Below, in pieces: positions 1-64,000 of a DNA stretch of 64,000 nt. The notes under the pieces are model-generated. The model was not told the DNA's origin. It was given only the letters and a program-made list of their open reading frames with translations, and did not search any database. Location: assembly GCF_004366595.1 (NCBI RefSeq), contig NZ_SORE01000005.1, positions 62,001 through 126,000 on the forward strand, written 5' to 3'. A program made the translations under genes and the position numbers. The stretch's first letter is position 1. Each line of letters opens with the position of its first letter. Source of the DNA: Paraburkholderia rhizosphaerae (lineage in GTDB: Bacteria > Pseudomonadota > Gammaproteobacteria > Burkholderiales > Burkholderiaceae).

Positions 1-334
1 GTGATGGAACTGCTGGTGCAAGCGCGGCTCACGATCGGATCGTACTTTACGTAGCACCCGGCGCTACGCAAAGTCTTGAATGAACGAAGCCACTGCTTCA
101 AGGCAGAAAGTTGACGTCCAAATTTCTGTGTATATACATACCATTGCGTATCAAAATCGATATCAATGCGCGCTTGTTTTGTCGTACCGCGATTTCTACC
201 ATCGACTGATCATCGAACTCTCATTCTTTTAACGATCGACATCGATCTTTTCACGAGAGTCTTACGGGTGTTCAGTTGTCGAAAACACCTCCATTTCCCG
301 AGCGCGCTTAGGCCGCTCATCGCAGAGGTCAAAT
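1..334. other. Left edge, no supported gene
   Basis: No convincing gene is visible. A reading frame open from the left edge stops at 81-83 and could be the last codons of a gene outside the window, but it is too short to judge. The stretch from about 120 to 260 is richer in A/T than its surroundings and probably holds the promoter of the lactonase gene that follows. Confidence 0.4.
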
Positions 335-1579
335 ATGAATCTGTCTCAGAATAAGAATGCGGAAGCACAAAGCGCCGCCCTCCAGCGAATGTGCGTCGGG
401 CATCTCTATATGCAAACCAATGAACAAGGGAACGCGGTCGTTCATTACCGACGTATGCATGACGGTAGTCTGGAAGAAGTCGGACGCACGGCGACGGGCG
501 GAAAAGGATCTGGCGTCTTCAAGCCCGTGAGTGGTCAGTCGAGTGCGCCCAACGCGTTCGAGGGCGCCGGCAGCGTGATTCTGTCCCCCGACGGCAGACA
601 TCTCTTCACGACTAATGGTGGGGACAACAGCGTTTCCAGCTTCGAGGTAGAGCCCGAAGGCAATCTTCGACTGATCAGTGTCGAACCCACCGGAAACGAC
701 GTGACCGGAAAAAGCGGCACCGTGAAATCACTTGCATACTCGCCATCACATCGGGCGCTCTATGCATTGCACGCATTCGGTCCCGATCACCTACGCGTGT
801 TTTCGGTTAGCGAGGATGGCGCGTTGTCTCTGCGAGCTGAGCGATATTCGGTTAACGTCGGCACCAGGACTGACAGAATTCCGACTCAAGCTGTGCTTTC
901 GCCGGACGGCAAATTCCTGCTGATCGACATCCTGTTCGATGCGCGGCCAGCAACCTCTGCGGACGGGGAAACGACACTCGTCGTCGCAAACGCGCCCGAC
1001 CCCGACGGACTCGTGGTTTTCCCAGTCGCGGCATCCGGCGCGCTTGGCAAACCGCTGTTCCAGGACGCTGGCGGAGCGGGCCCGTTCTACATCGCATTCC
1101 TTCACGGAAGCAGCGAAACCTTTCTGAACGGCACGGCGGTCGGCGACGGGCTCGTCATGAGCCGGATCGACGGCGTAGGTCGGGTCAGCGTCGACGAACT
1201 GGTGCCGATTGCTACCGGCGCTGGCAAGCCGTCGGAGCTTTGCTGGCTCGCGATCACGCCTGATAACCAGCTGGTGTTCGCGACGAACTTCGGCTACGGC
1301 AATATCAGCAGCTATCGGATTGTCGACGGCAAGCTGACCATCGCAAAGGATCCCGCCTGTGAGGCCGTGCCCGGCGACGGCACATTTCGTGCGGTAAATG
1401 GCCTGGTAAGTAGCGGGCCAAGCGATAACTGGTTATCCCCCGATGGTAAGCATCTCTATCAGATATACGGAAATGCTTCGGTGCTCATCGGTTATGCGGT
1501 GCATGACGATGGGTCGCTATCGGAGCATACGAAAATGACGATCCCGTACAACAGCCCACAGGGGCTCGCAGGGTTTTAG
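335..1579 (+). CDS. Lactonase-type seven-bladed beta-propeller protein
   Basis: The 414-residue protein belongs to the lactonase, 7-bladed beta-propeller family (YbhE/6-phosphogluconolactonase-like). The visible signature is the recurring blade motif LSPDG(R/K) followed by a strand, near residues 84, 188 and 367, with intervening Gly/Asp-rich turns. There is no signal peptide, so a cytoplasmic place is likely. Members hydrolyse sugar lactones or other cyclic esters, but many have no tested substrate, so only the fold is secure. The start is supported by GAGG about six bases upstream of the ATG. The gene stands alone; the DNA right after its stop is gene debris. Confidence 0.85.
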   Translation: MNLSQNKNAEAQSAALQRMCVGHLYMQTNEQGNAVVHYRRMHDGSLEEVGRTATGGKGSGVFKPVSGQSSAPNAFEGAGSVILSPDGRHLFTTNGGDNSVSSFEVEPEGNLRLISVEPTGNDVTGKSGTVKSLAYSPSHRALYALHAFGPDHLRVFSVSEDGALSLRAERYSVNVGTRTDRIPTQAVLSPDGKFLLIDILFDARPATSADGETTLVVANAPDPDGLVVFPVAASGALGKPLFQDAGGAGPFYIAFLHGSSETFLNGTAVGDGLVMSRIDGVGRVSVDELVPIATGAGKPSELCWLAITPDNQLVFATNFGYGNISSYRIVDGKLTIAKDPACEAVPGDGTFRAVNGLVSSGPSDNWLSPDGKHLYQIYGNASVLIGYAVHDDGSLSEHTKMTIPYNSPQGLAGF

Positions 1580-1604
1580 AGAGTTTGTTTGGGGGCAAAC
1601 TGGC

Positions 1605-1793
1605 TTGTTCGAGTGGAGCGCCGTGACTGGGTTGACGGCAGCCGCGGCGTCCGCGGCGGTCGGCTACGAAAGCCCTTCGCAATTCAGCCGGGAATTCAAG
1701 AGAGCATTCGGCCGGTCGCCGACGGCAGAAGTCGATCAGATGAAGACGGCGTTCAGTTGGTCCGCGTCGACGCTCGAGGCTGAGCCTCAATGA
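1605..1793 (+). pseudogene. AraC-family regulator, C-terminal remnant
   Basis: About 60 codons encode the second helix-turn-helix of an AraC/XylS-type regulator: the stretch VGYESPSQFSREFKRAFGRS is the characteristic end of this DNA-binding domain. The first helix-turn-helix and the whole effector domain (normally some 200 more residues) are missing. The remnant begins within 30 bases of the lactonase stop codon, so the upstream part was most likely deleted. It is not expected to bind DNA by itself. It opens a run of three broken genes between here and about 3410. Confidence 0.75.
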
Positions 1794-1821
1794 CCGATGC
1801 GAAAAGCAAGCGCCATCAGTT

Positions 1822-2619
1822 TCATGCCCGCTTCGCCAAATACGCATCCACAAGCTCAACCAGCCGCTCCCGGCCAAAGCTCGGATCGTGACCCGCGTGC
1901 ACCACCTGCACAGGCAGTTCGCGCAGACGTTTCATCGTTTGCACGTACATCGGGATATCCGCTCCACCGATTTCATCAAGCAGCGGACCGTCGTAAATTG
2001 CATCGCCGGAGAACAACGTGCCGGTGGCCGCTTCCCACAGGCCGATGCTTCCCGGCGAATGACCGGGCAAATGCAGAACCTCAAAATGCCGGTCTCCGAG
2101 ATCGACAACACTCCCTTCCTTGACGATTTCGCTGACGGTCGCCGCCCGCACGTGATATGCGGACATCTGGTAGTCGGCATCGGGAAGCGCCGTGATCAGG
2201 TCGCCATCGAACGGATAGCCCACTTCGTGATAGCGCCGGATGGCAGCATCACCCAATACCGACGCGAGTAGCGTGCCGCGCTCGCGCGGCGCACGCAGGT
2301 TGTCAGCTTCCAGCTCGTGCACCAGCGTATGCTCGAATTCGTGGTGGCCGCCGATATGGTCCGCATGCGTGTGCGTCGCGACGGCAGTCACCTTCTTTTG
2401 CAGTAGATGCCGCGCCGCCTCGCGCAAGCTGGCGATGCCCATACCGGTGTCGATCATCAGATCGCGGTCGCGGCCGCGAATGTGCCAGATGTTGCAGCGC
2501 ATGAGCGGCACGACGTGCGGCTCCCACAGCAAGGTGATGTCGTCACTAATACGCTTCAGTTCGAACCAACGGTTGGCAATCGGTAGCATGATCTTAGTCA
2601 GTCGGGGTGGCAGCGGCAC
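1822..2619 (-). CDS. MBL-fold metallo-hydrolase
   Basis: A metallo-beta-lactamase-fold hydrolase of about 265 residues. The metal-binding motif THTHADHIGGH lies near residues 82-92, followed by HLPGHSPGS, the bridging aspartate in FSGDAIYDG and the final histidine in VHAGHDPS, so a two-metal site is predicted intact. Such enzymes cleave esters, thioesters or lactones; the substrate cannot be read from the sequence. The start is uncertain: GTG at 2617-2619 keeps a Pro-rich LPPRLTKI lead that I recall from relatives, ATG at 2589 gives 255 residues, and the frame stays open to 2784. None has a good ribosome site, and deletion may have removed the original promoter, since a LuxR remnant lies just upstream. 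Confidence 0.85.
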   Translation of the reverse strand: MPLPPRLTKIMLPIANRWFELKRISDDITLLWEPHVVPLMRCNIWHIRGRDRDLMIDTGMGIASLREAARHLLQKKVTAVATHTHADHIGGHHEFEHTLVHELEADNLRAPRERGTLLASVLGDAAIRRYHEVGYPFDGDLITALPDADYQMSAYHVRAATVSEIVKEGSVVDLGDRHFEVLHLPGHSPGSIGLWEAATGTLFSGDAIYDGPLLDEIGGADIPMYVQTMKRLRELPVQVVHAGHDPSFGRERLVELVDAYLAKRA

Positions 2620-2759
2620 AGCATCGAATGCGTGGCCATCGCGACCACGCAGCACGATGATGATGGATGATACGCCGCGTGGCCGGCGAGAAATTATCGC
2701 GCTTTGTCGTTGTGTCTGGCGCCGGCTGAAGCGGTCAGTGAATCTCTTCGTGTTTCGCG

Positions 2760-3086
2760 ATGTGCAGGCACCCGGCTTCTCCACCCTGGACGCCGGCCGA
2801 GCGAAGGGTGCTGCCGGGGCTGCTCGACGGACTCACGGAAAAGCAGATCGCGCAGAAACTCGACTGCAGTCCGAACACGACGCATGTCCATATCAAGTCG
2901 ATCTACGCCAAATTCAACGTCCGGAATCGCTCAACGCTCACCGCGCTGTGGTCACAGCAATCGGGAATATGTCGCCGGTACTTGAAGTTATGCACCGTGA
3001 ACCGTACACGAGACCGTCGGATATTCCGTCCGGTCAGCTCTTGTACCCGTTTACGAGGACGATATGCCATCTACTCTCCCAACTGA
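2760..3086 (+). pseudogene. LuxR-family helix-turn-helix remnant
   Basis: Similarity to a LuxR/FixJ DNA-binding domain covers about 2790-2951: TPAERRVL, then LTEKQIAQKLDCSPNTTHVH and the recognition-helix end NVRNRSTLTALW. Everything N-terminal of the helix-turn-helix is missing, and after 2951 the frame continues through unrelated sequence until 3086. A full LuxR-type regulator is 200 residues or more, so this is the 3' end of a deleted gene. It overlaps the upstream part of the frame of the MBL hydrolase on the other strand and sits directly before a broken phosphoesterase gene. Confidence 0.65.
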
Positions 3087-3407
3087 TCCGGCACGCCGTA
3101 GTGCCTTGAAATGCCTCGCCTTCGGTGGTGCAGGGACGTTGTTCGTGCTGGCCGGCGGTGTACTCGCGCCTGTTCCGTCACTGTCCTGAACGGCCATATC
3201 CATCAAATCATATCGAAAGTGGAAGGCAACATGACCTTCCACACCGCACGCTCGACGGCCTACCCGCAACCGACCGCAGGCAACGGCCCCGGACCCATAC
3301 CGCTGACCGTCCCCGCTGCCCAGCTTCCGAAAATGCTGGGCGTGACTGACGTGAGGATCGCGCTGACGCCTCCTCGCGCGACGCTGACCGATACCACGCT
3401 TGCCTGA
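3064..3407 (+). pseudogene. Tat-exported metallophosphoesterase with core deleted
   Basis: The reading frame from ATG 3064 encodes about 36 residues with a twin-arginine export signal (DPARRSALKCLAFGG and a hydrophobic stretch) ending in GVLAP, then stops at 3187-3189. From about 3172, in a different frame, the sequence resumes with VTVLNGHIHQ and runs to a TGA-type end at 3407. LNGHxHQ is the typical last metal-binding motif of calcineurin-like phosphoesterases. Thus the first and last parts of one gene are present, while the central catalytic region, with the DxH and GNHD motifs, has been lost in an out-of-frame deletion. The cytochrome c gene that follows is its natural operon partner and is intact. 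Confidence 0.7.
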
Positions 3408-3459
3408 ACCACAACGCACTAGCTGGGTTCGGCTATCTCACGCCCGGAGAAAGACAGAT

Positions 3460-3837
3460 ATGAACAAGTCAATTTTGAGTACCTCATTAACGATAGCGTT
3501 CGCTTCGGCGACGCTCAGCGTCGCCGCGCATGCGGCACCGGCAGGCGATCCGGTTGCGGGAAAAACTGCGTATGGGGCCTGCATGTCGTGCCATTCGATC
3601 GGAGACAACGACGTCGGACCTGCGCACCGCGGCGTCGTAGGACGCAAGGCGGGATCTGTACCAGGATACTCGTACTCCGTCGCGCTAAAAAACTCGGGGA
3701 TTGTCTGGACGCCCGAGATGATTGACCGTTGGCTGCAAGGCCCACAGAAGCTGGTTCCTGGAACGAAGATGTTTTTCTCGGTGGGGGACGCCAAGACTCG
3801 CGCGGACATCATCGCCTACCTCGCCACGCAGAAGTGA
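3460..3837 (+). CDS. Secreted class I cytochrome c
   Basis: A 125-residue exported cytochrome c. A Sec signal peptide ends near residue 25 (AHA). The haem-binding motif CMSCH spans residues 41-45, and Met104 in GTKM is the likely sixth iron ligand, as in the cytochrome c2/c550 group. It should carry electrons in the periplasm. The start at 3460 fits the signal peptide and a GGAGA site about 11 bases upstream; a longer frame from 3400 would bury the signal. It probably shared an operon with the phosphoesterase now broken just upstream, so it may have lost its partner or its promoter. Confidence 0.9.
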   Translation: MNKSILSTSLTIAFASATLSVAAHAAPAGDPVAGKTAYGACMSCHSIGDNDVGPAHRGVVGRKAGSVPGYSYSVALKNSGIVWTPEMIDRWLQGPQKLVPGTKMFFSVGDAKTRADIIAYLATQK

Positions 3838-4090
3838 CGACGCGCTATCTGGCCGGCGTTCGCGTCGCGCGCCCTCGGTCATCAAAAGTCGTTGTCGAAG
3901 AGCGCAGCGACAAGCGACTACGAATTCCGAGGGCTTGATACTCGAGGGATCATCAGGCTAAATGCCACGAGTGCGCGACCAGTGGTCCAAATCGAACAGG
4001 AGAACGGTCCCCGCGCCTCGCGGCCAACGGCGCACCATGACGCGCGCCGCGCTGCTGCCTGCGGCACTACGTGGCACTGCGGTCAAACAT

Positions 4091-5206
4091 TCAGCCATCC
4101 GCCAGCATCGCGAGTTCCGCATCCTTGATGCTCGCGACCGGATGAAGAATCGAGCTATCGAACGTCTTCGGTTGCCGCTTGCGCGCGAGCACCTCGGGCA
4201 GATCGGGGTTGGCCAACGCACCTCGTCCTACCGTTACGATGTCCGCGCCGGTTGAGAGCGCGTGTGAGATCCGCCCGGCCGTGTGCAAGCTGCCATTTGC
4301 GATGATCGTGACGTTCGGCGCATAGCGACGTGCCAGCGTGACGAGACTATCCTGGGTCCCATCGAACGCGGGTTGCCACGCCTCATGCTCCGTCACGTGG
4401 ATGAAGTTCGCACCGGCGGCGGCGAGTGTGCCGAAGATGATTTCCGCGTCGGCTTCGCCGCCTTGCCACTTCGATACGTAGTCGTTGACCTTGCCTTGCG
4501 AAATCCGGATACCGACCGGAACGGTGCTCCCGAGGTTGCGCTTGACCGTGCTTACGACATCGGCGAGCAACCGGACGCGCGCTTTTGTATCGCCACCCCA
4601 ACGATCGGTTCTGCGATTGGTCTCTGCTGTCAGGAACTGATCGAGCAGATAACCATTGGCACCGTGGATTTCCACACCACTGAAGCCGGCGATGTTCACC
4701 GCGCGTTGCGCCGCATCGACGTAACCTTGAACCGCTTCGTCGATCTCGGCGTCGGTCATGGGCCTCGGCTCGGGATAAAGACCGTTGCCGTGATAGAACT
4801 CCATCTGCTTGCCTTTGGGGCGCACGGCCGACGGCCCCACCGTGTGCGTGCGATAGATGTTGCCCTGGCTCAATGCGCCGGCGTGCATCAATTGGGCGAA
4901 CACGTGCGCGCCGCGCGCTTGCATATCGCGGTTGAACGCCGCCCACGCCTGGGCCTGCGTGCTATCTGATAAACCCGGTTGAAACCGGTATCCTTGTGAG
5001 AATGCCTTGTCGGTATAGATTCCTTCGGTCACGACAAGACCGAAGCCGCCCTTCGCGAAACGCAGGTAGTAGTCGAACATGGTTTGAGTCGGGTGGCCGT
5101 CTTCCGTGGCCGTGATGCGTGTCATCGGCGCGACTGCAATCCGGTTACGTACGGCGATGCCGCTGTTGTCGTACGGGGAGAGGATCAGAGAGGTGGTGTC
5201 AGTCAT
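4091..5206 (-). CDS. Old Yellow Enzyme family NADH:flavin oxidoreductase
   Basis: A 371-residue FMN-dependent TIM-barrel enzyme of the Old Yellow Enzyme family, which reduces activated C=C bonds with NAD(P)H. The substrate-binding His181/Asn184 pair and Tyr186 stand in EIHGANGYLLDQF, followed by TNRRTDRWGG, a strongly conserved segment; the C-terminal FMN phosphate site IIANGSLH and VTVGRGALANPD are present. The start at 5206 (MTDTTSL) gives the normal family length; the frame stays open to 5620 but that part overlaps the divergent regulator. The LysR gene at 5312 reads in the opposite direction 105 bases away and is the obvious candidate regulator. Confidence 0.92.
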   Translation of the reverse strand: MTDTTSLILSPYDNSGIAVRNRIAVAPMTRITATEDGHPTQTMFDYYLRFAKGGFGLVVTEGIYTDKAFSQGYRFQPGLSDSTQAQAWAAFNRDMQARGAHVFAQLMHAGALSQGNIYRTHTVGPSAVRPKGKQMEFYHGNGLYPEPRPMTDAEIDEAVQGYVDAAQRAVNIAGFSGVEIHGANGYLLDQFLTAETNRRTDRWGGDTKARVRLLADVVSTVKRNLGSTVPVGIRISQGKVNDYVSKWQGGEADAEIIFGTLAAAGANFIHVTEHEAWQPAFDGTQDSLVTLARRYAPNVTIIANGSLHTAGRISHALSTGADIVTVGRGALANPDLPEVLARKRQPKTFDSSILHPVASIKDAELAMLADG

Positions 5207-5311
5207 TTTGCAGCTCGTCTTGAAGAGAAGGTGTCTGCATCTTAGGAGTCGGGTCGGGCGGGAAACAGGCATCGGAACGTGAAGGCGCCCTAACACTTCT
5301 GGATATAAACC

Positions 5312-6214
5312 ATGCTTCTTCCTGACGTTCGAACCTTCCTGGCCGTTGCGTCCGCGGGGAGTCTGTCCGCGGCGGCACGCCAGCTGGACGTGGTTCCGAT
5401 GCAGGTATCGCGGCGCATCGCGGCGCTCGAGGAGGACCTGGGGGTGCGTCTCTTTCATCGGACGACACGATCCTTGACCTTGACCGCGGAAGGTGAGGCG
5501 TTTGTTCCGTATGCGCGAACGCTGGTTGATGCAGAAGCGACTGCGCGTGCGGAATTGAATCCGTCGCCGAAGACTGCGTCGGGGATCCTGCGTATGACGG
5601 CGCCGAGTGGATTTGGGCAATCTATTGTGTTGCCGATGCTTTCGCGGTTACTGGAAGAGAACCCTGAGCTTCGTATCGATCTCGATCTTTCGGACCGTCA
5701 GGTGGATATCGTGGGGCAGGGGCTGGATCTCGCGTTGCGCATTGCCCCGTTGGAGGATTCGGAGCTGATTGCAAAGAAGGTGACGGCTAATCCGCGGCTT
5801 ATTTGTGCGGCACCCGGCTATTTGAAGAAACATGGGGTGCCGAAGTCCGTGGCCGAGCTTGATGATCATCGCTGCGTCAGGCTTTGCGCGGTGAGGCGGT
5901 GGCCGCTTGTTGTCGATGGCGTAATGACGCGCCGGCGCGTGGAAGCCATTGTTACCACGACCAGTGTCGAAGCGGCGATTACCGCCGCCGCGCAAGGCCT
6001 TGGGCTCGTGATGCTGACGTACTGGGATGTCTTCAGGCAGTTAGCCGATCATTCGCTCGTGCAAGTGCATCTGCAGGATGCCTCGATGGAAGATCTGCCG
6101 GTATGGGCAGTGATTCCAAGCAAGCGGTATGTGCCTAACCGCGTCAATGTGTTTCTTGGAGCGCTTGAGCGGGAGATTGCGATGCTGACGAGGAAGCTCG
6201 GGCTGTCGTCCTGA
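5312..6214 (+). CDS. LysR-family transcriptional regulator
   Basis: A 300-residue LysR-type regulator. The winged helix-turn-helix fills residues 3-60 (SLSAAARQLDVVPMQVSRRI, then LFHRTTRSLTLTAEG), and a periplasmic-binding-protein-like effector domain follows from about residue 88. It belongs to the large CrgA/AaeR-like group in which target genes are often enzymes for xenobiotic or aldehyde reduction. It is divergent from the Old Yellow Enzyme gene, so it probably controls that gene and itself from the 105-base shared region. The inducer is unknown. Confidence 0.92.
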   Translation: MLLPDVRTFLAVASAGSLSAAARQLDVVPMQVSRRIAALEEDLGVRLFHRTTRSLTLTAEGEAFVPYARTLVDAEATARAELNPSPKTASGILRMTAPSGFGQSIVLPMLSRLLEENPELRIDLDLSDRQVDIVGQGLDLALRIAPLEDSELIAKKVTANPRLICAAPGYLKKHGVPKSVAELDDHRCVRLCAVRRWPLVVDGVMTRRRVEAIVTTTSVEAAITAAAQGLGLVMLTYWDVFRQLADHSLVQVHLQDASMEDLPVWAVIPSKRYVPNRVNVFLGALEREIAMLTRKLGLSS

Positions 6215-6264
6215 GTCGGGCTGCAAAGCGCCGGGCGCGGCTTTACGACGAGCAAACGGGCTGC

Positions 6265-6951
6265 TTAGAGCTGGCCAATCATCGTCGCGATGATGACGGA
6301 AAGCAGGAATAGCGACACCGTGCGGCGCATGGACATGATTCCTGGTTTCTCACCGCCAGGCGGTAGATATTGAATTCCTGTCGCCATCGGCCGAACGAGG
6401 TTTTGGCGCTTCACGATCCAGTAGAGCGCAACGGCGGCTACGTGAATCGTGACGAAGAACATCAGGAGAAGAAACAATGTTCCGTGTGCGGACACCACCG
6501 CATCCACCGTATTAGCGGAAAAAATCCCGAATAGCGCGCCTACACGGACAACGTCGTTGTTCACAAACAGGCCCGTCAATACCTGCATCGAGAGTACGAA
6601 GATAAATGCAACGACCATCCATCCGCCAGCGGGTGTGTGTCCGATGTGGGTGACCCCGCGTTGTGAGAAGAAGCCGCGGGCGTATGCGAGGGCAGTTGAG
6701 GGGCGTACGAGAAACTGTCGGAACCTTGTGGTGTCGCTACCCCAAAAGCCCCACAGAATGCGGAAGATCAGCAAGGTCAGGATGCATCTTCCCAAACAGA
6801 CGTGACATGTCATCCAGTTGTACCGGGATGTGACGTATGCCGCGATCACGAGAACAACCATTGACCAGTGGAAGATTCTCACTGGCCAATCCCAAACAAT
6901 CACAGGCTCTCGCGTAAGTTCGGCAGAAAGTGACTTCGATGCCTTATCCAA
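6265..6951 (-). CDS. Cytochrome b561-type membrane protein
   Basis: A 228-residue inner-membrane di-haem cytochrome of the bacterial cytochrome b561/Ni-hydrogenase b-type family. It has four long hydrophobic segments plus a short hydrophobic C-terminal anchor. Candidate haem ligands are the histidines in VRIFHWSM (first helix), IGHTPAGG (before the third) and TIHVAAVALYW (fourth); the segment FRILWGFWGSDTTRF between the second and third is family-typical. It would pass electrons between the quinone pool and a partner, such as a soluble cytochrome c. No partner gene is adjacent: it converges with the LysR gene at 5312. The C-terminal extension after residue 190 is unusual for the family. Confidence 0.85.
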   Translation of the reverse strand: MDKASKSLSAELTREPVIVWDWPVRIFHWSMVVLVIAAYVTSRYNWMTCHVCLGRCILTLLIFRILWGFWGSDTTRFRQFLVRPSTALAYARGFFSQRGVTHIGHTPAGGWMVVAFIFVLSMQVLTGLFVNNDVVRVGALFGIFSANTVDAVVSAHGTLFLLLMFFVTIHVAAVALYWIVKRQNLVRPMATGIQYLPPGGEKPGIMSMRRTVSLFLLSVIIATMIGQL

Positions 6952-7131
6952 ACAAAGCTCGTTTCAGACAGTGCGGTGGCGGGAGTTCATGGTGAAGAGT
7001 GTACGTCACAGCGTCGCTGATATTTAGACGCCAACGGGTCTACTTCGTATCGCCGATCTATACCGGGGTATTTCCCGCAGTTCATGTGCGCAAAACAACG
7101 ACGCGGCCGGCTGCCGTGACGGCCAGTCTGC

Positions 7132-7506
7132 TCAATGCGTGGGGCGGGAAAACAGGTTGACGAGATTCCCGTCCGGGTCGCGCAGCAAGAGCGAGCGATT
7201 GCCCCATGGCATCGACGTCGCCGGCATGACGATGGTTGTGCCGAACGCGTTCATCCGTTCGAACACCGTGTCAACATCCTCCACTTCGAACTCCAGGATT
7301 GCCGATTGATTTTTTGCCGCGATCGCCGCTCCGACATTGAAAAGCTCGATCAGATACTCAGACGAAATCGCCAGCGTCGCTCCGTTAAATCGCAATTCCG
7401 CAAATCCGTCGGCTGGACGTACCGCCTCGATACCACAAAGCGTTTGATAAAACTCGACCAGCCTGTCGATATTCCGGGTAACAACACGAATTGAAGCGAA
7501 CTTCAT
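7132..7506 (-). CDS. VOC-family (glyoxalase/dioxygenase fold) protein
   Basis: A 124-residue protein of the vicinal oxygen chelate superfamily, with two beta-alpha-beta-beta-beta halves. The N-terminal MKFASIRVVTRNIDRLVEFY and the C-terminal LLRDPDGNLVNLFSRP are typical. Only some of the classical metal ligands are evident, so it may be a binding or resistance-type member rather than a glyoxalase. GAGGAG six bases before the ATG supports the start. It begins 32 bases downstream of the YafY-type regulator gene on the same strand, so the two form a small operon, and the regulator may sense the same ligand. Confidence 0.85.
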   Translation of the reverse strand: MKFASIRVVTRNIDRLVEFYQTLCGIEAVRPADGFAELRFNGATLAISSEYLIELFNVGAAIAAKNQSAILEFEVEDVDTVFERMNAFGTTIVMPATSMPWGNRSLLLRDPDGNLVNLFSRPTH

Positions 7507-7538
7507 TTTGAGCTCCTCGTCAAGAAAGGAAGCTCAGT

Positions 7539-8261
7539 CTAAGGGGCAATGCTGTCAGATTCTGGCAGTATCGTGCGGCTGGCGACTTGATTCAGGCTAC
7601 GCCACTCACGAAGCAGTGTTGACCGCCTTTTGGGGTAGCGCTCTTTCAACTGCTCGACGTTCGAGATACGGTCCGATCGGAAATTCCGGAAATCGGCGCG
7701 AAGCTCGCACCAACACATCAGGACTCGCGCCTGGTCGAAATACACCAACGCGAACGGCCAAACGACGCGCTGCGAGTGGATACCCCTCGCGTCCACGTAG
7801 GTGATATTGAGTTTCTGTTCTTCCCGGACTGCGGCACGCAGAGGGTCATCCGGGGCTTTGTCGGCCGATCTCTTCAGCGGCGCGCCAACTAGCAGTGAAG
7901 ACTCCTCCAGTTCGCGACGCAGCTCAGCGGGCAGGACGGCGGCTATCTTCGCCAGCGTGCTCAGCGCGCCGGACGATAGCGTCCGGTCGCAACGATCGGC
8001 CACCCAGCGCATGCCAAGAACCAGGGCGTCGAGTTCCTCTGAGCGAAACATCAGCGGCGGCAGCAGGTAACCTGGCTTCATCACGTAACCCACGCCCGGT
8101 TCCCCGTCGATCATTGCGCCTTGTGCCTGCAAACTGGCGATGTCCCGGTAGAGCGTGCGGATGCTCACGCCGAGTTCCGCGGCCAGGGCTTGGCCACGCA
8201 CGGGACGTCGATAACGACGTAACACTTGCAGCAGGTGAAGGAGACGTTCGGAGCGGGACAT
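7539..8261 (-). CDS. YafY-family helix-turn-helix/WYL regulator
   Basis: A 240-residue DeoR/YafY-type regulator. An N-terminal HTH_11 domain (MSRSERLLHLLQVLRRYRRP, then LAAELGVSIRTLYRDIASL) is followed by the signature VGYVMKPGYLLPPLMF and a C-terminal WYL domain ending in FRSDRIS. WYL domains bind small ligands or nucleic acids and control transcription. The start at 8261 is chosen because the HTH begins there; the frame stays open to 8414 without similarity. The downstream VOC gene is its operon partner. Confidence 0.9.
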   Translation of the reverse strand: MSRSERLLHLLQVLRRYRRPVRGQALAAELGVSIRTLYRDIASLQAQGAMIDGEPGVGYVMKPGYLLPPLMFRSEELDALVLGMRWVADRCDRTLSSGALSTLAKIAAVLPAELRRELEESSLLVGAPLKRSADKAPDDPLRAAVREEQKLNITYVDARGIHSQRVVWPFALVYFDQARVLMCWCELRADFRNFRSDRISNVEQLKERYPKRRSTLLREWRSLNQVASRTILPESDSIAP

Positions 8262-8750
8262 AGGTGGATCCTGACATCGGCGCTGAAGTAAATCGACAAC
8301 ACTATCGGTTACCGGCAGTCGAACGCAATAGGTCGTGTCCAGATAAGCACTGCATGATTGACGAACCGTGCCGCGTAGTCGAACGTCTCGATCTGGCGGA
8401 TCGTTGCCGGACATCGGCCACCAGCGTCTGATCGAGAAGGCTTCAATTGCGCCTGGCTAATAAGATGCCCCAAAAGGTTGGACAAATGTTTCATGACTCC
8501 CTTTCCTTGCTGGACCGCGAGATTCACGGTAGTCATTTTGCCCACATCGGTCATTCGACCGATACCGTCGCCGCGCCCTACCTGAGACCCTTGTTCTCAG
8601 GCGCAGTTCCGGTGCGCGCGTTGCACGATCGGTGCTGTTTATCGTGATTTCAACCGACACCGTCGGCAACCAGTCGTTGCTAATGCAACCGGTGTTCACC
8701 GACGGTACAAGCGGTTTCCTGTTATCGAATACCAATGGGAAGGAGTGTGA
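8262..8750. other. Intergenic region, no supported gene
   Basis: About 490 bases between the divergent YafY-type regulator and the DUF308 membrane protein. Short open frames exist on both strands, but none shows recognisable family signatures or local codon bias. It presumably holds the two promoters. The last bases form the strong ribosome site GGAAGGAG before the gene at 8751. Confidence 0.4.
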
Positions 8751-9326
8751 ATGATGGAACCTCACGCAGCTGCGACGAGCGCTCGCCAGGAGCGCTGGTT
8801 GACGCACTATTACTTTGGCCGAGCGGCGTTTTCCGCAGTTTGGGTGGCACTGGCCTTTGTTATCGGACAGCATTCCGCCGGCATCGCGGCAGCCTTGTTC
8901 GTTGCCTATCCCGCATGGGATGCGTTGGCCAACTACATCGATATGTCGCGGAGTGGCGGATCAGCCGAAAATCGTACTCAAGCGTTCAACGTAGTCGTGA
9001 GTGTCGCGACAACCATCGCGGTACTCGTCGCATTGAGTGCGGACATGGCGGCTGTGCTTCAGGTATTCGGTGTTTGGGCGATTCTCTCCGGTTTGTTGCA
9101 ACTCGGTACCGCGACGCGCCGCTGGAAGGATTTCGGCGCTCAATGGGCGATGATCCTGAGCGGCGCGCAGTCGGCGCTGGCCGGGGCGTTCATGATCATG
9201 CAGGCGCATGGGACAACGCCCCCGCCGATCGTTAAAGTGGCCGGTTACGCAGCAGTGGGCGCGATATATTTTGTGGTTTCGGCGACGTGGTTGTCCGTTC
9301 GCAACTTACGCCGGAAGGCCGCTTGA
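8751..9326 (+). CDS. DUF308/HdeD-like integral membrane protein
   Basis: A 191-residue integral membrane protein with about six hydrophobic helices arranged in pairs, including LTHYYFGRAAFSAVWVALAF and VLQVFGVWAILSGLLQLGTA followed by the polar RRWKDFGAQW. This GxWAIxxGxxQL pattern is that of DUF308/HdeD-type proteins, linked in enteric bacteria to acid stress but mostly uncharacterised. Two ATG codons in a row occur at 8751; GGAAGGAG lies seven bases before them. The gene is a single unit, convergent with the cupin gene. Confidence 0.8.
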   Translation: MMEPHAAATSARQERWLTHYYFGRAAFSAVWVALAFVIGQHSAGIAAALFVAYPAWDALANYIDMSRSGGSAENRTQAFNVVVSVATTIAVLVALSADMAAVLQVFGVWAILSGLLQLGTATRRWKDFGAQWAMILSGAQSALAGAFMIMQAHGTTPPPIVKVAGYAAVGAIYFVVSATWLSVRNLRRKAA

Positions 9327-9372
9327 GCTTCAGGAACGTCAGATCACTGACCTGACGCCGTCCGCTGTGAAC

Positions 9373-9401
9373 GCGCCGGCGTGGCCTCATCATGCCGGCG
9401 C
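9373..9401. terminator. Hairpin between convergent genes
   Basis: An exact eight-base inverted repeat, GCGCCGGC and GCCGGCGC, separated by 13 bases, lies between the ends of the DUF308 gene and the cupin gene, which point at each other. It could end transcription from both sides. There is no T-run on either side, so the call rests on position and stem strength only. Confidence 0.4.
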
Positions 9402-9420
9402 AACGCCATTGAGGCCGGAT

Positions 9421-9756
9421 TTATCTTGAAGCGAGCACGATGTCGCGTTCGCCCCCAGACTGAATGTTGATGTACACCACATTGTCCAATGTCTCGTTCC
9501 TGACGTGGTGGATAACGCCGGGTTCGACGGTGTGGTGATCGTCGACCTGCGTTCTGTCGACCCGCTCGCCTACCTTTGTTTCAACCGTGAGCACGCCTTG
9601 CACGACAACGAAGCGGTCTCTCACATTCGTATGGTGGTGCCATTCCGTTTCGCCCCCGGGAAGCACGGTTGTCTGGGATACCGCGTAGTCTTGCTCGATC
9701 AGCAGCGTTTTATATCGCACCCTGCTGTTCGCGAGCGGAATGTCCTTGTCGTTCAT
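9421..9756 (-). CDS. Single-domain cupin protein
   Basis: A 111-residue cupin. The metal-binding motif 1 reads ETEWHHHTNVRDRFVVVQG (three histidines and a later charged residue), and motif 2 is VEPGVIHHVRNE. Such small cupins serve as isomerases, dioxygenases or mere binding proteins; no specific reaction can be named. AGGAGG five bases before the ATG makes the start secure. A GcvA-like LysR gene is divergent 105 bases away and likely controls it. Confidence 0.87.
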   Translation of the reverse strand: MNDKDIPLANSRVRYKTLLIEQDYAVSQTTVLPGGETEWHHHTNVRDRFVVVQGVLTVETKVGERVDRTQVDDHHTVEPGVIHHVRNETLDNVVYINIQSGGERDIVLASR

Positions 9757-9861
9757 TCGAGCCTCCTATGAAAGATGGCCTGACTCTAACGTGCGGGTCG
9801 ATCGTAAGGGTAGCGATAAATTTGTCCACGATGCTGTAAATTAAATCGACGTCTCGATCTT

Positions 9862-10755
9862 ATGCGCCGACTTCCCCCACTCAATGCGCTTCGCGCGTTC
9901 GATGCGGCGGCCCGCCAACTCAGCATCTCCGCGGCCGCGCATGAACTGCACGTGACTCACAGTGCGGTGAGCCACCAGGTTCGCCAGCTCGAGCGATGGC
10001 TAGGCAAAGCACTGTTTGTGCGCCATGCGGCAGGCGTGCGATTGACCACTGAAGGACAAAGCCTGAAGCAGGTGGTCGATCAAACGTTCTCGATGCTGGC
10101 AGCCCGTTGCGCGGAGATCACCGAGCAACTGACGGTTACCGAAATCGTCCTCGGTGCGCCCGCCAGCTTCTTGTCGAATTGGCTTATCCCGCGGCTGGAC
10201 CGCTTCGAGGCGGCTTATCCGGAGATTCGCCTTCGCTTGCAGACGATCACGACCATGGAAGACCTGCAACGGCATGTCGTCGATTGCCTGATCGTCAGCG
10301 GCCGAAACTGGCCGGCGGATATCGAGGTCTCCAGGCTCTTCGACGAAACCATCGGTCCAGTGTGTGTGCCCGGGTGGCCTCATCGCATTTCGACGCCCAC
10401 GGATCTGATCGGTCAACCGTTATTGCACACCACGTCGCGCCCGCAAGCGTGGGCAGAATGGGCGTCGCGCAATGAGGTTGACCCGGCGAAGTTCGTCGAG
10501 GGCCGTCGCTTTGACCACTTGTCGCTGCTTCTCGAAGCGGCAGCAGCGGGTCTCGGTATTGCTATCGCTCCCGCGTTGCTCGTCGAGCGTGAGCTGTCAC
10601 AAGGCAGACTACTCGCGCCGCTTGGCTTTGAACCGAGCGGCGCTGTCTTCGCTTTCGGTGCGATGCGCGGCCGTTCGGACAAAGCGCTTTGCGGACTTCG
10701 CGAATGGCTGCAGATGGAGAGTGGCGCATGGAGCAGCGAACCACGATCTAGCTAA
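9862..10755 (+). CDS. LysR-family regulator, GcvA-like
   Basis: A 297-residue LysR regulator of the GcvA-like branch, recognised by the start RRLPPLNALRAFDAAARQLS and the helix-turn-helix HELHVTHSAVSHQVRQLERW. The effector domain (about residues 90-290) includes the usual LLLEAAAAGLGIAIAPALLV segment that closes the ligand cleft. It is divergent from the cupin gene and converges with the SGNH hydrolase. A regulatory role on the cupin is inferred from position only. Confidence 0.92.
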   Translation: MRRLPPLNALRAFDAAARQLSISAAAHELHVTHSAVSHQVRQLERWLGKALFVRHAAGVRLTTEGQSLKQVVDQTFSMLAARCAEITEQLTVTEIVLGAPASFLSNWLIPRLDRFEAAYPEIRLRLQTITTMEDLQRHVVDCLIVSGRNWPADIEVSRLFDETIGPVCVPGWPHRISTPTDLIGQPLLHTTSRPQAWAEWASRNEVDPAKFVEGRRFDHLSLLLEAAAAGLGIAIAPALLVERELSQGRLLAPLGFEPSGAVFAFGAMRGRSDKALCGLREWLQMESGAWSSEPRSS

Positions 10756-10827
10756 CAGCGCCCCGCAAAAATTTGTCGCTACCTCGAAGATGGCCGTCGA
10801 AGTTATAGTGAGTCACCCGCTGTCCGC

Positions 10828-12021
10828 CTATAGCTTCGGTCGCTCGACTACGAAGGCCCCGCCGCGGCCGAACACGAGTTCGGCGAACCGTTCGCCGATG
10901 CGGCGATGCGCGCGACCGTCCGGATGAAGTTGGTCCGGAAGCGGCAGATCGGCAAAATCCTGTTGGCCGTACAGGTCAAGTCCGTCGAGATAGTGCAGGT
11001 GCGGATCGTCTGCCGCGCGCTGATGCACGATGCGCCGCAATTCCTTCCGGATGACGGTCAGCGTCAGTTTCCCCGTGGCGCGCCGGGCGGGGTCGCCGGT
11101 CGCGCAAAACCTGACCTTTCCTGTTTTCAGCGCATTTAGATCGAACGCGCCGGGGCCAGGCGTGTCTTCGTGAATCGGGCAGTAGAGCGGCGAAATGACC
11201 AGCAACGGAGTGCGCGGATGACCTTCGCGGATGGTGTCGAGGAAGCCATGCACCGCTGGCGTAAACGCACGCAGACGCATCAAATCCGTATTGACCAGGT
11301 TGATGCCGATTTTCAGGCTGACGAGGTCCGCCGCGGTGTCTCGCATCGCTCGCGCCGTGAAGGGATCGAGTAAAGCACTGCCTCCAAAGCCGAGATTCAT
11401 CAGCTCGACGTTGCCGCGCATTGCGGCAAGCGCGGGCCAGATAGCGGTTGGGCTGTCGCCATTGGACCCCTGGCTGATCGAGCTGCCATGATGTAACCAG
11501 ACTCTTCGACCGTGGTCGGCGTCAGCGCTGATACGGGCGTTGGTACGCAACGCAACGAGCTCGATGATTTCGTTGTGCGGCAGCCATATCTCGACTTTCT
11601 TGTCATGGCCCGGCAGATCGCGGAATTGGACTGTGCCGACCGGACCTGACTGTTTCGAAGCTGTACCGGTGGCCATGTCGATCGTCATGGTGTCTCCGCC
11701 GGCCGCGCTGCACTGGCGGACGAGTTGACCATCGATGAGCAGGTCATACACGCCGGCCGGTCGAGCGGGGACACCAGCGTAGATGTACCGCGTCGGTAGC
11801 ACATCGATTTCAATGGCGGTCGCCTGGGTGCGAAACGTCAGGCGCACTCCCGACGGCTGCGACTCGACCATGGCCAGCTGAGGGTCCGCGCATTGAGCGC
11901 GAGCTCGCGCGGGCAGCCGGTGCGGCATGAGTCCGCGGCCGGTCTGTTCCAACTCGACGGCGCCGCGCAACAGTTCTGGCGAAATGGGCGTAGCGATCCA
12001 GTTCTGCGGGTCGTTCGTCAT
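10828..12021 (-). CDS. SGNH/GDSL-family hydrolase with N-terminal jelly-roll-like domain
   Basis: A 397-residue protein of two parts. The C-terminal half is an SGNH esterase/lipase fold: the nucleophile is in LHHGSSISQGS, the block with the conserved glycine is NLGFGGSALLD, and the catalytic Asp and His are in PDQLHPDGRAH. The N-terminal ~170 residues look like an all-beta carbohydrate-esterase-associated domain (repeated strand patterns, YDLLIDGQLV). No signal peptide is seen, so it acts in the cytoplasm or is exported unusually. The ATG at 12021 is preferred over an in-frame GTG at 12033. It follows maeB on the same strand after 139 bases, probably as a separate unit. Confidence 0.85.
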   Translation of the reverse strand: MTNDPQNWIATPISPELLRGAVELEQTGRGLMPHRLPARARAQCADPQLAMVESQPSGVRLTFRTQATAIEIDVLPTRYIYAGVPARPAGVYDLLIDGQLVRQCSAAGGDTMTIDMATGTASKQSGPVGTVQFRDLPGHDKKVEIWLPHNEIIELVALRTNARISADADHGRRVWLHHGSSISQGSNGDSPTAIWPALAAMRGNVELMNLGFGGSALLDPFTARAMRDTAADLVSLKIGINLVNTDLMRLRAFTPAVHGFLDTIREGHPRTPLLVISPLYCPIHEDTPGPGAFDLNALKTGKVRFCATGDPARRATGKLTLTVIRKELRRIVHQRAADDPHLHYLDGLDLYGQQDFADLPLPDQLHPDGRAHRRIGERFAELVFGRGGAFVVERPKL

Positions 12022-12062
12022 AGGATCGATCACAAGTACGGGGTTGCGATCTTAACAAACCG

Positions 12063-12137
12063 TCCATCGGCCGGTCATGGTCGTTCGTTGCAGCCAACCG
12101 AACGACTCATTGGGACCGAGTCCAGCCGACCGATGGA
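12063..12137. terminator. Nested inverted repeats after maeB
   Basis: Two nested inverted repeats lie between the end of maeB and the start of the SGNH hydrolase gene. The outer arms, 12063-12074 and 12126-12137, match over 12 bases with one mismatch. The inner arms GTCGTTCG (12080-12087) and CGAACGAC (12099-12106) match exactly. The structure could end maeB transcription or act as an operator; there is no T-run to decide. Confidence 0.3.
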
Positions 12138-12160
12138 GGGTCCGCTTGCACAGCCTCGCG

Positions 12161-14464
12161 TCAAGAATCGGCTTGCGCGCGATTCGCTTCGATCACCGTC
12201 AACGCCGCCATATTGATGATTCGCCGCACCGTCGCGCTAGACGTCAGGATGTTCACGGGCGCGTTGACACCCAGCAGGAACGGCCCCACCGCGACGTTAC
12301 CGCCCGCACCGGTCTTGAGCAGGTTGTACGCAATGTTGCCTGAATCCACGTTCGGGCAGACCAGCAGGTTGGCGTCGCCTTTGAGCGGCGAAGTCGGCAG
12401 CACGCGAGCACGGAGTGATTCATCCAGCGCGCAGTCGCCATGCATTTCGCCATCCACTTCCAGCTCCGGCGCGTGCTGCCTGACGAGCTTCAGTGCCTCG
12501 CGCATTTTCGCGCCCGACGCCGCGCCACCTGAGCCGAAATTCGAGCGCGACAGCAACGCGGCTTTCGGTGTCAGGTTCAGCCATTTCATCTGTCTGGCTG
12601 CGCTAATCGTGAACTCGGCGATCTGCTCGGCGCTCGGATCGTCGTTGATGTGGGTATCGACCAGCGCCACCGTGCGCTCGTCGAGCAGCAGAATATTCAT
12701 CGCCGCGTAGGTGTTCGCTCCGGACCGCTTGCCGATCACCTGATCGACAAATCGCAGGTGGTCGTGATAAGCGCCCACCGTACCGCAGATCATGCCGTCG
12801 GCGTCGCCAAGGCGCACCATCATCGCGCCGATCAGGGTCAGCCGGCGGCGCATCTCGACACGCGCCATCTCTTTGGAAATGCCGTCCCGGCACATCAATT
12901 CCCAGTAGGTCGTCCAGTATTGCGGGAAGCGTTCGTCATATTCGGGGTTGGTTACTTCCACGTCCTGGCCGAGCTTGAGCCGCAAGCCGAATCGCTCGAT
13001 GCGCGCGAGCAGCACTTCCGGGCGTCCAACCAGAATCGGTCGCGCCAGCTTTTCATCGACCAGCACTTGCACGGCGCGCAGCACGCGCTCGTCCTCGCCC
13101 TCGGTGAACACGATGCGTGCGTTGCCGCCGTCGCGCACAAGCCGCTTCGCGGTCGAAAACAGCGGCTTCATGAACGCGCCAGAGTGATACACGAACTGGT
13201 GCAACTGCTCGACATAAGCGGCCGGGTCCGGCAGCGGGCGCGTCGCCACGCCGCCTTCCATGGCGGCTTTCGCCACCGCCGGCGCGATCCGGGCAACCAG
13301 GCGTGGGTCAAAAGGCTTGGGTATCAGGTATTGCGGGCCGAATTTCACGTCATAGACACCATACGCGGCCGCGACGACTTCGTTTTGCTCCTCTTCGGCG
13401 AGACCGGCGATTGCATGCACCGCGGCAATTTCCATTTCACGCGTAATCGTTGTCGCGCCGACATCCAATGCGCCGCGGAAGATATACGGGAAGCACAGCA
13501 CGTTGTTGACCTGATTCGGATAGTCCGAGCGCCCCGTCGCGATGACGACATCGTCACGCGTCGCATACGCGAGTTCAGGGAAAATTTCCGGAGTCGGATT
13601 CGCCAGCGCGAGAATCAGGGGACGCGGGCCCATCGCCTTCAGCATGTCGGCGCTGAGAATGCCGCCTACCGATAGGCCAAGGAACACATCCGCACCGCCA
13701 ATCACTTCGGCCAGCTTGCGCGCGTCGGTTTCCTGCGCGAAGCGCGCCTTGTCCGGGTCCATCAGCACGGTTCGGCCTCGGTAAACCACGCCTTCAATGT
13801 CGGTCACCCAGATGTTTTCCACCGGCAGGCCCAGGTCTACCAGCAAGTCGAGGCAGGCCAGTGCCGCCGCGCCCGCACCCGAGGTCACGACCTTGACCTC
13901 CGAGATGGTTTTGCCCACCACTTTCAGGCCGTTGATAAAGGCCGCCGATACCGTGATCGCGGTGCCATGCTGATCGTCATGGAAGACGGGAATCTTCATG
14001 CGCTCGCGCAATTTTCGCTCGACGATGAAGCATTCCGGCGCCTTGATATCTTCGAGATTGATGCCCCCGAACGTCGGTTCGAGGCCGGCGATGATGTCGA
14101 CGAGCTTGTCCGGGTCGGTTTCGTTGATCTCGATGTCGAACACATCGACACCGGCGAACTTCTTGAACAGCACCGCTTTACCTTCCATTACCGGCTTTGA
14201 GGCCAACGGGCCGATGTTGCCTAGGCCCAGCACGGAGGTGCCGTTGGTGATCACGCCGACCAGATTGCCGCGCCCGGTGAACCGATGCGCGAGTGCGGGC
14301 TCCGTTGCAATGGCTTCACAGACGCTGGCGACACCCGGCGTATAAGCGAGCGACAGATCGCGCTGGGTCACGAGAGGCTTGTTGGCCACGACGGAAATTT
14401 TTCCGGGCTTCGGAAACTCGTGATAGTCGAACGCGGCTTGCTGGTCAGTTTGTTTCTGCGTCAT
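12161..14464 (-). CDS. maeB: NADP-dependent malic enzyme (malic-PTA fusion)
   Basis: A 767-residue MaeB-type malic enzyme, converting malate to pyruvate and CO2 with NADP in the cytoplasm to feed biosynthesis. Residues 1-~430 are the malic enzyme domain: [16 protein letters not shown], the metal/substrate segment [11 protein letters not shown] and the nucleotide-binding [17 protein letters not shown]. Residues ~440-760 are a phosphotransacetylase-like domain ([28 protein letters not shown]), which in this family is regulatory, acetyl-CoA being an inhibitor, and has no enzyme activity. The length is normal. A LysR gene is divergent, 136 bases upstream. Confidence 0.96.
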
Positions 14465-14600
14465 GTTGTGCGCCCAGGAGAGTGCGCCGGGCCAGTCCCG
14501 GCGCGAACCATTGACGCGATTCTAGAGAGCCGCGATAGGCGGATGATTTTGTTTTAATATCGCCCCATCAGCTTTACGTAATGGTGGCAGTGGTCCTTCC

Positions 14601-15572
14601 ATGACACTTGAGTCGAACGACGTGGTCAGGCGGCTGAGCGCGCGCCTGAAGATGCGGCATCTGGTGCTGTTGCTGCAAATCCAGCAGCACGGCACGCTGA
14701 CGCGCGTCGCGGAACAGATGGCTAGCAGTCAACCGGCGGTGACGAATGCGTTAGCGGAACTGGAAAGCATGTTCGGCATGCCGCTGTTCGAGCGCTCGCC
14801 GCGCGGCATGACGCCCACCGCTCTCGGAGTCGTGGTGCTCGAAAGGGCCAGGGCGATGATCCACGATCTCGATCATCTGGCGCGCGACATGACGGCCGTC
14901 GCGTCGGGCTATGCGACGCATCTGCACGTCGGCGTCATTCCGTTCATTTCCGGTCAGCTGCTCGCGGCGGCACTGAAGCGACTGCATGCGAGCATGGCGC
15001 AGCGCGTGACGGTGACCATCCACGAAGGAACGAGCGATCAGTTGTTGCCGCAACTGCGGGACCATACGGTAGACATTGTCATCGGGCGGGCGGCCGCGTC
15101 GGTCGATCTGCACAAGGCGAACTTTGAAATCCTGTTCCGGCAGCGCCCGCGGATGATTGCGAGTCGGCGTCTTGCGGCGAAACTTGCGCGCGCGAAGCTC
15201 GACTGGAACCGGCTGGTGACGCTGGACTGGATCCTCGGCGCGCCTCACACGCCTATTAGGGAACAGGTGGCCGACCTGTTTCTCGCGGCGGGAACGACGC
15301 CTCCGGTGCCGGTGGTGGAGAGTTACTCGTCCAAGCTGATCGGCGAAATGATTGCTTCAAGCGAAGATGCGGTGTCGATCGTGCCTTCGGATATCGCGGA
15401 AGAACTGGTTCGAATTGCCGGTGTCGCAATCGTGCCCTATTCGTTCGAATGGACGCTTCCGCCTATTGCGCTGTTTACGCGCGCAGAAGGGCCGCGCTCA
15501 GCGGCGCAGGATCGGTTCGTCGAATCGATACGCCAGCTATGCGTCGAAACCTACGCTGAAACGCGGGACTAG
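14601..15572 (+). CDS. LysR-family transcriptional regulator
   Basis: A 323-residue LysR regulator. The helix-turn-helix is in residues 20-75 (HLVLLLQIQQHGTLTRVAEQ and SQPAVTNALAELESMFGMPL), followed by FERSPRGMTPTALG and an effector domain. The start MTLESNDVVRRLSARLKMRH and motif order resemble the GbpR/CbbR-like subgroup that senses sugars or aromatic compounds. It is divergent from maeB; the intervening sequence holds an A/T-rich block (TTTTGTTTTAATATCG at about 14549) that could carry its promoter. Control of maeB is inferred from position. Confidence 0.92.
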   Translation: MTLESNDVVRRLSARLKMRHLVLLLQIQQHGTLTRVAEQMASSQPAVTNALAELESMFGMPLFERSPRGMTPTALGVVVLERARAMIHDLDHLARDMTAVASGYATHLHVGVIPFISGQLLAAALKRLHASMAQRVTVTIHEGTSDQLLPQLRDHTVDIVIGRAAASVDLHKANFEILFRQRPRMIASRRLAAKLARAKLDWNRLVTLDWILGAPHTPIREQVADLFLAAGTTPPVPVVESYSSKLIGEMIASSEDAVSIVPSDIAEELVRIAGVAIVPYSFEWTLPPIALFTRAEGPRSAAQDRFVESIRQLCVETYAETRD

Positions 15573-15625
15573 GTTCGCCGCACAGCGGGAGTTGCTGCGC
15601 GGCCACCTTTCACCGATCGAATCCC

Positions 15626-16042
15626 TTAGCCGTTGCTGACGGAAATCTTCCACCCTTGGCCGCTACCCTTTTGAAGAATCGCAAGTTCTGAACTGATCGC
15701 TAACGCGGCGGACTCATCTCCGTTTACAGCGACCGGTTGGATACCGTTAATCGGGACGCCGCCGATCGCAAACACAGTCGCCGTCGACGGCGACAGAACC
15801 AGAGGGCAGCTTCCGGCCGCTTTCAACAGGCCAATGTCACCCGCCATGTAGAGAATATTCCCGCTTGCGCTGTCGCGATAAGACAGCGTTGACACGATCG
15901 ACACGCCGGCGCATGCCGAAGTATTCAAATGCCACGCCGTCGCGGTGCTACTTAGCGCGATGACGAAAGATCCACCGCCCGCATCCTTTGCCGACAGATA
16001 CAGATTTGTATTCGGATCCAACAACGTAACTGGAGTAGTCAT
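15626..16042 (-). CDS. Small predicted beta-trefoil/lectin-like protein
   Basis: A 138-residue protein with no family I can name with certainty. It lacks a signal peptide, is poor in charged residues, and seems all-beta: repeated units of the kind TNLYLSAKDAGGGSFVIALS followed by AWHL. These short hydrophobic strands, Gly/Asp turns and an aromatic every ~40 residues recall ricin-type or fascin-type beta-trefoils, which bind sugars. The same kind of unit (RYLAINNADNTYVMAS...W) occurs in the N-terminal half of the lectin encoded divergently at 16487. It shares its ~440-base A/T-rich control region with that lectin gene, suggesting joint expression. Confidence 0.6.
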   Translation of the reverse strand: MTTPVTLLDPNTNLYLSAKDAGGGSFVIALSSTATAWHLNTSACAGVSIVSTLSYRDSASGNILYMAGDIGLLKAAGSCPLVLSPSTATVFAIGGVPINGIQPVAVNGDESAALAISSELAILQKGSGQGWKISVSNG

Positions 16043-16486
16043 CGAATTTTCTCGCTCGAATTGGGATTGGATCTTTCAGTGTTTATGCCATAGGGCTTAT
16101 AAGGGACGCTCTCTGCGCGACATACCCCAGTGGCGGCGCACGGAAAGACAATTCACCATAGTCGAAATCATGCGCTTTAATTTTGAACAATTGTGACGTC
16201 GATGTGTGACGCATCCATGCCGATATTGAATTGATCCTGAATAATTATTTCAGTCGCATTCCTTGAAAACCGATGTCAGTCAATTCATATATATGCATTT
16301 CGCAATGGCCTGTCTTTCGGCGCCATAGTTCACATTTGTTCACAATAAAATGCGCGGCGCTATTTACACTGAGGTGGTTCGGTTCCATTAACACGGGAAA
16401 TCTGTAATACCGGCTGGATGTCGGACCCATTGTTATTGATGTATCGAGCATTTACGACCAGAACATTTCACCTAGTGAGGTCTATT
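16043..16486. promoter_or_regulatory. A/T-rich region between divergent lectin genes
   Basis: This ~440-base stretch is much richer in A/T than the surrounding genes, especially at 16150-16400, and must hold the promoters of both lectin-type genes. A 68-codon frame on the minus strand (16245-16451) has no coding look. The low G/C may signal silencing by an H-NS-like protein or recent acquisition. The sequence GTGAGG, six bases before the TTG at 16487, is the best ribosome site. Confidence 0.45.
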
Positions 16487-17452
16487 TTGGGTAACGTTCT
16501 CAAATATGGCAATAACGTTGCACTCTGCAACGGCCAGGACAATTTCTCGGGTTATTTCCTGTCGCTTATCTGGAAGGGGGTTCAAAATCCCGAAAAATTC
16601 GACAAGCTCTGGACCGAAGTTGCGCAACCCGGTAAAAACTTTGCGTCGGACTACGTTTGGACCATTGTCCCCGCGCCAGGGTCGGCCAAAAAGGTTGGCG
16701 ATCCCGTCTCAAACTTCGACCAGATATGGATGACGATGCAGGACGACGCCGGCGCAACGCGTTACCTTGCGATCAATAACGCCGACAACACGTATGTGAT
16801 GGCGAGCGACAACTCTGTCGCAGCGAATCTCAGAACGTGGGTGATCTCCGGTACGACGGCAGTTGGCGCGAATAATCAGTCATCCGGCCAACTCAAAGAC
16901 CCGTTGGAATACGGGATGTTCATCAATCTGCTCAACAAGTCGCAAGAGCGAACCGTCAACGCGCTGAACGGCGCGAATCAGACGGACGCGTTCAAGCATG
17001 TTCTTCGCACCGCTCCGATCGGTCAGGCGCAGGACATCACGGGGTGGTGGCGGGTCGATAAATCGGTCACGGACAAAGGCGACAACGGAGACAACGGAAA
17101 CGGCGGCGATCCCACCGACGGTTCCTACAACCTGCCGCCCAACATCCGCTTCGCGGTCACGGCAATCGCCAATTCTTCTGCCGAGCAGACCATCCAGATC
17201 TATGTCGACGACAAACTGGTCGCGACATGGAGGGACTGGAGCACGGAGAGCAAGAACACACCGACGCAGGTTCTGCAGTCAGGACGCGGCAAGGTCCAGG
17301 TCAAGGTGTCGGCCAACGGCAAACCGTCGCTGATCGACGGGCGGCATGTCGGGATGGCAGGCAAGACCAACTTCTTCCTGGTCGCAACGGAAGACGGCAC
17401 GGACAACGACTACAACGACTGTCTCGTGGTCATCAACTGGCCGATTGGTTGA
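16487..17452 (+). CDS. Two-domain lectin with LecB/PA-IIL-type C-terminal domain
   Basis: The last ~111 residues are a calcium-dependent LecB/PA-IIL/BC2L lectin domain: NLPPNIRFAVTAIANSS, VQVKVSANGKPS and the Ca-binding end EDGTDNDYND before INWPIG, whose terminal glycine also contacts calcium. Such domains dimerise and bind fucose or mannose with two calcium ions. The N-terminal ~190 residues (YGNNVALCNGQDNFSGYFL onward) resemble beta-trefoil repeats and differ from the TNF-like domain of BC2L-C. A Gly/Asp/Asn-rich linker joins the two. No signal peptide is visible, as in other lectins of this group. The TTG start has the best ribosome site; in-frame ATGs at 16418 and 16439 would add 23 or 16 residues. 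Confidence 0.85.
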   Translation: MGNVLKYGNNVALCNGQDNFSGYFLSLIWKGVQNPEKFDKLWTEVAQPGKNFASDYVWTIVPAPGSAKKVGDPVSNFDQIWMTMQDDAGATRYLAINNADNTYVMASDNSVAANLRTWVISGTTAVGANNQSSGQLKDPLEYGMFINLLNKSQERTVNALNGANQTDAFKHVLRTAPIGQAQDITGWWRVDKSVTDKGDNGDNGNGGDPTDGSYNLPPNIRFAVTAIANSSAEQTIQIYVDDKLVATWRDWSTESKNTPTQVLQSGRGKVQVKVSANGKPSLIDGRHVGMAGKTNFFLVATEDGTDNDYNDCLVVINWPIG

Positions 17453-17689
17453 CGTTGTCTTGTCGGACTCGCGTCAGTCTCGTGTCGCGCACGCGTCGAG
17501 ATGCGCGGGTGTGAATCGGCGGGCGCGTGCCGGGTCGTTGCGCGGCGGGCTCGAACCCGCCGCGCAACGACGTCTCCAGGGGTTTCGCGCCCCGGAAACA
17601 AGAAGGGAAGAAGGCAAAGCCCAGGTCTGACTTTCGGTGGAAGAAATGTACCGGCTTGATCGGCGCGCGCGGGTTCATGCGCCGCAACC
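17453..17689. other. Downstream of lectin, hairpin only
   Basis: No intact gene. The stretch carries a perfect 16-base inverted repeat (listed separately) and a weak second hairpin near 17578-17595. The open frames here have no recognisable content; their apparent length comes from high G/C. Confidence 0.35.
17534..17571. terminator. Perfect 16-bp hairpin after the lectin gene
   Basis: The arms 17534-17549 and 17556-17571 are exact reverse complements over 16 bases (GTCGTTGCGCGGCGGG and its complement) around the six-base loop CTCGAA. It lies about 80 bases after the lectin stop codon and is probably its terminator, although no T-run follows. An extragenic palindrome or insertion scar is the alternative. 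Confidence 0.5.
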
Positions 17690-17842
17690 GTGTTCCAGGG
17701 TGTGCATTTGATCTTCGGTTCCGATGTCGGCAAGCACTGGACCGCAAGCGAAACGCCCGAAACGAAGATCGTGTTCATCGGCAAGCAGTTGCCTGTCGAT
17801 GTCTTCAAGGCGGGGCGCGATAACTGCGTGCTCGCGTCCTGA
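17690..17842 (+). pseudogene. CobW-type GTPase, C-terminal remnant
   Basis: Fifty codons in clear local codon bias end at TGA 17840-17842. The segment ETKIVFIGKQLPVDVFKAG resembles the end of the CobW C-terminal domain, where a strand of the type VFIG plus a short helix closes the fold. The GTPase domain and the rest (some 300 residues) are absent, so this is the 3' scrap of a deleted metallochaperone or YjiA-like gene. Confidence in the family is moderate because only about 40 residues can be compared. Confidence 0.5.
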
Positions 17843-18202
17843 AGCGGCGAAGCACGACAACTGCTTCTGCATCCGCCGCGTTTGGTCACACGAGGCAAGT
17901 CGCGGCGGCATCACCGGGGGCTCTTCATCGCCGACCCGTCCCAAGGGGCGATCTCGCATATCGGCCCTATTCCTGCGGGTCATTCAAAACCTGGGGCCGC
18001 TGCCCCTGCACGCTGAGCCGCCTCGCCCCTATGCCCGGGCAAGGATCTGGCAGCGCGACGAACGGATACGGCCAAATATCGCGAGCGCCGCATCATGCGT
18101 GACCTATTATCAAGAAAGTTGTGAACAGTACGGCATGCCAATGGTCCGCACAGCAACCTGCGAATCGTGTAACGAATCGCAGAAGTTCGTGGAGGGACGG
18201 CG
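17843..18202. other. Upstream region of ppk2
   Basis: About 360 bases with no convincing gene on either strand. Long G/C-driven open frames occur but lack family signatures. The 3' end carries the ribosome site GGAGGGA before the ATG at 18203, and the promoter of ppk2 should lie here. Confidence 0.35.
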
Positions 18203-19150
18203 ATGGTTCACCAGAAAATACTGGACGCGCTGCGGACGTACACCGATCCGTTCCGCATCACGAAGGGCAACGATTTTTTCCTGAAGCATTTCGATCCCGG
18301 CGACACGCTGGGACTCAAAATGGATAAACAGGTGGCGTTGCAACTTCTTCAACGCCATTCGAAATGGCTCGCGATGGAGCAGGAGGTTCTCTACGCACAG
18401 GATTCCTGGTCTGTGCTACTGGTGTTCCAGGCGATGGACGCGGCGGGCAAGGACGGCACGATCAAGCATGTGATGTCGCGCGTCAATCCACAAGGCTGCG
18501 ATGTCGTTTCATTCAAGCAGCCGTCGGATGAGGAGCTCTCGCACGACTTTCTCTGGCGCTATAGCACGAAAGTGCCCGAGCGCGGGCACATCGGCATTTT
18601 CAACCGCTCGTACTATGAAGAGGTGCTCGTGGTTCGCGTGCATCAGCATCTGCTCGATGCGCAGAAGATCCCGCCGGTGCGGATCGGCAAAAACATATGG
18701 AACGAGCGGCTCGCTGACATCGCGCGGTTCGAGGACTATCTGGCGCGCCAGGGCGTGGCCATCGTCAAGTTCTATCTGAACCTGTCGTACGACGAGCAGA
18801 AGAGGCGATTCATGGAACGCCTCGACAATCCCGACAAGCACTGGAAGTTCTCCACAGCCGACGTTCGCGAGCGTCGATACTGGAACGACTATATGCACGC
18901 GTATGAAGAGGCAATCCGCGCAACCGCCTCTGAAGCAGCGCCGTGGTTCGTCGTGCCTGCCGACAACAAGCCTTTCACGCGCCTCGTCGTCGCGGCTGCG
19001 ATCGTCGAGGCCGTCGAAAAGCTCGACCTCGCCTATCCGAAAGTCACGCAGGAGCAGATAAAAGATCTCGCCGCCGCGAGACAGGAACTCAATGCTGAAC
19101 CGATAGATGGTGCGACAGGCGATCGACCAAAGGGTGATCCAGACCATTGA
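18203..19150 (+). CDS. ppk2: Polyphosphate kinase 2 family protein
   Basis: A 315-residue PPK2-family kinase that moves phosphate between polyphosphate and nucleotides. The Walker A motif DAAGKDGTI is at residues 79-87, followed by HVMSRVNPQG; IGIFNRSYYEE forms the Walker B region, and a basic lid (YDEQKRRFMERLDNPDKHWK) follows. The single PPK2 domain and the PQG motif are those of the polyphosphate:nucleotide phosphotransferases that regenerate NTPs from NMP or NDP. GGAGGGA before the ATG supports the start. A P-type ATPase begins 54 bases downstream on the same strand, so the pair may be one operon linking polyphosphate energy to cation transport. Confidence 0.92.
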   Translation: MVHQKILDALRTYTDPFRITKGNDFFLKHFDPGDTLGLKMDKQVALQLLQRHSKWLAMEQEVLYAQDSWSVLLVFQAMDAAGKDGTIKHVMSRVNPQGCDVVSFKQPSDEELSHDFLWRYSTKVPERGHIGIFNRSYYEEVLVVRVHQHLLDAQKIPPVRIGKNIWNERLADIARFEDYLARQGVAIVKFYLNLSYDEQKRRFMERLDNPDKHWKFSTADVRERRYWNDYMHAYEEAIRATASEAAPWFVVPADNKPFTRLVVAAAIVEAVEKLDLAYPKVTQEQIKDLAAARQELNAEPIDGATGDRPKGDPDH

Positions 19151-19203
19151 GACCGGCCCTTGACCCGACATCACTGAAAACGTTGAAACCGGGAGAGACG
19201 AGG

Positions 19204-21975
19204 ATGAGCTCAGCTGAAAGCACGGCTTCTGCAACGGATGCGACGCCTTGGCATGCGATGCCGGCCGGCGAAATCGAGCAGCATTTCAACGTGGATCCCA
19301 CGCGCGGCCTCGATGCGGCCGATGCGACCGGGCGTCTGGAAACCTATGGGCCGAACCGCCTGCCGCAAGGCAAGAAGAAAGGGCCCATCGCACGCTTTCT
19401 CGCACAGATCAACAACATTCTGATCTACGTGCTGCTGGTGGCCGGGTTCATCAAATTCATGTTGGGCCTTTGGCTCGACGGCTCGGTCATCCTCGCCGTC
19501 GTTGTCCTCAACTCGCTGCTCGGCTTCCTGCAGGAAGGACGCGCGGAGAAAGCGCTGGATTCGATTCGCAACATGCTGTCGGCCGAGGCGCGCGTGATGC
19601 GTGGCGCAGACGTGCGCTTCATTCCCGCCGACGAACTCGTTCCAGGCGATATCGTGCTACTGGAATCGGGCGACAGAATCCCTGCGGACATGCGTCTTGT
19701 CGACGCCAGAAACCTGCGGACCGAGGAAGCGGCACTCACGGGCGAATCTGTCCCGGCCGAAAAGAGCACCGCTCCGGTGCCCGCGAAGGCCACGGTCGGC
19801 GACCGCGAGAATATGGCGTTCTGCGGCACGATGGTGTTGTCCGGCCGTGCAACCGGCGTCGTCGTCGCGACCGGCAGCCAAACGGAACTCGGCCGCATCA
19901 ACCAGATGCTCGCCGAGGTCAGCGCGCTCGAGACGCCGCTGCTGCGCCAGATCAAGCGGTTCGGCTACGTGATCACCGCGGTTATCGGCTGCGTGAGCGT
20001 GCTGCTCTTCTCGTGGGGCCATTGGCGCGGCCACATGACCTTCGTCGAACTGTTCCAGGCCATTGTCGGGATTGCGGTATCGGTCATCCCGGAAGGCCTG
20101 CCCGCGCTGATCACCATCACGCTAGCGATTGGCGTGCAGCGCATGGCACAGCGCAACGCGATTATTCGCCGCTTGCCGGCAGTCGAGACATTGGGCGCGG
20201 TGTCGCGTATCTGCTCGGACAAGACGGGCACGCTGACGCTGATGGAGATGATGGTGAGCTCTGTCGTGACGGCGGATGCGGCGTATGCGGTTACCGGCAA
20301 CGGCTACGCGCGCGACGGAGAAGTCAGCGCCGATGGCAAGCCGATCGGTGCTGCGCCGGACGCGCTCAAGCTGATGGGACGCGTGTCGATGTTGTGCAAC
20401 GACGCGGAGCTCTTCGAGGAAGATGGAAAGTGGAAAGTGGAGGGCGACCCGACCGAGGGCGCGCTCTATCCGTTTGCCGCGAAGCTCGGCATGGACCGTG
20501 CGACGGAGGTGGCCGCGGCACCGAGAGTCGACGCGATTCCGTTCGAATCCGAGCACAAATTCATGGCGACGCTAAACCGTTCGGCGGACGGCGAGATGCT
20601 TTTGGTCAAGGGCGCGCCGGAAGTGATCCTTGACCACTGCGACCGGCAGCAGACAGTGCAAGGCCCAGTGCCGCTCAATCGCGACCATTTCGCCGCGGAG
20701 GGCGACCGGCTTGCCGCGCAAGGAGAGCGCGTGCTCGGCCTCGCATGGCTGCCGGACCCGGGCCTGCGTACGGGCGGCCTCGGGCCGCAGGACTTGCCGC
20801 GTAACCTGGTGCTGCTCGGCCTCGTGGGCCTGATGGACCCGCCGCGTAAAGAAGCCATCGACGCCGTGCGCGAATGCCACGGCGGAGGCATCCGCGTCAC
20901 GATGATCACGGGCGATCACAAGATCACCGCAGCGGCGATCGCAAGAATGCTGGGCATCGGCGACGGCAAGACAGCCGTGTCCGGTACCGAGATCGAGGCG
21001 ATGAACGATGCGGCGCTACGGGAATGCGTGCGCGATGTCGATGTGTTTGCGCGCGCGAGCCCGGAGCACAAGCTGCGGCTCGTCAAGGCAATTCAGGCGA
21101 ATCGGCAGATCGTTGCGATGACCGGCGACGGTGTCAACGATGCGCCGGCGCTCAAGAAGGCAGACATCGGCGTTGCGATGGGCATCAAGGGCACCGAGGT
21201 GACGAAAGAGGCTGCGGGGATGATCCTTGCCGACGACAATTTTGCGTCGATCTCCGCGGCAGTGAAGGAGGGACGCACGGTCTATAACAACATCGAGAAG
21301 GCGATGCTCTTCATGTTGCCGACCAATATCGCGCAAGGCGCGGTGATTGCGGTTGCGATCCTGTTCGCGTTCACGCTGCCGATTACCGCGCCGCAGATTT
21401 TGTGGGTGAACATGGTTAGCTCGGTCGCGCTGGGCCTGACCATTTCGTTCGAACCTCACGAGGCAGACGTGATGCAGCGCGCGCCACGTGCGATGGACCG
21501 ACCGCTCGTCACACCCTTTGGCATCTGGCGCATTCTGTTCGTCGGCGCCGCGCTGCTGCTCTATACGCTGGCGACTTTCTTCTGGATGAAGGCGCATGAT
21601 GCCTCGGATCAGATGGCGCGCACCGCCGCGGTCAATGCGATTACGCTAGGCCAGGTGTTCTATCTTCTCAACATCCGGTATCTGATCGATTCGTCGCTGT
21701 CCGTGCGCGCGCATATGGGTAATCGTTACCTCTGGTACGGAATAGCCGCCGTCGTCGTGTTACAGCTTCTGTTCACGTACACGCTACCGTTCAACGTGAT
21801 CTTCAATACGGAGGGTCTGCCGATGTGGGCGTGGGCGTGGCTCATCAGCGGCGGAATCCTGTTTTTCCTCGTGGTGGAGCTTGAGAAGCTTGTTATTCGA
21901 TTGATCCCTGCGATGAGACGGTTTGTGACCGCGCAGCAGGAGGGCGCGGGGTTGCGGAATGATCCGGTGAGGTAA
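19204..21975 (+). CDS. P-type cation-transporting ATPase (PMA1/SERCA-like)
   Basis: A 923-residue P-type ATPase with all catalytic parts: cation ATPase N-domain (PWHAMPAGEIEQHFNVDP), actuator motif LTGESVPAEKS, helix-4 motif VIPEGLPAL, phosphorylated Asp339 in CSDKTGTLT, KGAPE in the nucleotide-binding domain and TGDGVNDAPALKKADIG. Ten membrane segments are expected. PEGLP in helix 4 and the C-terminal helices place it with the type II pumps (calcium, sodium or proton); the ion cannot be decided. The start at 19204 has GGGAGAG upstream; the in-frame ATG-type codon at 19147 would overlap the end of ppk2. Confidence 0.93.
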   Translation: MSSAESTASATDATPWHAMPAGEIEQHFNVDPTRGLDAADATGRLETYGPNRLPQGKKKGPIARFLAQINNILIYVLLVAGFIKFMLGLWLDGSVILAVVVLNSLLGFLQEGRAEKALDSIRNMLSAEARVMRGADVRFIPADELVPGDIVLLESGDRIPADMRLVDARNLRTEEAALTGESVPAEKSTAPVPAKATVGDRENMAFCGTMVLSGRATGVVVATGSQTELGRINQMLAEVSALETPLLRQIKRFGYVITAVIGCVSVLLFSWGHWRGHMTFVELFQAIVGIAVSVIPEGLPALITITLAIGVQRMAQRNAIIRRLPAVETLGAVSRICSDKTGTLTLMEMMVSSVVTADAAYAVTGNGYARDGEVSADGKPIGAAPDALKLMGRVSMLCNDAELFEEDGKWKVEGDPTEGALYPFAAKLGMDRATEVAAAPRVDAIPFESEHKFMATLNRSADGEMLLVKGAPEVILDHCDRQQTVQGPVPLNRDHFAAEGDRLAAQGERVLGLAWLPDPGLRTGGLGPQDLPRNLVLLGLVGLMDPPRKEAIDAVRECHGGGIRVTMITGDHKITAAAIARMLGIGDGKTAVSGTEIEAMNDAALRECVRDVDVFARASPEHKLRLVKAIQANRQIVAMTGDGVNDAPALKKADIGVAMGIKGTEVTKEAAGMILADDNFASISAAVKEGRTVYNNIEKAMLFMLPTNIAQGAVIAVAILFAFTLPITAPQILWVNMVSSVALGLTISFEPHEADVMQRAPRAMDRPLVTPFGIWRILFVGAALLLYTLATFFWMKAHDASDQMARTAAVNAITLGQVFYLLNIRYLIDSSLSVRAHMGNRYLWYGIAAVVVLQLLFTYTLPFNVIFNTEGLPMWAWAWLISGGILFFLVVELEKLVIRLIPAMRRFVTAQQEGAGLRNDPVR

Positions 21976-22104
21976 GCGTGGGCGAGTACTTTAGCCAGAT
22001 CCACGCGGTCAGATATCGCCGCGCGCCATCGTGCTATCTATCGGATATTCCGCTGCCGCGACTTCGCGTCCCCCAACCGGCATCCGTATTTCGCGCGAGA
22101 CGCG

Positions 22105-23661
22105 CTAAACCGTCTCCAGCTTGAACACCGCGACTGCGTCTCGCAGAACGACCGCCTGGATTTCGAGCGAACGGGCTGCCGCAGTCGCCTGTTCGACGAG
22201 CGCCGCGTTCTGCTGTGTCGTCGAATCCATTTGCATCACCGCGCGGTTGATGTCTTCGATGCCTGCGCTTTGCTCTTGCGCCGCGGCGAAGATTTCGGTC
22301 ATATAGTCGCTGACCATCTTCACTGAAGACACAATGTCGGTCATCGTGTGTCCCGCCTGGTCGGCCAGCGACGAACCCTCTGCAATCTTGTCAACGGTGT
22401 CGACGATCAGCTGCTTGATTTCCTTCGCTGCGCTGGCGCTGCGCTGAGCCAGGCTGCGAACCTCGCTTGCCACGACGGCAAAGCCTCTGCCCAGTTCGCC
22501 TGCGCGTGCGGCCTCGACTGCGGCGTTCAACGCGAGGATATTGGTCTGAAATGCGATGCTGTCGATCAGGCCGACAATTTCGGCGATCTTCGATGAATGC
22601 GCCGAAATGCCCTGCATGGTCTTTACCACGTCGCTGACGACCTGTCCGCCCAAGGCCGCTGTCTCGGATGCGTGCGATGCCTGGCGGTTCGCCTGATCCG
22701 CATTGTCCGCATTGCGCTTCACGGTCGAAGTCAACTGCTCCATGCTCGCGGCGGTGCGCTCGAGCGAGGCCGCCTGCTGTTCGGTGCGGCGCGATAGATC
22801 GGCGCTGCCGGTTGCGATTTCCTGCGCGCCGCCGTTGATCGATTCGGTGCTGGTCCGCACGCTTCGAACGGTATCGGCTAGCGCATCCTGCATGGTCTTC
22901 AGATCGGCGAGCAGCGCACCCATCTCGTTGCGGCGCTCGATCACGACATCGGCGCGCAGATCTCCCGAAGCGATGCGTCGCAGATGCGTGACCAGTTGCG
23001 CGATCGGGCGTGCGACGACGCCGACGAGCATCGCGCGCGCGAAAAGACCAATGATGAGTGCGAGTGCGGACACGCCGGCGAGCGCCGCAACCATGAATTT
23101 GAAGCGGTCCTGCGCGTCGGCATAGCGCGACTTCTGTCTGTCGATCACCGCGTTCGCGCGCGCGGTCATTGCAGTCTGATAGGCGTTCGCGAGCGCTTGT
23201 GTTTTCTTCCCCTGCAAATCCTTGAAGCCGCTGAAATTCATATCGTTTAACGCATCGAGCGACGGAAGCACCGCGTCTTTGATAAAACTCATGCGTTTCT
23301 GTTTCAGTTCCGTCGCCGCCGCCAGCGACTCGGGGTGCTGCGATTGAAGCGTCAGGTAGTCGCCGAAGGCGCGGTCGGACTCCGCCAGATCGTTACGTGC
23401 GGCGGCAAGCAGTTCCGGCTCAGGATCGCCCACGCCATATAAGGCCATGTAACTGTCGAGCGACACGCGCGCATGCTGAAGCAACTCGTCGCTCGATTTC
23501 AAACTGACGAGAGCGCTCGTGTCATTCATATACATCTCGCGGAGCGCATCGTTGCTCAGCTTCAGTGCGCCAATGCCGGCCGCGCTCGCCACCGCGAGAA
23601 TCGAGAAGAACACGGCGATCACGAGCGTAATGCTCGCTCGAATGCTGATGTTCCGAAGCAT
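22105..23661 (-). CDS. Methyl-accepting chemotaxis protein
   Basis: A 518-residue chemoreceptor. Transmembrane helix 1 is at residues ~8-32, then a periplasmic four-helix-bundle sensor domain (4HB_MCP type, residues ~35-188), helix 2 at ~190-212, a HAMP domain, and a signalling domain whose hairpin tip reads IDSIAFQTNILALNAAVEAA with RAGELGRGFAVVA following. Glutamine/glutamate methylation sites flank it (TEQQAASLERTAASMEQLTS). There is no CheR-binding pentapeptide at the C-terminus. It would report an unknown small ligand to CheA/CheW; no chemotaxis genes are near, so it is an orphan receptor. Confidence 0.95.
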   Translation of the reverse strand: MLRNISIRASITLVIAVFFSILAVASAAGIGALKLSNDALREMYMNDTSALVSLKSSDELLQHARVSLDSYMALYGVGDPEPELLAAARNDLAESDRAFGDYLTLQSQHPESLAAATELKQKRMSFIKDAVLPSLDALNDMNFSGFKDLQGKKTQALANAYQTAMTARANAVIDRQKSRYADAQDRFKFMVAALAGVSALALIIGLFARAMLVGVVARPIAQLVTHLRRIASGDLRADVVIERRNEMGALLADLKTMQDALADTVRSVRTSTESINGGAQEIATGSADLSRRTEQQAASLERTAASMEQLTSTVKRNADNADQANRQASHASETAALGGQVVSDVVKTMQGISAHSSKIAEIVGLIDSIAFQTNILALNAAVEAARAGELGRGFAVVASEVRSLAQRSASAAKEIKQLIVDTVDKIAEGSSLADQAGHTMTDIVSSVKMVSDYMTEIFAAAQEQSAGIEDINRAVMQMDSTTQQNAALVEQATAAARSLEIQAVVLRDAVAVFKLETV

Positions 23662-24224
23662 ATAACTCTCCCCTTTGATTTATTGTTCGACGATGCTGCG
23701 TCGCGAGTCGGTCGACTCGTCGTCATTTCTTTGTCTGTTGTGTCATCCATGGCGGCGGCGCAACGCGACGGCGTGCGTTGCATTGCCTTGGTCGAGTCGG
23801 CGATGTCGTATGAGCCGGATGATTCGACGCCGGCGGCGGGTGGGACCTGCCCCAGTCATACGACGCGCAGCTTCTCCATCATGGACGCCAGGATCATAGC
23901 CTGACGTATCGGCGAACTCCAGATTCGCGCGCGCTACCCATATAGTCGGACAGTAGCCACAACCGCGGGCAGGAGGATGGGCGACCTCCCGCTCCATCAC
24001 CACCTCGCCCCGTTCCTTCAGATCTGCTCCGCGCAGCGCAGCGGCCCCGTTCCCAATAGGTGTTTGCCCGCATTCTTACGGGAATCGCTTGAAGGAAGAC
24101 TAGCCGGGAATTATCTTGCATGCCTTGTATATACAACTCTTCGGCGCTGCAGTGGCATCCGTTCGAAGTCCATCAAGCATGCAACGGACATGACTGCTCA
24201 CGTCTCAATCACCTGGGAGAACCC
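23662..24224. other. Intergenic region, no supported gene
   Basis: About 560 bases between two divergent genes. Short frames on both strands (for example minus strand 23743-24003) lack family signatures. The region should hold the promoters of the chemoreceptor and of the dioxygenase-transporter unit. GGGAGA seven bases before the ATG at 24225 is the clear ribosome site. Confidence 0.4.
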
Positions 24225-25292
24225 ATGTCGTCGGCCGATTATTTGCAAGGTGCGTGTGTATGGAAGGGTGTCGAAATGGTCGAGAACCCTCGATGGGTCA
24301 AAAGCTTTCCGCACGCCGTACTGGAAGAGATCGATACGGCTGTCGCAAGGTCGGCCGGTATCGAATGGAACCGAATCGACCGCGATAACTTCCCGCTGCC
24401 CAGCTCAAAGGCCTTCTTCGACGACGTGCGCGAAGAACTCGAAAACGGCTCCGGGATGGTGAAAATTCGCGGCCTCGATGTTAGCCGCTATGACCAGGAA
24501 CAGTTGCGCCGCATCTGGTATGCACTGGGCCGCCATCTCGGCACACCGATGTTCCAGAACCGCCGCGGCGAATTGATGCGCGAGATCAAGGATGAAGGCG
24601 CGGGCGTCGGCGCGAAACTCTATGGCGCAACCGTGGACGCATCAGGTAAGGAATTTCTATCGTCGGGCGCGCGCACCTTGTCGCCCGGAGAACTGCGCTT
24701 TCACACCGACCGGTGCGATGTTGTCGGATTGCTTTGCGTGCGTCAGGCGTCGGAAGGCGGCGTCAGCAAGCTCGCGAGCAGCGCGACCGTCTACAACGAA
24801 ATGCTCAAGCGCCGGCCGGATCTGCATGCGCTGCTGTGCCAACCCATTCCGCGCAGCCGGTTCGGCGAAGAAGCCGGCGGCCAGTACGTGACCTATGATT
24901 TGCCGGTTTTCGGGGTCCGCGACGGCAAGCTCACGAGCCACTTTTCGCTGACGTACATCGAGAACGCGCAACTGCTTTCGAGCGTGCGCAAATTGACCGA
25001 TGCCGAACACGAAGCTTTGCGGATGCTTCTGCAACTCGCGCAGGAGCAGTGTTTTGAAATGCGCTTCGCGCCTGGCGATATTCAGCTTCTGAACAACCAT
25101 ATCGTCTATCACGGCCGCACGGCGTTCAAGGACGACGCGACGACCGGCCAGGATCGGATGCTGATGAGACTCTGGTTGTCGGTGCCGAACTCGCGCGCGC
25201 TGCCTGAAGATCACGCGGTCCTCTGGGGCGATGTGTCCAGCGGCATGCCTCACGGCGGCATTGCGCAGCCTGCGACACCTTGCATGAATTGA
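24225..25292 (+). CDS. TauD/TfdA-family 2-oxoglutarate dioxygenase
   Basis: A 355-residue Fe(II)/2-oxoglutarate oxygenase of the TauD/TfdA family. Iron ligands are His160 and Asp162 in RFHTDRCD and the distal His296 in HIVYHGRTAF; the arginine in MLMRLWLSVPN should hold 2-oxoglutarate. Relatives hydroxylate taurine, other sulfonates, phenoxyacetates or carnitine-like molecules. The start at 24225 is set by GGGAGA; an open frame from 24120 adds residues with no similarity. The gene leads a run with a complete ABC importer, which likely brings in its substrate or the precursor. Confidence 0.9.
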   Translation: MSSADYLQGACVWKGVEMVENPRWVKSFPHAVLEEIDTAVARSAGIEWNRIDRDNFPLPSSKAFFDDVREELENGSGMVKIRGLDVSRYDQEQLRRIWYALGRHLGTPMFQNRRGELMREIKDEGAGVGAKLYGATVDASGKEFLSSGARTLSPGELRFHTDRCDVVGLLCVRQASEGGVSKLASSATVYNEMLKRRPDLHALLCQPIPRSRFGEEAGGQYVTYDLPVFGVRDGKLTSHFSLTYIENAQLLSSVRKLTDAEHEALRMLLQLAQEQCFEMRFAPGDIQLLNNHIVYHGRTAFKDDATTGQDRMLMRLWLSVPNSRALPEDHAVLWGDVSSGMPHGGIAQPATPCMN

Positions 25293-25397
25293 GCGCAGGG
25301 CTTCTCCCGATCTCGCTCTGCCGTAGTACTCGGTAGTCTAGTGACGTGTAGCCGATCGTTGAAGATGCAACAACCCATAATTGAGGAGAATAACGTG

Positions 25398-26270
25398 ATG
25401 CAAAGCAATAGGCGTCTGGCGCAAAAACGTGCAACGTGGCTTTGTCGGGCGGCGGTCTGCGTCGCGTTGAGCGCCGTCACCGTGAGTGCATTCGCCGCGC
25501 AGGACTTTGGCAAATGCGAAGTATCCGGACAAAAGGGCTCGGTCAAATTGACGACCGTTGTTCCCGGCGCGCTGTCGGTGCGGCCGGTGCTCGGTGTGCC
25601 GGGCTGGTGGAATGGCGATTCTCCGGACACGATCAAGGACGGCTTCGAATACTGCATGGCCGCCAATATGGCGTATCGCGCGGGCCTCGATCGCGTGGTT
25701 CTGGTGAGCCGGTCGTTCCAGCAGATTCTGACCGGCAAATCGGAGGGGTTCGATATCGCGCTAAGCGAGATCACAATCACCGAGCCGCGCAAGCAGGTCG
25801 TGAATTTCACCGTGCCTTATTTCAACTCCGATCAGGGGATTCTGGTCAAGGCCGGCACCAAGGTCGACAAGAAGAATCTCGGCGGTCTTCGCTATGCGGT
25901 TGAGCGTGGCACCACGGCTTACGACTACATCGTCGAAAAGGTCAAACCGACCGAGCAACCGAAGGTGTTCAACGATCCGCCGTCGATGTACACCGCGCTG
26001 GCTGCGGGACAAGTCGACGCGGTGATCTACGATACGCCGAACGTACTTTTGCGCGCGAAGAACTCCAATGGCCAGTTGGAAGTGGTAGGCCGCTTCGATA
26101 CGGGCGAAACGTGGGGCGGACTGGTCAACAAGGATTCGCCGAATCTGGCGGCATTCAACCAGCTGATCGAAAGCATGAAAAAAGACGGCACGCTGGAGAA
26201 ACTGAGCACCAGGTATTTGACGCCGGAGCTCGGTGCGGATCCTACCAAAGTGCCGGTGCTAAACCCTTAA
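25398..26270 (+). CDS. ABC transporter substrate-binding protein, family 3
   Basis: A 290-residue periplasmic binding protein. A Sec signal peptide ends near residue 33 (AFA). The mature part has the family-3 (polar amino acid type) features DIALSEITITEPRKQVVNFT and VERGTTAYDYI, with the hinge-region aspartate in DAVIYD. Family members bind amino acids, opines or related zwitterions. GAGGAG lies just upstream; either GTG at 25395 or ATG at 25398 may be used. It is the second gene of the dioxygenase-transporter run. Confidence 0.92.
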   Translation: MQSNRRLAQKRATWLCRAAVCVALSAVTVSAFAAQDFGKCEVSGQKGSVKLTTVVPGALSVRPVLGVPGWWNGDSPDTIKDGFEYCMAANMAYRAGLDRVVLVSRSFQQILTGKSEGFDIALSEITITEPRKQVVNFTVPYFNSDQGILVKAGTKVDKKNLGGLRYAVERGTTAYDYIVEKVKPTEQPKVFNDPPSMYTALAAGQVDAVIYDTPNVLLRAKNSNGQLEVVGRFDTGETWGGLVNKDSPNLAAFNQLIESMKKDGTLEKLSTRYLTPELGADPTKVPVLNP

Positions 26271-26280
26271 GCGAGCAATC

Positions 26281-26316
26281 CGGCCATCAACCCGGCCATC
26301 AACCCGGCACTCAACC
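26281..26316. repeat. Three 12-bp tandem repeats
   Basis: Three head-to-tail copies of CGGCCATCAACC lie between the binding-protein gene and the permease gene. The third copy reads CGGCACTCAACC. They stand in a 61-base spacer, where they could affect translation spacing or be a slippage remnant. No known binding site matches. Confidence 0.6.
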
Positions 26317-26331
26317 CAACGAGCCTGAATC

Positions 26332-27471
26332 ATGAGCAATGCAACGCGACAGTCAAGCGACGTGATGCCGAGCCGCACGGGCAATGGGCGTCGCCTGAGG
26401 ATAGGTGGCATGCCGTGTGCGCCCACATCGCTCCTGGTCGCATCGATCCTCGCGGTAGCGGTGGTCGTGCTGGGAAGCTGGTACACGGTTGCTGTCATGC
26501 GAGCCTCTTTCCTGGAAGCGCATTTCGAAGGCGCGTGGGTCAATGCAGCTGCGATGCTGCTCGCGGTGCTCTCAGTGGTGATCGTGTTGCCGGTGATTCG
26601 CGCGCTTAAAGCATGCGGCCGTATTCGCGATGCGGCTGCGCGACGGGATCTCGCGGAAGCACGCGGCGCGCGCTCGGGAGCTCGGGACCAGTGCTATATC
26701 GCGTTGGGATATGCATTGGCGCAGCTGGTCGTGATCCTCGTCTTCCAGTTCTTTCTGGTCAACCATCAGGCGGTCGCCAAGACGTTCTTCCTGGTGCCCC
26801 TGATGGTGAAGACGTTTCCACTCGTACTTGCTGCGTTCTGGATGAACGTCAAGATATCCGTTATCACGGAAGTCCTGGTGTTGATCTGGGGGTTGATCGT
26901 TGCGCTTGCGATGTTCGCGCCAGGTATCGCCGGCAAACCGGTGCGTCTTATCGCGACCGCGTATGTGGATATTTTTCGTGCGGTACCTGCGGTGCTGGTG
27001 ATCTATCTGGTCGGCTTCGGCATTCCGTTGACCGGTATCCCCGTGCTGAAAAGTCTTTCGCTGACGGTGTTCGTCATCGTCGCGTTGACGTTGACCGTCG
27101 GCGCGTACGTCGCGGAGATTTACCGCGCCGGCATTCTGAGCATTCACTGGAGCCAGACCGCCGCCGCGCGTTCGCTCGGGTTGTCGCATTTTCAGACGTT
27201 GCGTTTCGTGATCGTTCCGCAAGGGGTCCGGCAGATCATTCCGCCGCTGCTCAATTCTTTTATCTCGTTGCAGAAAGATACAGCGCTGGTGTCGGTCGTC
27301 GGCGTGATCGATTCATTCAATCAGTCGATGTTGATTGCGTCGAATTACTACAATCTTTCCGCTGTCAGCACAGTGGCGTTGCTGTTCGTCATCGTATCGA
27401 TTCCGCAGACGCGATTTGTCGAGCGGATGATGCGGCGCGATCGCGCGCGTATGCGCGCGGGCGAAGCCTGA
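26332..27471 (+). CDS. ABC transporter permease, polar amino acid type
   Basis: A 379-residue membrane component. The C-terminal ~200 residues are a His/Glu/Gln/Arg/opine-type permease domain: FRAVPAVLVIYL, AYVAEIYRAGI and the EAA loop AARSLGLSHFQTLRFVIVPQ, which docks on the ATPase. The N-terminal ~150 residues hold three extra hydrophobic segments and a basic loop (RIRDAAARRDLAEARG), longer than the usual ~220-residue permease. That suggests one subunit forming a homodimer rather than two permease genes. The ATPase gene begins 11 bases downstream. Confidence 0.9.
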   Translation: MSNATRQSSDVMPSRTGNGRRLRIGGMPCAPTSLLVASILAVAVVVLGSWYTVAVMRASFLEAHFEGAWVNAAAMLLAVLSVVIVLPVIRALKACGRIRDAAARRDLAEARGARSGARDQCYIALGYALAQLVVILVFQFFLVNHQAVAKTFFLVPLMVKTFPLVLAAFWMNVKISVITEVLVLIWGLIVALAMFAPGIAGKPVRLIATAYVDIFRAVPAVLVIYLVGFGIPLTGIPVLKSLSLTVFVIVALTLTVGAYVAEIYRAGILSIHWSQTAAARSLGLSHFQTLRFVIVPQGVRQIIPPLLNSFISLQKDTALVSVVGVIDSFNQSMLIASNYYNLSAVSTVALLFVIVSIPQTRFVERMMRRDRARMRAGEA

Positions 27472-27481
27472 GGGAGACTCC

Positions 27482-28225
27482 ATGCCGTTTATCGACATTC
27501 GCGACATTTCGAAATCGTACGGTGAGGTGCCGGTGATCAAGCGCCTCGCGATGACGGTCGACGAGCATGACGTCGTGTGCCTGATCGGGCCGTCGGGGTC
27601 GGGAAAGTCGACGCTACTGCGTTGCATCAACGGCCTCGAGTTGATCGATGACGGTGAGATACTGGTTCATGGAGACCGTATCACCGGCCCCGGCGTCGAC
27701 GTGGATGCATTGCGTCGGGACATCGGCATCGTGTTTCAGGGCTATAACCTGTTTCCGCATATGAGCGTTCTCGACAATGTGACGCTCGCGCCGATTCGCG
27801 TTCTGAAGCAGAAGAAAGACGAAGCAGAGGAACGCGCGATGACGCTTCTCAAGCGCGTAGGCCTTGCGCACAAGGCGAAGGAATATCCGGATCGGTTGTC
27901 CGGCGGACAGCAGCAGCGCGTGGCGATCGTGCGCGCGTTGGCGATGGATCCGATGGTGCTGTTGCTCGATGAAATCACGTCCGCACTGGACCCCGAGTTG
28001 GTTTCCGAAGTGCTGAGCATCGTGCGCGATCTCGCGAGCGAGGGTATGACGATGCTGCTCGCGACCCATGAAATGGGCTTCGCACGCGAGGTTTCGTCGA
28101 AGGTCTGTTTTTTGTGCGACGGCGCCGTCTATGAAGAAGGGCCGCCGGAACAGATTTTTGGCGATCCGACGCGCGATAGAACGCGCGCGTTTCTCAAGAG
28201 CATTCGGGAAGCAAAGCGTATCTGA
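27482..28225 (+). CDS. ABC transporter ATP-binding protein, amino acid type
   Basis: A 247-residue ATPase. Walker A GPSGSGKST (residues 36-44), Q-loop GIVFQGYNLFPHMSVL, signature LSGGQQQR, Walker B VLLLDEITSALD and the switch histidine in LLATHEMGFA are all intact. The wording is that of the polar amino acid (GlnQ/HisP-like) subfamily, which agrees with the neighbouring family-3 binding protein and permease. The gene is translationally close to the permease. It completes the importer and ends 39 bases before the facing flavin enzyme gene. Confidence 0.95.
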   Translation: MPFIDIRDISKSYGEVPVIKRLAMTVDEHDVVCLIGPSGSGKSTLLRCINGLELIDDGEILVHGDRITGPGVDVDALRRDIGIVFQGYNLFPHMSVLDNVTLAPIRVLKQKKDEAEERAMTLLKRVGLAHKAKEYPDRLSGGQQQRVAIVRALAMDPMVLLLDEITSALDPELVSEVLSIVRDLASEGMTMLLATHEMGFAREVSSKVCFLCDGAVYEEGPPEQIFGDPTRDRTRAFLKSIREAKRI

Positions 28226-28263
28226 CTGATATTCGCGTTGCACCGCGCGACGCGGATCGCGTG

Positions 28264-29286
28264 CTAACGCCAGCCAAGTGCAGGCGCGACGTGGGTCAAG
28301 ATTGACCCGATAACGTGAGCGCAGTACTCGACGCCCAATTGATTCGGCACGGTCAGAAGTAACGTATCAGCCTCTGCGATGGCGTCGTCCTTCGCAAGTT
28401 GCGCGACGAGGACATCAGGCTCCGCCGCGTAAGTGCGGCCAAAAATCGCGCGGATATTGTCGTCCAGCATGCCAATGGTGTCGTCGCTCTGTCTTTCACG
28501 CCCAAAATACATCCGGTCGAGATCGTTCATCAGCGCGAAAATGCTTCGGCTCACGGACACTCGCGGTTCCCGTTTGTGGCCGGCTTTCTTCCATGCGTCG
28601 CGATAAGCTCGAATCTGCTCCGCTTGCTGGACGTGAAGAGGGCGGCCCGACTCATCGTTCTTTAGCGTCGAGCACTGCAGGTTCATGCCCATTTTTGCGG
28701 CCCAGACCGCGGTCGCATCGGAACCGGAACCCCACCAGATCCGGTCGCGAAGACCCTCGGAGTGAGGCTCGACCCGAAGCAGCCCCGGCGGATTCGCAAA
28801 CATCGGGCGCGGATTCGGTTGAGCAAAACCCTCGCCGCGCAGCACCTCGTAAAACACCTCCGTGTGGTGCCGCGCCAGATCCGTATGGGTCTCGCCTTCA
28901 GCGGGTGCGTAACCAAAGTAGCGCCAGCCGTCGATCACCTGTTCGCCGGAGCCGCGACTAATGCCAAGCTGCAGTCGTCCGCCCGCGATCAGGTCGGCGG
29001 CGCCGGCATCCTCTGCGATGTAGAGCGGGTTTTCGTAGCGCATGTCGATAACAGCGGTGCCGATTTCAATCCTGCTGGTTTTCGCGCCGACGGCTGCGAG
29101 AAGCGGGAACGGCGACGCGAGCTGTCGAGCGAAATGATGAACGCGAAAATAGGCGCCATCCGCGCCGAGTTCCTCGGCGGCGACCGCGAGATCAATCGAT
29201 TGCAGCAACGCATCAGAGGCCGAGCGTGTTTGCGAGTGCGGGGAATTGGCCCAGTGGCCGAACGAGAGAAAACCGATCTTTTTCAT
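28264..29286 (-). CDS. LLM-class flavin-dependent oxidoreductase
   Basis: A 340-residue TIM-barrel monooxygenase of the bacterial luciferase-like family. The N-terminal MKKIGFLSFGHWA, the flavin-contact segments FRVHHFARQLASPFPLLAAV and LQLGISRGS, and WWGSGSDATAVWAAKMGM are typical. Such enzymes use reduced FMN from a separate reductase to oxidise aldehydes, sulfonates, sulfones or nitrogen compounds. The start at 29286 begins the first strand; an open frame to 29343 adds no homologous residues. It faces the TauD-ABC run, so two oxygenases flank one importer. Confidence 0.9.
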   Translation of the reverse strand: MKKIGFLSFGHWANSPHSQTRSASDALLQSIDLAVAAEELGADGAYFRVHHFARQLASPFPLLAAVGAKTSRIEIGTAVIDMRYENPLYIAEDAGAADLIAGGRLQLGISRGSGEQVIDGWRYFGYAPAEGETHTDLARHHTEVFYEVLRGEGFAQPNPRPMFANPPGLLRVEPHSEGLRDRIWWGSGSDATAVWAAKMGMNLQCSTLKNDESGRPLHVQQAEQIRAYRDAWKKAGHKREPRVSVSRSIFALMNDLDRMYFGRERQSDDTIGMLDDNIRAIFGRTYAAEPDVLVAQLAKDDAIAEADTLLLTVPNQLGVEYCAHVIGSILTHVAPALGWR

Positions 29287-29539
29287 GCAAGCGTCGTGCG
29301 AACACGCTCCATCCGATGTAGTGGCATACCAGTGAGGAAGCATATCGCGAACGCCAGAGTCACGCTTACATCGGCAAAGAAACGGCGACGCATCGAGAAA
29401 GTCCGTGTGGCGTTCCCTGCAGGCCTAAATGCAGCTTTGTAAATTTTGAAATGTGCAGTTACCAACTGCATCAGTTATTTCTTGGACGCTTGCTTAAGAT
29501 GATCTCCATGAACCCGTCAAACGGGAAAGGGAGATTCTC

Positions 29540-29851
29540 ATGAAACGCGCAGCACTCGTCTTGTTGTTGATTGGCAGCTTGTCGGTGGCACAGCAGGCAT
29601 CGGCGCATGGACGCGGGGGATGGGGGCATGGCCACGGTCACGGTGGTGGCAATGGCGGCGCGGTAGTGGGGGCCCTCATCGGCGGCGCGTTGCTAGGTGC
29701 GCTCGTCACGTCGGTTGCGAATGCGCAGCCTACGTACGCGCAGCCGGTCTATCAGCAACCGGCGTATGGGCAACCGGTTTATACACAACCGCCGGCGGCC
29801 GCTTGCTATGACAGCTATCAGCGCGCGTATGTACCGTGCCAGGGTGGCTAA
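29540..29851 (+). CDS. Small secreted Gly/His- and PxYxQP-rich protein
   Basis: A 103-residue predicted exported protein. The signal peptide covers residues 1-22 (ending ASA). Then come a Gly/His block (HGRGGWGHGHGHGGG), a glycine-zipper-like hydrophobic stretch (VVGALIGGALLGALV) and five imperfect repeats of QPxYxQPxY, ending in a two-cysteine tail. The architecture is common in short Burkholderia envelope proteins of unknown role. The His block could bind metal and the zipper could insert in a membrane, both only inference. GGGAAAGGGAGA before the ATG supports the start. Confidence 0.8.
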   Translation: MKRAALVLLLIGSLSVAQQASAHGRGGWGHGHGHGGGNGGAVVGALIGGALLGALVTSVANAQPTYAQPVYQQPAYGQPVYTQPPAAACYDSYQRAYVPCQGG

Positions 29852-30228
29852 GGAGTAGCGGCTTCTCCCGGGGGCGGCGGGTTTGGCCGAAGACGCGCAA
29901 AGCGCTGTAAGACAATGAAAGTGTTGCTGTCTTTCGCTTCCCTAAGGTTCCGCCCTCTTCCAGGTGAATGACCATTTCCGATCATCCCCGTCATAGTAAA
30001 GCGCGCGATACGGCCGATGATCGACCCATAGTTCAGGTTGGCTAAAGAGCTCGGCACATTCCCAAACGACCGTGTACTATCGAGCGACTCGCAACGAGCG
30101 TGGTCTGTTCGACCAGCGTTTACGCATCGCCGACACGCGCGCGTTGATCGCATAAGAAAGCCACGCAAGTGCGGTGTTTTGTACACACCAGCCGCCCTTC
30201 ATTGGGTGGCATTCACTTGGGAAGCAAG
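29852..30228. other. Intergenic region, no supported gene
   Basis: About 375 bases between two same-strand genes. Open frames here are short and lack recognisable content; the promoter of the glutathione transferase gene is expected in the 3' half. Confidence 0.4.
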
Positions 30229-30858
30229 ATGACCATCAAGCTCAAGCTTTGGGGTTTCAGCGGATCAACCTATGTCCGGACCGTGCGGATGCTTTTGGCG
30301 GAGAAAGGCTTCACGGATTACGAGCAGGTTCCTGTCAATGTACTGAAGGGCGAGCCGCGTGAAAGCGAGCATTTAGTGCGGCACCCGTTCGGCAAGGTGC
30401 CGGTGGTTGACGTGGACGGATTCCGGATCATGGAGACGTCGGCGATCATGCGTTATCTCGACACCGTGTTGCCCGGCCCGTCGTTGACCCCTGCAACGCC
30501 GAAGGATCGAGCGCGCATGGACATGGTGACCAGCATCGTCGATTCGTATGGTTATGGTCCACTAGTGAGTGTCGCCGGTTACTACCTGTTTCCGGATTTC
30601 ATTGGTGGCCAGAACGACGACGCGCTTAAGGCTGCGCTCGAAAAAAGTCGCGTCGTTCTGAACGAGTTGATGCGCATCAAAGGCGAATCGCCGTATCTCG
30701 CGGGTGACGCGTTGAGCATTGCCGATCTTTATCTGGCGCCAATCGTGAACTATGTGGCGCTTACACCGCATAGTGATGAAATCCTGGCCTTGCCTGGCGT
30801 TGGACCCTGGTGGGACCGTGTTGTCGCGCATGACAGTTTCCGCTCGACCGCGCCCTGA
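30229..30858 (+). CDS. Glutathione S-transferase family protein
   Basis: A 209-residue cytosolic GST. The thioredoxin-like domain covers residues 1-80: KLWGFSGSTYVRTVRMLLAE carries a Ser/Thr likely to activate glutathione; HPFGKVPVVDVDGFRIMETS gives the cis-proline and the glutathione-binding ETS. The all-alpha domain follows, with the conserved capping motif LSIADLYLAPI near residue 165. Substrates are unknown; detoxification or dehalogenation are usual. The start at 30229 lies just before the first beta strand. Confidence 0.92.
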   Translation: MTIKLKLWGFSGSTYVRTVRMLLAEKGFTDYEQVPVNVLKGEPRESEHLVRHPFGKVPVVDVDGFRIMETSAIMRYLDTVLPGPSLTPATPKDRARMDMVTSIVDSYGYGPLVSVAGYYLFPDFIGGQNDDALKAALEKSRVVLNELMRIKGESPYLAGDALSIADLYLAPIVNYVALTPHSDEILALPGVGPWWDRVVAHDSFRSTAP

Positions 30859-30881
30859 TAAACAGCAGTTATTTGGTAGTT

Positions 30882-30912
30882 GGGGCCATCGCGCTAATGG
30901 CGGCATGGCCCC
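30882..30912. terminator. Hairpin between convergent genes
   Basis: Arms GGGGCCAT (30882-30889) and ATGGCCCC (30905-30912) pair exactly around 15 bases. The site lies between the facing ends of the glutathione transferase and SRPBCC genes and could serve both. No T-run follows in either direction. Confidence 0.4.
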
Positions 30913-30988
30913 TTGCAACTTCAGCGACATCGTGACGCGCATGTAGGCGAACGCACGCGCTCGCCACCGCGGTCTATCGCACTTGCCA

Positions 30989-31435
30989 TCACTCAGGGAT
31001 ATCAGGCTCGACCAATCGCGCCAGCTGAAGCAGCGATTCCTGCCAGCCGAGATAGCACATCTCCACAGGAATGACTTCGGGTATGCCCTCCTGCACAACG
31101 GTGAGTTCCGTTCCGCAGGACACCTGTCGCAATGACACGGTAACGTGCATCTGACCGGGCAGATTTGGGTCGTCGAAGCTGTCCGAGTACCGGATCTTCT
31201 CGAACGGCACCAGTTCGATGTATTCGCCGCCGAACGAGTGACTGTTTCCGGTGCTGAAGTTACGGAAAGACATCTTGTGCGTGCCACCGACGCGGGCGTC
31301 CAGGTGGTGCACCTGACAGGTAAAGCCGTACGGCGGTAGCCACTTTGCCATGGCGTCGGGTTCGAGAAAAGCGCGATAAACGCGTTCGGGGGGCGCGCGC
31401 AACACGCGGTGCAGACGGACGGTTCCGGTAGTCAT
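30989..31435 (-). CDS. SRPBCC/AHSA1-type START-like protein
   Basis: A 148-residue protein of the SRPBCC superfamily (Activator of Hsp90 ATPase homologue 1-like), a helix-grip fold with a hydrophobic pocket. Visible markers are RVLRAPPERVYRAFLEPDAM, then KWLPPYGFTC, and the C-terminal helix start GWQESLLQLARLVE. Bacterial members bind unknown lipid-like ligands and often sit with ArsR-type regulators; none is here. AGGAAG seven bases before the ATG at 31435 sets the start. The gene converges with the GST gene. Confidence 0.88.
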   Translation of the reverse strand: MTTGTVRLHRVLRAPPERVYRAFLEPDAMAKWLPPYGFTCQVHHLDARVGGTHKMSFRNFSTGNSHSFGGEYIELVPFEKIRYSDSFDDPNLPGQMHVTVSLRQVSCGTELTVVQEGIPEVIPVEMCYLGWQESLLQLARLVEPDIPE

Positions 31436-32199
31436 GGTGTGCTTCCTTTCAATGGAGATTGGACACACTGCTACGACGATGGATCGAAGCCAGAATCGAC
31501 ATTGGGCGAAGTTGCGGCGCAAAAAAATCGATTTTTCCCAACGACGAGGAGCCATCGCGACAGACGCTGCCTTGCTAAATCCTTTCTATCCCATCAATCA
31601 TGTTGCGGCTAACTTGACCCTGAACGCACCATGGTCGTGCAGCACACGCTGCGCAGCATTCCGAAATATCCAGTCGAGCGATGCGCCGATCTACGAGATT
31701 ACGATTTCCTTCGCTGTTCTCCACCACTTGCCGACCCAAACACCGCACGAGCGCGTCATAGCCTCGTGGGTAAACGTCGCGCGCGCGAATAGCAGCATCG
31801 TTGCTAAGCGTGCACCAGGGAAAGTCCCGCACCACGATGTGTGCCGCCTCAAGCGTGTCCAACCCGTTGCTTCGATGCTCGACATTCATCGAAAAAATTT
31901 TCGATGCATCTTTGCCTCCGAAGTAAACCCAAGCGACACAAGCACTTGCGATACGGACTCCGTCAACCGCAACGTCATGCACGGCGGGACGCTATACGTT
32001 CCGATGATTTTTTATCGAAATTGAAATTGCCATCGGACAGTCATTTTTTTCGACCACGCTTGCGGATGATTTCTCGTGCGTCGACCTGAGCAGTTAAGCA
32101 GTTCGTCTAAGCACGCGCGAAACGTGCCCTGAGTGTAATGCAAATGCAGGGCAGCGTTTCATGTCGTACCTACCCTCCCTTTGGATGCTTACACACAAG
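31436..32199. other. A/T-richer intergenic region before phospholipase C
   Basis: About 760 bases without a convincing gene. A 135-codon minus-strand frame (31575-31982) has atypical composition and no family signature; a plus-strand frame overlapping it is no better. The last 250 bases are A/T-rich with several T-runs (around 32008-32050) and should hold the phospholipase promoter. Decayed sequence or foreign DNA is possible. Confidence 0.4.
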
Positions 32200-34296
32200 A
32201 TGACTTCAAATAGCCGACGCGATTTCTTGCGCGCTGCTGCTCAAGCAGCTGGCGCAGCGACTGCACTCGGAACGGTGCCCCTCGGAATTCAGAAAGCATT
32301 GGCGATTCCCGCGAACAACGCCACGGGCACGATCGAGGACGTTGAGCACATCGTCGTGTTCATGCAGGAGAACCGTTCATTCGACAACTACTTCGGCTCG
32401 TTGCGCGGCGTGCGCGGTTTCGGCGATACGCGCACAATTCCGCTGCCAAGCGGCAAGCCGGTGTTTTTTCAGCCTGCTTCAACGCCCGACGGTTACCTGC
32501 TGCCGTTCCGCCCGAACCTGCCGAACCTGGGCTCGCAGTTCGTGCAGGACCTGGACCACAGCTGGTCTGGCACGCACGCCGCGTGGAACCAGGGCCGTTA
32601 TGACCAGTGGGTGCCGGCCAAGGGCACGACGTCGATGTTCTACATGACGCGCGCGGACATCCCGTTCCAGTACGCGCTCGCCGACGCGTTTACGATTGCC
32701 GACGCGTACCACTGCTCCGCGATGACGCCGACCGACCCGAATCGCTACTACATGTGGACCGGCTGGGTCGGCAATGATGGCAGTGGCGGCGGCCCGGTGA
32801 TCGACAACGCGGAAGCCGGCTATTCGTGGAGCACGTTCCCGGAGAAGCTCCAGGCAGCGGGCATTTCGTGGAAGGTCTACCAGGACATGGGCTCGGGCCT
32901 CAATCCGTCGACCGGCTGGGGCGACGATCAGAACCCGTTCATCGGCAACTTCGGCGATACGTCGCTGCTGTTCTTCAAGCAATACCAGAACGCGCAACCG
33001 GGCAGCCCGCTGTTCCAGGGGGCACGCACCGGCACGCAGGTAATCAACAGCGGCAACTACTTCGACATCCTGCTCAATGACGTCAAGAACAACACGTTGC
33101 CGCAAGTGTCGTACATCACCGCGCCGGAAGCGTTCTCCGAGCACGGCAACTGGCCGCCGAGCTATGGTGCGTGGTACGTCGACCAGGTGCTGCAGGCACT
33201 GACGTCGAATCCGGAAGTGTGGAGCAAGACCGTGCTGCTGCTGATGTATGACGAGAACGACGGTCTGTTCGACCATATTGCGCCGCCGTATGCATCGTCG
33301 ACGCCGGATACCGGCATGTCCACCGTATCGACGGTCAATGAGTTCTTCGCCGGCAACAGCGGCAACCAGCCGGGCCCGTACGGTATGGGACCGCGCGTGC
33401 CGATGATTGCGATCTCGCCGTGGTCGAAGGGCGGCTACGTGTGCTCGGAAGTGTTCGACCACACGTCGGTGATCCGCTTCATCGAGAAGCGCTTCGGCCG
33501 CAACGGCAACCTGAACGAGACGAACATCACGCCGTGGCGCCGTACGGTGGCCGGCGACCTGACGTCGATGTTCAACTTCAAGAATCCGAATCGCGGCTTT
33601 CCGAACCTGCCCGCTACGTCGTTCCCGGCTGACAAGAACCGTCATCCGAGCGTCGTGCCGGCGGTGCCGGGCACGCAGGTGATGCCGAAACAGGAACCGG
33701 GCCAGCGTCCCGCGCGCGCACTGCCGTACGAGTTTTTCGTGCGCGGCCATGCGACCGCCGACGGCACGGGCTTCCAGCTGCATATCACCAACACCGGTCA
33801 TGCGGGCGCGAACTTCCTCGTGTACTCGGGCAACCCGACGGACCTGCCGCGCAGCTATACGGTCGAGAAGGGCAAGGACCTCGCGGACAAGCTGATGCTC
33901 GCGCCGGGCGGCAAGTTCGACTTCTCGGTGTTCGGGCCGAACGGCTATCTGCGCCGCTTCGTCGGCGTGGTCGACTCGACGGGCGGCAAGCACGGCGTGA
34001 TGATGGAAATCGCCGATGGCTTCGACGTCGCGAACGGCAACCTGCAACTGAAGCTAAAGAACGGTAGCAATAAACCTTGCACGTTCAAGGCCGTCAGCGC
34101 CTACGATTCGCATATCGACGGCAACCTGCGCGTGCGCGGCGACGACTCCAGCACGGTGATGGTCAATCTGCAGAAGTCGGACGGCTGGTACGACCTGACG
34201 ATCACGGTCGACATCGATGCGAACGCGCTGTGGCGTATCGCGGGGCACGTCGAAACGGGCCGTGAAAGCATGTCGGATCCGGCGCTCGGTAGTTGA
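32200..34296 (+). CDS. Phosphocholine-specific phospholipase C (PlcN/PlcH-like)
   Basis: A ~698-residue secreted phospholipase C that splits phosphatidylcholine-type lipids into diacylglycerol and a phospho-headgroup. A Tat signal (SRRDFLRAAAQAAG) precedes the alkaline-phosphatase-like catalytic domain: IVVFMQENRSFDNYFGSLRG holds the nucleophile region, MTPTDPNRYYMWTG, then LLMYDENDGLFDHIAPP and the metal site FDHTSVIRFIEKRFG. Two C-terminal DUF756 repeats follow (from about residues 510 and 610). ATGs at 32161 and 32185 are also in frame but would lengthen the region before the twin arginines. Export folded through Tat is expected. A small lipoprotein gene follows. Confidence 0.93.
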   Translation: MTSNSRRDFLRAAAQAAGAATALGTVPLGIQKALAIPANNATGTIEDVEHIVVFMQENRSFDNYFGSLRGVRGFGDTRTIPLPSGKPVFFQPASTPDGYLLPFRPNLPNLGSQFVQDLDHSWSGTHAAWNQGRYDQWVPAKGTTSMFYMTRADIPFQYALADAFTIADAYHCSAMTPTDPNRYYMWTGWVGNDGSGGGPVIDNAEAGYSWSTFPEKLQAAGISWKVYQDMGSGLNPSTGWGDDQNPFIGNFGDTSLLFFKQYQNAQPGSPLFQGARTGTQVINSGNYFDILLNDVKNNTLPQVSYITAPEAFSEHGNWPPSYGAWYVDQVLQALTSNPEVWSKTVLLLMYDENDGLFDHIAPPYASSTPDTGMSTVSTVNEFFAGNSGNQPGPYGMGPRVPMIAISPWSKGGYVCSEVFDHTSVIRFIEKRFGRNGNLNETNITPWRRTVAGDLTSMFNFKNPNRGFPNLPATSFPADKNRHPSVVPAVPGTQVMPKQEPGQRPARALPYEFFVRGHATADGTGFQLHITNTGHAGANFLVYSGNPTDLPRSYTVEKGKDLADKLMLAPGGKFDFSVFGPNGYLRRFVGVVDSTGGKHGVMMEIADGFDVANGNLQLKLKNGSNKPCTFKAVSAYDSHIDGNLRVRGDDSSTVMVNLQKSDGWYDLTITVDIDANALWRIAGHVETGRESMSDPALGS

Positions 34297-34319
34297 TGCT
34301 GTAGGCGCTGGGGGAGGCA

Positions 34320-34354
34320 GCGGTCGGCCGCATCGTCAGGATGCGGCCGACCGC
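34320..34354. terminator. Perfect 15-bp hairpin after phospholipase C
   Basis: Arms 34320-34334 (GCGGTCGGCCGCATC) and 34340-34354 are exact reverse complements around the loop GTCAG. It begins 23 bases after the phospholipase stop codon and is probably its terminator. There is no T-run. It may partly uncouple the next small lipoprotein gene from phospholipase transcription. Confidence 0.5.
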
Positions 34355-34374
34355 GAAGACGCGATACAAATGGA

Positions 34375-34713
34375 ATGAACAGGTTCGGATCGTGGCACGC
34401 ATCGGTGGATGCGGGTGAGCGATCCGGCTGTCAGGGCAAGGAGAAGATTCTGCGGCATCTATCGTTTAACTGGCGCGGGCCTGCAGTGCTGCTGGCCTGT
34501 TTGTGGGTAGCTGCATGCGGCGACGGCAGCAGTGCGTCGTCGGATAACGCGGCTTCGGACGCAACTGCGCAGGGTTCGGGAACCAGTCAGTCCACGATGG
34601 GCGGCAACGACACGCCGACAGGCTTGCCGGCGGCGCCGTGGGCAGCGGCTTCGTCACCCAAGCCGGCATCCGGCGCGTTGTTACCGCCGGTGATTCATAC
34701 CGTCGACGACTAG
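34375..34713 (+). CDS. Small lipoprotein after phospholipase C
   Basis: A predicted lipoprotein of up to 112 residues. A basic-hydrophobic signal (NWRGPAVLLACLWVAAC) ends in a VAAC lipobox; the mature part (GDGSSASSDNAASDATAQGS) is a low-complexity Ser/Ala/Gly/Pro tail of about 60 residues without a fold. ATG 34375 gives a 31-residue lead before the hydrophobic core, which is long; AAGGAGA at 34438-34444 stands just before in-frame ATT/CTG codons (34447, 34450), so translation may start there at a rare codon. The function is unknown; position suggests a link with the phospholipase. Confidence 0.6.
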   Translation: MNRFGSWHASVDAGERSGCQGKEKILRHLSFNWRGPAVLLACLWVAACGDGSSASSDNAASDATAQGSGTSQSTMGGNDTPTGLPAAPWAAASSPKPASGALLPPVIHTVDD

Positions 34714-34901
34714 CGGCTGCATGCGACGCGTGGCGCCGAATGCCACGGGCGACCGGGCGTTACTCCGGCTGCTATGTCCGCATCACTGTGTCGGGCGATT
34801 CTTCCGACCGTACGCTGGCGAGTGATGCGCACCTTCACACCTGCGGCGCAGGCACCCGTGGGTTTGATCATTGTGGCTCATTTGCGCGGGCCTTACATCA
34901 T

Positions 34902-35177
34902 TCAGTCATCGAGTGAAGAAGGCACTGCGTGCATTGCTTTGACCGTCGCCGGCTGCGGTGCGTCCGGTTCACACTGTGGACGGCTCTTAAGCCAAAGTCC
35001 GAACTCGCGCATGACCTCGACGACAGGCCTCAGCCGCTCACCGTCTTGAGTGAGCTGATACTCGACTTTTACCGGCACCTCGGCGAATACCGTCCGCCGC
35101 ACGAGGCTTGCCTGTTCGAGTGCTCGCAAATCGAGCGTCAACATGCGCTGCGAGATTTCTGGCACATGAATCAGCAA
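34902..35177 (-). pseudogene. HxlR-family regulator, N-terminally truncated
   Basis: The 91 codons match the C-terminal two thirds of an HxlR-type winged helix: PEISQRMLTLDLRALEQASL (recognition helix), then RRTVFAEVPVKVEYQLTQDG (the wing) and LRPVVEVMREFGLWL. The usual first 30-40 residues, with the redox or effector-sensing cysteine and helices 1-2, are missing. The frame can be read back only into the end of the neighbouring lipoprotein gene, in another frame, so the junction at about 35190 looks like a deletion. The available start (TTG) has no good ribosome site. Probably inactive, though a short DNA-binding protein cannot be excluded. Confidence 0.6.
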
Positions 35178-35194
35178 TGCGCGGCCTTTTGCGT

Positions 35195-35587
35195 CTACAT
35201 CTTCTGCACGTCAATCGGCCCATACATCATTAAAACAAAATAGCCCGTCTTCGTTGCGAACGATCCATCGGTCCATCCGTTGGGTACGTGGACCAATGCA
35301 AAGCCGTTTGTCTCCAATCCATCGACAGGCACGTCGATCTTATGCTTCGTGATCTGCTCGAGATCTTCCTTCGTAAATGGCTTGATGGTGGAAGCGACGG
35401 GCGACCACTTCCCTTGTGCGTACTCGGACACCGCATAGCTGTTACCTTGCGATTCGACCTTTAGCAGCGGCGTCACTGTACCGTGATCGTCATAGCCGTA
35501 CGTCCCGGTCATCGTGCCTGACGGTGCGGCTTTATTGCACGCTGCGAGACACAGCGTCAGCAATCCAGCCCATACTACTTTTTTCAT
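35195..35587 (-). CDS. Predicted lipoprotein of unknown function
   Basis: A 130-residue lipoprotein: signal MKKVVWAGLLTLCLAAC with the LAAC lipobox, then about 110 residues of beta-rich sequence (GTYGYDDHGTVTPLLKVES, SYAVSEYAQGKWSPVA). I do not recognise the family; the pattern resembles small envelope or phage-defence-unrelated immunity-type lipoproteins of Burkholderia. The C-terminus ends at the point where the HxlR remnant begins in another frame, so the last residues (IDVQKM) may not be original. The start at 35587 is preferred over an in-frame codon 12 bases upstream because the signal begins there. Confidence 0.75.
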   Translation of the reverse strand: MKKVVWAGLLTLCLAACNKAAPSGTMTGTYGYDDHGTVTPLLKVESQGNSYAVSEYAQGKWSPVASTIKPFTKEDLEQITKHKIDVPVDGLETNGFALVHVPNGWTDGSFATKTGYFVLMMYGPIDVQKM

Positions 35588-35756
35588 CTTTGTCCTCATT
35601 GTCTAACGCAATCGGATGCACGCGCAGACGCAATTCGAGGGCGAACGCTCGATTCAATGCAGCCGGTGCGATGCCGTCGGGATAACGGCATGCAAGACAA
35701 TTTCTTTAGCAAAGCGACGCTTTATCCGGGTAGCCGAAAGCGCGAATGGCCATGTG

Positions 35757-38700
35757 TCATTCTGCGTCAAGCCCGAACAGCGTAGGCGAGTGCGTGGACA
35801 ATGAAAACTCGAATACCGCGCCGCGCGGCGTATTCGGCTTCGCGGACAGCCTTCCTCCATGAGCGTCGACGATCGAACGGCAGATCGACAAGCCCATGCC
35901 CAAGCCACCGACCTTCGTCGTGTAGAACGGCTCGAAGACGCGTTCGCTTCCATCCGGAGGAAGCCCTGGGCCGGAATCCGACACACGAATCAATACACCG
36001 TTCGATAGCACCGCTGCGGTACTGATCAGCAAATCACGCGCCCCGTCGCTGGTTGCGCTCATCGCTTCGATAGCGTTGACGATCAGATTGAGGATCACCT
36101 GTTGTACCTGCACGCGGTCTGCGCTAACCGACGGCAAACCGTCCGCGAGCACAGCCTTCACCGATACGCCGTGCTTCGTCGCTTCCGCAAGCGTGAGTTC
36201 GATGACCTCGCGCACGGCTTCGTTGACGTCCACCGTGTCCTTGCGCGGAGGCGCTTTCTTGATGAGGTCGCGAATCCGTCCGATGATGTCGCCGGCTCGC
36301 ATCGAGTCACTCACAATGCGATCGAGCGCTTGCATCGCTTCCGTCATGTTAGGCGGTTGCGCCCGGAGCCAGTGGATCGCAGCTGCGGCGTTGGCGGCGG
36401 TTGCCGCGATCGGCTGCTTGATTTCGTGGGCAATCGACGCGGTGAGCTGCCCCATTGTCGTCGCACGGTTCGCGTGTGCCAGTTCAGCCTGCACTTCGCG
36501 GTAGCGCTGCTCGCTCTCGCGCGCCTTCGCTTCGGCCTGCTTGCGCTCGGTCAGATCGAGCACGAATCCGACGCCCTCCTTGCCGCTTTCGAAGGCACTG
36601 ATTCCGACCAGCACCGGGACGCGACTACCGTCCTTGCGCAAATACTCTTTCTCGTACGGCTGAATCGTTCCTGTCGCTATCAGCTCGGCATTCGCTTGCG
36701 CTGTTCGGTCACGCCATTCCGGTGGCGTCAGATTCGAACGGCGTACGCGACCTGGCGCAAAATCTTCCCGCTCGTATCCCATCATTCGCAGAAATGCGTC
36801 GTTTACGTCATAGACCGCGGCGTCACTGAATTCCGGTGTCCCGCCCTCAAGCCGCCAGACGAAGATACCGATAATGTTCGCGTCAACCAGGCGCCGGATT
36901 TTCCTGTCACGTTCCGCGGCCTCCTGATACAACCGGCTGTTTTCCAGTGCAATTGCCGCCTGTGAAGCGAGCAGCTTCAACACCGCGACCCGCGCGGGCG
37001 CAAAAACGTGCGCCGCCAGGTTGTTTTCGAGGTAAAGCACCCCGACGAGCTTCGCCTGGTTGAGCAGCGGGATGCACAGAATGGAGCGGGCGTGATGCTC
37101 GAGAATGTAGCGATCGGCTGCCAGCGCGGCGTCGGCCGACGCATCGCCGACAATGACGCTCTCGTGGGTACGCAGCACATACTGGAGAACCGGCTCGGGC
37201 AACGCGGCGGCGTCCAGCGGCTGGCCGCGCAAATGCACGACGACCGCGTCGCCGCGCGTGGTGGCTTCCGCGTCGATCCACAGCGCGTCCCCGCGCTGAA
37301 ACAGCAACAGGCTTCGCTCCGCCCCTGCCTGGGTCATCGCGGTGCGCATCAGCATATCGATCAGCTTTTCGAGGATGATCTCGCCGGAGACCGCTTGTGA
37401 CACCTTGATCACCGTCGCGAGGTCAAGGTGTTCGACCGGCGCTCCGATCGTGCTGGTGGGCCCGACGGCCGGCAGTTCGTCCTTGAGTCGGGGCTGTGAC
37501 TCGTCGAGCTGCCTGACCTTCGCGTTGGCGCCCCAGCAAACATAGCAATATCGAGCATTGCGTAGATACGCGATGGAAATGGTCTCGAAGCCACGTGCCG
37601 CATAAAAACGCGCAGCCAGTTCGTTGGCTAGTGCTTCGTGGTGAACGAAGCCATTGTCGCGCGCCGAGCGGATCGCCTGCTCGTACAGACGTTCGGCGTC
37701 GAGCTCTCGTCCGTCCACGCGTGCGATCTCCGCGGCAACCAGCGCGGCGCGATTCTCGAAGTTGTCCGGGCAATTCGCCGCCCATATCTCGAGTTGCCGG
37801 TGGTGCATAACCAGAGCGTTGAGGTGCCGCTCGCGTTCAGCTGCGAGAACATCGCAGGACGCGGCGTGACTGAGCGCGCTGTAGAAGTGATATTCCGCTG
37901 TTTCGAAATGCGATGGCGATGTCCAAAGCAGCCGTTGCGCGTTGAACGCGGCCTCGGTTGCCGCTGCGTAGTCGCCAGCAAGGTAACGCGCTTGCAACTT
38001 GCGGACCCAATACCAGCACTCGGCAAGCGCCAGATCCGGATTAGCCGCGAAGCGCCGCTCGATCAATCGTTCGTCAAACTGAGTATCGTCGAAACGGCCG
38101 AAGACCGGCGTCAGTCCTCGGAGTGTCCGGATCAGCGAGAGCTGCGTGCCGAGGCGGTCGATCGCCAGTCCGAATCGCATCTTCTGCGCGAACGCGAGAC
38201 CGCGCTCCGCTTCACATTGAACGTCGGCGAGCGGATCGCCGGCGGCAAGCAGGTTCGTGTTCAGATGACTGCAGCAATGCGCGGCGAAAGTGAGGTCGCC
38301 ACTTTGTTTACCGGCCTCGAACGCACGACGCACGAGCTCGCGGCCCGTGCGGATATGTCGCGTCCACGGCAGAACGACATTTCCGAAACCGACGTAAATT
38401 CTCGCCTTGAAACGCTCCAGCCCACGCTGTTCGACGAGGTCGTAGCCGAGCCGGCCGAATCGGAAGCCAGTTTGATAGTCACCGAAACGGTGGCCGGCGA
38501 TCATGCCGCCCAGCCATTCATACGCGCAGCAGGACCCATCGGAATTGCCGCCTTCGAGGCTGAGATTCACCAGCCGGCAGGTGATCAGGCAAAACAGATT
38601 GGCATTCGTGTACAACGCGGGCACCGCGAGTTTGACCAGCACATCGCAGGTGACGAGGGATGCTGGATCGCTCATCAAAGGCAACTCGACGAGTGTTTCG

Positions 38701-41333
38701 ATCGGGCGGTTGCCGAGGGTCGCCCAGATGCGCTCGTATTCACCGCGCGCTTCGGCTTCGGTCGGATGCGGCGACCACTCGACGCCAAGATGCCGCAAAT
38801 AATCGAGACCGACGGCGACCGCATGGCCGCTTCGATCGATGGTCAAGTACAACTCCACCCGCAAGCTCGCCACCGACGCGCGTTCGGCCATCGTCGCCAC
38901 ACGAGCCGACAGTGCGGTCAGGCGCGCGTCCGCTTCGGCCAGCGCGCCGGTCAGAAACTCGCATTCGGCGCGGTTCAGTTCCAGCGCGCAGACCAGTTCC
39001 CGGCATTGCTCCCAGCCTGTATGACCCAACAGGGTCGAGCCCGTCACAAGATACTTGAGTGCTGAAGCATAGGCGGTGGAAGCCTTCGCGCGCCGCCCGG
39101 CGATCAGGTTGAATTCGGCGAGCCGTTCGCGCTCCGCTTGCGAGTCGATCAGCGGGATCGCGCGATTCAGGTGGTTGACGATCTCGAAGATCACCTCTTC
39201 GCGCTTCTCCGCAGGGGTCTGTTGCGCAAGCACCCGGCCGATCCGAAGATGCATTTCGCCGCGCCGCTCTTCCTCGATCAGCGAATACGCGGCTTCCTGA
39301 ACGCGATCATGGACGAACCGGCAGGTTCCCGCGAGGCGTTCGACCATTTCGTGGCGGCCGGCGGGTCTGAGCGTCTCGTGGACTTGCGCCTCCGACATGC
39401 CAAGCACGATCGCGAGTGTCGTCGTTTCGGCGGTGTTGCCGAGACAGGCAAGTTCCTGCAGAGCGGTCTGCGTTTCGAACGGCAGCCGGTTCAGCTTCGC
39501 GACCATCAGGTCCACGACATTATCGGTGTAGCCCTTCGCGTGAATGCGCGCGAGATCCCAATGCCAGCACGCGGTGTCGTGATCGAAAGCGAGCAGCCCT
39601 GTGTCGGCCAGCGATGACAGGAACTGATTCGCGAAAAAAGGATTGCCGCCGGTTTTGGCATGCACCAGTTGTGCGAGCGGCGCCGCGCGAGCGGGCTCGC
39701 AGCGCAGCGCGTCGGCGATCAGTTGCGCGAGATGCTCTTCGGCAAGCGGCGCGAGCACAATGTTTTCAACCTTCCCGCCGGCGGCCCTGATCGCTTCCAG
39801 CGTGCGCATCAGCGGATGCCCGGCTGCGACTTCGTTGTCGCGATACGCGCCGATCAGCATCAGATGCCGTAGATCGGCGCTGCTTAGCAAGTCCTCGAGC
39901 AGATCGAGCGTCGCCGCGTCGAGCCATTGCAGGTCGTCGAGAAACAGCGCCAGCGGATGCTCGGGCCGGGCCAGCACCCCGATAAAGCTGCGCAACACCA
40001 GTTGAAAGCGCCTTTGCGCATCCTGTGGCGAAAGCTCGGGGACCGGCGGCTGCTCGCCAATGATGAGCTTCAGTTCGGGAACGACATCGACGATCAGCCG
40101 ACCGTTGGGCCCAAGCGCCTGCAGAAACGCGTCGCGCCAGCCGGCAAGTTCCGCATCGCTCTTTCCGAGCAGCGGCCGGACAAGGCCCTGAAATGCCTGA
40201 GCGAGCGTCGAATAGGGGATGTCCCGCTTGTATTGATCGAACTTGCCCGCAGCGAAAATCCCGCGTGGCGGCACCAGGACCTTATGGAGTTCGTTGACGA
40301 CCGAGGACTTGCCGATGCCGGCATAGCCGGAGACGAGCACGAGTTCCGGCGCACCGTTTGTGACGATGCGATCGAACGAAGCCAGCAAGGTCTCGACTTC
40401 CCGCGCACGCCCGTAGAGTTTTTCAGGAATCAGCAGCCGATCGGGCGTGTCCTGTTGGCCGGGCGCGAAGTCTTCGATGTCGCCTTGCGTTGCCCACTCG
40501 TGCAGGCAGCGCCGCAAATCACGCTCGAGGCCACCCGCGGTCTGGTAGCGCTCCTCGGCGGTCTTGGCCAGCAGCTTCATGACGATCGCGGAAACCGAAG
40601 CGGGGACATGCTCCAGCCGTTCGCTGGGCGGCACCGGTTTGCGAGCGATATGGCAGTGCACCCATTCGATCGGGTCGGCGCCATAGAAGGGCAAATGGCC
40701 GGTGAGCATCTGGTAGAGCGTGACGCCGAGTGCGTAGAGATCGCTGCGTGCGTCGATCGAGCGATTCATGCGGCCGGTCTGTTCCGGAGCCATGTACGCG
40801 AGCGTGCCGGCGATGGTTTCGGGAGGCTCGGGCGCTTGCCGCTCCCGCGGCATACGCGACGCGATACCAAAGCCGGTCAGCCATGCTTTTTCCTGCTCGG
40901 AATTCACGAGGATGTGCGCTGGCTTGAGGTCCTTGTGAACCAGCCCGCATTGGTGCGCTTTGCCGAGGGCGGCGGCGATGCTGATCGCAAGACGCAGAAA
41001 GCGGCCCACGCCCATCGGCGCGCCGAGCAGGCGGCCCAGCGGCGCGCCGCCAGGGTCCTCGAGCAATAGCAGCGTTCGACCGCCTTCATGGACGACTTCG
41101 AGCGGCCGCACCGCCCAGGTGCTGTCGAGTTGGTCTTTGAGCGCGTATTCGTGAACCAGACGATCGAGGCTGGCGGGAGTCGGATGCTCGGCGGTAGGCT
41201 CCACGGTCAGCACGGCGCTCTGCCGGCCGTCGGCGATGGGGCGCCATCGTCGGCAGAGTGTGCGCTCGCCGTCTTCCCATAACACCTGAGAACCGGCGTC
41301 GCCAGTCGCGCCGAACCGCAGAGAGGAGTCCAA
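35757..41333 (-). CDS. Giant kinase-like/AAA ATPase/GAF/PAS/histidine kinase sensor
   Basis: An 1858-residue cytoplasmic signalling protein of the trifunctional Ser/Thr kinase-ATPase-histidine kinase family. Residues ~1-285 are kinase-like (HKDLKP at 133-138; LTGFGIAS where DFG is expected; MAPEQTGR). Residues ~300-580 are an AAA/STAND ATPase, Walker A GYAGIGKSS (336-344) and Walker B LALFLDDLQWLD. Helical repeats fill ~600-1370, followed by a GAF domain (~1370-1515), a PAS domain (~1525-1620) and a histidine kinase with the phosphate-accepting His1636 (SIAHEIKQP) and the ATP site DSGPGLP/GLGMGL. No membrane segment is present. No response regulator is adjacent, so its partner lies elsewhere. 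The only nearby gene is the divergent TerB-like one. Confidence 0.93.
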   Translation of the reverse strand: MDSSLRFGATGDAGSQVLWEDGERTLCRRWRPIADGRQSAVLTVEPTAEHPTPASLDRLVHEYALKDQLDSTWAVRPLEVVHEGGRTLLLLEDPGGAPLGRLLGAPMGVGRFLRLAISIAAALGKAHQCGLVHKDLKPAHILVNSEQEKAWLTGFGIASRMPRERQAPEPPETIAGTLAYMAPEQTGRMNRSIDARSDLYALGVTLYQMLTGHLPFYGADPIEWVHCHIARKPVPPSERLEHVPASVSAIVMKLLAKTAEERYQTAGGLERDLRRCLHEWATQGDIEDFAPGQQDTPDRLLIPEKLYGRAREVETLLASFDRIVTNGAPELVLVSGYAGIGKSSVVNELHKVLVPPRGIFAAGKFDQYKRDIPYSTLAQAFQGLVRPLLGKSDAELAGWRDAFLQALGPNGRLIVDVVPELKLIIGEQPPVPELSPQDAQRRFQLVLRSFIGVLARPEHPLALFLDDLQWLDAATLDLLEDLLSSADLRHLMLIGAYRDNEVAAGHPLMRTLEAIRAAGGKVENIVLAPLAEEHLAQLIADALRCEPARAAPLAQLVHAKTGGNPFFANQFLSSLADTGLLAFDHDTACWHWDLARIHAKGYTDNVVDLMVAKLNRLPFETQTALQELACLGNTAETTTLAIVLGMSEAQVHETLRPAGRHEMVERLAGTCRFVHDRVQEAAYSLIEEERRGEMHLRIGRVLAQQTPAEKREEVIFEIVNHLNRAIPLIDSQAERERLAEFNLIAGRRAKASTAYASALKYLVTGSTLLGHTGWEQCRELVCALELNRAECEFLTGALAEADARLTALSARVATMAERASVASLRVELYLTIDRSGHAVAVGLDYLRHLGVEWSPHPTEAEARGEYERIWATLGNRPIETLVELPLMSDPASLVTCDVLVKLAVPALYTNANLFCLITCRLVNLSLEGGNSDGSCCAYEWLGGMIAGHRFGDYQTGFRFGRLGYDLVEQRGLERFKARIYVGFGNVVLPWTRHIRTGRELVRRAFEAGKQSGDLTFAAHCCSHLNTNLLAAGDPLADVQCEAERGLAFAQKMRFGLAIDRLGTQLSLIRTLRGLTPVFGRFDDTQFDERLIERRFAANPDLALAECWYWVRKLQARYLAGDYAAATEAAFNAQRLLWTSPSHFETAEYHFYSALSHAASCDVLAAERERHLNALVMHHRQLEIWAANCPDNFENRAALVAAEIARVDGRELDAERLYEQAIRSARDNGFVHHEALANELAARFYAARGFETISIAYLRNARYCYVCWGANAKVRQLDESQPRLKDELPAVGPTSTIGAPVEHLDLATVIKVSQAVSGEIILEKLIDMLMRTAMTQAGAERSLLLFQRGDALWIDAEATTRGDAVVVHLRGQPLDAAALPEPVLQYVLRTHESVIVGDASADAALAADRYILEHHARSILCIPLLNQAKLVGVLYLENNLAAHVFAPARVAVLKLLASQAAIALENSRLYQEAAERDRKIRRLVDANIIGIFVWRLEGGTPEFSDAAVYDVNDAFLRMMGYEREDFAPGRVRRSNLTPPEWRDRTAQANAELIATGTIQPYEKEYLRKDGSRVPVLVGISAFESGKEGVGFVLDLTERKQAEAKARESEQRYREVQAELAHANRATTMGQLTASIAHEIKQPIAATAANAAAAIHWLRAQPPNMTEAMQALDRIVSDSMRAGDIIGRIRDLIKKAPPRKDTVDVNEAVREVIELTLAEATKHGVSVKAVLADGLPSVSADRVQVQQVILNLIVNAIEAMSATSDGARDLLISTAAVLSNGVLIRVSDSGPGLPPDGSERVFEPFYTTKVGGLGMGLSICRSIVDAHGGRLSAKPNTPRGAVFEFSLSTHSPTLFGLDAE

Positions 41334-41702
41334 TCAGGGCCTCCGTCGTTAAGCCGGTTGCCGCTGTCGGGCAAGAAGTGCCTATCGGCCAGACCGTTGC
41401 GAGTCTTAGTCTGCCACAGCTGACAGCGGTGGGGAATGTGTGCCTGCCCTTAGCCTCGCGCCGTTCTCGCCAATCAGCTGACGTATTCGCTTCACTCGCA
41501 CTCTATCTCGCGAACGCGTCAGCCCTCTCATTTTCGGCTAATACCTCGCGCCTAGCATCCATTGCAGCGATACCGCAGTGCTGTACGGGCATCGGGTTGA
41601 CACGACAGTTAGCGTGCATCGCCGGGCCGGCGACGCTGATGTTCGCCGGCACCTTCCCCACTTGTTTGCTGTTGAAGGTATCGACAGAGATGGAGGTTTG
41701 CG
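41334..41702. other. Divergent promoter region
   Basis: About 370 bases between the giant sensor gene and the TerB-like gene. Open frames on both strands lack family signatures. The clear ribosome site GGAGG seven bases before the ATG at 41703 belongs to the TerB-like gene; promoters of both genes must lie here. Confidence 0.4.
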
Positions 41703-42140
41703 ATGCGCCATTATCGAAGTGACAGTCCGGAAACCGCGGCCCGTATCATCGCCGCCTGTCTGCTATGTGACGGACACGTCGGATTTGAGGAACTGCAGGC
41801 ACTGGACAGATGTGGAATCGAACAACGGTTACATATCAACCGCGGACAGCTGCTCGGCATCATGCGGGAGTTGTGCGAGGAACTGATGTCGACGCCCTGT
41901 CTGAACTGGAACGATAGCTGCCGGCCGGACCCGGAGATGGTCTTGCATCTGGCGCAGGACGTGCGAGATCTCCGGCTGCGCGAGGAGATCATCGCGCTGT
42001 GTGAAGCTGGCGCGTACCCGGACGGACATCGGTCGGAAAACTGCATCGTGTTCATCCAGATGCTACGCGACGCATGGAAGGAGCCGAGTGGATATGAATT
42101 GGCGCGCTCGCGCGATGCGTTAGAAAGTGCGCGAATGTAG
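41703..42140 (+). CDS. TerB-like tellurite-resistance-domain protein
   Basis: A 145-residue all-helical protein resembling the TerB family: IIAACLLCDGHVGFEELQAL matches the TerB start, in which an acidic D-G-x-(I/V) turn precedes a helix, and a second EEIIALCEAGAYPDGH repeats it. TerB-type proteins occur with tellurite resistance and stress-sensing systems, but many stand alone and have no known job. Residues C19, C22-like cysteines are irregular, so metal binding is only a guess. GGAGG before the ATG fixes the start. It is divergent from the giant sensor and might be its target. Confidence 0.65.
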   Translation: MRHYRSDSPETAARIIAACLLCDGHVGFEELQALDRCGIEQRLHINRGQLLGIMRELCEELMSTPCLNWNDSCRPDPEMVLHLAQDVRDLRLREEIIALCEAGAYPDGHRSENCIVFIQMLRDAWKEPSGYELARSRDALESARM

Positions 42141-42296
42141 GCGTTCCAGATCGAGCCGCGCACGCGCGTGCTTGCACGTCTGCATTGCGATGTGAAGGCA
42201 CGATGGCTTGCGATGGAACGCGCAAATGCCGCTGTTTTCCTGAGCTAGCCATCGGCCGATCTTCCACAAAACCTGTAAAACGCGTCGATCAGAAAT

Positions 42297-43820
42297 TTAC
42301 GCCGCCGCAGGCATCGCAAAGCCTGCGCTGTTGTCGGCGCTATCGGGCCAGCGCTGCATTACGCTCTTATAGCGCGTATAAAACCGCACGGCTTCCTCCC
42401 CGTACGCATGATGATCGCCGAACAGAGACCGCTTCCATCCTCCAAACGAATGCCATGCCGACGGCACGGGACTCGGCACGTTGATGCCCACCATGCCTGC
42501 CTGAATGTGCCGTGTAAATGTGCGTGCCGTGCCCCCATCCGAAGTGAACAGCGATACACAGTTCCCCAACTCGTGTGCATTCGCGAGCGCGATAGCGCTT
42601 GCGAGATCAGGTACGCGGACAACGGACAGCACCGGCCCAAAGATCTCTTCCCGATAGATGGTCATATCGGGCTTTACATGGTCAAACAGCGAGCCGCCGA
42701 GAAAGAAACCCTCTTCATGACCGCGTACTGTGTAACCACGGCCATCGACGACCATCGTCGCACCCGCCGCGACGCCCGCTTCGATATAACCCGTTACTTT
42801 GGCTCGATGCGCGGCGCTGATGAGCGGCCCCATATCCAGATCGGGCTCCAACCCGCTGCCAATCCTGAGCGCGCGCACGCGCGGCGCAAGGCGCTCGATC
42901 AGTTCGTCGCCGATGCGCCCGACCGCTACCGCGACCGAGGTCGCCATGCAGCGCTCGCCGGCCGAGCCGTATGCCGAGTTGATCAGCGCATCGACCGCTT
43001 GATCGAGATTCGCATCCGGCATGACAACGAGATGGTTCTTCGCGCTGCCCAACGCCTGCACGCGCTTGCCGCGCTTCGCGCTTTCGCTATAGATGTACTC
43101 CGCAACCGGCGTCGAACCGACAACGGATATCGCGGCGACATCGGGGTGTTCGATCAGTGCATCGACCGTGTTTTTGTCGCCGTGCACGACATTGAAGACG
43201 CCTCTAGGAAAACCCGCCTCGATGAACAGCTCGGCGAGCCGGATCGATGCTGATGGAGTCCGCTCCGACGGCTTGAGTACAAACGTATTGCCTGTCGCGG
43301 CGGCCATCACGAACATCCAGCACGGCACCACCATCGGGAAATTGAATGGCGTGACGCCCGCGGCCACGCCGATGGGCTGGCGCAGGTTCCAGCTATCCAA
43401 CCCGCTGGCGCTTTGATCGGTGAAGTCGGTCTTGAGCAGATGGGGAATGCCGCACGCGAATTCGACGATCTCGATGCCGCGCACCACTTCTCCCTTCGCG
43501 TCCGCGAATAGCTTACCGTGGTCGCGGGTAATGAGTTCGGCCAGTTCGTCCGAGTGTGCGTCGAGCAGTTCCTTGAACCTGAACATCAAGCGCGCGCGTT
43601 TTAGCGGCGGCGTTTCGCTCCACGCAGGAAACGCAGCTTTCGCCGCGGCGACCGCAGCGGCAACGTCGGTCGCGTTCGCAACCGGCACGCGCGCCGTAAT
43701 TCGCCCTTGCGCCGGATCGTATACGTCGTTGAACCGGTCGCTTGTGCCCGCGGCGCGTTGACCGTCGATGAAATGGCTTAACCCGCGCACACGCGCGGCG
43801 CTTTGATTTGCTTCGTTCAT
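42297..43820 (-). CDS. mmsA: CoA-acylating methylmalonate-semialdehyde dehydrogenase
   Basis: A 507-residue aldehyde dehydrogenase of the MmsA/IolA type, converting methylmalonate or malonate semialdehyde to propionyl- or acetyl-CoA in valine, pyrimidine or inositol breakdown. Catalytic Cys291 (GERCMATS) and Asn160 (VTPFNFPM) are present, and the general-base Glu of ordinary aldehyde dehydrogenases is replaced in QALGSAKNH, as usual for the CoA-acylating group. The start at 43820 follows the strong site GAGGAGGGA; upstream residues of the open frame are not homologous. No mmsB or iol gene is adjacent, so the pathway is not decided. Confidence 0.93.
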
Positions 43821-44073
43821 ACGTCCCTCCTCGAGGGGATGCGGGCGCTGCCGCAGTACCGTGCGCGCGGCGCCCACTCGATGTCGGGCGCGACGTAACG
43901 GACTGCGCAACGGACCATGTCCAGTAGTCCAGGGACCCGCGTCAGGTGATAGAAGGCTGCCCCGCGGATCACGAAAACGATCACCGCTGATGAGAACCAG
44001 TTTAGGTTTTATCGTTGTGCACGGATGCTGTAGCTACGACGGTTCGGGGACATCAGATGTTCGTTTCTGGCCA

Positions 44074-44457
44074 TTACGCCGATGGCTGAACCCACTGTCT
44101 GCGCCAGTCCGGTGCTTCAAAGGGATCCGAAAAATACTGGGTCTCGTGAATGACCTTGCCGTTTCGAAACTCCATGATGCTTACCACGCACGTTGGTCGC
44201 CCTTTGTAGGTGATCGTGTATTCGGTGACCCAAAGATTGCCTTCCCCGTGCATTCTCCTGACATCGAAACCGGATGGTCTATCCGGATGATGGCTGCGCA
44301 ATGCTTTCAAGTCGCTTGGCCCGCGGATTCTTTCACCGGATTGAGGATAGTCACAGATCGCATCGTTATCGTAAATCTCGTGTTCCAGGTCGAGATCGCC
44401 CGCTGCCGAGGCGCGCCAGTGACTGCTCAGGGCTTCACGGATTCTTTCGTCTTGCAT
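44074..44457 (-). CDS. NTF2-like (SnoaL) protein
   Basis: A 127-residue protein of the nuclear transport factor 2-like superfamily, a cone-shaped pocket that serves as hydrolase, isomerase or binding module. Markers are SHWRASAAGDLDLEHEIYDN, then FRNGKVIHETQYFSDPFEAP at the C-terminal end, a common SnoaL-type ending. GGAGG six bases before the ATG fixes the start. It begins 24 bases after the aldo/keto reductase gene on the same strand, so the two are an operon and may act on related compounds. Confidence 0.87.
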   Translation of the reverse strand: MQDERIREALSSHWRASAAGDLDLEHEIYDNDAICDYPQSGERIRGPSDLKALRSHHPDRPSGFDVRRMHGEGNLWVTEYTITYKGRPTCVVSIMEFRNGKVIHETQYFSDPFEAPDWRRQWVQPSA

Positions 44458-44481
44458 GGATCGCCTCCATTTCCACTATCG

Positions 44482-45417
44482 CTAACGCTGCGTCAGGAAG
44501 CCCCCGCTACCGGTATTGACCACCTGGTTGAACCTCTGCCTGACCTCAATCCGATTGATCTCGTCAAACGCGTCTTCTGGAAGAGATGAGATGTCGAAAT
44601 TTTCCCGCGCGCGTGCCGCACTCTTCGGGGTCGTCAGCAAAGCGCCGCCACGCTGCACCGCCCACGCAAGGAGTACCTGTGCTGGCGTTTTACCCGTTCG
44701 CGCGGAAATCCGGGAAATGACGGGGTCCTCGAGCGGCCCCGGCCTGATCCCGTGACCGAGCGGCGCGTAGGCCAGAAACACCATTCCTTTCTCTTTGCAG
44801 AATTCGAGGAGCTCCGTTTCCGGAAGGTACGGATGGGCTTCGACCTGCACCACCGCCGGCTTGATTCGCGCCGATTCATAGAGGAACTGCAACTCGTTAA
44901 GCAGAATGTCGGAGAGTCCGATCGCGCGGCATCGGCCATGGTCGACGAGATCTTCCATCGCCCGCCACGTGTCGAGTAGCGTCACACCTTCATCGTAGAT
45001 CACATTGCCGCTTTCATCGCGTGGGTCCTGATCATCCCCTGGTTTAAATGCAAACGGCGTGTGAATGAGATAGAGATCGAGATAGTCGAGTGCGAGCCTG
45101 CTGCGACTCGCCTCGAAAGCCGGTTCGACGCGCTCGGGCCGATGGTTGTTGTTCCACATCTTGGTGGTCACAAAGACGTCTTCGCGCGCAATGCGTTGAG
45201 CAGCCAGCCCAATTCGTAACGCTTCGCCCACCTCGTGCTCATTCCGATATCGCTCGGCACAGTCGATGTGCCGATATCCGGCTTCGAGTGCATCCTGGGT
45301 GGCACGGATAGTCGTTGCCGCGTCGGGAATCAGCGTGCCAAAGCCCTGCACGGGCATATCGCCCCCTCCGTGATCAAGCGCTAACTTCTTACTGCGGAAA
45401 TCGGACGACTCATTCAT
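44482..45417 (-). CDS. Aldo/keto reductase
   Basis: A 311-residue NADPH-dependent TIM-barrel reductase. The catalytic tetrad is visible: Asp and Tyr in RHIDCAERYRNEHEVG, Lys in VTTKMW and His in LIHTPF. The cofactor-binding end TPKSAARARENFDI is that of the classical family. Substrates are aldehydes and ketones of unknown kind. The ATG at 45417 lies seven bases after GGAGG, so it is preferred over a GTG six bases upstream. The NTF2-like gene follows in the same operon. Confidence 0.93.
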   Translation of the reverse strand: MNESSDFRSKKLALDHGGGDMPVQGFGTLIPDAATTIRATQDALEAGYRHIDCAERYRNEHEVGEALRIGLAAQRIAREDVFVTTKMWNNNHRPERVEPAFEASRSRLALDYLDLYLIHTPFAFKPGDDQDPRDESGNVIYDEGVTLLDTWRAMEDLVDHGRCRAIGLSDILLNELQFLYESARIKPAVVQVEAHPYLPETELLEFCKEKGMVFLAYAPLGHGIRPGPLEDPVISRISARTGKTPAQVLLAWAVQRGGALLTTPKSAARARENFDISSLPEDAFDEINRIEVRQRFNQVVNTGSGGFLTQR

Positions 45418-45719
45418 GGCCACACCTCCGCACCAGGTTCATTTCGCGCGATGAAGGACAACACTGGTGTTGTATGTGCGGAAGCTGGATCCGTCAAATC
45501 GCGTCGCGTGGAAGCGGCGTTCGAAGACGCAAGGCACGGCTTGCTTCATACCATTCCGTAACATGCATCTTCGATAAGTTGCGTGCCTGCGGGGTGCTAC
45601 GAACATCGATCAATGCCGGTAGTCGCGTTACCAGAAATGCAAAGCAGAATTGATTGGTTCACCAACCGGAGCAGCCGCCTTTATCGTAAGCACTCGTTGC
45701 ATCTGAACGCGGACCCACT

Positions 45720-46817
45720 GTGGAAAGTTTCGATTCTGCCCATCTGCAGACAACTGCACCGCACCGTGCGCCAGGCGCGGTCTATCTCGACGAAGCGCAG
45801 CGTCAGCAAGTATGTGCAGAAAGAGCTTCATGGGCCTGGCGCACCGAGTGGCCAACGTGGCTGCTGATATCGACGGTCTATGCGGCCTGGTTCGGCATCG
45901 CCACACAAGCGAGCCATATCGGGCTACCCATCGCGATTCCGCTGCTGAGCGTAGCGAGCGCCTGGTATATATCGCTACAACATGAGTTGCTGCATGGCCA
46001 TCCGACGCGCTACCCGGCGTTCAATGCATTGCTCGGCTTCGCGCCACTTGCCGTGTGGTTTCCTTATCGGGTATATCGCCGCTCGCATCTCGCTCATCAC
46101 GCGGCCCCATCATTGACCGACCCGGACGCCGACCCCGAGAGCTTTTTCGTCAGCACCGGTGACTGGCACCGGGCGCCATCGGTCGTTCGGGCGCTGTGGA
46201 TAGCGCGCGCGACTTTCGCTGGGCGAGTGCTGGTCGGCCCGGCGTTGACGCTCGCGTCGACGGCACACGACGCTTGCCGGCGCATCGCGCGCAAGGATCG
46301 GCAAGACGTCCCTGCATGGGCGGCGCATGGACTTGCACTAGCGGCCCTGGTTATCTGGCTGGATCGGCAGTGCGGCATCCCGGCATGGCTGTTTCTCTGC
46401 GGCGTCGGATATCCGGCGCTGTCCATTACGTTGGTTCGCTCGTTCCAGGAGCATCGATATCATCCGGATCGGACTCGCCGCAGCGTGATCAATCACCCGT
46501 CTCTGGCCTGGCGTCTGCTTTTCCTGAATAACAATCTTCATGCCGTGCATCACGACTTACCTTCGGTGCCGTGGTTTGCACTTCCTGTGGTCTATCGTCG
46601 GCACGCGGCCGCTTATAACCAGCGCAATGCCGGTTACGTCGTGCACGGCTATCTGGAATGGTGGCGACGCTTTGCATTTACACCAGTCCGCTTTGTCGCA
46701 CACTCAGGAGGCGTTGGTTGGTGCGGCCCCGATGAATCGGCGGCGGCGAAAACAGCGCATCTACCGATCGGCGCAGCGACGACGCCGATGCAGCGAAATC
46801 GCGTCGGCACACCTTGA
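45720..46817 (+). CDS. Membrane fatty acid desaturase-type protein
   Basis: A 365-residue di-iron membrane desaturase or hydroxylase. The three histidine boxes are HELLH, HLAHH and HAVHH, with hydrophobic helices between; the first follows YISLQ. The family also includes beta-carotene ketolase-like and alkane hydroxylase-like enzymes, so the substrate may be a fatty acid or another lipid. The GTG start at 45720 has no clear ribosome site, and the frame is open further upstream, so the true start is uncertain. It leads a run with a PhnD-like protein and an aromatic hydroxylase. Confidence 0.87.
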   Translation: MESFDSAHLQTTAPHRAPGAVYLDEAQRQQVCAERASWAWRTEWPTWLLISTVYAAWFGIATQASHIGLPIAIPLLSVASAWYISLQHELLHGHPTRYPAFNALLGFAPLAVWFPYRVYRRSHLAHHAAPSLTDPDADPESFFVSTGDWHRAPSVVRALWIARATFAGRVLVGPALTLASTAHDACRRIARKDRQDVPAWAAHGLALAALVIWLDRQCGIPAWLFLCGVGYPALSITLVRSFQEHRYHPDRTRRSVINHPSLAWRLLFLNNNLHAVHHDLPSVPWFALPVVYRRHAAAYNQRNAGYVVHGYLEWWRRFAFTPVRFVAHSGGVGWCGPDESAAAKTAHLPIGAATTPMQRNRVGTP

Positions 46818-46872
46818 CACTGACCGGAACGGTACAACACCATGTTCTTCTGCCATTGAGCATGGGATCAAG

Positions 46873-47682
46873 ATGGACCTGGTCGCGGTTTTCCCGATGT
46901 ACAACGTCAGTCCGGAGCTTGCCGACGCGTGGCGCGAATTGGCACGGGAAGTCGGTGAGCGGGTGGCGGTACGAGGCCAGCGCATCAAGCTGGATATCGC
47001 TTCGACTGAGCCCACACAGCTGGACGCTATCTGGCGACGTCCCGATCTACTCCTCTCGCAGACATGCGGTTACCCGCTGACGCACGGCCTGGCTGAACAT
47101 GTTCATGTGGTCGGGGTGCCGATTTTCGATGCACCGGGGTGCCACGAGTATTTCTATTCCAGTGCGATCGTGGTTCGCCGGACGGACCGAGCATCAGCGC
47201 TCGACGACTATCGAGGAAAGATCGTCGCCTACAACGACGATAGCTCGCATAGCGGCATGAATGCGCTGCGTCACGCCGTCGCGCCGCTAGCGCGGGGTGG
47301 ACGGTTTTTCAGTCAGTCCGTCCGCACCGGCTCGCATCTTGATTCGTTGCGCGCAGTGTCCGGCAATCGAGCCGATATCGCGTCAATCGACTGTGTCACG
47401 CTCGCATTCGCGGGTGATTACATGCCGGACCTCATCGGGTCCGTGCGCGTGCTCGCATTGACGCGCGCGGCTCCCGCCCTGCCGTTCATTGCATCGCGAA
47501 GCGTGGAGCGCGATATGCTTTCCCGTCTCGCACCGGCGGTTGGCGATGTGATCGCCGCGCGTCCTTTACTTGCTGAACGCCTGCGCCTGAAAGGCCTTGC
47601 AATGCCGCCTGACAATGCTTTTCAAGCCATTCTCGAGAGGGAAGACGAAGCGCGGCGCGCGGGCTATCCCAATCTCGCCTGA
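46873..47682 (+). CDS. PhnD/SsuA-type binding protein without signal peptide
   Basis: A 269-residue protein of the PhnD/SsuA/transferrin binding fold: VAVFPMYNVSPELADAW, then LLLSQTCGYPL, IVAYNDDSSHSGMNALRHAV and GNRADIASIDCVTLAF. In ABC importers such proteins are periplasmic and bind phosphonate or sulfonate, but this one has no signal peptide from the ATG at 46873 and no ABC partner. It may therefore be a cytoplasmic sensor or binding protein. It begins 56 bases after the desaturase gene on the same strand, and its frame is open further upstream through that gene's end. Confidence 0.82.
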   Translation: MDLVAVFPMYNVSPELADAWRELAREVGERVAVRGQRIKLDIASTEPTQLDAIWRRPDLLLSQTCGYPLTHGLAEHVHVVGVPIFDAPGCHEYFYSSAIVVRRTDRASALDDYRGKIVAYNDDSSHSGMNALRHAVAPLARGGRFFSQSVRTGSHLDSLRAVSGNRADIASIDCVTLAFAGDYMPDLIGSVRVLALTRAAPALPFIASRSVERDMLSRLAPAVGDVIAARPLLAERLRLKGLAMPPDNAFQAILEREDEARRAGYPNLA

Positions 47683-48146
47683 AACTCCCCAAACATCATG
47701 GCTTGCCGGGTCAGTTGCAAACCGTAAGCGACAACGGCACATCCGTGCAGATGTACAGTTTTCCGAATGCATCGGTTGAACTCACGAAGGCTTGCGCGGG
47801 ATGACGAACGTTGTCCGGCTTGTGCGCGACGAGGCCTTTACGATGCGGAAACAACTACGTCAAACAGGCAATGCAATTGGGCATTTCGTTTGTGCAAAAC
47901 ACGAAGGTCACGCTCTGTAGATCATCAACGGGCAACTCCGAAAGACCACGCTGCTTCGTCCTGAACCGGAATCGCCGCGTATCCCCGTAGCAGCAGCCCA
48001 CTACGCAAATCCATTGCTCGCGCTAACAGCGACGCGCGCGTCGCGATACCTCCGCCTCGCCGGTGCCTTCCGGCGAGGCAGACAAAGCTCGAGCATGTCT
48101 TGAGATGCCCATTACGCAGGACAACCCCATTCAAGGAACACAACGC
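47683..48146. other. Intergenic region with hairpin before monooxygenase
   Basis: About 460 bases with no supported gene; frames on either strand have no signatures. A perfect hairpin (48054-48079, listed separately) lies 67 bases before the monooxygenase start. AAGGAA eight bases before the ATG at 48147 is its ribosome site. Confidence 0.4.
48054..48079. promoter_or_regulatory. 10-bp hairpin upstream of the monooxygenase
   Basis: Arms GCCTCGCCGG (48054-48063) and its exact complement (48070-48079) enclose the loop TGCCTT. It lies in the leader of the TfdB-like gene, so it could be a terminator for the preceding gene (its stop is ~370 bases away), an attenuator or a regulator site. The sequence alone cannot decide. 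Confidence 0.35.
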
Positions 48147-49892
48147 ATGATTCATACCGACGTATTGATCGTTGGAAGCGGTCCTGCCGGATCTGCCGCC
48201 GCGCTCATGCTAAGCACGTACGGCATTGCGAATATCGTGGTGACGAAATATCGCTGGCTGGCGGACACGCCCCGCGCGCACTTTACCAATCAACGCACGA
48301 TGGAAATACTGCGCGACCTTGGCATCGAAAAAGAAGCCATCGCGCTCGCTACGCCTCAGGAACTGCTGGGCGACACGGTGTTCTGCACGAGCCTTGCGGG
48401 CGAGGAACTCGGGCGTATCCGGACCTGGGGCACGCATCCGCTACGCCGCGCGGATCACGCACTCGCGAGTCCTTCCAGTTGCTGCGATCTTCCCCAGCAC
48501 CTGCTCGAACCCATCCTGCTCGGCAACGCCGCATCGCGTGGCTCACACGTGAGGTTCGATACCGAATACCTGTCGCTCGTGCAAGACGCCGATGGCGTCA
48601 CTGCCACCGTGCAGGATCGCTTGAGCGGCATGCGCTACGAGATTCGCGCCAAATATCTGATAGGCGCCGACGGCGGCCGTAGTCAGGTCGCCGACGATAT
48701 CGGCTTGCCGATGGAAGGGCGCATGGGCATCGCAGGCAGCATGAACATCGTGTTCGACGCCGACCTGACGCGCTATGTCGCGCATCGGCCGAGCCTGTTG
48801 TATTGGGTGCTGCAACCTGGCTCGGATATCGGCGGCATCGGCATGGGTCTGATACGGATGGTGCGCCCGTGGCATCAGTGGATGATCGTGTGGGGCTTCG
48901 ATATCGACCAGCCGCCGCCGGTAATCGACGACGCGGCAGCAACCGCGATCGTACGGCGCCTGGTTGGTGATGCAGACCTGCCTGTCACGATTCGCTCTAC
49001 GTCGCTGTGGAGCGTCAACGACATGTATGCAACGCGAAACACCTGCGGGCGCGTGTTCTGCATGGGCGATGCGGTGCACCGTCATCCGCCTTCGAATGGC
49101 CTGGGTTCCAATACATCGATTCAGGATGCGTACAACCTTAGCTGGAAGCTGGCGGCGGTGCTGAAGGGCCTCGCGAATCCACGTCTGCTCGACACTTACG
49201 ATGCCGAGCGGTCGCCGATCGCAAAGCAGATCGTGACGCGCGCAAACCAGAGCATTCGCGAGTTTGAGCCGATCTTCGACGCGCTTGGGCTACTCGACAC
49301 CACCGACGTCGACAAGATGCAGGCCAGTATGGCAGCCCGTCGGACTGACACACAGGCCGCCGCCGCGCAGCGAGAGAAATTGCGTCACGCAATTGCGTTC
49401 AAGTCTCACGAATTCGATACGCATGGCGTGGAGATGAATCAGCGCTATCGGTCCGCCGCGGTGGTCAGCGACGGGACCGACGAACCGGCCTGGGAGCGCG
49501 ATCGCGAGCTCTACTATCACCCGACCACCTGGCCCGGTGCGCGCCTGCCGCACGCGTGGCTGACTCGCGATGGGTATCGTGTGTCGACGCTCGACGTAGC
49601 GGGCAAGTCGCGTTTTGTCGTGCTCACAGGCATCGGCGGTGAGCCGTGGATCGCCGCGGTGCAGCGGGTTCGCGACCGACTAGGTGTGCCGATCGAAGGG
49701 GTCTTGATTGGTCCGGGCCGCCAGTTCGAGGATCCTTACGCCGAATGGGCGCGCGCTCGCGAGATCGACGAAACGGGTTGTATCCTCGTGCGCCCGGACG
49801 CACACGTTGCGTGGCGCAGCGCAGGCGCCGCAAATGCAGGCGAGCGTCTGATGGATGCAATGCTCAAGGTTTTATGCCGCGCGGCCGGGTGA
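48147..49892 (+). CDS. FAD-dependent aromatic hydroxylase, TfdB-like
   Basis: A 581-residue flavoprotein monooxygenase resembling 2,4-dichlorophenol 6-monooxygenase along its length. The FAD motif VLIVGSGPAGSAAALML is near residue 6, TPRAHFTNQRTMEILRDLGI follows, the ADGGRSQVADDIGLP motif near 210 binds the pyrophosphate, and GDAVHRHPPSNGLGSNTSIQ is the second FAD site; the end is a thioredoxin-like domain. Such enzymes hydroxylate phenols with NADPH and O2. The start at 48147 has AAGGAA upstream; an ATG at 48105 would add 14 residues. The natural phenol is unknown; no ring-cleavage genes are adjacent. Confidence 0.9.
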   Translation: MIHTDVLIVGSGPAGSAAALMLSTYGIANIVVTKYRWLADTPRAHFTNQRTMEILRDLGIEKEAIALATPQELLGDTVFCTSLAGEELGRIRTWGTHPLRRADHALASPSSCCDLPQHLLEPILLGNAASRGSHVRFDTEYLSLVQDADGVTATVQDRLSGMRYEIRAKYLIGADGGRSQVADDIGLPMEGRMGIAGSMNIVFDADLTRYVAHRPSLLYWVLQPGSDIGGIGMGLIRMVRPWHQWMIVWGFDIDQPPPVIDDAAATAIVRRLVGDADLPVTIRSTSLWSVNDMYATRNTCGRVFCMGDAVHRHPPSNGLGSNTSIQDAYNLSWKLAAVLKGLANPRLLDTYDAERSPIAKQIVTRANQSIREFEPIFDALGLLDTTDVDKMQASMAARRTDTQAAAAQREKLRHAIAFKSHEFDTHGVEMNQRYRSAAVVSDGTDEPAWERDRELYYHPTTWPGARLPHAWLTRDGYRVSTLDVAGKSRFVVLTGIGGEPWIAAVQRVRDRLGVPIEGVLIGPGRQFEDPYAEWARAREIDETGCILVRPDAHVAWRSAGAANAGERLMDAMLKVLCRAAG

Positions 49893-49955
49893 TAGTACGC
49901 GCAGCTGTTTGGCGACGTGACGGTGAGAACCGCCCCTTTGCGGGGGTGTGACGGA

Positions 49956-51179
49956 TCACGACTGAATCGCGTAAAACGGCGCTGTCCCTGTCGACGGCTG
50001 ATCACTGTCCGGGATGCCGAAGGTGATGGTCTTGCCATAGAAGTACGTCATACCCATGTCCAGTTCACCCTCTCCAAACAGGCCTACGTTCTGACCGATA
50101 CCCGCGTGTGCTGCGTTCGACCCGTTACCGAGCTCGGAAACCGCATTGAACAAGGTGAACGAAACGCCGAGTGTGCCGCCGCTTTCGCTTTGCAGCGACG
50201 CGGAAATCGTTGCCGGGCCAGCCGGACAGAACCACGGCTGATTCGAGAAACTCGACGGACATTGACTGATCGACGGATCCACGAAGAAATACGCGCCCGA
50301 GCCCGAATCCAGCACGCCTGGCATCGGCAGGCCGTCGAAACTGGCGGCCACTTCGCCAAACGGTGTGGTTGTTATCGACTGCGCGTTCGCGGGGAGGACG
50401 TTGTTGCTCTGCGTGTTGACACCAAATGTCATGGTGCCCGAGACCGTACTCTTGCCGCCTTGACCGACTGCCGGAAAGCTTAGCGTCACACCGTTGTTAT
50501 CCGTCGCGAACTTCGTCACCGGATTAGGCACCTGCTCGGCAAGCGGCACAGGGATGCCTGTGCAATTCGAACCGGCGCAATCGTAGTAGATTGACGCAGC
50601 AGCAAATTGGCACGAGGTCTGACAGTCGTGACGAATCACGTCCAGGCCGATCAGGCCATTGCCTCCAAACGATGAAGCGCCTTTCGCGGCCATATCGGGA
50701 CCCGCCTCTGCGCAATCGGTGGGAATCGACGCAAACGAGTCGTCGACAATCTGAACCGGCAATGATGGAGCCGTTTCGCCGGCAATCTTCAGGTCGACCG
50801 TTGAAATCGGGCCCCACGCGATTCCCGAAGCAAATTCAACGCATTCAGCCAGGGTGTTGCCTTGCGCCGAGTCCTTGACGTTGACAAGACCCAGCGAAGA
50901 CGGCACCGCCGAGCGAACGAGGCGCAAGCCCACCGAACCTGTATCGACCACAACATGGTCAATCGTCGCGCAGTTGCTGGTGCCGGGTGCACAGATGGTC
51001 ACGGTCACGTAGGGTGCGTTAACAAGATTGAATTTCTGGTCTACGGTCACGCTGACCGTGTTGGGTGCCTGAGTTGCGCTGGAAATCTGACTACCCACGG
51101 CACTCGTGCCCCCCGCGCCGCCACCGCCGCAACCTGCGAGCGCCAATACGAAAGCGAGAACGGCAAGCAGCTTTTTCAT
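49956..51179 (-). CDS. DUF3443 lipoprotein with two aspartic-protease-like motifs
   Basis: A 407-residue lipoprotein (LAGC lipobox, Cys17) of the uncharacterised family DUF3443. It carries two motifs of the retropepsin/pepsin type: DTG at residues 79-81 (VVDTGSVGLRL) and DSG at 291-293 (GVLDSGSGAYFF), 212 residues apart, plus a hydrophobic-Gly segment GGNGLIGLD between them, resembling the psi-loop strand of pepsin lobes. Several cysteine pairs suggest disulfides. A two-lobed acid-protease-like fold outside the inner membrane is therefore likely, but activity is not shown. The DUF2844 gene precedes it by 14 bases on the same strand. Confidence 0.8.
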   Translation of the reverse strand: MKKLLAVLAFVLALAGCGGGGAGGTSAVGSQISSATQAPNTVSVTVDQKFNLVNAPYVTVTICAPGTSNCATIDHVVVDTGSVGLRLVRSAVPSSLGLVNVKDSAQGNTLAECVEFASGIAWGPISTVDLKIAGETAPSLPVQIVDDSFASIPTDCAEAGPDMAAKGASSFGGNGLIGLDVIRHDCQTSCQFAAASIYYDCAGSNCTGIPVPLAEQVPNPVTKFATDNNGVTLSFPAVGQGGKSTVSGTMTFGVNTQSNNVLPANAQSITTTPFGEVAASFDGLPMPGVLDSGSGAYFFVDPSISQCPSSFSNQPWFCPAGPATISASLQSESGGTLGVSFTLFNAVSELGNGSNAAHAGIGQNVGLFGEGELDMGMTYFYGKTITFGIPDSDQPSTGTAPFYAIQS

Positions 51180-51193
51180 GATGTCATCCTCGA

Positions 51194-51727
51194 TTACTGA
51201 AGTTTGGAGAGGGAAACGCCGGCCGGCACCGCGGACGGAAGATAGGCGTAGCCTTTGAACCGGCCAGGATGGCCAAACGACTGAACGACGAGATCAGACG
51301 CATTCAGGCTTCGTTGATTCAGCCCAACTGCATGAATCGCATCAGCGCCTGACGGCTTCAAATAGCGTTCCGAATAGGTGCCGAGGATATCCACAAAATC
51401 CGGCTGCTGCGGACCGCTCCACGTTACTGCGAATACCGTATCGCTAGACGCTGCAACGAATTCGTGCACAACGGTTCCCGAATTCAGTATGACGACGTTC
51501 ACGGTGTAAGCAGCAGTTGGCGAAGGAGTTGTGGCGACAGTCTGCGAGGCGGTCTCTTCCTTCACTACCGCGGCGGACTTCATGACATTGGATGAGACAT
51601 GGACATTGGCGCCATTCAACGGGAAGCTGCCCAGTGAGGCCAGCGCCGGATGCGCGGTGAGACCGAAGCTGACGACTACGGCTAGCCCAATGAACCTCGT
51701 GCGTAACGCGTTCTTTTCTTCGTTCAT
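51194..51727 (-). CDS. DUF2844 secreted protein
   Basis: A 177-residue protein of the DUF2844 family, typical of Burkholderia and relatives. The signal peptide ends near residue 31 (ALA); the mature part starts LGSFPLNGANVHVSSNV and later has VTWSGPQQPDFVDILGTYSE, the conserved core. It has no known function. It precedes the DUF3443 gene by 14 bases in the same direction, a pairing seen repeatedly in this bacterial group, so the two products likely act together in the periplasm. One hypothesis is that DUF2844 is substrate or partner of the protease-like DUF3443. Confidence 0.8.
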   Translation of the reverse strand: MNEEKNALRTRFIGLAVVVSFGLTAHPALASLGSFPLNGANVHVSSNVMKSAAVVKEETASQTVATTPSPTAAYTVNVVILNSGTVVHEFVAASSDTVFAVTWSGPQQPDFVDILGTYSERYLKPSGADAIHAVGLNQRSLNASDLVVQSFGHPGRFKGYAYLPSAVPAGVSLSKLQ

Positions 51728-52565
51728 GGCTTTCTCAAACGGTGTTCAGGTTGTTATGCGTAAGCAACACGCGGGATAGTTCGTATAACAACCGGCACAC
51801 GCGTTACATATGGCGATTGACAGCTATTACCTAAATTTGAAAATTGTTCGACGGAGCCATGTCTGGGTTTCTTTGCGCGACAAGTAGAAGAGCTTTAAAA
51901 ATTCATACGCCTATATTTTTTTGGAAGTCATCCTGACGATTCGCATCTGACACGACCGACAGTCTGGTGACTGCGCAACAAGTTCAGGCCATCGTAAACG
52001 TCATTGGGGTCCCGTACGGCACGAGTAGAAGACCCGCGCGCAACGGAGAGCGTCAACCGATTTGACACGGTTTTCGACGTTCTAAGGCGAACGGATTCGC
52101 CGTAGTTCCACTACATAAATCGACAACCGCGGGGTTCGGGTACATGCCGACCGATGCGACTGCTCGAGCGTCGTCGTCGCGCCGGAACGGGAGGGCACCG
52201 GCGACTGGCTGTTGCACGCTATCCCAAGGCTGACGAGACTTTCATCATGCTAACGAGCCCTTTTTATTACCTGTCGGTTTATTCACCGCTGCTAGACGGC
52301 ACGCGTCGCTACGAGGGAAAGCACTGACGAGGAATCATGTACGGGTTCTCCATTCTTTTTGTAAGATGTTTTCGAGATTTGGAGTTTTGCTACATCGCCT
52401 TCAGCGACGGCATCCGCGGCGCAATTTCCGGTAGCCGCGTCGTGATCGTCTGTCGTCATGCCAGCCGCATTGTTGCTGGTACCTGTCTGGTGCCCGAACC
52501 GCGTTCGGTAACCGGTCTATATATTTAGTCATCCAAATATTTCTACCCATGACGGAGAGAGACAC
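51728..52565. other. Long A/T-richer intergenic region
   Basis: About 840 bases between the divergent DUF2844 and GH3 genes, the longest gene-free stretch of the window. Frames are short; a 63-codon plus-strand frame (52337-52528) has no signature. The stretch 51780-51960 is A/T-rich. A TTGACA at about 51824 lacks a good partner at the right distance. Two promoters and perhaps an unseen RNA or regulatory sequence are expected. Confidence 0.4.
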
Positions 52566-54782
52566 ATGAGGATCGCTCGTTGGCCAGCCGCTGCGCTGAT
52601 GGTTGCGCTGGCCGCTACTACTGCACACGCAGCAGACGGCGGTAACGATTCACCGTACCCGTTGCCCCCTCAACTGAAGGCGGCTGGCGAAGATTTTGGC
52701 GCGCATGTACGCGCCGATATGCTCGTGAAGCGCATGACACTGGATGAAAAGCTCCAGATGATCCATTCGAAGTATCAGATGGCCGATGTACCCGGCGGTG
52801 GCGCGGGCTATATCCAGGGCGTGCCGCGTCTGGGCATACCCGATCTGAATATGATCGACTCGTCGACCGGTTCTGGGAGCACGTCCCAGCCGAGCACCAC
52901 GTTCCCATCGACGATCGGCCTTGCCGCAAGCTGGGATCCGTATCTTGCGCACGACTTCGGCGCGGTCATTGCCGATCAGTTGCGCGAGCAGGGCTTCGGC
53001 ATGGGACTGGGTGGCGGCACCGACCTCGCGCGCGATCCGCGCGGCGGACGCCTGTTCGAATACCTCGGCGAAGACCCCGTGCTCTCCGGCGTGATTCTCG
53101 CGGCGCGGACCGTCGGCACACAGCAGCAAAAGGTCATCGCGACGATCAAGCACTACGTGCTCAACGATCAGGAAACAGGCCGCAACGGCGGCAACAGCCA
53201 GGCTGACGAGCGGACCATGCGTGAACTGTATCTGCTGCCGTTCGAGATTGCCGCGAAGGAAGGGCGTCCTGGCAGCGTGATGTGCAGCTACAACCGCGTA
53301 AATGGGATCTACGCGTGCGAAAACCCGCACATCCTGACTGACGTGTTGAAGAACGATTGGGGCTTCCCGGGACAGGTCCAGTCGGACTGGGGCGCACCGC
53401 AAAGCACGGCCGCGTCGATCAACGCCGGCCTCGACGAGGAAGAGGATGTCGGGCCGACCGTCTATCTGACACCCGATCTCGTCAAGCAGGCGCTCGCGAC
53501 GCACCAGATCACGGAGAAACGTCTTGACGACATGGTCCGGCGCAAGCTGTACGTGATGATCAGTGCCGGCGTGTTCGATCATCCGGCTAAGGGCGGCGCG
53601 ACGATCGATTTCGCGAAGTATCGTGCGTTCACGCAGTCCGCCGAAGAGCAATCGATCGTCTTGCTGAAGAACGACAGCAATCAGCTGCCGCTTGCTGCAC
53701 ATGGAGTGAACAAGATCGCCGTGATCGGCGGCCACGCCGATACGGCGGTGCTTACCGGCGGCGGATCTGGTAATACGCGCGATCCGGTTACCGGTCACTT
53801 CTCCGGTTGCGGTGGTCTCGTGTTCCCGCGGCAGACCGGCTGCGGATGGTGGCCCAATCCGTGGATGACGATTCCCGTGCCGATCGTCAAGGCGATCCAG
53901 CAGCTCGCACCGTCGGCGCAAGTCAGCTTCGCGGGTAACACCGATCAGAACCAGCCGTACCGCAACTACACGCAGCAGGAGATCGATCAGGCCGTGGCGC
54001 TTGCTCGCCAGTCCGATGTCGCGATCGTGGTGGTCACGCAAGAGGGTGGCGAAGACTTCGGCGAACTGGAAAGCCTGAGCCTCGCGAATCCGAGCAACCA
54101 GGACCAGCTGGTCGAGGCTGTTGCGCAGGCAAATCCGCATACGGTCGTGATCGTCCAAAGCGGCAACCCGGTATTGATGCCGTGGAAGGATCAAGTGTCG
54201 GCGATCATCGAGGCGTGGTATCCGGGCGAGGGCGGCGGACAGGCGATCGCCAACGTGCTGTTCGGCAAGGTCAATCCGTCGGGCAAGCTGCCGGTTACGT
54301 TCCCGCTGCGCGACCAGGATACGCCGACATGGGGGGCGAACGGCACGATTCCGACCGATCCGATCTACTCGGAAGGACTCGACATGGGCTATCGCTGGTA
54401 TGACGCGAAGAATATCCAGCCGATGTTCGAGTTCGGTTACGGGCTGTCGTACACGCACTTCAGCTATTCGGACCTGTCGGTCAAGAAAGGCCCGGATCAT
54501 ACGCTGACGGCGACGTTCAAGGTGCGTAACGATGGTCACGTGGCAGGAGCGGAAACGGCCGAAGTCTATCTGGGCGTGAACTACAACGGCGAACCGCCGC
54601 GACGCCTCGTCGGCTGGGAAAAGATCTACCTGAAGCCGGGCGAAGCGAAGCCGGTACGTGTGACGGTCACGGAGCGCGGGCAGAGCGTCTGGGATACGGC
54701 GCACAACGGCTGGAAGTATGTGCCGGGCAGTGCGGTGTATGTCGGTGCATCATCGCGCGATATCAGGCTGCAGAGCCGGTAA
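52566..54782 (+). CDS. Secreted glycoside hydrolase family 3 beta-glucosidase
   Basis: A 738-residue exported GH3 enzyme. The signal peptide ends near residue 23 (AHA). The catalytic TIM barrel contains GLGGGTDLARDPRGGR and CSYNRVNGIYACENPHIL; the nucleophile Asp, near residue 274, is in QVQSDWGAPQS. The second domain, with VVTQEGGEDFGE, follows, and the fibronectin-III-like end (ETAEVYLGVNYNGEPPRRL) is complete. It removes beta-linked glucose or related sugars from oligosaccharides in the periplasm. GAGAGAG at 52555-52560 precedes the ATG. It stands alone and converges with the quinone reductase. Confidence 0.93.
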   Translation: MRIARWPAAALMVALAATTAHAADGGNDSPYPLPPQLKAAGEDFGAHVRADMLVKRMTLDEKLQMIHSKYQMADVPGGGAGYIQGVPRLGIPDLNMIDSSTGSGSTSQPSTTFPSTIGLAASWDPYLAHDFGAVIADQLREQGFGMGLGGGTDLARDPRGGRLFEYLGEDPVLSGVILAARTVGTQQQKVIATIKHYVLNDQETGRNGGNSQADERTMRELYLLPFEIAAKEGRPGSVMCSYNRVNGIYACENPHILTDVLKNDWGFPGQVQSDWGAPQSTAASINAGLDEEEDVGPTVYLTPDLVKQALATHQITEKRLDDMVRRKLYVMISAGVFDHPAKGGATIDFAKYRAFTQSAEEQSIVLLKNDSNQLPLAAHGVNKIAVIGGHADTAVLTGGGSGNTRDPVTGHFSGCGGLVFPRQTGCGWWPNPWMTIPVPIVKAIQQLAPSAQVSFAGNTDQNQPYRNYTQQEIDQAVALARQSDVAIVVVTQEGGEDFGELESLSLANPSNQDQLVEAVAQANPHTVVIVQSGNPVLMPWKDQVSAIIEAWYPGEGGGQAIANVLFGKVNPSGKLPVTFPLRDQDTPTWGANGTIPTDPIYSEGLDMGYRWYDAKNIQPMFEFGYGLSYTHFSYSDLSVKKGPDHTLTATFKVRNDGHVAGAETAEVYLGVNYNGEPPRRLVGWEKIYLKPGEAKPVRVTVTERGQSVWDTAHNGWKYVPGSAVYVGASSRDIRLQSR

Positions 54783-54796
54783 TCGGCGCGGCGGCT

Positions 54797-54825
54797 CCGG
54801 AGTGCCGGTTTCGGCCGGCCTCCGG
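54797..54825. terminator. Imperfect hairpin after GH3 gene
   Basis: CCGGAGTGCCGG and CCGGCCTCCGG pair with one bulged base around TTTCGG, 15 bases after the GH3 stop codon. The site separates the GH3 gene from the convergent oxidoreductase and can serve as terminator. A T-run is lacking. Confidence 0.45.
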
Positions 54826-54951
54826 ATTCCGGCGTGGTCACGAAGGAGTGCGGGAACTGCGTGCCTATCCACGCGATTGGCTTTACCAGCCGCTACCCGC
54901 GGATCGCGACACGCCTGCACGAAGATTGCTTCAACGCACGGTCGGCAAGCA

Positions 54952-55884
54952 TCACGGGATAAGAACAATTTTTCCGGGCTTGTGCGCCGCTCCGTCCAGC
55001 ATTTCGTGCGCGCGGCGTGCATCCGCGAGCGATAGCGCTTCGCCTAGCCGTGTTTTTAGCTGACCGTCCGTCGCGAGGCGCCCCAGCTTGTTCAGAATAC
55101 CGGTGTCGACGTTCACCAGCAGGAAGTCGGAACTGACGCCTGGCGGAAGCTTCGTCGTATCGGGTTTCTGCACAGCGGAGACCACGATACCGCCCGGCCG
55201 TACGAGCGGATACGACCGCTCCAGTGCTTCACCGCCGACCGTATCGATGACGGCATCGAAGCTGGCGGAATAAGCGTCCACGCCGCTCATGCGTCGCTCG
55301 ATGATTTCGACCGCACCCAAGGACCGCACGTGATCCGCGTGAGCTTCGGACGCCGTCGCGACCACGTGGGCACCCGCAAGCTTCGCGAGTTGTACCGCGT
55401 ATCCGCCGACATTTCCGAAGCCGCCCAGCACAAGGACACGCTGTCCCGCTTTGACGCTTGCGAACTCTCGCAGCATCTGCCATGCGGTCACCGCTATAAC
55501 AGGCACTGATGCGGCTTCCTCGAAAGTCATGCTGGAAGGCTTGGCCGCGATCATGTCGACCCGGGCTTTCGCATACTGCGCATAGCCGTCGGTAAAGCGA
55601 CGGTTGGTGACGCCGAAAATCTCGTCGCCTTCGGTGACTTCCATTACGCCGCGACCCACCTTGACGACCACTCCGGCGATGTCGGAACCTGGCGTTAAGG
55701 GCAGTGGTTGAGGAAGCACGCTTTTGCCCGCGCGAATCCACGCGTCCCACGGACCTACGCCCGCAGCCATCACCATCACGATCACCTCTCCTTCACCTGG
55801 CGAAGGAACCGGAAGCCGGCGCAGTTGCAACACGTCCGGTCCGCCAAACTCGTCGATTTGAACTGCTTGCATCAACGCTGCCAC
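54952..55884 (-). CDS. Quinone oxidoreductase-like zinc-independent MDR enzyme
   Basis: A 310-residue NADP-dependent oxidoreductase of the quinone reductase branch of the medium-chain family. The N-terminal half has the GroES-like fold (VQIDEFGGPDVLQL; GSDIAGVVVKVG); the Rossmann motif is LGGFGNVGGYAVQLA, and VIDTVGG follows. The catalytic and structural zinc cysteines are absent, as usual here. AGGAG eight bases before the GTG at 55884 supports that start; an ATG lies four codons later. It is followed on the minus strand side by the MFS exporter gene upstream, 78 bases away, so both may be one transcript. Confidence 0.9.
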   Translation of the reverse strand: MAALMQAVQIDEFGGPDVLQLRRLPVPSPGEGEVIVMVMAAGVGPWDAWIRAGKSVLPQPLPLTPGSDIAGVVVKVGRGVMEVTEGDEIFGVTNRRFTDGYAQYAKARVDMIAAKPSSMTFEEAASVPVIAVTAWQMLREFASVKAGQRVLVLGGFGNVGGYAVQLAKLAGAHVVATASEAHADHVRSLGAVEIIERRMSGVDAYSASFDAVIDTVGGEALERSYPLVRPGGIVVSAVQKPDTTKLPPGVSSDFLLVNVDTGILNKLGRLATDGQLKTRLGEALSLADARRAHEMLDGAAHKPGKIVLIP

Positions 55885-55962
55885 TTTCTGCTCTCCTTGA
55901 TCGCCGTCTGTGCAATCGCCTGGATTGCGCGACGGCCTGTTGAATGCGGGTTGCCGGTCTGT

Positions 55963-57177
55963 TCAATTCGCCTGTTCATGATGCAGTCGTGCATGTTGCT
56001 CGCTCGCCCCGGTGGTTGTCCGGCGATACGCGGCTTCGGACAGGATGAACGCGACCGCGATCAGTCCCGCACCGACGATACTCAGGTAATGCCGATCAAT
56101 GAACAGTAGAATCAGTCCTCCCAGTACCGCGGAGCACGCAAGACCTGTATAGGTCGCGGTGTTATTGAGCGCAAGCACCAACGGTGCGGCTTGCGGCGCC
56201 AACGCCACGAGGCGATGTTGCTGCGGCACAAGAAGACCCCAGCCGCACAGGCCCCATACGATCAGTGCGATCGTGGCGCCGGCGAGATGACTGGAAGTCC
56301 ACGGTAGAGCGCAGAAATTGACGACGGCAATCCATAACCCCGCGTTGACAATCGTGCGACTCGGAAAGCGATCGACGAGCCGCCCGCATAGCAGATTGCC
56401 CACCGTCCCCGCGATGCCCCAAAAGAGAAGCATGCCGGCGAGCATGCGTTCGTCGCCACCCGTCACGCGATCCAGAACGAGGCCGGCGTACGTGTAGACC
56501 ATCAGGAATCCTCCAAACGCAAACAGGGAGGTGAGGAGGGTCAGCGCAATGCGGACGTCGCGCACCGGCGCCAGCCGCTCTCGCAACGTCACCATCGGCG
56601 GCTTCGGGGGCGAGTGCAGCATCGCCCAGACAGCAGGCAGCGTGATGAGCCCTAGCAGTGTGACGAACCAGAGCGTGGTGCGCCAACTGCCGAACCCTCC
56701 GATAAACGTGCCGATAGGCGCACCGAGCGCCGTTGCCGCTGTTAGTCCGGCGGTTACGATGGCAAGCGCTCGACCTCTTTTTTCAGGGGCCGCAAGCGCG
56801 GCGGCAACACCGAGCGCGGTGGGGGAGAACAGCGCCGCGCCAAATCCTGCCAGAACACGGCTGAGAAGCACGGTATGCACATCCGTTGCAACGGCACTCA
56901 TCGCATTGCCCGCGACGAAAATGGCTAGTGCCAGCACGAGTACGAGCTTGCGCGGCCATGCACTCGTCACGGCGGCCATCACCGGCGCCATCAGCGCATA
57001 GGACAACGCGTAAAGGGTAACCATCTGGCCGGCGACGCTGACCGACGTATGCAGCGATCCGGCAACGCCCGGGAGGATTCCGGCAACGACAAAGTTGTCC
57101 GTGCCCATTGCAAACATGCCGAGCGCCAGCGTGAGTAATCGACGATCCATATCCACTTTCCGTACTGGTCTACTCAT
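55963..57177 (-). CDS. Major facilitator superfamily exporter
   Basis: A 404-residue transporter with 12 predicted membrane helices. The drug:H+ antiporter pattern is visible: GMFAMGTDNFVVAGILPGVA in helix 1, the loop 2-3 motif (AWPRKLVLVLAL), helix 4 start LLSRVLAGFGAALFSPTAL and the helix 5 proline/glycine motif ALGAPIGTFIGGFGSW. It belongs to the AraJ/chloramphenicol-efflux-like group. The gene is divergent from the GlxA-like regulator 134 bases away and runs into the quinone reductase gene, so an efflux and detoxification unit controlled by that regulator is likely. Confidence 0.92.
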   Translation of the reverse strand: MSRPVRKVDMDRRLLTLALGMFAMGTDNFVVAGILPGVAGSLHTSVSVAGQMVTLYALSYALMAPVMAAVTSAWPRKLVLVLALAIFVAGNAMSAVATDVHTVLLSRVLAGFGAALFSPTALGVAAALAAPEKRGRALAIVTAGLTAATALGAPIGTFIGGFGSWRTTLWFVTLLGLITLPAVWAMLHSPPKPPMVTLRERLAPVRDVRIALTLLTSLFAFGGFLMVYTYAGLVLDRVTGGDERMLAGMLLFWGIAGTVGNLLCGRLVDRFPSRTIVNAGLWIAVVNFCALPWTSSHLAGATIALIVWGLCGWGLLVPQQHRLVALAPQAAPLVLALNNTATYTGLACSAVLGGLILLFIDRHYLSIVGAGLIAVAFILSEAAYRRTTTGASEQHARLHHEQAN

Positions 57178-57311
57178 GTTTCGAACGCGACTCGACGCCA
57201 GGCGTTAAATGCGTGAATACATGAAGACATGCGCAAAGAATAGGGATTGTTGACCGCGTCTCAAACGTCATATATACATTCGATTCCGGACATGCCGCAG
57301 GAGGACACAAC

Positions 57312-58310
57312 ATGCACAGGATCGGCTTTGTCGTGTTCCCCAACTTTTATATGATGGGTTTTGCGGCCATCACGGCCTTCGAACTTGCGAATCTCGTCCT
57401 TGAAGAGACCGCGTACGAGGTGACGGTTCTTTCGGAAACGGGCGGACCCGTATCGGCATCGGCGGGCATTCGCGTCGAGAGCCAGCGTTTCGACGACTCG
57501 GTATTCGATACGGTCATCTTCGCGTCGGGCATCGACACCGACCTCGCTTCACCCGCCCTGCTTGCTTTCATCAGACATGCGCTCGAAACGTCGCGGCGCG
57601 TCGCGGCTCCCTGCACCGGCGCGTTTGTTCTGGCGGAAGCGGGCGCGCTCGACGGTCGTCGTGCGACGACGCATTGGCGATTCGCGGATGATCTGAAGCG
57701 CCGCTTTCCGAAAGTAGCGGTCGAGGAAGATCAGATTTTTATCGTCGACGGTTCGGTCTGGACGTCGGCGGGCATGGCGGCCACACTCGACATGGCGCTA
57801 GCGATGATCGAAAAGGATCATGGCAAGGACGTCTCACGTACGGTAGCGCGCAAACTCGTCGTCTACCATCAGCGTGCCGGCGGGCAGTCGCAGTTTTCCG
57901 CGTTGCTCGAACTCGAGCCGAAATCGGACAGGATCCAGAAGGCGATTGACTACGCGAACTCACACCTGCGCAACGCATTATCAGTGGAAGAACTGGCCGA
58001 AGTCGCGAATCTGAGCCCGCGCCAGTTCAGTCGCGCTTTCACTGCGGAAACCGGTCAGTCGCCTGCGAAGGCCATCGAGCATCTGCGTGTGGAAGCCGCC
58101 AGGCTGATGCTCGAGCAAGGGCGCCATTCGATGGATGTCATTGCTAATGAAGTTGGCTTTTGCGACCGCGATCGGATGAGGCGCGCATTCGTCCGTACGT
58201 TAGGGCAACCGCCGCAAGCGGTTCGGCGCGTCGGCAGAGAAAGCCGCGCGGCGCCGGAACTGCGGGCGGATAGCGATGGCACGTCCTCGTCATCGGCGTT
58301 GGACACGTGA
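57312..58310 (+). CDS. GlxA-like regulator (DJ-1/PfpI plus AraC domains)
   Basis: A 332-residue GlxA/FtrA-type regulator. Residues ~3-170 form a DJ-1/PfpI-like domain, including the elbow cysteine in APCTGAFVLAEAG; residues ~215-315 are the AraC DNA-binding domain (NALSVEELAEVANLSPRQFS, then MDVIANEVGFCDRDRMRRAF). Such proteins sense metabolites or electrophiles and activate divergent efflux or catabolic genes. AGGAGG six bases before the ATG secures the start. It is divergent from the MFS exporter. Confidence 0.93.
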   Translation: MHRIGFVVFPNFYMMGFAAITAFELANLVLEETAYEVTVLSETGGPVSASAGIRVESQRFDDSVFDTVIFASGIDTDLASPALLAFIRHALETSRRVAAPCTGAFVLAEAGALDGRRATTHWRFADDLKRRFPKVAVEEDQIFIVDGSVWTSAGMAATLDMALAMIEKDHGKDVSRTVARKLVVYHQRAGGQSQFSALLELEPKSDRIQKAIDYANSHLRNALSVEELAEVANLSPRQFSRAFTAETGQSPAKAIEHLRVEAARLMLEQGRHSMDVIANEVGFCDRDRMRRAFVRTLGQPPQAVRRVGRESRAAPELRADSDGTSSSSALDT

Positions 58311-58470
58311 CGCACGTCGGGTTCGCACTTCAGTTCAGAACGCTGCGATGCTCGTAACCGAAAATTTCTGCGGATAAACGCCTTTTCAACACATTGCTTG
58401 TGCGCCGTCGCACAGAACCCCGCGAAGCGTTTTGCGACATTGATATGACGGATGCGTAAAGGGGCGTGCG

Positions 58471-59403
58471 ATGAGTCGTTTGAGTCAGGTGATAACCGTG
58501 GCTTCGATATCGGTTGTATCGATGCTGGTTGCCGCAGTGAACCCCGCCGCGACCGCGGACACGGTGTCGGCGGCCATGCCTGCCGCGACCCATGTTCGAC
58601 AGAGTGGCGACATCGACTTGACCGGATACACGCTCACCTTCGAAGACAATTTCGATCGTCTGAGTCTTGCCACGCACTCGCCGAAAGGCCATGCAACCTG
58701 GCTTCACATTCCGCCGTACGGCCCAGCCGGTAACTACTCCGCTTCGAAGTGGGATAGCCATGCACTCAGCGTTTCCGGAGGCATCCTGTCCATCAAGGCG
58801 TACATGGACCCAGCCGGCACCTGGCGTTCGGGAAACATCTCGTCGATGGACGAAACGGGTCAGGGATTTGCGCAACTCTATGGTTATTTTGAAGTTCGCG
58901 CACGAATGCCGAAGTCCGGTACGGGTTCCTGGCCCGCGTTCTGGCTGATGAGTTCAACAACCATCAACAACACATCGGGCAAAAGATTCTCCGAGATCGA
59001 TATCTTCGAGTGGTACGGCAAAACATACACAGACAACCACGCTATTATTTCGGAGGTGTCACACAACTGGGCGCCCGGCGGCGCGCATGGCGAGGGAGCG
59101 GAATTCTACTCGCCCTACACGCCGATGCCGAACGGTGCGAAACCCTGGGAGGACTACCATATTTACGGTTGCCAGATCGACCCCGTACACATCACGTGGT
59201 ATATCGACGGCATTCAGACCAATCAGATCCCGACCTCCGACGCCGCCGCGCATATGACGGGACCTTACTACATGATGCTCGATTACGCGCTCGGCGGCGG
59301 GTGGCCTATTGACAAGGTTGTCAACGATTCCACGTTCGATATCGACTGGGTGCGCGTCTACGCGTTACCGGCGTCGGCGAGCCGGTCCGGTAGCGGATCG
59401 TAG
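58471..59403 (+). CDS. Secreted glycoside hydrolase family 16 enzyme
   Basis: A 310-residue exported GH16 beta-jelly-roll enzyme. A signal peptide at residues 1-30 precedes the catalytic domain (LTFEDNFDRLSL; ARMPKSGTGSWPAFWLMSS). The active-site motif is SEIDIFEWYG with nucleophile Glu175, Asp177 and acid/base Glu180; the C-terminal strand FDIDWVRVYALP closes the fold. GH16 members cut beta-1,3-, beta-1,3/1,4-glucans or other polysaccharides. With the GH3 enzyme 4 kb away it could turn a beta-glucan into glucose. The start is fair; the ribosome site is weak. Confidence 0.9.
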   Translation: MSRLSQVITVASISVVSMLVAAVNPAATADTVSAAMPAATHVRQSGDIDLTGYTLTFEDNFDRLSLATHSPKGHATWLHIPPYGPAGNYSASKWDSHALSVSGGILSIKAYMDPAGTWRSGNISSMDETGQGFAQLYGYFEVRARMPKSGTGSWPAFWLMSSTTINNTSGKRFSEIDIFEWYGKTYTDNHAIISEVSHNWAPGGAHGEGAEFYSPYTPMPNGAKPWEDYHIYGCQIDPVHITWYIDGIQTNQIPTSDAAAHMTGPYYMMLDYALGGGWPIDKVVNDSTFDIDWVRVYALPASASRSGSGS

Positions 59404-59421
59404 TCGACACCGCTGACGGCG

Positions 59422-60579
59422 TTATAAATCGGGGCTTGATAGCAGACGCCCACCCTCACGCAACACATCGTCATGCTGGCAGAAGCTAAGACGGATCTTG
59501 CCTGTCGGGGCGTCGTCGCTGTAGAAATGCGATAGCGGGATCGTGCCGACACGTTTGCGCCGTAGCAACTCCAACACAAAGTCTCGATCAGTGCTGTTCG
59601 AGACTGCGGTGAAATCGGCCAACAGGAAGAATCCGCTGGCGCAAGGCCGAACCTTTAGTGACGATTCCTTCATCGAATCGATCAGGAGGTCGCGTTTCTT
59701 CTGGTAGAAATCCGACAGACCCACATAGTTGGCAGGATCTTCAAGCACAGCTGCAAGCGCGATCTGGAACGGTGCAGGCGCCGAGTAAACCAGATACTGG
59801 TGGACCATCCGTATCTCTTTCATGATCTCAGCCGGGGCCACGCAGTAACCCACGCGCCAGCCCGTGACATGAAAGGTCTTGCCGAGCGAAAAAATGACAA
59901 CACTGCGTGCGGCCAGCTCCGGATACTGGGCCATACTGCAATGGGCCTTTCCGTCGTAAACCATGTGCTCATACACTTCGTCGGACAGGATGACGATGTC
60001 AGTTCCGCGTGTCAGCGACGTCAAGCGTTCGATGTCGTGCTGATCCAGCACCGCACCCGTTGGGTTGTGCGGGCTGTTGATCACGATCATGCGCGTACGC
60101 GGCGTAATCGCTGCTGCAACTTCATCCCAGTCGATTTTCAACGTATCAAGCGGGATCTTGATCGGAACAGGCGTAGCGCCTTGCAGGCGAACCGTGGGCT
60201 CATAGCACTCGAACGCAGGTTCGAAATAGATCACTTCATCGCCAGCGTGTACGAGGGCCGTAATTGCCGCGTAAGCCGCTTCAAGCCCACCTGCGGTGAC
60301 GGTAATTTCAGTGTTGGGGTCGTACTGCGCGCCATAAAGCCTGGCTGTCTTATCGGCCAGCACCTGACGTAACGCGAGCACGCCAGGCATCGGCGAGTAT
60401 TGATTGAAACCGTCGCGTATAGCCTGAAACGCGGACTCGACCAGATGTGAGTTGGGCGTAAAACTGGGTGCGCCCTGCCAGAGGTTGATCGCTTTGTATT
60501 CGGCGGCGAGTTGACCGACGACTGAAAAAATGGAAATCCCGCCTTTCAGCTTGGATTTCAAAACAGGAGAACCTTGCAT
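59422..60579 (-). CDS. PLP-dependent aminotransferase, YbdL-like
   Basis: A 385-residue class I aminotransferase of the YbdL/MtnE-like group (methionine or aromatic amino acid with keto-acid acceptor). The PLP lysine is Lys234 in FSLGKTFHVTGWRVGY; Asn172 in SPHNPTGAV and Asp200 in LSDEVYEHMVYDGK complete the cofactor site. The tail has the conserved IRLSF. The start at 60579 opens the first helix; the frame is open up to 60837 without homology. It converges with the GH16 gene (18 bases between stops). Confidence 0.92.
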   Translation of the reverse strand: MQGSPVLKSKLKGGISIFSVVGQLAAEYKAINLWQGAPSFTPNSHLVESAFQAIRDGFNQYSPMPGVLALRQVLADKTARLYGAQYDPNTEITVTAGGLEAAYAAITALVHAGDEVIYFEPAFECYEPTVRLQGATPVPIKIPLDTLKIDWDEVAAAITPRTRMIVINSPHNPTGAVLDQHDIERLTSLTRGTDIVILSDEVYEHMVYDGKAHCSMAQYPELAARSVVIFSLGKTFHVTGWRVGYCVAPAEIMKEIRMVHQYLVYSAPAPFQIALAAVLEDPANYVGLSDFYQKKRDLLIDSMKESSLKVRPCASGFFLLADFTAVSNSTDRDFVLELLRRKRVGTIPLSHFYSDDAPTGKIRLSFCQHDDVLREGGRLLSSPDL

Positions 60580-60643
60580 TGTCAGGATAAGAAAAGTTTG
60601 TGGAAACGGACAACGTTTGCGGTACCGGCCGGCAACCGTGTGA

Positions 60644-60856
60644 TTACTGGCGGTCGGTCTTGTTCCCGAGTGCGTTGGTGAGCAGACCCCGTGCTGCTGT
60701 CGCCTCGTCAATGGGCGCGGTGATCGAGGCCTCTTCGTCCAACATCGCTTTTGCCTGGGTGAAGTACTCCGCGAGCTGGCCACGCCGACCGTCCTGTTCC
60801 CAGAGGTATCTGGCACGTATCCGGAGTTTTGCTTCAATGGATTCTTCGTCGTTCAC
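60644..60856 (-). CDS. DUF2934 protein
   Basis: A 70-residue helical protein matching DUF2934 (EAKLRIRARYLWEQDGRRGQ, then LAEYFTQAKAMLDEE), a short motif of unknown function common in alpha- and betaproteobacteria, where the order is usually RxRAYxLWExxGxPxG. The GTG start at 60856 (VNDEES) has AAAGAGA nearby; the frame is open to 60970 but those residues are not similar. It lies 64 bases upstream of the aminotransferase start on the same strand. Confidence 0.72.
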   Translation of the reverse strand: MNDEESIEAKLRIRARYLWEQDGRRGQLAEYFTQAKAMLDEEASITAPIDEATAARGLLTNALGNKTDRQ

Positions 60857-61200
60857 TTTGGAAGTCTCTTTGTTTGCGCACGAAAGGTGGCGCGCAGGGA
60901 CATCGCAAAATGGAAAGGGAAGCCAGGTGTAAGCCTCCGTCGCAGGAAGGGTGTCGGTGCGCACCGGCATCTTTAGAACACTCCACTGCGTTGATTATTC
61001 CGACAGATTTTCTGTAGGTGGTGCGGGCGGCAAACAATGCGATTGCGGGCACGCAGGTCGTCGTCGTCAATGCGAACACGGCGGCCGTAAGCGTCGCGAC
61101 GAGCTAAACCGGCCCATTGAAAAGGCGGACAGTCGCTGACACGCGATTGTTGTGATCGGCCTGTAGGATTCGCGGATATTCATGAAAGGTCCGCTTTAAC
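60857..61200. other. Intergenic region with a coding-like tail
   Basis: About 340 bases between divergent genes. A frame from GTG 61021 to TAA 61105-61107 (ANNAIAGTQVVVVNANTAAV) has strong local codon bias and could be the last 28 codons of a lost gene, but no family can be named. The remainder shows nothing. The promoter of the next gene should lie at 61110-61190. Confidence 0.35.
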
Positions 61201-62106
61201 ATGCTCGTCAATTTTCCCGCGGATGTGCGCAACTGGCTGATCGCGGAACTGAACCGCGGCACACCGGCGCAGGCCATTAGCGCGCAACTGCAAGCGCAGA
61301 ACATCCCGTCGCAGCTGGCCGACGCGCTAGTAAGCACGGTCGCGCGCGCTGTCGCGGCAGGTGTGCCGCCGCCGGCCGGCCGTCTGGAAATCGACGACAC
61401 GCCGTTCGCCGCGCTGCCTTACCAGCCCGAACCGTTGCATCTGGGTACCGCGCCGATTCTCGACGGCGGCGACCGTCGTGTCGACGTGCTCGCGCGTCTC
61501 GAGCGTCCGACGCTTGCGCTGCTCGGCAATCTGCTCGACGACAACGAATGTGCGGAACTCATCGCATTCGGTGCGCCGCGTCTCGAACCCGTGCGCGTTG
61601 TCGATCCGGAAAGCGGCCAGGACGTGGTCGACAAGCTTCGCAATAGCGAAGGCGTGTTCTTCCATCTCGCGCAGACACCGCTGATCGCGCGCATCGAAGC
61701 GCGCATTGAACGGCTTACCGGCATACCGGCGGAAAATGGCGAAGGCATTCAATTGCTGCGCTACCGCCCCGGTGCGCAACATACGCCGCATTTCGATTTT
61801 TTGTCACCGGCTATCGAAGAAAATAGAAAGTCGATCGAGCAAAGCGGTCAGCGAATCGCAACCTTGATCATGTATTTGAATAACGTCGAATCGGGTGGAG
61901 AGACGTTATTCAATGAATTGGGATTTTCCGTTTTACCGCGTAAAGGCAATGCGCTCTATTTCCAGTACGGCAATCGGCTCGGACAGACCGATCACGCGTC
62001 CGCGCATGCCGGCATGCCGGTCGTCGCCGGAGAAAAATGGATCGCAACAAAGTGGCTGCATCCGCGCCGTTTCATCGCGCGCGGCAGCGCCGCTGCTCAG
62101 ATGTAG
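61201..62106 (+). CDS. Prolyl-4-hydroxylase-like 2-oxoglutarate oxygenase
   Basis: A 301-residue protein with a C-terminal P4Hc domain. The iron ligands are in QHTPHFDFLSP (H-x-D) and the distal His in SAHAGMPVVAGEKW, whose Lys should bind 2-oxoglutarate; ATKWLHPR follows. YLNNVESGGETLFNELG is the family's double-stranded-helix core. The N-terminal ~95 residues form a separate helical region (ADVRNWLIAELNRGT; AISAQLQAQNIPSQLADALV). Bacterial relatives hydroxylate proline in peptides such as translation factors, but the target here is unknown. The start is fair; AAAGG lies 12 bases before the ATG. Confidence 0.9.
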   Translation: MLVNFPADVRNWLIAELNRGTPAQAISAQLQAQNIPSQLADALVSTVARAVAAGVPPPAGRLEIDDTPFAALPYQPEPLHLGTAPILDGGDRRVDVLARLERPTLALLGNLLDDNECAELIAFGAPRLEPVRVVDPESGQDVVDKLRNSEGVFFHLAQTPLIARIEARIERLTGIPAENGEGIQLLRYRPGAQHTPHFDFLSPAIEENRKSIEQSGQRIATLIMYLNNVESGGETLFNELGFSVLPRKGNALYFQYGNRLGQTDHASAHAGMPVVAGEKWIATKWLHPRRFIARGSAAAQM

Positions 62107-62138
62107 CATTGACCTGCCGACGCACTACGTGACATTTC

Positions 62139-62171
62139 GCGGCACCATGCGCAACACGCGCACGGTGCCGC
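62139..62171. terminator. Hairpin between convergent genes
   Basis: GCGGCACC and GGTGCCGC pair exactly, then after one mismatch TGCGC and GCGCA continue the stem to the loop AACAC: 13 paired bases with one mismatch. It lies midway between the convergent ends of the P4H-like gene and the lipoprotein gene and probably serves both directions. Confidence 0.55.
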
Positions 62172-62181
62172 ATTCGTTCGC

Positions 62182-63012
62182 TTACTGATCGAGCCAGACG
62201 CCGACGAAGTTGTGGTCATGCCCGCCCGCCACGGTGCCATGCTGCACCACCGCGATATGACGCGTGCCGTCCGCGGTGATGTAGAGGAACGGGATCAGCC
62301 AGTCGCCGGCGTTGCCAGCCTCCTGGGTTTCCAGCAGCGATGCCGGAGGCGGTATCACAACCGGGTTAGGGCTATTGCGCACGTCGGTGATCGACAAGAT
62401 CGCATTGCCGTCGACCGTCAACTTCGAATGCTGCGTTTGCGGTGTCGGCAAGCCGTCGCGCAGGCAGTTTTCGTAGTACGTCGGGAACGAAGTGCCCAGC
62501 AGCAGCGCGACGTTTTTGATCGGCAACCCTGCGATTGCAACCACTTTCGACTTGAGCGGCGTGTTGCCGGCCGCCGGATTCGGCGCGCCAGTCGCATCGG
62601 GTTCACACGCCTGAATGATGCCGGGGAACAGCACCGGCTGCTGCGGAGGAATCACGCCGAGCGTGACACCGAGCGTCGGCGTGCCGCCTACCGTCATGTT
62701 CCCGTCGTTCGCCGCATCCGGCGTCAGCGTCGCATAGTCCGCCGAGTTGATCGACAGCTTGCCCGTGGTCGAACCCGCCGCGAAGCTCACTTCAGCCGGA
62801 ACCCCATCGAGACCGGAATCGGTGTCGCGCACGGCTGTGAACACTTGCGACTGATTCACCGCCGGCGGCGCGCTTGCCGGTTCAGGTGCGCTTGCGCTGT
62901 TCGGCGCGGAAGCGGTTGACGTGGGCGGCGAGTCGTTTCCACCACATGCCGCGAGAGAAAGCATCACTGCGAGAGCCGGCGCCACCATCGCTGCTGTTTT
63001 TATTGACCGCAT
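62182..63012 (-). CDS. Predicted lipoprotein with Ala/Ser/Pro-rich linker
   Basis: A 276-residue lipoprotein. The signal ends in LAAC; then comes a 35-residue Ser/Ala/Pro/Glu linker (NSASAPEPASAPPAVNQSQV) and a globular part of about 220 residues (ITDVRNSPNPVVIPPPASLL; TRHIAVVQHGTVAGGHDHNF). The ending with several His is suggestive of metal binding. I do not recognise the family. AAAGGA lies just before the ATG at 63012; longer frames to 63135 add no signal. It is divergent from the partial lipoprotein gene at 63318. Confidence 0.78.
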   Translation of the reverse strand: MRSIKTAAMVAPALAVMLSLAACGGNDSPPTSTASAPNSASAPEPASAPPAVNQSQVFTAVRDTDSGLDGVPAEVSFAAGSTTGKLSINSADYATLTPDAANDGNMTVGGTPTLGVTLGVIPPQQPVLFPGIIQACEPDATGAPNPAAGNTPLKSKVVAIAGLPIKNVALLLGTSFPTYYENCLRDGLPTPQTQHSKLTVDGNAILSITDVRNSPNPVVIPPPASLLETQEAGNAGDWLIPFLYITADGTRHIAVVQHGTVAGGHDHNFVGVWLDQ

Positions 63013-63317
63013 CTTTGTCCTTTTCTGATACCGATTGATATGAAATGACAACGATTTCCTATCAATTTTTCTTTGGGGGGAAGGGAATCGAAACCGGCCG
63101 AAGTGTAGGGACGATTTGTGACAGCAAAGCTTCAATTACAAGTCGCTATAAAGACACTGCGATAGTGCCGACAATCAGTTAAGTATCGTCATAAAAAAGT
63201 AATCGAGATGTATAGATAATGCGCCCCGCTATCGGCTTGCATGCCGAACCGAAGTCATCTCGCAGCGCAGATGGTGCAAGACCACGATCCCCCGATTCCC
63301 TACGGAGCAGAAAAACA
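63013..63317. promoter_or_regulatory. Divergent region between two lipoprotein genes
   Basis: About 305 bases, A/T-rich from 63000 to 63220, with no gene. It must carry the promoters of both divergent lipoproteins and may make them a co-regulated pair. Confidence 0.45.
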
Positions 63318-64000
63318 ATGAGTCCCCGCTTTAAGGCCGCGCCGCCGAAGTTACGCGCAACTGCGGTATCCGCATCGACGCTGTTCGTGATGGCCGTTGC
63401 TCCCGCGTTGCTCGCGGCGTGTGGTGGCGGCTCCGATGGCGGCACGAACGTGTCGCACGCCGTCGCGACGCAGAAGGTGCAAGGCAAGATGGCTGCGCAG
63501 TACCCGAACGTCACGGTCTGCAGCGACGACAACAACAACGGTGCTTGCGACAGCAACGAAGCGACTACCACTACCGATGGGCACGGCAATTTCACGCTGA
63601 CCACGACCGCGACGAACCTGCCGGTTGCAGCGGTGATTCCTGCGAACACCGCGTTTATCGATCCGGCGACGGGTGCGGCAAAGACCACCGCGAAGGCAAT
63701 GGTTCTGCGCGCACCGGCCGCGGCGAATCAGATGTTGAGCCCGCTTTCGACCGAAGTGGTGCGCGAGATGGCCGAGAGCAATATCGACGAGAAGACGGCG
63801 GTCGCGAACATCGCGGGGCGTCTGGGTGTCGCCGCTGCTGACGTGCTGGCCGATCCGTCGACGATCACCGACGCCACGAAGAAACAGGCGCTCGCGACCG
63901 AGACGACCATTCTGACGAACCGCTTCGAACTCGCGTCGACGATGGTCGCGCGCGGCGACGTTTCGCCGACGACCGGCAAGCCGGTCACGATCGCGGAAGC
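63318..64000 (+). CDS. Lipoprotein, 3' end outside the window
   Basis: The frame from ATG 63318 stays open to the window end (227 codons and two bases), so the gene is cut. The N-terminus is a lipoprotein signal (ATAVSASTLFVMAVAPALLA, then AC) with Cys at about residue 35. After it, TVCSDDNNNGACDSNEATTT is an EF-hand/dockerin-like calcium loop (D-x-N-x-N-G-x-C-D) followed by DGHGNFTL, often seen in secreted proteins with modular domains. The rest to the edge is helical and rich in Ala/Thr. The class of the missing part is unknown. Confidence 0.7.
   Translation, partial: MSPRFKAAPPKLRATAVSASTLFVMAVAPALLAACGGGSDGGTNVSHAVATQKVQGKMAAQYPNVTVCSDDNNNGACDSNEATTTTDGHGNFTLTTTATNLPVAAVIPANTAFIDPATGAAKTTAKAMVLRAPAAANQMLSPLSTEVVREMAESNIDEKTAVANIAGRLGVAAADVLADPSTITDATKKQALATETTILTNRFELASTMVARGDVSPTTGKPVTIAE

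Follow-up and report, generated by a model that had tools for sequence, protein, structure and literature searches.

The closest described systems are the BC2L lectins of Burkholderia. BC2L-A is described as having no extra domain, the TNF-like N-terminal domain of BC2L-C forms a trimer that helps to assemble a hexamer, and both BC2L-B and BC2L-C are found at the cell surface, from which mannose releases them (PMC3164656). The bclACB lectins are regulated by quorum sensing and are needed for biofilm structure (PMC3426421). LecB is a fucose lectin in which the mutations S22A, S23A and G24N were made to approach the mannose lectin RS-IIL; CV-IIL, whose triad is Ser-Ala-Ala, prefers fucose and also binds mannose well (PMC1903359). 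The first-pass annotation of the locus analysed here could name no described lectin of its design. Our literature search, which covered open-licence papers only and is hence no proof of absence, likewise found no description of a LecB-trefoil fusion or of a Paraburkholderia LecB lectin; a chimerolectin review mentions BC2LCN as a fusion tool (PMC12355970).

The window, a stretch of 64,000 nucleotides from Paraburkholderia rhizosphaerae, carries an open frame at 16418-17452 on the plus strand that diverges from a 138-residue companion frame at 15626-16042 on the minus strand (Table 1). The start of the lectin is more likely TTG 16487 than the upstream ATG, giving 321 rather than 344 residues, because alignments with relatives begin at M/L-G-N, a GAGG six nucleotides 5′ of the TTG is conserved at equal spacing in the window and in loci L027 and L028, and L027 has no counterpart of ATG 16418. 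Moreover, in L028 a stop interrupts the frame about ten codons before its TTG. One close relative, P0001, continues upstream of the M/L-G-N start, and the public annotation of the P. edwinii protein (P0021, 172 residues) starts within the N-terminal domain, so that the start of this domain was missed. No signal peptide is evident on the lectin or its companion when the sequences are read without a prediction tool, and a Pfam search found no toxin domain on either.

Table 1. Features of the lectin locus, in window coordinates.
Feature	Coordinates	Strand	Basis or remark
Companion gene, 138 aa, orphan family	15626..16042	-	Relatives in databases and genomes
Companion's own upstream block	16043..16204	-	blastn 15613-16204 vs G319 C1, 79.9%
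Element GTCACAATTGTTCAAAAT upstream of companion	16180..16197	-	18/21 bases shared with lectin copy
Lectin's own upstream block	16238..16486	+	blastn 16238-17570 vs G319 C2, 83.9%
Element TTCACATTTGTTCACAAT upstream of lectin	16329..16346	+	No match in 100 shuffles
SD-like GTGAGG upstream of TTG 16487	16475..16480	+	Sequence; identical in L027, TTGAGG in L028
Chimeric lectin gene	16487..17452	+	Probable TTG start, 321 aa; longest frame from ATG 16418, 344 aa
N-terminal MIR-like beta-trefoil domain (predicted), 197 aa	16487..17077	+	
Gly/Asp/Asn-rich linker	17078..17125	+	Sequence; length and composition differ among relatives
LecB/PA-IIL domain	17126..17446	+	PF07472, residues 237-343 of 344-aa frame; alignment to LecB 1gzt
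GC-rich near-perfect inverted repeat (hairpin) 3′ of lectin	17534..17571	.	Sequence; conserved in G319 (L027)

That the protein ends in a LecB/PA-IIL domain, as first annotated, is borne out by a match of its C-terminal 107 residues to PF07472 (PA-IIL; E 8.4e-37, 126.2 bits against a curated cut-off of 21) and by a PDB search in which 13 distinct sequences match, with LecB at the top (E 3.6e-30). The acidic calcium loop EDGTDNDYND and the C-terminal Gly are identical to those of LecB in the PDB alignment, and the NSSA loop is kept. The specificity triad is Ser-Ser-Ala and shares Ser22 with LecB; by comparison with the triads of LecB and CV-IIL this half of the protein would be expected to prefer fucose and to bind mannose too. 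One branch of trefoil-LecB proteins (P0018, P0019 and P0020) does not retain the acidic calcium loop, and its members are perhaps no longer classical calcium lectins.

The preceding region of about 190 residues, a conserved domain, had been described as built of repeated units, and indeed its internal repetition is significant, with a self-alignment score reached by none of 100 column shuffles. The best AlphaFold2 model (pLDDT 80.0) contains 12 strands grouped into three four-strand units, and the predicted fold is a beta-trefoil. The best structural matches of this model are MIR-type (SDF2, the IP3 and ryanodine receptors, and PMT-MIR), at 8-16% identity. In eukaryotes, the MIR-type trefoil is a module of O-mannosylation and of ER receptors, a fold most familiar from animals and fungi. 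Pfam gave no match for the N-terminal 197 residues, including to MIR and Ins145_P3_rec. Hints of these folds were nevertheless present in the sequences: comparison of the domain profile with SDF2 gave E 0.014 and with ryanodine receptors E 0.048-0.25, and the relative L061 reached PF08709 at E 0.0022 (17.6 bits, under the curated cut-off of 23). Pmt2-MIR has two mannose-binding trefoil sites, alpha and beta, and O-mannose is carried by more than 90% of the proteins of the yeast cell wall (PMC7759382), which makes a mannosylated target for the N-terminal domain plausible by analogy. The lectin may have two sugar specificities.

Lectins of this design are narrowly distributed. The full lectin query found matches in 17 of 144 Paraburkholderia genomes, and open frames encoding the trefoil-LecB fusion are present in six of the 144 (G000, G319, G381, G339, G387 and G333). 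A further genome, G335, is borderline, since its trefoil-like N-terminal domain is reached by the family profile at only E 0.0041 (15-sequence test). Three of the 17 lectin-positive genomes instead carry an N-terminal domain 71-72% identical to that of BC2L-B, and seven carry LecB alone. G387 additionally encodes LecB fused to a domain whose weak matches to FRG1 (E 0.0028) and fascin (E 0.015) are below cut-off. At L030:5904-6686, LecB joined to a second domain type (weak fascin/FRG1, trefoil-like by reading) lies beside a MIR-LecB gene and also adjoins recombinase/transposase-like frames.

Beyond the genus, the N-terminal domain was found in 14 of 398 genomes of the family (the window's own, ten of genus g25 and three of genus g12), and the window's own genome is the sole match among 398 genomes drawn from the phylum. 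Those g25 frames that are readable are mostly 220-270 residues long, with no room for a LecB domain. Stand-alone MIR-like proteins at L049-L056 and L059, from another Burkholderiaceae genus, include several near the same ABC-transporter-like or NAD-synthetase-like frames (by reading). The order of the modules is reversed in a g12 protein (L060:1270-2505), with LecB first and the trefoil last, and a long Pro-Ser linker separates the LecB and trefoil modules in a g25 protein (L062:1501-2757).

In an alternative reading, the trefoil only spaces or oligomerises LecB domains and has no ligand of its own, leaving a LecB lectin of single specificity and higher valency. The trimeric N-terminal domain of BC2L-C (PMC3164656) offers a precedent, and the N-terminal domain of our family varies strongly, with only 18-24% identity among its most distant branches. 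However, the domain stands alone in another genus as proteins of about 220-270 residues, which are too short to hold LecB, and this argues that it is useful by itself. We regard a pure spacer role as rather unlikely.

The companion belongs to a very small family, which counts eight proteins in the databases including itself and has no Pfam match. It is present in two of 144 Paraburkholderia genomes (its own and that of P. edwinii, G319), in four of 299 family genomes including itself (one a borderline hit of E 2.9e-4 within a 1056-residue frame) and in one of 300 order genomes, which is its own. Two genomes of another genus (G134 and G187) encode relatives with 30% and 28% identity, and the 12 kb examined around each holds no lectin match. 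The divergent 138-residue frame and its relatives elsewhere are as first described, but the similarity of its units to those of the lectin was not confirmed. A trefoil fold had been anticipated for both proteins and is predicted for the N-terminal domain, whereas a companion trefoil related to that domain is unsupported: its AlphaFold2 model has a pLDDT of 37.3, profile-profile comparison of the two gives a probability of 0.45%, and no internal repeat was detected in the companion, whose self-alignment score was equalled or exceeded in 57 of 100 shuffles.

The region between the two genes (16043-16486) is indeed A/T-rich, with 56% A+T against 40% for the window, but it does not appear to be a shared control region. 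Separate conserved blocks match separate P. edwinii loci, and on this alignment the spacer consists of a pair of upstream regions, which meet at 16205-16237. In P. edwinii the lectin (C2:341821) and the companion (C1:4276522) are on different contigs, and the companion has no match in the other MIR-LecB genomes of Paraburkholderia. The searched genomes gave no support for the expected synteny of the pair in relatives, and for these genomes a syntenic lectin-companion pair is rejected.

We judge it unlikely that lectin and companion, with their divergent genes, are an obligate functional pair. The two genes adjoin in the window and have an upstream element in common, and the longest contig listed is 5407 bases for the metagenome clusters of both lectin (P0001) and companion (P0008), a hint that the genes may be linked in another strain. 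Against this stand the different contigs of P. edwinii, the unequal spread of the genes (two against six of 144 Paraburkholderia genomes) and the distant companion relatives with no lectin match in the surrounding 12 kb. The idea that the two products act together survives in another form, as a putative common upstream element that is found even where the genes are unlinked.

Both copies of this element are of the type TTCACA-N4-TTCACA and are oriented alike relative to their own genes. A 21-base pattern allowing at most three mismatches finds only these two copies in the window and none in 100 shuffles. The best 21-base match between the two upstream blocks (18/21) was reached by none of 1000 shuffles and the best 18-base match (15/18) by nine of 1000, both lengths having been chosen after the match was seen. 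In P. edwinii the element is kept upstream of the lectin and of the unlinked companion; it is missing from the other MIR-LecB loci. Scanning 144 Paraburkholderia genomes with at most one mismatch revealed 18 sites in 11 genomes and none for the reversed pattern in any; the pattern was derived from the two sites of the window and those of P. edwinii, and sites that precede orthologues in related genomes should not be counted as independent.

Among the 18 sites, two precede lectin genes, two precede companion genes and four precede autotransporter genes. Two of the latter are in P. edwinii (L094:2820-5822, minus strand, and L095:789-3758, plus strand); these are related to each other, carry PF03797 and start 52-57 bp past the element. 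The others, one each in G331 and G353, are cut by the locus end and show PATR matches only. Three more sites precede genes for an OmpR-family response regulator, each with PF00072 and PF00486 (L085:1586-2317, L089:706-1434 on the minus strand, and L092:1586-2314), which are orthologous, 87-93% identical and found in three of 144 genomes. Six-base direct repeats with a ten-base period are typical of OmpR/PhoB-type regulators, and the position of the element before this gene suggests that the gene is autoregulated; its product is a candidate for the element's own regulator.

Other sites are more scattered. Two precede, at 513-578 bp, genes for secreted phosphoesterase-family proteins that are 89% identical to each other. 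The third copy of the window's own genome (C24), whose nearest recognised downstream gene is 578 bp away, is weak evidence taken alone, though its P. edwinii ortholog has the element too. One site precedes an intact T6SS VipA gene in G377 (L090, PF05591 E 1.6e-50), and a related site in G285 (L091) precedes a VipA remnant of about 23 residues followed by a VgrG-like stretch (by reading), this T6SS site being broken. Three are without a clear link: one in G317 beside an OsmC-like frame (by reading), one in G339 and the second site in G331. A two-mismatch scan of ten genomes added a G299 site that lies 357 bp ahead of a gene for a YadA-type adhesin; no adhesin-type neighbour was recognised at such sites in G333 and G339.

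Although the VipA sites and the lack of an evident signal peptide on lectin or companion might suit a role in cell-cell antagonism, in which a T6SS or another machinery would deliver a lectin-like protein with antibacterial or contact function, neither protein shows a toxin domain and no T6SS, immunity or effector gene was recognised by reading among the open frames of 12000-21000. We consider this role very unlikely.

The surroundings of the locus were also examined. The inverted repeat 3′ of the lectin was not called a terminator by a pattern scan, and as a dispersed repeat it is rejected, as its own genome holds only itself (E ≤ 0.001). Consensus scans gave one promoter-like site against 1.3 expected and five terminator-like sites against 2.6 expected (sd 1.7), with nothing clearly above chance. 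Of 26 genomes searched, the window's own among them, 14 show a DNA match to at least 85% of the adjacent LysR gene and two (own and G306) match the PPK2 gene along its full length, so that the PPK2-side flank looks accessory or variable. PPK2-like and P-type-ATPase-like frames extend downstream over 18203-21975 (by reading). Cargo of a phage or plasmid is rejected, since tblastn found no match to the N-terminal domain in a phage collection or to the companion in a plasmid collection, and neither the companion alignment nor the lectin picked up a relative in scans of viral contigs. The whole lectin matched the plasmid collection only through its LecB part (32% of the query, four Burkholderia records).

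On balance, we consider it rather likely that the gene encodes a surface chimeric lectin of the BC2L superlectin kind, with two sugar-binding ends, that belongs to an element-driven adhesion or contact regulon. The LecB domain, the predicted trefoil, the narrow spread and the common element on unlinked genes are the computed basis of this view; export, sugar specificities, multivalency, regulator and partner are inferred. In such a protein the LecB domain would bind fucose- and mannose-type sugars and make the protein oligomeric, and the MIR-like trefoil would add another binding surface, whose most likely ligands are glycans, mannosylated or other. Although it has no evident signal peptide, the lectin would probably reside at the cell surface, as do BC2L-B and BC2L-C, which are released by mannose. 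One domain could then hold surface sugars while the other faces outward, bridging cells, matrix or a eukaryote such as a fungus or plant. Expression would probably be set by an activator reading the TTCACA-N4-TTCACA element, an element shared with the companion and, among relatives, with autotransporters and other putative contact functions. Overall, the observation of the first-pass annotation was partly confirmed and its interpretation partly supported.

P. edwinii was isolated together with Aspergillus calidoustus, a fungus that it protects (PMC13228013), and a part for the lectin in this partnership is a conjecture. An exported lectin might use its outward MIR-type trefoil to recognise mannosylated fungal or plant walls, and an OmpR-family TTCACA-N4-TTCACA regulon might switch on lectin, companion and autotransporters upon contact, forming in P. 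edwinii an attachment kit for Aspergillus; we think this fuller scenario rather unlikely. Nevertheless, the partnership of P. edwinii with a fungus is a concrete setting in which element and lectin can be tested, the common element gives a route to the regulator of adhesion genes, and a bacterial MIR-like module is now open to mannose-binding tests.

With its extra N-terminal domain ahead of LecB, this lectin fits the plan of a superlectin. It shares its C-terminal domain, including the calcium loop, with LecB (PA-IIL), RS-IIL and CV-IIL, which are single-domain lectins and whose loop triads are S-S-G, A-A-N and S-A-A, respectively, against S-S-A here. Compared with the MIR-type trefoils of SDF2, PMT-MIR and the N-terminal domains of IP3 and ryanodine receptors, its N-terminal domain is bacterial, lacks a Pfam MIR match and is fused to a lectin. 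BC2L-C of Burkholderia cenocepacia has the same plan of C-terminal LecB, linker and extra N-terminal domain, but that domain is TNF-like (PMC3164656) rather than a predicted trefoil; the BC2L-C copy at L045 matches 2wq4 (E 4.9e-92), whereas the A2 profile reaches this copy only at E 2 (15-sequence test). BC2L-B likewise joins a C-terminal LecB to an N-terminal domain, described as having no known similarity (PMC3426421), which shows no relation to ours (hhalign probability 0.04%). Identity with the BC2L-B or BC2L-C N-terminal domain is thus rejected in a comparison that covered these two, and for them the first-pass view that BC2L-type lectins carry other N-terminal domains is supported. LecB superlectins thereby gain another kind of N-terminal module, beside none, the TNF-like and the BC2L-B type, and Burkholderiaceae repeatedly swap modules on to LecB, reverse order included.
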